A stretch of DNA of 26,846 nt from Reyranella sp. (GTDB taxonomy: Bacteria; Pseudomonadota; Alphaproteobacteria; Reyranellales; Reyranellaceae): positions 1-26,846 of the forward strand of contig JADHLS010000001.1 of assembly GCA_016780605.1 (NCBI GenBank), read 5' to 3'. The position numbers and the translations under genes were made by a program. The notes under the pieces were generated by a model. The model was not told the origin of the DNA, did no database searches, and saw nothing but the letters and a program-made list of their open reading frames with translations. Positions within the stretch are counted from its first letter, which is position 1, and every line of letters begins with the position of its first letter. Positions 1 through 26,846 of this stretch are shown one piece after another.

Positions 1-75
1 CGCCACTCCAGTGGCGCCTCTTTCTTCGCGCTTAGAAAGCCTATGAGCGCCACTGGAGTGGCGCGCTCCCGGCAA
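1..75. repeat. Palindromic element A (left end outside the window)
   Basis: Two hairpins are visible: the left one, cgccact-cc-agtggcg, at 1-16, and the right one, gcgccact-gg-agtggcgc, at 47-64. A terminal CGCTCCCGGCAA follows, ending at 75. The right arm is the reverse complement of the left, so the element is palindromic at two levels. It aligns without gaps to the copy at 901-975, with about ten differences, mostly in the spacer. By comparison with that copy its first dozen bases lie outside the window. It sits just downstream of the livG stop codon, between livG and whatever follows it on the minus strand. Confidence 0.85.
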
Positions 76-95
76 TGATCCTTGCTCCCCAACCA

Positions 96-884
96 TCAGT
101 GACTCACTCCCAGATAGGCGTCGATCACCGCCTGGTTGCCCTTGATCTCGTCGGGCACGCCGTCGCCGATCTTCTTGCCGTAGTCCAGCACGACGACGCG
201 GTCGGAGATGTCCATGACCACGCCCATGTCGTGCTCGATCAGGCAGATCGTGGTGCCGAACTCGTCGTTCACGTCGAGCACGAAGCGGCACATGTCCTGC
301 TTCTCCTCGATGTTCATGCCGGCCATCGGCTCATCGAGCAGCAGGAGCTCGGGCTGGGCAGCAAGCGCGCGACCGAGCTCGACGCGCTTCTGCAGGCCGT
401 AGGGCAGCTGGCCCACCGGCACCTTGCGGATGTGCTGGATCTCGAGAAAGTCGATGATGCGCTCGACGGCGCGGCGATGCTCGATCTCCTCGCGCTCGGC
501 CGGGCCGATGCGCAGCGCCTGCCAGAAGAGGCCGGTCTTCATGCGGAGATTGCGGCCGGTCATGATGTTGTCGAGGGTCGACATGCCGCGGAACAGCGCG
601 ATGTTCTGGAAGGTGCGGCCGATGCCCTGCTCGGCCGCCTCGTGCGGACGCATCTGGCTGCGCCGCACGCCCTTGTAGGTGATGGCGCCTTCCTGAGGAT
701 GATAGAAGCCGTTGATGCAGTTCAGCATCGACGACTTGCCGGCGCCGTTGGGACCGATGATGGCGCGGATCTCGCCCTTGGCGATGTCGAAGCTGATGTT
801 GGAAAGCGCCTTCACGCCGCCGAACGAGAGGCTGATGTTCTCGACGGAGAGCAGGACCTCGTTGAAGGAGCGGGTGCGATTCAT
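96..884 (-). CDS. livG: Branched-chain amino acid-type ABC transporter ATP-binding protein (LivG family)
   Basis: This is a cytoplasmic ATPase subunit of a liv-type (HAAT) importer, 262 aa, the usual length. Visible motifs are Walker A GPNGAGKS at residues 44-51, Q-loop Gln93, a signature helix LPYGLQKRVEL at 160-170, Walker B LLLDEP at 181-186 and the H-loop His218. The signature reads YGLQ rather than LSGGQ, a form I associate with this LivG branch when it lies beside an acyl-CoA synthetase gene. The ATG at 882-884 is preferred because family homology begins right after it. The frame stays open upstream through repeat B, with other ATGs at 933-935 and 942-944. No Shine-Dalgarno is visible: the repeat begins four bases from the start codon. 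The permease and binding-protein genes are presumably beyond the left edge. The substrate cannot be read; a hydrophobic acid is as likely as an amino acid. Confidence 0.9.
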   Translation of the reverse strand: MNRTRSFNEVLLSVENISLSFGGVKALSNISFDIAKGEIRAIIGPNGAGKSSMLNCINGFYHPQEGAITYKGVRRSQMRPHEAAEQGIGRTFQNIALFRGMSTLDNIMTGRNLRMKTGLFWQALRIGPAEREEIEHRRAVERIIDFLEIQHIRKVPVGQLPYGLQKRVELGRALAAQPELLLLDEPMAGMNIEEKQDMCRFVLDVNDEFGTTICLIEHDMGVVMDISDRVVVLDYGKKIGDGVPDEIKGNQAVIDAYLGVSH

Positions 885-888
885 GTCT

Positions 889-975
889 TTGCCGGGAGCG
901 CGCCGCTCCAGTGGCGCATCTTCCTTCGCGGCCATGAAGCCCATGAGCGCCACTGGAGTGGCGCGCCCCCGGCAA
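889..975. repeat. Palindromic element B between the acyl-CoA synthetase gene and livG
   Basis: An 87-bp element bounded by TTGCCGGG (889-896) and CCCGGCAA (968-975). Its left hairpin is cgccgct-cc-agtggcg (901-916), with one G-T wobble, and its right hairpin is gcgccact-gg-agtggcgc (947-964). It matches copy A in order and orientation, exactly 900 bp away. It fills almost all of the gap between the synthetase stop codon and the livG start codon and displaces the expected livG ribosome binding site. Confidence 0.9.
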
Positions 976-993
976 TGAGGCTGCGGTCCTGCA

Positions 994-2973
994 TCAGCTC
1001 GCCTTCCGGAGCGGGGCGGCGGCGCCGCTGCCGGGGTGGGGCGCGAGATCGCGGATCTCGACGTCGCCCTCGATCGCGCCCTTGCGGCCGTCCTCGAAGG
1101 TGACGTCGACCTTGATGTGGGCGCTTTTGGCCGTCCCGTAGAGCGCGTCGACCAGGGGCTTGTAACGCTCGCCGATGAAGCCGCGCCGCACCTTGTTGGT
1201 GCGCGTGAGCTCGCCATCGTCGGCGTCGAGCGCCTTGTGCAGGATCAGGAAGCGGCGGATCTGGGCGCCCGCCATGCGCGGGTCGGCGGCAAGGTCGCGG
1301 TTCACGCGCTCGATCTCGCCCTGCACCAGGTCGTAGACTTCCGGGCGCGCCGCCAGCTCCTGGTAGCTCGCGTAAGCCAGGTTGCGCCGCTCCGCCCAGT
1401 CGCCGACCGCGGTCATGTCGATGTTGACGAAGACCGTGACGAAGTCGCGGCCGTCGCCGAACGCCACCGCCTCGTTGATGTGCGGGAAGAACTTCAGCTT
1501 GTTCTCGATGAACTTGGGCGCGAACAGCGTGCCGTCGTTCAGCTTCCCGACGTCCCTGGCGCGATCGATGATGCGCAGGTGCCCGCGCTCGTCGAGGTAG
1601 CCGGCATCGCCGGTATGGACCCAGCCGTCGGCGGTCTTGGTATCGTTGGTCGCCTGCGGGTTCTTGAAATACTCCTTGAACACGCCGGGGCTGCGATAGA
1701 GCACCTCGCCCGACTCGGCGATCCGGAGCTCGACCTTGGAGACCGGCTTGCCGACCGTGTCGGGGAAGACCTCGCCGTTGGGATGGATGGTGACGAACAC
1801 CGAGGCCTCGGTCTGACCGTAGAGCTGCTTCATGTTCACGCCGAGCGCGCGATAGAAATTGAAGATCTCCGGCCCCACCGCCTCGCCCGCGGTATAGGCG
1901 ACGCGCACGCGGGTCATGCCCAGCGTGTTCTTGAGCGGCCCGTAGATCAGCAGGTTGCCGATCGCATAGAGCAGCCGGTCGACCAGCGACACCGGCCGAC
2001 CGTCGAGCAGGGCCGGCCCGACCCTGCGCGCCAGCGCCATGAAGGACTGGAACAGCTGCCGCTTGATGGCACCGGCATCCTCCATGCGGATCATCACCTG
2101 GGTGATCAGGTTCTCGAGCACACGCGGCGGCGCGAAGTAATAGGTAGGCCCGATCTCGCGGAGGTCGGTCATGACGGTCGACGCCGATTCGGGACAGTTC
2201 ACCACCAGCCCGACGACGTAGCCCTGGGCGTAGGAGAAGATGTGATCACCGACCCAGGCCATCGGCAGATACGACAGGAGCTCGTCGCCTTCCTTCAGAC
2301 CGTCGAAGGCGGCGCCCGCTTCGGCGGCCCAGATCAAGTTGTCGTAGCTCAGCACCGCGCCCTTGGGCCGTCCCGTCGTGCCCGAGGTGTAGAGCATGAT
2401 GGCATCGTCCGAGCCGCGGCCCTTGGCGACCTCGGCCGTCACCAGATCGGGCGCCACCTCGAGCCGTCTGGCGCCGCGCGCCTGGACCTCCTCGATCGAC
2501 AGCAGGCCCTCGTAATGGCGCAACCCGCGCGGGTCCTCGTACATCACCACCTGAAGCGTCGGCACCCGCTTCTGGATCTCGAGCAGCTTGTCGACCTGCT
2601 CCTGGTTCTCGCCCAGGGCGAAGCGGGCGCCCGCATGCTCGACGACATAGGCGAGCTCGTCGGTCACCGAATCCTGATAGACCGGCACCGGCACGCCGCC
2701 CAGCGACTGCGCCGCGCACATCGACCAGTAGAGGCGCGGGCGGTTGTCGCCCACCACGATCAGCCGGTCACCGCGGCGAAACCCGAGGTCGGCGAGGCCG
2801 GCGGCAAACCGGTGGACCTCGGCCGCGACATCGGCCCAGCGATAGGTCTGCCAGATGCCGTATTCCTTTTCCCGGTACGCCGGACGGTCGGGCCCGGTGC
2901 GGGCGCGCATCGCCAGAAGCTTGGGAAACGTGTCCCGAGCGTCGGTCGCGGTATCGGCCGGTCCCGTCGTCAT
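994..2973 (-). CDS. Long-chain acyl-CoA synthetase / AMP-dependent ligase
   Basis: An ANL-superfamily ligase of 659 aa that would activate a fatty or other carboxylic acid to its acyl-CoA through an acyl-AMP intermediate. The nucleotide-binding loop LYTSGTTGRPKG is at residues 194-205 and the YGQTE motif at 385-389. A GDAGYLDERGHLRIIDRARD stretch in the C-terminal third carries the ribose-binding Asp and the hinge. A basic NKVRR motif lies near the end, in the long-chain branch style. The ATG at 2971-2973 follows a purine-rich AGGGG. It lies upstream of livG, a pairing common in proteobacterial liv-type loci, which suggests the transporter imports the acid this enzyme activates. That link is inference, and the chain length cannot be read. 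Confidence 0.88.
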   Translation of the reverse strand: MTTGPADTATDARDTFPKLLAMRARTGPDRPAYREKEYGIWQTYRWADVAAEVHRFAAGLADLGFRRGDRLIVVGDNRPRLYWSMCAAQSLGGVPVPVYQDSVTDELAYVVEHAGARFALGENQEQVDKLLEIQKRVPTLQVVMYEDPRGLRHYEGLLSIEEVQARGARRLEVAPDLVTAEVAKGRGSDDAIMLYTSGTTGRPKGAVLSYDNLIWAAEAGAAFDGLKEGDELLSYLPMAWVGDHIFSYAQGYVVGLVVNCPESASTVMTDLREIGPTYYFAPPRVLENLITQVMIRMEDAGAIKRQLFQSFMALARRVGPALLDGRPVSLVDRLLYAIGNLLIYGPLKNTLGMTRVRVAYTAGEAVGPEIFNFYRALGVNMKQLYGQTEASVFVTIHPNGEVFPDTVGKPVSKVELRIAESGEVLYRSPGVFKEYFKNPQATNDTKTADGWVHTGDAGYLDERGHLRIIDRARDVGKLNDGTLFAPKFIENKLKFFPHINEAVAFGDGRDFVTVFVNIDMTAVGDWAERRNLAYASYQELAARPEVYDLVQGEIERVNRDLAADPRMAGAQIRRFLILHKALDADDGELTRTNKVRRGFIGERYKPLVDALYGTAKSAHIKVDVTFEDGRKGAIEGDVEIRDLAPHPGSGAAAPLRKAS

Positions 2974-3044
2974 CCCCTGCTCCGCGCTCCCAGTGATCGC
3001 CGTCTTCTTGTTGGTCGTTCAGCGCTTCCGGCACATAGCCACAG

Positions 3045-4445
3045 TCATTTCGCGGCGGTCAAGCCGGCCAAGGTCGTAGCCGCAGGTCGCGGGGGCGCCG
3101 GTCGCAGGCGCAGCGTGAAAGCGGCCCCTCCGGTCGGCCGGTTCTCGACGGTGACGCTGCCGTCGTGGGTCTCGGCCACGCGCGACACGATGGCCAGACC
3201 CAGGCCGCGGCTGTCGGCCCGGCTGCGGTCGCGCCGCCAAAAACGCCGGAAGATCGACTCCCGCTCGGCCTCGGCCACGCCCGGGCCCTCGTCGAGCACC
3301 CGCACCATGGCATCATCCGTGACCTCGACCTCGATCGCGCCGCCGGCCGGCGTGTGGCGGATGGCGTTTTCGATCAGGTTGCGCACGGCCCGGAACAGGG
3401 CCTCCGAGTGGCCCAGCACCCAGACCGGCTTTTCGGCGCCGCTGAGCGCGATGCTCTTGGACTGTCCGACGGCGAGCGGAGCCATGAACGCCACGGCATC
3501 GGCGCACACCGCCTGCAGGTCGGCCCGCGCATCGCCCGCGACGATGAAGCTTTCCAGCTCGGCGATGTCCATCACCTGGTTGACGATGCGGGTCATGTTC
3601 TCGAGGTCGGTGCGCAAGGCGTCGCGCGCCGGCCCGGGCTCCAGCGAGTCGATGCGCGCACGGATGATGGTGAGCGGCGTGCGCAACTCGTGCGCCATGT
3701 CGGCCGTGAACTCGCGCTGGGCGCGGAAGCCCTTCTCGAGACGGTCGAGCGCCTGGTTGACGGCATGGACCAGCGGGACGACCTCGCTCGGCATCGACGC
3801 CTCCGACAGGCGCACCTCGGTGCTGGTCGGTCCGATCGATGCCGCTGTCGTCGAGGCTTCGTTCACGGGCTTGAGCGCGCGGCGGAAGATCATGATGTCG
3901 ATCAGCAGCAACGCCATCAGAAGCGGAAACGTGATCCAGGCGACGCTGGGGAAGAACGAGGCGACGATGTCGTCGATGATGACGTCGCGGTGCGACAGGT
4001 CCTGGGCGACCTGGATCAGATAGGGATGTCCGTCGATGGCACGCGCCACCGTGACGCCGAACAGCACCGAGCCGGTACTGCGCCGGCGCATCGCCCAATC
4101 GCCGACGTGGCTCTGTTCCGGCGGGAACAGCGCCCCGCCGTCGTTGCGCGAGGTGAACAGGACCTTGCCCGACGGATCGAGCACGGCAAAGGCGTAGAGC
4201 CCGTAGCTGCCGGCGTAAAGCGCCTGCATCTCGGGCGGGATGTCCATCGCGACGCCGCCCTCGGGCTGCGGCCTGAGAAAGCCGCTGATGGTCACGGCCT
4301 GGCTGCGCAGCGCATCGCGGTGCAGGCCGTTGGCCGCCTCGTTGAGCAGCCAATAGAGCGCCAGCGGCATCACGATCGAGATCACCGCGATCGCCACGAC
4401 GTGCAGGGCGACGACGCGCGAGAGGATCGAGTGAAAGCGGTTCAC
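3045..4445 (-). CDS. Two-component sensor histidine kinase (QseC/TctE-like)
   Basis: An inner-membrane sensor kinase of 466 aa. It has TM1 at about residues 10-34, a periplasmic domain of about 130 residues, TM2 at about 166-187 and a weak HAMP-like linker. The H-box FTADMAHELRTPL carries His252. The ATPase domain shows the N-box around Asn360, DEGPG at 385-389 and GLGLAI at 414-419. The start is a GTG at 4443-4445, preceded by GAGGA at good distance and seven bases after the regulator's stop codon, so the two genes are co-transcribed and probably translationally coupled. The overall plan resembles kinases responding to organic acids, metals or envelope signals, but the signal cannot be told from sequence. 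Confidence 0.9.
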   Translation of the reverse strand: MNRFHSILSRVVALHVVAIAVISIVMPLALYWLLNEAANGLHRDALRSQAVTISGFLRPQPEGGVAMDIPPEMQALYAGSYGLYAFAVLDPSGKVLFTSRNDGGALFPPEQSHVGDWAMRRRSTGSVLFGVTVARAIDGHPYLIQVAQDLSHRDVIIDDIVASFFPSVAWITFPLLMALLLIDIMIFRRALKPVNEASTTAASIGPTSTEVRLSEASMPSEVVPLVHAVNQALDRLEKGFRAQREFTADMAHELRTPLTIIRARIDSLEPGPARDALRTDLENMTRIVNQVMDIAELESFIVAGDARADLQAVCADAVAFMAPLAVGQSKSIALSGAEKPVWVLGHSEALFRAVRNLIENAIRHTPAGGAIEVEVTDDAMVRVLDEGPGVAEAERESIFRRFWRRDRSRADSRGLGLAIVSRVAETHDGSVTVENRPTGGAAFTLRLRPAPPRPAATTLAGLTAAK

Positions 4446-4452
4446 GGCGTCC

Positions 4453-5133
4453 TCATGCCGGCTTTTCCTCCGCCATCAGGTAGCCGACGCCGCGCACGGT
4501 ATGGATCTTCACCGTCGCACCGGCATCCGCGAGCATCTTGCGCAGGCGATGGACATAGACCTCGACGGCGTTGGAACCGACGTCGCCCGACAGGCCGAAC
4601 AAATGGTCCTCGAACAGCCGCTTGGGCGCGACGTTGCCGCTGCGTCGAAGCAGGATCTCCAGCACCGCCGTCTCGCGCGCGGGGAAGGAGCGAACGACGC
4701 CGTCGATGATCACCTGGCGGCCCTCGGTGTCGAGCGCCACGTTGCCGAAGGTCAAGCGGCGACCGAGCAGATTGTCGGAGCGGCGCAGCAGCGCCTGCAG
4801 GCGCGCCACCAGCTCCTCCATGGCGAAGGGTTTCGCCATGTAATCGTCGGCGCCGTCGCGCAGGCCGGCCACCCGGTCGGTGACGCCGTCGCGCGCCGTC
4901 AGCACCAGCACCGGCGTCGGATCGCCGCGCCGGCGCATGTCGCGCAGCACGCTCAGCCCGTCATCGTCGGGCAGGCCGCGATCGAGCACGACGGCGGCAT
5001 AGCGCATGGCCGCCAGCGCATGGGCGGCGTCGGCGGCGGTGCGCACGGAGTCCGCGGAAAAGCCTCCCTGCGTCAGGCCTTTCTTGAGCAAGGTGACAAG
5101 CTCGACACTGTCCTCGACGAGAAGGACCCTCAT
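4453..5133 (-). CDS. OmpR-family response regulator
   Basis: 226 aa, the usual size for a receiver plus winged-helix regulator. The receiver has the acidic pair Glu7-Asp8, the phosphoacceptor Asp51 in VVLDRGLPDDDG, Thr79 and Lys101 in the KPF motif. The C-terminal part ends in the typical VYVHRLRKML recognition region and the VRGVGYLM wing. The ATG at 5131-5133 is chosen because the receiver fold starts there. A GGAGGG lies about eight bases upstream, and the longer open frame upstream is antisense to the hydrolase gene. It is the first gene of a regulator-kinase operon and is divergent from the hydrolase at 5248, a possible target. Confidence 0.93.
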   Translation of the reverse strand: MRVLLVEDSVELVTLLKKGLTQGGFSADSVRTAADAAHALAAMRYAAVVLDRGLPDDDGLSVLRDMRRRGDPTPVLVLTARDGVTDRVAGLRDGADDYMAKPFAMEELVARLQALLRRSDNLLGRRLTFGNVALDTEGRQVIIDGVVRSFPARETAVLEILLRRSGNVAPKRLFEDHLFGLSGDVGSNAVEVYVHRLRKMLADAGATVKIHTVRGVGYLMAEEKPA

Positions 5134-5247
5134 CGGTGCGGCCCTCCCCCGCTCGGTTGTTTCCCCGCGGTCGATCCTAATACCGACCGCCGTCGAAGTC
5201 AGGACTGTCGCCTTCTCAGCCTGTCCGCTCCCGGCTACATCTGCGGG

Positions 5248-6069
5248 GTGCCTTCCCCCGACGAACTGCCCGACCAGCTGCCCGACCCGCTGATCGATCT
5301 CGGCGACCGGCGCCTGCGCGTGCGCCGGCTGTCGCCCCGGCAAGAGGACGGGCTCGACCGCACGACCCTGGTGTTCCTGCACGAGGGCCTGGGCTGCATC
5401 GAGATGTGGCGCGATTTTCCTCAGAAACTGTGCGACGCCACGCGCTGCAACGGCATCGTCTACGACCGCACCGGCTACGGCCGGTCGAGCCCATGGCCGG
5501 CCGATCCCGGCGTGCATTACATGGAGATCGAGGCCGACCGGGTGCTGCCCCATCTGCTGGAGCGGCTCGGCGTCGAGGACTGCGTGCTGGTGGGCCACAG
5601 CGACGGCGGCACGATCGCCTTGAACTATGCCGCCGCCGATCCCGAGCCGCTGCGCGCGGTGGTGACGCTTGCCGCCCACGCCATCAACGAGCCGGTGTGC
5701 GTGGCGAGCATCGTCAAGGCGCGTGAGGCCTTCGCCGCGGGCGAGCTGCGGCAACGGCTGATGAAATATCACGGCGACAATACCGACGGCGCGTTCGCCC
5801 TGTGGTCCGACGCCTGGGTGGCGCCGGGCTTCGAGCCGATGGATGCCGACGGGCGGCTGCCCAGCATCGTCGTGCCGGTGCAGGCGCTCCAGGGCGAGGA
5901 CGACGAATACGGCAGCGAGCTGCAGCTCGGCATCATCGCCGGCAAGGTCGGCGGCTACTGCGAGACGCGGTTGGTGCCGGACTGCGGACACAGTCCGCAT
6001 CTGCAGCAGCCGGCGTATGTGTTGTCGGAGATCGCGCGCTTCATCGCTCCGCTGGCGCTGGTTGGCTGA
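5248..6069 (+). CDS. Alpha/beta-fold hydrolase
   Basis: 273 aa from a GTG start, which I chose because the first in-frame ATG lies after the LVFLHEGLG oxyanion-hole strand and would delete part of the fold. There is no convincing ribosome binding site. The nucleophile elbow is VGHSDGG, the likely acid lies in the GEDDEYGS segment after strand 6, and the catalytic His is in CGHSPH near the C terminus, so the triad is complete. The HEGLG turn before the nucleophile is typical of single-domain esterases and meta-cleavage-type hydrolases. There is no signal peptide. The substrate is unknown. It is divergent from the two-component operon across about 114 bp. Confidence 0.85.
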   Translation: MPSPDELPDQLPDPLIDLGDRRLRVRRLSPRQEDGLDRTTLVFLHEGLGCIEMWRDFPQKLCDATRCNGIVYDRTGYGRSSPWPADPGVHYMEIEADRVLPHLLERLGVEDCVLVGHSDGGTIALNYAAADPEPLRAVVTLAAHAINEPVCVASIVKAREAFAAGELRQRLMKYHGDNTDGAFALWSDAWVAPGFEPMDADGRLPSIVVPVQALQGEDDEYGSELQLGIIAGKVGGYCETRLVPDCGHSPHLQQPAYVLSEIARFIAPLALVG

Positions 6070-6147
6070 CAGCCCTGTAATCGACCCGTCAGTCGTGCGT
6101 AACGGCACGGCCAGATTGCGGCCCGCTTCGGGCAGCATCTAGCCATT

Positions 6148-6162
6148 GCTCGATCATCGAGC
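6148..6162. promoter_or_regulatory. 15-bp palindrome upstream of a small secreted protein gene
   Basis: GCTCGAT-C-ATCGAGC is a perfect inverted repeat with a one-base centre, ending four bases before the GGAGG ribosome binding site of the gene at 6176. It could be an operator or a short mRNA hairpin that affects translation. A second small inverted repeat, gcccg-ctt-cgggc, lies at 6121-6133. Function is inferred from position only. Confidence 0.4.
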
Positions 6163-6175
6163 GATGGAGGAAATC

Positions 6176-6442
6176 ATGAACGCACCTCTGAAGAGTTTGC
6201 TGGTCGTCGCAGCCGCGGCGCTGCCCGGCATCGCGTTTGCCCAGTTGGGCGATGCCAAGTACTGCTCGGCATTGGTCACCAAGTACGAAGCCTTGCTCGA
6301 CCAGAGCCAGAAGAAGGGCGAGCAGCCGCAGAACCTGGCGGCCAAGGCCGGTGTCGAGAAATGCAAGGCCGGCGACACGTCGGGCATCCCGGCGATCGAG
6401 ACGGCGCTGCGCGACGCGAAGATCACCCTGCCCGAGCGTTGA
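6176..6442 (+). CDS. Small exported two-cysteine protein of unknown function
   Basis: 88 aa. A clear Sec signal peptide occupies residues 1-22 (basic NAPLK, hydrophobic core, AFA-Q cleavage site). The mature part of about 66 residues is hydrophilic and probably helical, with exactly two cysteines, Cys30 and Cys63, that could form one disulfide in the periplasm. The ATG at 6176 has an ideal GGAGG seven bases upstream; the in-frame ATGs before it would bury the signal peptide. I do not recognise a named family. It lies 106 bp after the hydrolase gene, behind a palindrome, so it probably has its own promoter. Confidence 0.75.
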   Translation: MNAPLKSLLVVAAAALPGIAFAQLGDAKYCSALVTKYEALLDQSQKKGEQPQNLAAKAGVEKCKAGDTSGIPAIETALRDAKITLPER

Positions 6443-6592
6443 GTGAGCATTCCTCTCCAGCGAAGCCGGGGAGGTGTCGGCGTCATACGCCGACGGAGGT
6501 GTCATGAACGATCAGTACTGGTGCTCATGACCCCTCCGCCCGCTTCGCGGGCACCTCCCCATCGCGGACTCCGCGATGGGGAGGAAGCTCTA
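6443..6592. repeat. Intergenic block of nested inverted repeats between convergent genes
   Basis: At least three hairpins lie here: gtcggcgt-cat-acgccgac (6476-6494); an outer pair ggaggtgtcatga (6495-6507) with tcatgacccctcc (6525-6537), one mismatch; and a perfect 15-bp stem with a one-base loop (6554-6584, arms beginning CCTCCCC and ending GGGGAGG). The last lies just past the TPR gene's stop codon and could end transcription from either side. However, no U-tract follows it, so a repeat element is as likely as a terminator. The sequence does not match the TTGCCGG family. Confidence 0.65.
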
Positions 6593-7591
6593 TCAAAGCC
6601 GCTTCAACTCGCTCGATGCCGCCCAGTTCAGCTCGGACACGGTCGGGCAGCGGGCCTGGGTCAGCAGGAGCTGTTCGCGGGCGCGGTTCTTGTCGCCGCG
6701 GCGGAGCGCGTCCATGCCCATGAAGAAGGCGGCGGCGCACTTGCCGTTGCCGCGCTTGGCGTTGTCGTCGGTCTCGGCGATCACCTCGAGCTCGCCGCCC
6801 GACAGCTTGCCGAGCAGGAACTTGGCGATCGGCGCGGGCCACTCGTCGAGGTTCTCGTTGCCGAGATCCTTGGCAAGCTGGCCGCGGGCATCGCGGCGCG
6901 CCCGAACCTGGGCAGCGTAGCGCCACAACAGTGGCGTCAGGCGCGCCTTGAACGAGGTGCGGCCTTCCAGAGTGGCGTCGAAATCGGCCGCCGCCTCGGC
7001 GTACTGGCCGAGATTGAAATGGGCGTGACCGCGATAGTAGAGCGCGGTGCGGCGGTCGGCCGGCGTGGTCGAGCCGGCGAGCGCCTCGTTCAGCAGGGCA
7101 ACGGCGCGCGGATAGTCGGCGAGCTGCATGTAGACCTGCGCCTGGGCGATCACCAGCCAGGAATCACCCGGCTTCTGTTGCAGGGCGCTGTCGAGCGTGC
7201 GCAGCGCCGCGGCCCGATCACCGCCACCGGCCAGCTCGGGCACCGTGCCCGACAGCACGAGCGGCCAGGCGGCCGGCAGGACCTTGCCCATCTCGGCAAT
7301 GTCCTTCTGGCTGTCGGCGGCGCGACCCAGCCGGTTCAGCTGGTAGGCGCGGATGCTGAGATAGATCGAGCGGTCGAAGGCCGAGAGCTTGGGGCTCGCC
7401 AGGATCTTGTTCAGCGCCTCCAGCGTGTTGTTGCGCTGGTCGGCCGGCAGGCTGGGCTCGATCGGCAGGCGGCCGAACTCGCGCGCCGAAGGATCCCACG
7501 AATCAGCGGCATTGCGCTGAGCGACAGCATCGCAGGAGGCCAGCACGAGCCCTGCAAAAGCCAGGAGAATCCGGGCGATTTTCGGCTGCAT
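6593..7591 (-). CDS. TPR-repeat lipoprotein, function unknown
   Basis: 332 aa from the ATG at 7589-7591. An in-frame TTG six codons upstream is an alternative start. The N terminus is a lipoprotein signal with lipobox L-A-S-C (Cys20). Cleavage at AVA-Q a few residues later is the alternative if it is a soluble periplasmic protein. The middle holds tetratricopeptide-like helical pairs, for example around ALYYRGHAHFNLGQYAEAAADFD, which suggests a protein-protein interaction scaffold. Two cysteines near the C terminus (GKCAAAF and ARCPTV) could pair. It is divergent from acnA with about 108 bp between. A specific role cannot be assigned. Confidence 0.75.
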   Translation of the reverse strand: MQPKIARILLAFAGLVLASCDAVAQRNAADSWDPSAREFGRLPIEPSLPADQRNNTLEALNKILASPKLSAFDRSIYLSIRAYQLNRLGRAADSQKDIAEMGKVLPAAWPLVLSGTVPELAGGGDRAAALRTLDSALQQKPGDSWLVIAQAQVYMQLADYPRAVALLNEALAGSTTPADRRTALYYRGHAHFNLGQYAEAAADFDATLEGRTSFKARLTPLLWRYAAQVRARRDARGQLAKDLGNENLDEWPAPIAKFLLGKLSGGELEVIAETDDNAKRGNGKCAAAFFMGMDALRRGDKNRAREQLLLTQARCPTVSELNWAASSELKRL

Positions 7592-7633
7592 TCCCGCAAT
7601 CTGGCACAACGCCCGCGCGCCCGCATCCGCCGA

Positions 7634-7662
7634 TTGCCTGTGCCCCTACATGCCCCTATTTT
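7634..7662 (+). promoter_or_regulatory. Candidate sigma-70-type promoter of acnA with a tandem 8-mer in the spacer
   Basis: TTGCCT (7634-7639), a 17-base spacer and TATTTT (7657-7662) lie 38 bases before the acnA start codon. The spacer and -10 region hold two direct copies of TGCCCCTA (7641-7648 and 7651-7658), ten bases apart and so on the same face of the helix. This looks like a regulator site overlapping the promoter. It comes from reading alone and has no experimental support. Confidence 0.45.
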
Positions 7663-7699
7663 GCCACCCGCCCGCACGCATCGACCTCAGGAGTAAGAT

Positions 7700-10387
<2,688 letters not shown>

Positions 10388-10399
10388 GACGAAACGGTC

Positions 10400-10957
10400 A
10401 TGGCGACGACGGGGTTGGTCAATCACTTCGTCGCCATGGCCGGCAACAATGCCTGGTCCAATCACCGGCTGCTGACCGCGTGCAAGGCGCTGACGCCGGG
10501 AGAGTTCGCCCAGCACCGCACGGGCTTCTTCCCGTCGTTGCGGGCGACGCTGAACCACATCCTGTGGGTCGACATCTATTACATCGACGCGCTGCACCGC
10601 GATCCAACGGTGCTGAAGCGCTATGACGACCCGCCGCCGGACTATCCCGACGCCCAGCAGCTCTACGACGCTCAGCGGCTGAGCGACCGCCGCCTGGTCG
10701 CCTTCTGCGAGCGCCAGACCGACGCGAGCCTGGCCGAAGGGCTGGTCCTGCCGAGGCCCAACCGCGCGCCGCCGCCGACATCGGTCGCCTCGATCCTGGA
10801 GCACCTCTTCCAGCACCAGATCCATCACCGCGGCCAGGCGCATGCCATGCTGAGCAGCACCACGGTGAAGCCGCCGCAGCTCGACGAGTTCTTCCTGGCC
10901 GGCGAAGAGCACCTGCGGCGCGATGAGCAGCGCCTGCTCGGGCTGCCGGAACGCTGA
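10400..10957 (+). CDS. DinB-family (DUF664-like) putative metal-dependent protein
   Basis: 185 aa with the four-helix DinB/YfiT-type plan. A first metal-ligand His lies in the LNHILWVD helix (His53), and a C-terminal HQIHHRGQ motif (His139, His142, His143) is typical of the family. Members include thiol-dependent transferases and proteins of unknown function. Despite the family name there is no sign of a DNA-damage role. It begins 12 bases after acnA and very likely shares its transcript. The next gene starts ten bases later. Confidence 0.85.
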   Translation: MATTGLVNHFVAMAGNNAWSNHRLLTACKALTPGEFAQHRTGFFPSLRATLNHILWVDIYYIDALHRDPTVLKRYDDPPPDYPDAQQLYDAQRLSDRRLVAFCERQTDASLAEGLVLPRPNRAPPPTSVASILEHLFQHQIHHRGQAHAMLSSTTVKPPQLDEFFLAGEEHLRRDEQRLLGLPER

Positions 10958-10967
10958 CAGCGTGCCG

Positions 10968-12089
10968 ATGCGGTCACGCCCGTCCTTCGCCGGCGCCGCC
11001 ATCGAGGTGAGCGACCTCGCGCGCTCGGTGGCCTTCCATCGCCTGTGGCTGCCCATGCTGGGCTTCCATCGCGTATGGGCCGGCAACGATCGCGTGATGT
11101 GGTCGCGCGGCTACGACCATTTCGTGATGCGCCAGGCCAAGGAGGGCATCTCCTACGGACCGGGCGCGCTGTGGCTCGCCGTCTCGGCCGAAAGCCGCGC
11201 CCAGGTCGACCAGGTATTCGCCGAGCTCAAGGAAGCGGGCGCGGAGATCCTGCAGCCGCCCAAGGAGCTCGACTACTTCGCGCCGGGCTACTACTCGGTC
11301 GCCTTTCGCGATCCCGACGGCGTGCCCATCGAGGTGGCGCATCGCTGGACCGAGCTGCCCGACGTTCCCGACGCCGAGCCGGTGCATGTGCCGGGCCACG
11401 GCGTCACCCTGGGCGGCTACTTCTTCAAGCCGCAGGCCGGCAACCCGCCTTATCCAGCGGTGATCCTGCTGCACGGCTTTGCCGGCCATGCCCACAACAT
11501 GGTGGGCCTGGCCCGCGCCTTCTCGGCCAACGGTTACGTCGCCCTCGCCCTGTCGCTGCGCGGCTGGCTGGGCTCGGAGGGCGAGAACGACCAGGGGCTG
11601 CGCCAGCCGCTCGACGTGCTGGCGGCGATCGACTGGCTGGCCAAGCGGCCCCTGGTCGACAAGGACCGCATCGCCCTGGTCGGCGCCTCGATGGGCGGTC
11701 AGGTGGCCCTGCTGGCCGCGGCGCACAAGCCGCCGATCCGCGCCGTCGCGTCGTTCTACGGCCCGACCGACCTGGCGCGCTGGTACGAAGCCAACCCCTA
11801 TGTGCGCGACTATCTCGACGATCTCTGTGGACCCGAGGGGCTGCCGGTGCGCTCGCCCATCCTGCGGGTGGCGCAGATCGACGCGCCGGTGCTGCTGGTC
11901 CATGGCGACCGCGACGAGAACGTGCCGGTCGCGCAGGTCGAGGCCATGGCCGAGGCGTTGAAAAGCCATGGCAAGGAGGTCGAGACCTTCATCGTGCCTG
12001 GCGGTACGCATTTCTTCACCGAGCAGCAGAACGCACAGACCCGGCGTAAGCTGTTCGACTTCCTGCGCCGCCATCTAAACCGGAGCTGA
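10968..12089 (+). CDS. Fusion protein: VOC (glyoxalase-like) domain plus dienelactone/peptidase-type alpha/beta hydrolase
   Basis: 373 aa from the ATG at 10968; a GTG two codons earlier is equally possible. Residues 1-125 form a VOC-like domain ending in FRDPDGVPIEVAHRW, with Glu122 in the usual metal-ligand place. At the first-ligand position the sequence has AIEVSDL instead of a His, so metal binding is uncertain. Residues 140-373 are a complete hydrolase: the oxyanion strand VILLHGFAG, nucleophile Ser241 in GASMGG, Asp314 or Asp316 in HGDRDENVP, and His348 in GGTHFF. The reading frame is continuous, with no sign of a frameshift joining two genes. One half may bind or isomerise a substrate that the other cleaves; the substrate is unknown. 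Confidence 0.8.
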   Translation: MRSRPSFAGAAIEVSDLARSVAFHRLWLPMLGFHRVWAGNDRVMWSRGYDHFVMRQAKEGISYGPGALWLAVSAESRAQVDQVFAELKEAGAEILQPPKELDYFAPGYYSVAFRDPDGVPIEVAHRWTELPDVPDAEPVHVPGHGVTLGGYFFKPQAGNPPYPAVILLHGFAGHAHNMVGLARAFSANGYVALALSLRGWLGSEGENDQGLRQPLDVLAAIDWLAKRPLVDKDRIALVGASMGGQVALLAAAHKPPIRAVASFYGPTDLARWYEANPYVRDYLDDLCGPEGLPVRSPILRVAQIDAPVLLVHGDRDENVPVAQVEAMAEALKSHGKEVETFIVPGGTHFFTEQQNAQTRRKLFDFLRRHLNRS

Positions 12090-12095
12090 CTTTTC

Positions 12096-12767
12096 ATGCG
12101 CGTGTCCGAAGCCATCAACTCCCGCCGCTCCATGCGCGTGTTCAAGCCCGATCCGGTGTCGAAGGCCGACATCGAATGGATCATCAGCACTGCGAGCCGC
12201 GCCGCCTCCAACGGCAACCTGCAGCCGTGGAAGCTCTACGTCACCCTGGGCGAGGCGCGTAAGCGCCTGTCGGCGGCGATCCTCAAGACGATGGACGAGG
12301 GCGATAACGGGCCGGGCGCCGAATACAACGTCTACCCCAAGGAATTCGCAGCGGTTTACGACGCGCGCCGCAAGCTGGTCGGCAAGCAGCTCTACACCCT
12401 GCTCGGCGTGCCGCGCGGCGACGCCGCCGGCATGCTGAAGCAGTTCCGCAAGAACTACGACTTCTTCGATGCGCCGGTCGGCATGATCCTCTGTGTCGAG
12501 CGCGGCATGGGCAACGGCCAGTGGATCGACTGCGGCATCTTCCTCGACCAGCTGATGCTGCTGGCGCGCGAGAAGGGATTACACACCTGCCCTCAGGCCG
12601 CCTTCAGCCGCTACCAGCATGTCGTGCGCCGCGAACTGAAAATTCCCGACGAGCAGATCGTGATCTGCGGCCTGGCGCTGGGCTACGCCGATGCCGACGC
12701 GGTGCCCAACAACCTGATCACCGAGCGCGCGCCGCTGCAGGATTTCACGACCTGGTTCACCGCATGA
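12096..12767 (+). CDS. Nitroreductase-family FMN oxidoreductase
   Basis: 223 aa with the nitroreductase fold. The N-terminal RRSMRVF motif (residues 10-16) binds the FMN phosphate. SNGNLQPWKLYV (39-50) is the conserved flavin-side segment, and a C-terminal VICGLALGYAD strand is typical. It would reduce a nitro, quinone or enone substrate with NAD(P)H in the cytoplasm; the true substrate is not readable. A GGAGCTGAC sequence precedes the ATG. Its stop codon overlaps the next gene's start codon (ATGA), so the two are translationally coupled. Confidence 0.9.
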   Translation: MRVSEAINSRRSMRVFKPDPVSKADIEWIISTASRAASNGNLQPWKLYVTLGEARKRLSAAILKTMDEGDNGPGAEYNVYPKEFAAVYDARRKLVGKQLYTLLGVPRGDAAGMLKQFRKNYDFFDAPVGMILCVERGMGNGQWIDCGIFLDQLMLLAREKGLHTCPQAAFSRYQHVVRRELKIPDEQIVICGLALGYADADAVPNNLITERAPLQDFTTWFTA

Positions 12768-13972
12768 CGCCAGGACGGCGGAACGGACGGCGGGACCTCG
12801 TCATCGCCGGCTGCTTCTGCGCCATCGTCGGGCTCTACGACGCGCTCTATCTCATTCTCGGCTGGTCGGGCGGCCCGCTGATCGGGCCCTCGCTCTATCC
12901 GCCGTTTCCCGACTTTCTCGTCTTCCATGCCGCCGCCCGCGCCTGGCTCGAGGGCAAGGCGGCGCTGATCTACGACATCGGCGCCTTCACGGCGTTCCAG
13001 AACGCGCTCCATGCCGGTCGCCTGCCAGAGGCGGTGCAGTTCCGGCCGTTCCTCTATCCACCGACGTGGTTGCTGTTGGTGCTGCCCTTCGGCGCCTTCG
13101 CGGTCGGCAAGGCCTATGGCTTGTTCATGGCCGTGACCGCGGGCATCGCCACCGCCCTCGAGGGCCGTCGCGATTGGTGGGGCTGGCTTGCCATTCTCGT
13201 GTCGCCCGCCGCGGTGTGGACGGCGATGGCCGGCCAGAACACGTTCCTCAGCCTTGGCCTGTTCTATGGCGGATTGCGGCTGGTCGAGCGCGCGCCGGCG
13301 CTGGCCGGGCTGCTGCTGGGCGCGCTGAGCTACAAGCCGCAGCTCTGGGTGCTGGTGCCGCTGGCCCTGGTCGCGGCGCGGCAATGGCGCGCCCTCGCCT
13401 GGACCATCGGCACGGCCATCGCGCTGGCGCTGCTGAGTGCCATCGTGCTTGGCGCGGAGATCTGGGCGGCGTTCATCGACGCCGCGCGCGCGGCAAGCTC
13501 GCCCACTGTCGTGAACGAGACGTTCGAGCGCGTCTACATGCAGATGACGACGCCGCTCGCCATGGCCCGCATCGTCGGCCTGCCACCCGCCGTCAGCAAC
13601 CTCCTGCAACTCGCGGCGTCCGTGCTGGCCATTGTCGCCGTGTGGTTCGCCTTCCGGCGCCACGCCGCGTCCAATGCACGCATCGCCGTTCTCGCCGCCG
13701 CGACGTTCCTGGTGTCGCCCTATGCGTTGAACTACGACCTGCTGCTGCTGATGCCGGCGGTCGTCGCGTTATTTCGCATGGGAGTGGCACAAGGCCTCTA
13801 TCCGTTGGAGCGCCTGATCCATCTCACGCTGTGGCTGCTGGCGCCTCTGGGCTGGAGCCTGAACCAGCTCGGCCTGCCGATGATGCCCCTGGTCATCCTG
13901 CTGTTCGGGGTGGTGGCGTGGCACAGAAGCCAGTCCAAAGTCGAATTGCCGGGACCGGCGATGGCGAGCTAA
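12764..13972 (+). CDS. Multi-pass membrane glycosyltransferase, GT87/DUF2029-like
   Basis: 402 aa with about eight to ten hydrophobic segments. The N-terminal loop [17 protein letters not shown] contains Asp50 in the position of the catalytic Asp of GT-C polyprenol-dependent transferases. It is followed by the ALIYD and LYPPTWLLL motifs and by SYKPQL, all of which I associate with DUF2029/GT87. Such enzymes transfer a sugar from a lipid-phosphate donor on the periplasmic side. The start codon overlaps the nitroreductase stop codon. No other sugar or polyprenol genes are nearby, so the acceptor is unknown. Confidence 0.8.
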
Positions 13973-14012
13973 AAACGGCGGAAATCGCCGCACAAACGGG
14001 CGGGAGGAATCG

Positions 14013-15950
<1,938 letters not shown>

Positions 15951-15964
15951 ATGTAAGGAGTCCG

Positions 15965-17308
15965 ATGGCCAACCCGACGATCCAGCAACTCGCTGCAGAC
16001 CTGGCCGCCGGCCGCACCACCTCGCGCAAGCTCACCGAAGAGGCGCTCGAACGCATCGAAGATACCGACGGTGAAGGCAGCAGAGCCTTCATCAAGGTCT
16101 GGCGCGAGCAGGCCTCGGCCGCGGCCGACGCCAGCGACGGGTTGCGCCATGCCGGCCTGGTGCCGTCTCTGCTGGCGGGCATCCCGGTCTCGATCAAGAA
16201 CCTGTGCAACGTCGCCGAGGAGACGACGCTCGCCGGCTCCAAGGCGCTCGACGATGCGCCGCCGGCCGAGGAAGACGCGCCGGTCGTGGCGCGGCTGCGC
16301 GCGGCCGGCGCTGTGATCGTCGGCAGCACCAACATGAGCGAGTTCGCCTTCTCGGGCGTGGGCTTCAACCCGCATTACGGCACACCGGGCAATCCCTCCG
16401 ACCGCAAGCGCGTGCCCGGCGGCTCCTCGTCGGGTGCAGCCGTGTCGGTCGCCGATCGCATGGCTGTGGCGGCGCTCGGCACCGACACCGGCGGCTCGGT
16501 CCGCATCCCCGCTGCGGTCTGCGGCATCGTGGGCTTCAAGCCAACGGCGCGGCGCGTGCCGATCGACGGCGTGGTGCCGCTCTCGACCTCGCTCGACTCC
16601 ATCGGGCCGCTCGCCAATTCGGTCGAATGCTGCGCCATCGTCGATGCGGTGTTCGCCGGCGAGCCGGTCGCCATCCCCGCCTCTGCCCCGCTCGCCGGCC
16701 TGCGCTTCGCCGTGCCCATGCACTTCGTGATGGACGACCTCGAGCCCGTGGTCGCGACCGCCTTCGAGCGCGCCTTGAAGGCGCTGGCGGGCCTCGGCGT
16801 GAAGATCGAGAAGATCGACCTGCCGGAGCTGAACGAGCTCAACACCATCAACGCGCGCGGCACCTTCGCTGCCGCCGAGGCCTATGCCTGGCACCGCCAG
16901 CTGATCGAGCGCAGGGGGAAGGACTACGACCAGCTCGTCTACCCGCGCATCATGCGCGGCAAGGAGATGGGCGCCGCCGACTATATCGACCTTTTGGCCG
17001 CCCGCGCCGACCTGCAGAAGCGGGTGTCGGCGATCACGTCCAACTACGACGCCGTGGTCATGCCGACCTGCGCCATCGCCGCGCCGACCCTCGAGGAGGT
17101 CTCGACACCGGACGGGTTCACGAAGAAGAACATGCTGTTGCTGCGCAACACCACGGCCGGCAACTTCCTGGACCGCTGCGCCATCAGCCTGCCCTGCCAT
17201 GCAGCGGGCGAGCTGCCGGTCGGCTTCATGCTGATGGGCGAGGCGATGGCCGACAAGCGGCTACTGGCGATTGCCCGGTCGGTGGCACCGGTGGTGCGGG
17301 CGCACTGA
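15965..17308 (+). CDS. Amidase (amidase-signature family)
   Basis: 447 aa. The Ser-cisSer-Lys triad is visible: Lys78 in SIKNLCN, the cis-Ser in PGGSSSGAA (Ser154 by the 24-residue spacing) and nucleophile Ser178 in GTDTGGSVRIPAA. The enzyme would hydrolyse an amide to an acid and ammonia in the cytoplasm. It lacks partner subunits of the GatCAB type and has no C-terminal extension of the allophanate-hydrolase kind, so it is probably a stand-alone catabolic amidase. The ATG is preceded by AAGGAGT. Lying directly after acs, it could feed carboxylic acids to CoA ligation, but this is inference from position. Confidence 0.9.
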   Translation: MANPTIQQLAADLAAGRTTSRKLTEEALERIEDTDGEGSRAFIKVWREQASAAADASDGLRHAGLVPSLLAGIPVSIKNLCNVAEETTLAGSKALDDAPPAEEDAPVVARLRAAGAVIVGSTNMSEFAFSGVGFNPHYGTPGNPSDRKRVPGGSSSGAAVSVADRMAVAALGTDTGGSVRIPAAVCGIVGFKPTARRVPIDGVVPLSTSLDSIGPLANSVECCAIVDAVFAGEPVAIPASAPLAGLRFAVPMHFVMDDLEPVVATAFERALKALAGLGVKIEKIDLPELNELNTINARGTFAAAEAYAWHRQLIERRGKDYDQLVYPRIMRGKEMGAADYIDLLAARADLQKRVSAITSNYDAVVMPTCAIAAPTLEEVSTPDGFTKKNMLLLRNTTAGNFLDRCAISLPCHAAGELPVGFMLMGEAMADKRLLAIARSVAPVVRAH

Positions 17309-17522
17309 TCTTCCGGACCGCGAGCTTCCGGCCGGCTCGTACTCTTCGGAGCGCGGACCTCCAGGTCCGCTCATGAGTCTTTGCCGGGAGCGCGCCGCTA
17401 GCGACGGAGTAAACTCCGTCGTAAGTGGCGCATCATATATTGTTTCAGCACCGCACGAGCGGCACTGGAGTGCCGCGCTCCCAGCCATGAGCATGATGCG
17501 GACCTGGAGGCCCGCGCTCCCT
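17309..17522. repeat. Composite palindromic repeat: one element nested inside another
   Basis: The outer element has hairpins gcggacct-cc-aggtccgc (17353-17370) and gcggacct-gg-aggcccgc (17498-17515). Between them is a second element starting TTGCCGGGAGCG (from 17381), with its own left arm (17392-17431) and its right hairpin gcggcact-gg-agtgccgc (17459-17476). CATGAG stands on both sides of the inner copy (17372-17377 and 17486-17491), like a target duplication. The inner left arm has a 24-bp hairpin-forming insert in place of the CC tip. Another degenerate hairpin lies at about 17318-17342. The block fills the whole gap between the convergent amidase and flavin reductase genes. Confidence 0.85.
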
Positions 17523-18158
17523 TCACTGATACTTCGGGTCGTCCGGCCTTCGCATGCGCCAGACATTGTCGGTCGTGGTGTATTCGCTGTAGCCGAGCCG
17601 CGCGACCGGCCTGAAGGCGAGCGTGTCGATGCGGCCGTCCTTGATGATGCTGTCGTCGATATGCACGCCCACCACCTGGCCGAACACCACCGAGCCGCGC
17701 TTGGTCTCATGGCCCTTCTCGACCGGCAATTCGATGGTGCGCCAATAGCGGCACTCGAGCGCCACCGGCGATTCCTTCACGCGCGGCGGCTTCACCAGGG
17801 TGCTGGGCTCGGGCGTCAGGCCCGCGAGCTTCAATTCGTCGACGCCGAACTCGACCATGGTGGTCGTGACGTTCATCTGCTCCTTCAGGCTCTCGCTCAC
17901 CATGTTGACGACGAACTCGCCGGTCGATTCGGCATTCATGCGGCTGTGCTTGGTCGGCGTGCTGCCGTAGGTGCCGGTGATAGCGAAGCAGACGATGGGC
18001 GGGAATTCGCTCACGGCATTGTAGAAGCTGTAGGGCGCGAGGTTGACGCGGCCCTGGCGGTCGACGGTCGAGATCCAGCCGATCGGCCGCGGCACGACCA
18101 GCGACTTCAGCGGGTCCTGCGGCAGGCCGTGATCACGCTTGGCGGCATCGTAGAACAT
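17523..18158 (-). CDS. Flavin reductase-like FMN-binding protein
   Basis: 211 aa with the flavin reductase-like split-barrel. The N-terminal VVPRPIGWISTVDRQGRVNLAPYSFYNAVS is the FMN-binding signature, followed by PPIVCFAITG and a GEFVVNMVSE segment. Members reduce flavin for partner monooxygenases or act as flavoproteins of unknown role. No monooxygenase is adjacent. The ATG has GAGGAAA upstream. It starts 11 bases after the stop codon of the alarmone hydrolase-like gene, so the two form an operon. Confidence 0.9.
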   Translation of the reverse strand: MFYDAAKRDHGLPQDPLKSLVVPRPIGWISTVDRQGRVNLAPYSFYNAVSEFPPIVCFAITGTYGSTPTKHSRMNAESTGEFVVNMVSESLKEQMNVTTTMVEFGVDELKLAGLTPEPSTLVKPPRVKESPVALECRYWRTIELPVEKGHETKRGSVVFGQVVGVHIDDSIIKDGRIDTLAFRPVARLGYSEYTTTDNVWRMRRPDDPKYQ

Positions 18159-18169
18159 GGCGTTTCCTC

Positions 18170-18712
18170 TCAGCCGAACTGGCGGCTGGCCTCCTGATGG
18201 GCGGCGTCGAAGGCGGCCTCCAGCCGCGGGTTCAATCCGCGGCAGGAGCGTACGACATCATGCGCCCACACGACATAGTCGCTGAGCCTCTGCCGCGACC
18301 AGCCGGCTGGCGGACTGGCTACAAGACTGCGCAGATTGGACGTCTTGTCGGCAATCTTGAGCAGCTTGGCGCGCCGGGACTTGCCGGCGGTCTTCTCGAT
18401 CTGCAGGCGCTTGCGCTCCTCCTTGGGCAGCGACTTGTCGTCGGTCACCTCGGCCACCAGGCTGGCGACGTCGGGTCCGAAGCGCTCCTGCAGATCCTCA
18501 TAGGTGGCGTCGGTATCCTCCAGCGTGTCGTGCAGCAGGCCGCCCATGAGCAGCACGATGTCGTTGCCGTCGGTCGCCTCGGCGAGCAGCGCCGCCACCT
18601 CGGTAAGATGGTTGATATAGGGTTCTGCGCGCTCGCCCTTGCGGCGCTGGGCGATGTGCTGGCGGGCGGCGTAGTCGGCAGCCTGCGTCAGCCGAACAAG
18701 ATCGGTACTCAT
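18170..18712 (-). CDS. HD-domain small alarmone hydrolase-like protein (MESH1/SpoT-hydrolase type)
   Basis: 180 aa, a single HD domain without synthetase, TGS or ACT domains. Motifs follow the SpoT hydrolase order: RRKG (23-26), YINHLTEVA with His35, LLHDTLEDT with His61, Asp62, Glu65 and Asp66, the FGPDVASLVAEVTDDK helix, and KIADKTSNLRSL with Asp122. His35 is followed by Leu where most members have Pro. It probably hydrolyses (p)ppGpp, or NADPH as shown for animal MESH1, but this is inferred from motifs. The ATG at 18710-18712 has AGGAG upstream; the longer frame upstream is arginine-rich noise. It is the first gene of an operon with the flavin reductase-like gene and divergent from SCO1. 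Confidence 0.85.
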   Translation of the reverse strand: MSTDLVRLTQAADYAARQHIAQRRKGERAEPYINHLTEVAALLAEATDGNDIVLLMGGLLHDTLEDTDATYEDLQERFGPDVASLVAEVTDDKSLPKEERKRLQIEKTAGKSRRAKLLKIADKTSNLRSLVASPPAGWSRQRLSDYVVWAHDVVRSCRGLNPRLEAAFDAAHQEASRQFG

Positions 18713-18777
18713 CAACTCCTCTTGTGCGACCAGCCGTCCGGCTTGTCGAGCCACCCGACGCAGCCCATCTTCGCCCC

Positions 18778-19356
18778 ATGTCACGTACGATGAAGGCGCT
18801 GCTCGGCGTCTGGATCGCCGTCCTCGCCGGCGCCGCCGTGTGGATCGGCTGGGATGCATATCAAGGCGGCAAGCCCGCGATCGGCGGGCCCTTCGCCCTC
18901 ACCGACCAGGACGGCCGTACCGTCACGAGCGACAGCCTCAAGGGCAAGCCGACCCTGATCTATTTCGGCTTCACCTTCTGTCCCGATGTCTGCCCGACCT
19001 CGCTGCTGCTGATGGCCAACGCCATCGACAAGCTCGGTCCCGACGCTGCGAAGAAGGTGAACCTGGTATTCATCACCATCGATCCCGAGCGCGACACGCC
19101 CAAGCTCCTGAAGGGCTACGTCGAGAACTTCGGGCCAAGCTTCATCGGTCTCACGGGCACGCCGCAGCAGATCGCCGACGCCGCCCGCGCCTATCGCGTC
19201 TACTACCAGAAGGTGCCGGGCAAGGATGGCGGGCCTTACCTGATGGACCACTCCTCGATCGTCTATCTGCTCGACCGCAACGGCCGCTTTGGGACCCACT
19301 TCACGCACGAGGCCAAGGCCGAGCAGATTGCGGCGGCTGTGCAACGGCTGCTCTAG
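18778..19356 (+). CDS. SCO1/SenC-family copper chaperone
   Basis: 192 aa, anchored by one N-terminal transmembrane segment (about residues 7-24) with a periplasmic thioredoxin-like domain. The copper site is visible: FCPDVCP with Cys68 and Cys72, and His158 in LMDHSS. Members deliver copper to the CuA centre of cytochrome c oxidase or keep its thiols reduced. The ATG at 18778 gives a normal N terminus, but no clear ribosome binding site is visible; an ATG four codons later is possible. No oxidase genes are in the window. It is divergent from the alarmone hydrolase-like gene across 65 bp. Confidence 0.92.
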   Translation: MSRTMKALLGVWIAVLAGAAVWIGWDAYQGGKPAIGGPFALTDQDGRTVTSDSLKGKPTLIYFGFTFCPDVCPTSLLLMANAIDKLGPDAAKKVNLVFITIDPERDTPKLLKGYVENFGPSFIGLTGTPQQIADAARAYRVYYQKVPGKDGGPYLMDHSSIVYLLDRNGRFGTHFTHEAKAEQIAAAVQRLL

Positions 19357-19459
19357 CACCGCCAGGCGCCCGCAACTTCCCGTCGCCATCGACACACCGC
19401 GGGTGTAGAATATGCGCCGGGGTTAGGGGGCGTTTTTCGGTCACAAAAAAGGTGCGGTA

Positions 19460-19476
19460 GGAGGGCGCGGCCCTCC
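19460..19476. other. Hairpin in the SCO1-phaZ intergenic region
   Basis: ggagggc-gcg-gccctcc is a perfect 7-bp stem. It is not followed by a U-tract, so it is not a classical terminator. The surrounding 190-bp gap (19357-19546) also holds acacc-gcg-ggtgt (19394-19406), a run of six A's and an AT-rich stretch (about 19521-19540) before the phaZ ribosome binding site. A phaZ promoter is probably here, but I could not place -35 and -10 boxes with confidence. Confidence 0.4.
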
Positions 19477-19546
19477 CCATATCTGGCGCGTTAACCCGCG
19501 TGGTACCTGCCCTCGGGTACATGTAATTAAATAAAGGAAAATCAAC

Positions 19547-20782
19547 GTGTTAGCGTCCTCTTGGATGTACCAGGCGTATGAGTTCCAGCGTCACCTCGCC
19601 AGCCCGGTCCGCCTTTGGGCGAACACGCTCGAGCAGGTCTACTCAAGCCCGTACAACCCGCTGACCGACACCTGGTTCGGCAAGTCCGTCGCCGCCGGCG
19701 CCGAGATCATGGCGCGGCTCACCCAGAACTACGGCAAGCCTGCCTTCGGGCTGGCGACCACGCAGATCGACAACGAGCTGGTCGCGGTCAACGAAGAGAT
19801 CCTGCTGCGCAAGCCGTTCTGCCAGCTCCTGCACTTCCATCGTGACACGACACGGCGCGATCCCAAGGTGCTGGTGGTGGCGCCGATGAGCGGCCACTTC
19901 GCCACCCTGCTGCGTGGCACGGTGGAGGCGCTGCTGCCCGAGCACGACGTGCACATCACCGACTGGGCCGACGCGCGCGAGGTGCCGCTCGCCCAGGGCA
20001 ACTTCGATCTCGACGACTACGTCGACTACGTCATGGAGTTCTGCCGCTACCTCGGGCCCGACGTGCATGTGATCGCGGTCTGCCAGCCGTCGGTGCCGGT
20101 AATGGCCGCGGCCGCGCTGATGGCGGCCGACAAGGATCCGCGTCAGCCCAAGTCCATCACCCTGATGGGCGGCCCGATCGACACGCGCGTCAGCCCGACC
20201 ACGCCCAATGATCTCGCAATGCGCAACTCGATGATGTGGTTCCGCCAGAACGTGATCTCGACGGTGCCCTTCAACTACACGGGCGCGATGCGGCGGGTCT
20301 ATCCGGGCTTCCTGCAGCTCACCTCCTTCATCAGCATGAATCTCGACCGGCACATCAACGCCCACATGCGCCAGTTCGAGCATCTCATCAAAGGCGACGA
20401 CGATTCGGCCGACAGCCACCGCGCCTTCTATGACGAGTATCTCGCGGTGATGGATCTCACCGCCGAGTTCTATCTGCAGACCATCGAGGTCGTGTTCAAG
20501 GAACACCAGCTGCCGCGCGGCGAGTGGGTGAGCCGCGGCCGCAAGATCGATCCCGCCGCCATCGAAACCGCGCTGATGACGGTGGAAGGCGAGCTCGACG
20601 ACATCTCTGGCGTCGGCCAGACCAAGGCCGCGCACGCACTGACGCCCAACATCCCCGGCGCGCGTCACGTGCACTGGGAGCAGCCGCGGGTCGGCCATTA
20701 CGGCATCTTCAACGGCCGCAAGTGGCGCGAGCAGATTATGCCGCGCGTCCGCGACTTCATCCGCGACAACGACGCCCTATAG
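19547..20782 (+). CDS. phaZ: Intracellular polyhydroxyalkanoate (PHB) depolymerase
   Basis: 411 aa, typical of the PhaZ1-type intracellular depolymerases that mobilise amorphous PHB granules. The nucleophile elbow is AVCQPSVPV with Cys179 in place of Ser, as is usual in this family. The acid is in GELDDISG (Asp351 or Asp352) and the His is in VGHYGIF (His384). There is no signal peptide, as expected for a cytoplasmic granule enzyme. The GTG at 19547 is chosen because AAAGGA lies at proper spacing; an ATG six codons later, at MYQAYEF, is the alternative. No PHB synthase or phasin gene is in the window. Confidence 0.93.
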   Translation: MLASSWMYQAYEFQRHLASPVRLWANTLEQVYSSPYNPLTDTWFGKSVAAGAEIMARLTQNYGKPAFGLATTQIDNELVAVNEEILLRKPFCQLLHFHRDTTRRDPKVLVVAPMSGHFATLLRGTVEALLPEHDVHITDWADAREVPLAQGNFDLDDYVDYVMEFCRYLGPDVHVIAVCQPSVPVMAAAALMAADKDPRQPKSITLMGGPIDTRVSPTTPNDLAMRNSMMWFRQNVISTVPFNYTGAMRRVYPGFLQLTSFISMNLDRHINAHMRQFEHLIKGDDDSADSHRAFYDEYLAVMDLTAEFYLQTIEVVFKEHQLPRGEWVSRGRKIDPAAIETALMTVEGELDDISGVGQTKAAHALTPNIPGARHVHWEQPRVGHYGIFNGRKWREQIMPRVRDFIRDNDAL

Positions 20783-20832
20783 CCGGCGGCGACGGCGGCA
20801 ACCCTGCCGCCGGGCGGGACGTTTTCCTGCCC

Positions 20833-21651
20833 ATGGACTTCGGCGCCCAATGGACCAATGCGGCCAACGCGGTCGTCGCCCTGGTGACGACCTATGGCCT
20901 GCGTGTGATCGGCGCGATCGTCATCCTGATCGTCGGCTGGATGGCGTCGGGGCTCGTCTATCGCACCGTGGTCCGGCTGTGCGAGCGATCCACTCACATC
21001 GACCGCACGGTCGGCCTCTTCCTAGCCAATGGCGCGCGCTACACGGCGCTGGTCTTCACCTTCGTCGCGGTGATGACGACCTTCGGCATCGCCACCACGA
21101 GCTTCGTGGCCGTGCTGGGCGCGCTTGGCATCGCCATCGGCCTCGCGTTGCAGGGCACGCTCAGCAATCTCGCCGCCGGCATCATGCTGGTGGTGTTCCG
21201 GCCGTTCCACATCGGCGATCGCATCGAGACCGGCGGCGTCGGCGGCACGATCTGCGAGGTCAACCTCTTCTATACCGAGATCGATGGCGACGATAACGCC
21301 CGCATCATCATCCCCAACGGCAAGCTGTGGGGCGAGATCGTGCGCGTGCCGACGCGGCACGGCACCGCGCGCCTGGAGCTGCATTTCCAGCGGCCGGCCA
21401 ACGACGATATCGGCGCCGCCATCGGCCGCCTGCGCGAGCTGATCGAGCGCGACAAGCGGGTGCTGCGCATCGCCGACATCGGCGTCGAGAGCCTGGCCAA
21501 CGACAACTACACGCTGGCGGCCCATCTCTGGGTATCGCGCCAGGATGCGACTGCCGTGCGCTTCGACCTCAATCGGACCGTCAAGGAGGAGTTCGAGCGC
21601 CGGCCGCCTGCCAACACGCCAAGGGCGGCAGTGGAGCGCCGGGCCGGATAG
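20833..21651 (+). CDS. Small-conductance mechanosensitive channel (MscS family)
   Basis: 272 aa, close to the minimal MscS size. It has TM1 at about residues 21-43, TM2 at about 67-86 and the pore-lining TM3 from about 91, with the Gly/Ala-rich GALGIAIGLALQGTLSNLAAG segment, then the FRPFHIGDRIE beta-domain entry and NGKLWGEIV. It would open under membrane tension to release osmolytes. The ATG at 20833 has no strong ribosome binding site; it lies 50 bp after phaZ. The metallophosphoesterase gene follows after 16 bases. Confidence 0.92.
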   Translation: MDFGAQWTNAANAVVALVTTYGLRVIGAIVILIVGWMASGLVYRTVVRLCERSTHIDRTVGLFLANGARYTALVFTFVAVMTTFGIATTSFVAVLGALGIAIGLALQGTLSNLAAGIMLVVFRPFHIGDRIETGGVGGTICEVNLFYTEIDGDDNARIIIPNGKLWGEIVRVPTRHGTARLELHFQRPANDDIGAAIGRLRELIERDKRVLRIADIGVESLANDNYTLAAHLWVSRQDATAVRFDLNRTVKEEFERRPPANTPRAAVERRAG

Positions 21652-21667
21652 AGCTAGCATCGGCCGC

Positions 21668-22534
21668 ATGGACACGACCCTCGGCCTCCCCGTCGAGATC
21701 TCCGACTGGAAGCCCGCGCCGTTCGCGGTGGGCGGCGACAGCGTGTTCGCGATCGGCGATGTGCACGGCTGCTCGGCCGAGCTCGGCGCGCTCCTGGGCG
21801 CCATCGCCCGCCTCGGCCATGACTTCGAGGGCAAGCGGCGCATCATCTATCTCGGCGACATGATCAATCGCGGCCCCGACACGATCGGGGTGCTCGAGCA
21901 GTGGGCGCGTGACGAGGAGGCCCATGGCGTCGACCGTGTCGACCGCCTGATGGGCAACCATGAGATCATGATGCTGCTCACCGCGATCGACGGTCCGCAT
22001 GCCCGCAAGGCCGAGCAGATGTGGCTTTCCAAGCGCATGGGCGGCGACAAATTCCTGGCGCAGATGCGCGAGCGCGTCGGGCGTCCCGATGCGCCGCCCG
22101 ATCAGGCGCTGCTCAAGGCGGCGCTGGGTGAGGCCGTCTTCCATCGCCTGTGGGGCATGCGCAGCCATGTGCGGCTCGGCAATGCGCTGTTCGTCCATGG
22201 CGGACTCGACCCGCACGCCGACCCCGACGAGTTTCTGGCGCGGCCCTGGACCATCTTCACCGAGGCGCGCTGGGCCTGGATCAACCATGGCTTCCTCGAC
22301 TGGAAGGGCGGCTTCAAGGGCACACTGGTGGTGCATGGCCACACACCTCCCGACAAGCATCAGGCCATCAGCGGCATGGAAGACGTGCATCTGTTCGAGG
22401 GCGATCGTCTGGGCCTGGATGGCGGCAGCGCCCGCACCGGCATCGTCACCGCCGCCGAGATCCGTCACGGCGCCTATCGCATCCTGAAGGCCGGCACAGC
22501 CTTCGCCGCGCCCATGTCCTCCAACGACGGATAG
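21668..22534 (+). CDS. PPP-type metallophosphoesterase (protein phosphatase or Ap4A hydrolase-like)
   Basis: 288 aa with the full two-metal signature: GDVHG (residues 30-34), GDMINRG (63-69), GNHE (96-99), then a His in FVHGG and another in VVHGHTP. This order defines the PPP branch that includes bacterial serine/threonine phosphatases and symmetrical diadenosine tetraphosphatases. Substrate choice between phosphoproteins and Ap4A cannot be made by reading. It is cytoplasmic, with no signal peptide. It starts 16 bases after mscS and probably shares its transcript. Confidence 0.88.
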   Translation: MDTTLGLPVEISDWKPAPFAVGGDSVFAIGDVHGCSAELGALLGAIARLGHDFEGKRRIIYLGDMINRGPDTIGVLEQWARDEEAHGVDRVDRLMGNHEIMMLLTAIDGPHARKAEQMWLSKRMGGDKFLAQMRERVGRPDAPPDQALLKAALGEAVFHRLWGMRSHVRLGNALFVHGGLDPHADPDEFLARPWTIFTEARWAWINHGFLDWKGGFKGTLVVHGHTPPDKHQAISGMEDVHLFEGDRLGLDGGSARTGIVTAAEIRHGAYRILKAGTAFAAPMSSNDG

Positions 22535-22556
22535 GCGGCGATTTTTCCGCCGGTCT

Positions 22557-22583
22557 TGTCGGAATCAAACCTGGTCGTTCGTC
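22557..22583 (+). promoter_or_regulatory. Predicted ECF42 promoter of the DGPF-sigma operon
   Basis: TGTCGG (22557-22562), a 17-base spacer and CGTC (22580-22583), 24 bases before the ATG of the DGPF gene. The consensus I recall for ECF42 sigma factors is TGTCGA with CGA/TC, so the -35 box differs at one base. The second copy at 24359-24385 has the same spacing and the same GTTCGTCCT context around the -10 box. An autoregulated operon is the inference. Confidence 0.72.
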
Positions 22584-22607
22584 CTAGGCAAAATCGAGGG
22601 TCTTGCC

Positions 22608-22997
22608 ATGCTTTACGCTATCCTTTGCTACAACTCCGAGGACGCGGTCGGCGCGTGGTCCAAGGAGTACCACGACGAGACCATGGCCAAGCTGATGGTC
22701 GTTCAGGACAAGCTCGCCAAGCAGGGCCGACTGGGGCCTGTTGCTCGCCTGCTGCCGACCACGGCCGCCACCACCCTGCGCAAGGGGCGCGATGAGCTGG
22801 TGATCGACGGTCCCTTCGCCGAGACCAAGGAGCAGCTGCTGGGCTTCTACATCATCGACTGCGCCTCGCTCGAGCAGGCCATCGCGACGGCCAAGGACCT
22901 CGCCAAGGCCAATCCGGGGACCGGCAGCTATGAGATCCGGCCGGTGGCCGAGCTGCATGACAATCGCCTCGCCCTCGAGCGGAAGCCGGCGGCGTGA
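22608..22997 (+). CDS. DGPF/YCII-related protein, ECF42 partner
   Basis: 129 aa with the YCII-like ferredoxin-fold. The motif DGPF at residues 67-70, followed by AETKEQLLGFYIIDC, is the hallmark of the DGPF family found beside ECF42 sigma factors. The biochemical role is unknown; an enzymatic or ligand-binding function has been proposed for the fold. A GAGGG ribosome binding site precedes the ATG. Its stop codon overlaps the GTG start codon of the sigma gene, so the two are translationally coupled under the promoter at 22557. Confidence 0.92.
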   Translation: MLYAILCYNSEDAVGAWSKEYHDETMAKLMVVQDKLAKQGRLGPVARLLPTTAATTLRKGRDELVIDGPFAETKEQLLGFYIIDCASLEQAIATAKDLAKANPGTGSYEIRPVAELHDNRLALERKPAA

Positions 22998-24274
22998 ACG
23001 ATATCGGCTGGATCGACGCGGTCCTGAGCGCCGCGCGTCCCCAGGCGATGGGGGCACTGCTGCGCTATTTCCGCGATCTCGATACGGCCGAAGAGGCTTT
23101 CCAGGAAGCCTGCCTGCGCGCGCTGCGCACTTGGCCGCAGAATGGCCCGCCGCGCGATGCCGCCGCCTGGCTGATCTTCGTCGGCCGCAACGCGGCGATG
23201 GACGACGTGCGCCGGCGCGCCAAGCAGGTGGCGCTGCCCGACGAGGCGACGATCTCCGACCTCGACGATGCCGAGAGCGCGATGGCCGACCGGCTGGACA
23301 GCGAGCAGTACCGCGACGACATCCTGCGGCTGCTGTTCATCTGTTGCCATCCCGAGCTGCCGGCGACGCAGCAGATCGCCCTGGCGCTGCGGGTCGTCTG
23401 CGGCCTGCCGGTGCGGCAGATCGCACGCGCCTTCCTCGTGGGCGAAGGCGCGATGGAGCAGCGCCTGACGCGGGCCAAGGCGCGAATCGCCGATGCCGGG
23501 ACGGCGTTCGAGACGCCGGGCGCCGACCAGCGGGCCGAGCGGCTGGCCGCGGTGTCGGCGATGATCTACCTGGTGTTCAACGAGGGCTATTCGGCGCGTG
23601 GCGATAAGGCCAAGGCGCGCACGGCTCTCGCCAATGAAGGCATCCGCCTGGTGCGGCTACTGCTACGTGTCTTCCCGCAGGAGCCGGAGGTCATGGGCTT
23701 GGCCGCGCTCATGCTGCTGCAGCAGGCTCGCGCGCCGGCACGCTTCGCCGCGGACGGTGCCATTATCCTGCTGGAAGACCAGGATCGCCGCCGCTGGAAC
23801 GACAAGCAGATCGCCGAAGGCCTGGCGCTGATCGACAAGGCAATGCGCCATCGCCGGCCCGGGCCCTACCAGGTGCAGGCCGCGATCGCCGCCCTGCATG
23901 CCCAAGCCAGACGGCCGGAGGAAACCGACTGGGCGCAGATCGATCTGCTCTATGCCAATCTCGAGCGCTTGCAGCCCTCGCCGGTGGTGACGCTCAATCG
24001 CGCCGTGGCAGTGAACAAGCTGCGCGGGCCGGAGGCCGCCTTGGCGATGATCGAGCCCCTCAGCGCGCGCCTCTCGGGATATTTCTATTTTCATGGCGTG
24101 AAGGGCGCGCTGCTACAGCAGCTCGACCGCCACGCCGAGGCGCGCGCCGCCTTCGACCGCGCAATCTCGCTGGCAAACACGCCCGCTGAGGCCGCCCACA
24201 TCCGTCACCATCTCGACCATCTCGACAAGGAAAGCGTTCTTGCCGGACCGCGGGCCTCCAGGCCCGCATCATGA
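22994..24274 (+). CDS. ECF42-group RNA polymerase sigma factor with C-terminal TPR-like extension
   Basis: 426 aa, much longer than a plain ECF factor. Region sigma2 lies at about residues 15-75 (DTAEEAFQEACLRAL, AAWLIFVGRNAAMDDVRR). Sigma4 lies at about 110-170 (PATQQIALALRVVCGLPVRQIARAF). The rest is the helical TPR-like domain of this group (VFNEGYSARG, ALANEGIRLVRLL, VTLNRAVAV), which is thought to replace an anti-sigma factor. No anti-sigma gene is nearby. The GTG start overlaps the DGPF stop codon. The last 12 residues (415-426) and the stop codon are encoded by the palindromic element that begins at 24237, so the natural C terminus was probably near residue 412. Confidence 0.93.
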   Translation: MNDIGWIDAVLSAARPQAMGALLRYFRDLDTAEEAFQEACLRALRTWPQNGPPRDAAAWLIFVGRNAAMDDVRRRAKQVALPDEATISDLDDAESAMADRLDSEQYRDDILRLLFICCHPELPATQQIALALRVVCGLPVRQIARAFLVGEGAMEQRLTRAKARIADAGTAFETPGADQRAERLAAVSAMIYLVFNEGYSARGDKAKARTALANEGIRLVRLLLRVFPQEPEVMGLAALMLLQQARAPARFAADGAIILLEDQDRRRWNDKQIAEGLALIDKAMRHRRPGPYQVQAAIAALHAQARRPEETDWAQIDLLYANLERLQPSPVVTLNRAVAVNKLRGPEAALAMIEPLSARLSGYFYFHGVKGALLQQLDRHAEARAAFDRAISLANTPAEAAHIRHHLDHLDKESVLAGPRASRPAS

Positions 24275-24343
24275 GTCATGAGCGCGGAGAGCCGCATCGA
24301 CCCTCGGTCGATGCGGCGTTGGAGGCCCGCGGTCCGGCAAGAA
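24237..24343. repeat. Palindromic element E with 24-bp perfect terminal inverted repeats, overlapping the sigma gene 3' end
   Basis: The outer arms 24237-24260 and 24320-24343 are exact reverse complements (start TTCTTGCCGG, end CCGGCAAGAA). The left arm contains the hairpin gcgggcct-cc-aggcccgc. The spacer carries ATCATGAG and CATGAGCGCGG, as in the other copies. Just before the right arm is a second perfect hairpin with 11-bp stems (24292-24302 and 24306-24316, loop CTC). The element ends 15 bp before the second ECF42 promoter. Confidence 0.92.
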
Positions 24344-24358
24344 AAACTCGAGTCGCCA

Positions 24359-24385
24359 TGTCGATTCGCAGCCTCCCCGTTCGTC
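24359..24385 (+). promoter_or_regulatory. Predicted ECF42 promoter of the VOC-DoxX operon
   Basis: TGTCGA (24359-24364), a 17-base spacer and CGTC (24382-24385), 40 bases before the VOC start codon. This is an exact match to the ECF42 consensus I recall. It has the same spacing as the upstream copy and shares GTTCGTCCT around the -10 box, so the two promoters support each other. Confidence 0.78.
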
Positions 24386-24425
24386 CTTGGGTCATGCCTG
24401 TTGGCCCCACTGAACGGAGACTGTC

Positions 24426-24833
24426 ATGAACCAAGCCCTTCCCCCGGTCCTCGGCGGCGTCGCGCCCTATCTCGGCGTCAGCGATGCCGGCAAAGCCGCC
24501 GACTTCTATGCCAAGGCGCTCGGCGCCAAGGAAGTCATGCGCATGCCGCCCGATGACAAGGGCCGCTACATGCACATCCATCTCGTGGTCAATGGCGGCT
24601 CGTTGATGCTGGCCGACGCCTTCCCCGACCATGGCCATCCGCTGGAGAGCCACGGCGGTTATACCCTGCATCTGCAGGTCGATGATGCCGACGCCTGGTG
24701 GAAGCGCGCCGTCGACGCGGGCGCCGAGCCGTTGATGCCGGTGACTGTCATGTTCTGGGGCGACCGCTACGGCCAGTTCCGCGACCCCTACGGCGTGCGC
24801 TGGTCGGTCGGCACGACGCCGAAGCAGGCCTGA
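24426..24833 (+). CDS. VOC-superfamily (PhnB/glyoxalase-like) protein
   Basis: 135 aa, one complete VOC unit of the PhnB-like type: VAPYLGVSDAGKAADFYAKALGAKEV at the N terminus, a YTLHLQVDDADAWWKRAVDAGA helix in the middle, and WGDRYGQFRDPYGVRWSVG at the end. The usual first His ligand is replaced by Pro14-Tyr15, as in many PhnB-like members, so metal catalysis is doubtful. GGAG precedes the ATG. It is the first gene of the second predicted ECF42 operon and is followed after two bases by the DoxX-like gene. Such proteins recur beside ECF42 systems. Confidence 0.9.
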   Translation: MNQALPPVLGGVAPYLGVSDAGKAADFYAKALGAKEVMRMPPDDKGRYMHIHLVVNGGSLMLADAFPDHGHPLESHGGYTLHLQVDDADAWWKRAVDAGAEPLMPVTVMFWGDRYGQFRDPYGVRWSVGTTPKQA

Positions 24834-24835
24834 CC

Positions 24836-25234
24836 ATGAACACCGGGGCCGCCTTGTGGACAGGGCGCGCGTTGAGCGGCATCGCCATCCTGTTCCTTAC
24901 CGTTGACGGCGCCATCAAGCTGGTGCCGATCCAGCCGGTCACCGACAGCCTGCGCGAGCTCGGCTATCCGGCCAGCGATTCCCTTGCTCGTTTCATCGGC
25001 GTCGTGACGCTGCTTGGTACCGCCCTCTATGCCTGGTCCCGCACCGCGCTTCTCGGCGCGGTGCTGCTGACGGGTCTGATGGGCGGCGCGATCGCGAGCC
25101 ACCTGCGGCTCGACCATCCGCTGTTCAGCCACACGCTGTTCGGCGTGTGGCTCGGCCTGTTCCTGTGGGTTGGCCTGTGGCTACGCCTGCCGCATGTGCG
25201 GCAGGCTCTCCCGATCAGCCGATCAGCTCCGTGA
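24836..25234 (+). CDS. DoxX-like small membrane protein
   Basis: 132 aa with four predicted transmembrane helices (about residues 10-30, 50-66, 70-88 and 98-117). A DGAIKLVP segment follows the first helix, and a SHLRLDHPLFSHTLFG loop precedes the fourth, as in DoxX-like families. The role is unknown; family members are linked to redox or thiol stress. It starts two bases after the VOC stop codon and so shares its ECF42-type promoter. Its 3' end overlaps the convergent kinase gene by 20 bases. Confidence 0.85.
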   Translation: MNTGAALWTGRALSGIAILFLTVDGAIKLVPIQPVTDSLRELGYPASDSLARFIGVVTLLGTALYAWSRTALLGAVLLTGLMGGAIASHLRLDHPLFSHTLFGVWLGLFLWVGLWLRLPHVRQALPISRSAP

Positions 25235-26846
25235 TCTTTTCGGCGAGCTGGTGCTGGCGATAGGGCTTCGACAGGCGCGGCAGGTCGACCTTGCTTCGCG
25301 CCGGAAGATCGGCGTAGCCGGTGGCGAGCAGGACAGGCAATTCGGGCCTCAACGCGCGGGCTTCCGCCGCCAGCTGCACGCCGTTCATGCCCGGCATGGC
25401 GTAGTCGGTGATCAGGAGGTCGATCGCCTTGTCGCTTTTCAACACCTCCATCGCGGCATCTCCGGACGCTGCCTTGATCACCGCATGCCCGAGATCCTCC
25501 AGTAGCGCCACCGTGCTGAGGCTGATCAAAGGGTCGTCGTCGACGAACAGCAGTGTGTAGCGACGCACGCTCGGCTCGGCGTCAGTTGTTCCCTCGGCCG
25601 GCGGCACATGCGCGTCACCCTCGGCGGCCGGCAGCCACAACTCTGCGCGTGTCCCCCGGGCAGGTTCACTGTGCAGTCGCAACGCGCCTTTCAACTGCAG
25701 CGCCAAGCCATGGATCATCGAGAGGCCGAGGCCTGTGCCCTTGCCGACCTCCTTTGTCGAAAAGAACGGCTCGACCGCACGCGTCAAGGTCTGGGCATCC
25801 ATGCCGCAACCGGTATCGGACACGCAGATCCGCACATAGCGGCCCGGCATGAGATCGTTCGCGTCGGCCACATTCTCCGACGAGAGGGCAATCGTCAGCG
25901 TTCCCCCGTCGGGCGTGGCGTCACGGGCATTGACCGCCAGATTGAGCAAGGCGAGGTCGATCTGGTTGGCATCGGCCAGGGCCGGCGGCAGGTCAGTCGG
26001 CAGATCGAGGGCGATGGTGATGGATGGACCGAGCGAATGGCGCAGCAGATCCATGACGCCGCGCACCAATTCGGCGAGGTCGATGGCTTTGGGCTGGAGC
26101 GCCTGACGCCGCGCGAAGGCAAGCAGGCGCTGGGTCAGGGCAGCACCGCGCTGGGCGCCTTGTGTGGCGCCGTCGATCAGGCGGTTGGTCAGGGGATCGA
26201 ATGGCAAACGTTTCCGCAGAAGCTCGAGATTGCCTAATACGGCGGTCAGCAAGTTGTTGAAGTCATGCGCCACGCCGCCGGTGAGCTGGCCGATCGATTC
26301 GAGCTTCTGAAGCTGGCGCAGCTGTTCCCCGGTGCGCGTGCGCTCGGCGATCTCAGCCAACAGCTCGTCGTGCGCCTGCTGGAGCTGGGCAGTGCGCTCT
26401 TGGACACGAAGCTCGAGCTCGTCGTTGATCTGTTGCAGCCGCGTCTCGCCTTGACGCAAGTCCTCCAGCAGCGAGCGGGTTTCCAGCTGCCGCCGCCGTC
26501 CTTTCACGGTGGCGCGCACCAGGCTCACCAGGGTGGTCGGATGGAACGGCCGCTCGATGAAGGAGACGTTGCCCAGGATCTCCAGCCACCGCCCCGCGAT
26601 CGGATTGCGCTCCGGGCCGCCACCGTGGTCGGTGACCAGCACGAACGGCAGGTCGGACCACGCCGGCTGGTTGCCAAGCCAAGCCGCCAAAGGTTTGAGA
26701 TCGGCGCTGCGGATGGCGTCTTCCGTCACCAGCACGAATGCCGTGTCGTCGTCGAGCGCTTCCACCAGCGCCGCGACGTCGCGGCAGGCGACGCTCTCGA
26801 CTTCCACCTGGTCGATCAACGACCTTGCAACGGCGGCATCTCGGCC
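25215..26846 (-). CDS. Hybrid sensor histidine kinase/response regulator (5' end outside the window)
   Basis: About 543 residues are visible; the frame is open to the right edge, so the N terminus is missing. The order is an N-terminal region starting GRDAAVARSL that may be a pseudo-receiver, a long coiled coil with LEDLRQGETRLQQIN and similar heptads, and the HisKA motif GGVAHDFNNLLTAVLGN with the phosphoacceptor His at 26265-26267. The ATPase domain follows (NLAVNARDATPDGG, DTGCGMD, GTGLGLSM), then a C-terminal receiver with Asp at 25404-25406 in LLITDYAMPG and Lys in RLSKPYR. No transmembrane helix is visible, so it is a cytoplasmic kinase, probably phosphorylating its own receiver. An in-frame TTG at 26819 is unlikely to be the real start. 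Confidence 0.92.
   Translation of the reverse strand, partial: GRDAAVARSLIDQVEVESVACRDVAALVEALDDDTAFVLVTEDAIRSADLKPLAAWLGNQPAWSDLPFVLVTDHGGGPERNPIAGRWLEILGNVSFIERPFHPTTLVSLVRATVKGRRRQLETRSLLEDLRQGETRLQQINDELELRVQERTAQLQQAHDELLAEIAERTRTGEQLRQLQKLESIGQLTGGVAHDFNNLLTAVLGNLELLRKRLPFDPLTNRLIDGATQGAQRGAALTQRLLAFARRQALQPKAIDLAELVRGVMDLLRHSLGPSITIALDLPTDLPPALADANQIDLALLNLAVNARDATPDGGTLTIALSSENVADANDLMPGRYVRICVSDTGCGMDAQTLTRAVEPFFSTKEVGKGTGLGLSMIHGLALQLKGALRLHSEPARGTRAELWLPAAEGDAHVPPAEGTTDAEPSVRRYTLLFVDDDPLISLSTVALLEDLGHAVIKAASGDAAMEVLKSDKAIDLLITDYAMPGMNGVQLAAEARALRPELPVLLATGYADLPARSKVDLPRLSKPYRQHQLAEKITELIG

Follow-up and report, generated by a model that had tools for sequence, protein, structure and literature searches.

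The locus raises the question of whether one ECF42-type sigma factor reads both of the similar promoter motifs that stand before its own operon and before the operon next to it, and how far its regulon would extend. Sigma factors of this group are widespread. The window, which is the whole stretch of DNA analysed here, covers 26,846 nt of a Reyranella sp. contig, and a first-pass annotation had proposed that a DGPF-sigma operon and a VOC-DoxX operon in it form a local, autoregulated regulon linking DGPF, VOC and DoxX. The gene content of both operons is borne out by Pfam domains (PF03795, the sigma domains, PF00903, and PF13564). Genes for an MscS-type channel (PF00924), a metallophosphatase (PF00149), a YCII-related (DGPF) protein of 129 residues (22608..22997; PF03795, E 1.2e-21), an ECF42-type sigma factor of 426 residues with a GTG start (22994..24274; PF04542, PF08281, and PF20239 above cut-off), a VOC (glyoxalase-like) protein of 135 residues (24426..24833; PF00903, E 6.9e-20) and a DoxX-like membrane protein of 132 residues (24836..25234; PF13564, E 2.2e-17) follow each other in this order on the forward strand. 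Translation of YCII and sigma is likely coupled because the end of the former gene and the start of the latter share 4 nt; the DoxX ATG lies 2 nt past the VOC stop codon. A gene for a histidine kinase/response-regulator hybrid (25215-26819) is convergent to the locus, and its 3′ end overlaps that of the DoxX gene by 20 nt (25215-25234).

The assignment of the sigma factor to the ECF42 type also stood, with sigma2, sigma4, and DUF6596 domains all present. PF04542 and PF08281 scored above cut-off and no other sigma region was found, while the C-terminal extension, a feature of about 200 residues in ECF42 sigma factors, spans residues ~166 to 426 here and carries DUF6596 (E 1.6e-33) together with a weak TPR part (TPR_1, PF00515, below its cut-off). 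The PF03795 gene lies directly upstream and is kept there in relatives, and the pattern TGTCGR ... CGTC occurs, by sequence only, at the sigma operon and at the putative targets. Among NCBIfam models the generic sigma70-ECF alone was above cut-off for this protein. No anti-sigma factor was found among the neighbouring genes scanned for domains; the DUF6596/TPR-like extension would stand in for one. The relevant passage of a review describes the ECF42 extension as essential and considers that the conserved YCII neighbour may share in control, and its Streptomyces venezuelae ECF42 sigma factors resemble the one in the window in their C-terminal TPR-rich extension and YCII/DGPF neighbours (PMC8999054). 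Judging from this literature and the 4-nt overlap, the YCII partner is the likeliest protein to tune the sigma factor.

Both promoter motifs were confirmed at their places in the window, each with the 17-base spacer described earlier: TGTCGG-N17-CGTCCT before the YCII-sigma operon (22557..22585, forward strand), starting 51 nt upstream of the YCII ATG (22608), and TGTCGA-N17-CGTCCT before the VOC-DoxX operon (24359..24387, forward strand), starting 67 nt upstream of the VOC ATG (24426). The stretch common to both is indeed CGTTCGTCCT. Neither a sigma70-type promoter nor a simple terminator was found at 22300-25400. The genome scan proposed in the first-pass annotation, TGTCGR-N16/17-CGTC, recovers both sites but is too loose to say much alone, giving 85+66 matches (151) in the 4.34 Mb assembly (515 contigs, 61% complete) and 18+15 for a reversed-pattern control. 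With N17 fixed and CT required after the −10 box, 6 matches were left, two of them the window sites (control 0); with N16-N18 and CGTCTT allowed, there were 37 (5 for the reversed control).

A matrix trained on 64 sites upstream of YCII or VOC genes ranked the two sites best and second best in the window, at 26.2 (22557) and 21.0 (24359) with the next best at 4.4. The training loci, L059-L118, have a sigma identity of no more than 76%, and none of their records has Reyranella in its title. These scores carry a caveat: the sites used for training had been selected with TGTCGR-N17-CGT[CT], which partly builds in the invariant columns of the matrix, so that it is fairer to count how many loci have the motif and how many lack it. 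Mononucleotide shuffling of the window (100 times, one strand scored in each) gave a mean matrix maximum of 4.6 and a single highest value of 20.3. A second matrix, which includes the window's own sites, gave them 35.8 and 26.9 and gave the four other strict matches in the assembly −6.4 to 14.8. Judged by the strict pattern, no sites in the available 61% of this genome resemble ECF42 promoters apart from those in the window. The A of TGTCGA in the VOC promoter is rare, being found in 2 of 112 distinct N17 sites (that of the window and that of L031). TGTCGA is reportedly also the −35 consensus of Streptomyces venezuelae ECF42, in work by Liu from 2018.

Counting was done on the best 80 of 488 relatives (all of loci L039-L118); loci L009-L038 were left out of the YCII count, being partly the same genomes again. 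TGTCGR-N17-CGTC stands before YCII in 71 of these 80 loci, 48-60 nt from the start codon, and an N18 version adds one more. The others comprise a locus cut by a contig end (L061), three with GGTCGG (L104, L109, and L112), two with CGTT instead of CGTC (L078 and L114) and two with no recognisable motif before YCII (L110 and L111). Among VOC homologues of at least 50% identity in the same set, 37/40 have the motif at most 130 nt upstream, and it was not found within that distance in L059, L093, and L096. It is kept even where VOC lies on the opposite strand, ~1.5-4.8 kb upstream of YCII (12/12; Rhizobium, Neorhizobium, and one “Rhizobiales bacterium”). For comparison, a 130-nt stretch of one strand has a background of ~0.01 matches, a figure that includes the true sites. 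Outside Reyranella the motif also stands before genes of an SRPBCC-like family in 25 loci (Polyketide_cyc2 below cut-off), before AHSA1 in 16 and before SnoaL-like genes in 8, each family named from the scan of one representative.

Co-occurrence was followed in 37 Reyranella genomes (G000-G036), drawn from a larger group, of which 19 carry a sigma orthologue of at least 75% identity (cut by a contig end in G013) and 18 do not. VOC orthologues (at least 69% identity) occur in 17/19 against 0/18 genomes (Fisher p 1.2e-8), AHSA1 genes (at least 77%) in 17/19 against 2/18 (Fisher p 1.7e-6), and strict motifs away from the sigma locus number 43 against 12 (rank p 2.6e-5), with p values that are too small, the tests ignoring shared ancestry. 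One genome, G006, has the sigma factor and no VOC orthologue. Loci were available for, and examined at, 30 of the 47 AHSA1 matches: the motif precedes all 19 close homologues (at least 77%) and none of the 11 weaker ones. In G007 (73% complete) and G035 (89% complete) no such sigma factor was found, yet both have AHSA1 with the motif.

The strict pattern TGTCGG-N17-CGTCCT has 89 matches in the 37 genomes (reversed-pattern control 16). We scored 57 distal loci, made up of all 55 distal strict sites plus two with TGTCGA from the window's own assembly, and read the genes behind the motif in the 26 that scored as plausible. Among the matches listed, 24 of the 43 distal sites in genomes with the sigma factor stand ~55-66 nt before a recognised target, the families, assigned from one representative each, being AHSA1 (16), RibD_C (4), hydrolase (2), PhnB-like (1) and SRPBCC-like (1, by eye); the other 19 have matrix scores of 0.0 to 22.2 and no recognised target, some of them at contig ends. 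Two of the 12 distal sites in genomes without the sigma factor precede AHSA1, in G007 and G035. RibD_C (at least 60%) was found in five genomes, all with the sigma factor, and has the motif in 4/5, the exception being G004. Among the loci listed, the gene behind AHSA1 is in several genomes a second VOC-like one (by eye) or one for a SnoaL protein (PF07366). The regulon is therefore not just the local one proposed earlier, since in sister genomes the motif is also found before genes unlinked to the sigma locus (AHSA1 and, in small numbers, RibD_C, PhnB-like and hydrolase genes). Neither AHSA1 nor RibD_C was found at E 1e-20 in the window's own assembly (61% complete), which may reflect true absence or incompleteness. 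A strict match with an internal inverted repeat (of the TCGGTCGC...GCGACCG type) was seen in four genomes (L154, L163, L169, and L189), with no recognised target behind it.

The proposed link to DoxX fared no better. DoxX is the gene immediately behind VOC in 16/20 loci called Reyranella-like (L039-L058, some of which bear just higher-rank names) against 1/20 VOC-containing loci elsewhere, and we rejected it as a core member of the regulon. In the window DoxX would be co-transcribed with VOC, and by this comparison it looks like a passenger, incidental to the conserved core. At L084 (Rhodospirillales), the motif is followed in series by VOC, DoxX and a gene judged AHSA1-like by eye. A DoxX-family target is also known for another ECF sigma factor, sigmaF of Caulobacter crescentus; unlike the window, its regulon has a negative regulator with DUF1109, and no YCII or VOC appears among the regulon entries covered here (PMC3511200). 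A search of the open-licence literature found no overlap between papers on ECF42 and papers on DoxX with ECF sigma factors, and no paper joining SRPBCC, VOC family, sigma factor and DoxX.

The closest described system is RpoE10 of S. meliloti, an ECF42 sigma factor that shares with the window the YCII-sigma gene pair, the TGTCGG-N17-CGTC promoters and glyoxalase-like targets, as far as the relevant sections of the report go (PMC6180224). There, overexpression of RpoE10 induces glyoxalase-like and hydrophobic-ligand-binding targets, and the three promoters listed for RpoE10-related operons are all TGTCGG-N17-CGTC by our own counting (PMC6180224). The motif is thus not new to alphaproteobacteria, and an ECF42 sigma factor that raises glyoxalase-like and ligand-binding genes from such promoters was known before. 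Of the target operons, one adjoins the sigma gene by locus tag and one lies on pSymB (PMC6180224); the gene behind the pSymB promoter, taken as SMb20475, is PhnB-like (PF06983), unlike the VOC of the window. The VOC promoter differs in its TGTCGA from the TGTCGG of RpoE10, and the text on RpoE10 makes no mention of DoxX (PMC6180224). VOC copies at 36.5% identity are present on S. meliloti plasmids. The present comparison places the promoter known from S. meliloti in a further lineage, shows that it persists where VOC sits elsewhere, lengthens the list of targets within one genus and demotes DoxX: of the linked genes, VOC and AHSA1 look like core targets and DoxX looks incidental. The promoter is so well conserved that a short, testable target list could be drawn up across alphaproteobacteria.

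That one sigma factor reads both window promoters is well supported by these comparisons. In our preferred reading, to which we assign a probability of roughly 0.85, this is the adjacent sigma factor (22994-24274), which most likely guides RNA polymerase to TGTCGR-N17-CGTCCT upstream of both the YCII-sigma operon that encodes it and the VOC-DoxX operon, with YCII tuning it. In sister species it would probably read AHSA1 genes elsewhere in the genome too, and in a few of them RibD_C, hydrolase and PhnB-like genes as well, so that its output would consist of small proteins from families that bind ligands or detoxify. The earlier proposal that the sigma factor drives the VOC operon is supported by a motif kept in relatives in either orientation and by the co-occurrence of VOC and sigma. 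That both motifs arose by chance in a GC-rich genome, as the 151 loose matches might suggest, is scarcely credible given the top places that a matrix built on other loci assigns them, the co-occurrence and the conservation of the motif before both genes in relatives. Another ECF42 paralogue, rather than the adjacent sigma factor, could also read both sites: ECF42-like paralogues of 36-45% identity are present in Reyranella genomes, AHSA1 keeps its motif in G007 and G035, where no orthologue of the window sigma factor was detected, and in G034 (C116, site 2776; L188) a strict match with a low matrix score (3.0) is followed after 49 nt by such a paralogue of 37% identity. We consider this improbable, as each of the 18 genomes lacking the orthologue, mostly with a paralogue present, contains just 0-2 strict sites, and in the window's own assembly (61% complete) no such paralogue was found, the other sigma matches reaching 29-30% over the sigma core only.

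A harder case is autoregulation, where the alternative is that the sigma factor drives VOC-DoxX and other targets and hardly its own operon, the YCII motif being weak or bound to certain conditions. In S. meliloti, overexpression of RpoE10 did not raise the YCII gene SMc01151, so that no autoactivation was seen, and the motif overlaps the mapped 5′ end, according to the sections concerned (PMC6180224). A YCII motif held at N17 and 48-60 nt in 71/80 of the best 80 of 488 relatives would nevertheless be hard to explain if unused, and the YCII site is the best matrix match in the window; we therefore regard little use of the own promoter as unlikely, although it carries more weight than a paralogue. 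The first-pass annotation thus holds in its ECF42-type sigma factor, conserved promoters and association with VOC, and is not supported in the form in which it put the local extent, the DoxX link and autoregulation; for the last of these the conserved YCII motif speaks and the S. meliloti result does not. More tentatively, and with rather less than even confidence, the sigma factor may command a scattered YCII/VOC/AHSA1-SRPBCC/SnoaL/RibD_C/PhnB-like/hydrolase regulon for general small-molecule detoxification, with DoxX as membrane arm and YCII as sensor or partner of the C-terminal extension.

The 3′ end of the sigma gene and part of the gap between sigma and VOC are covered by a palindromic element (24237..24343) recognised by its fold and its copies. 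Its 34-nt arms are 91% complementary, the predicted RNA fold has −90.1 kcal/mol (z −13), and about the last 12 sigma residues are encoded within it. It is a dispersed element: the window's own assembly has 63 matches, and 24/37 Reyranella genomes have matches too.
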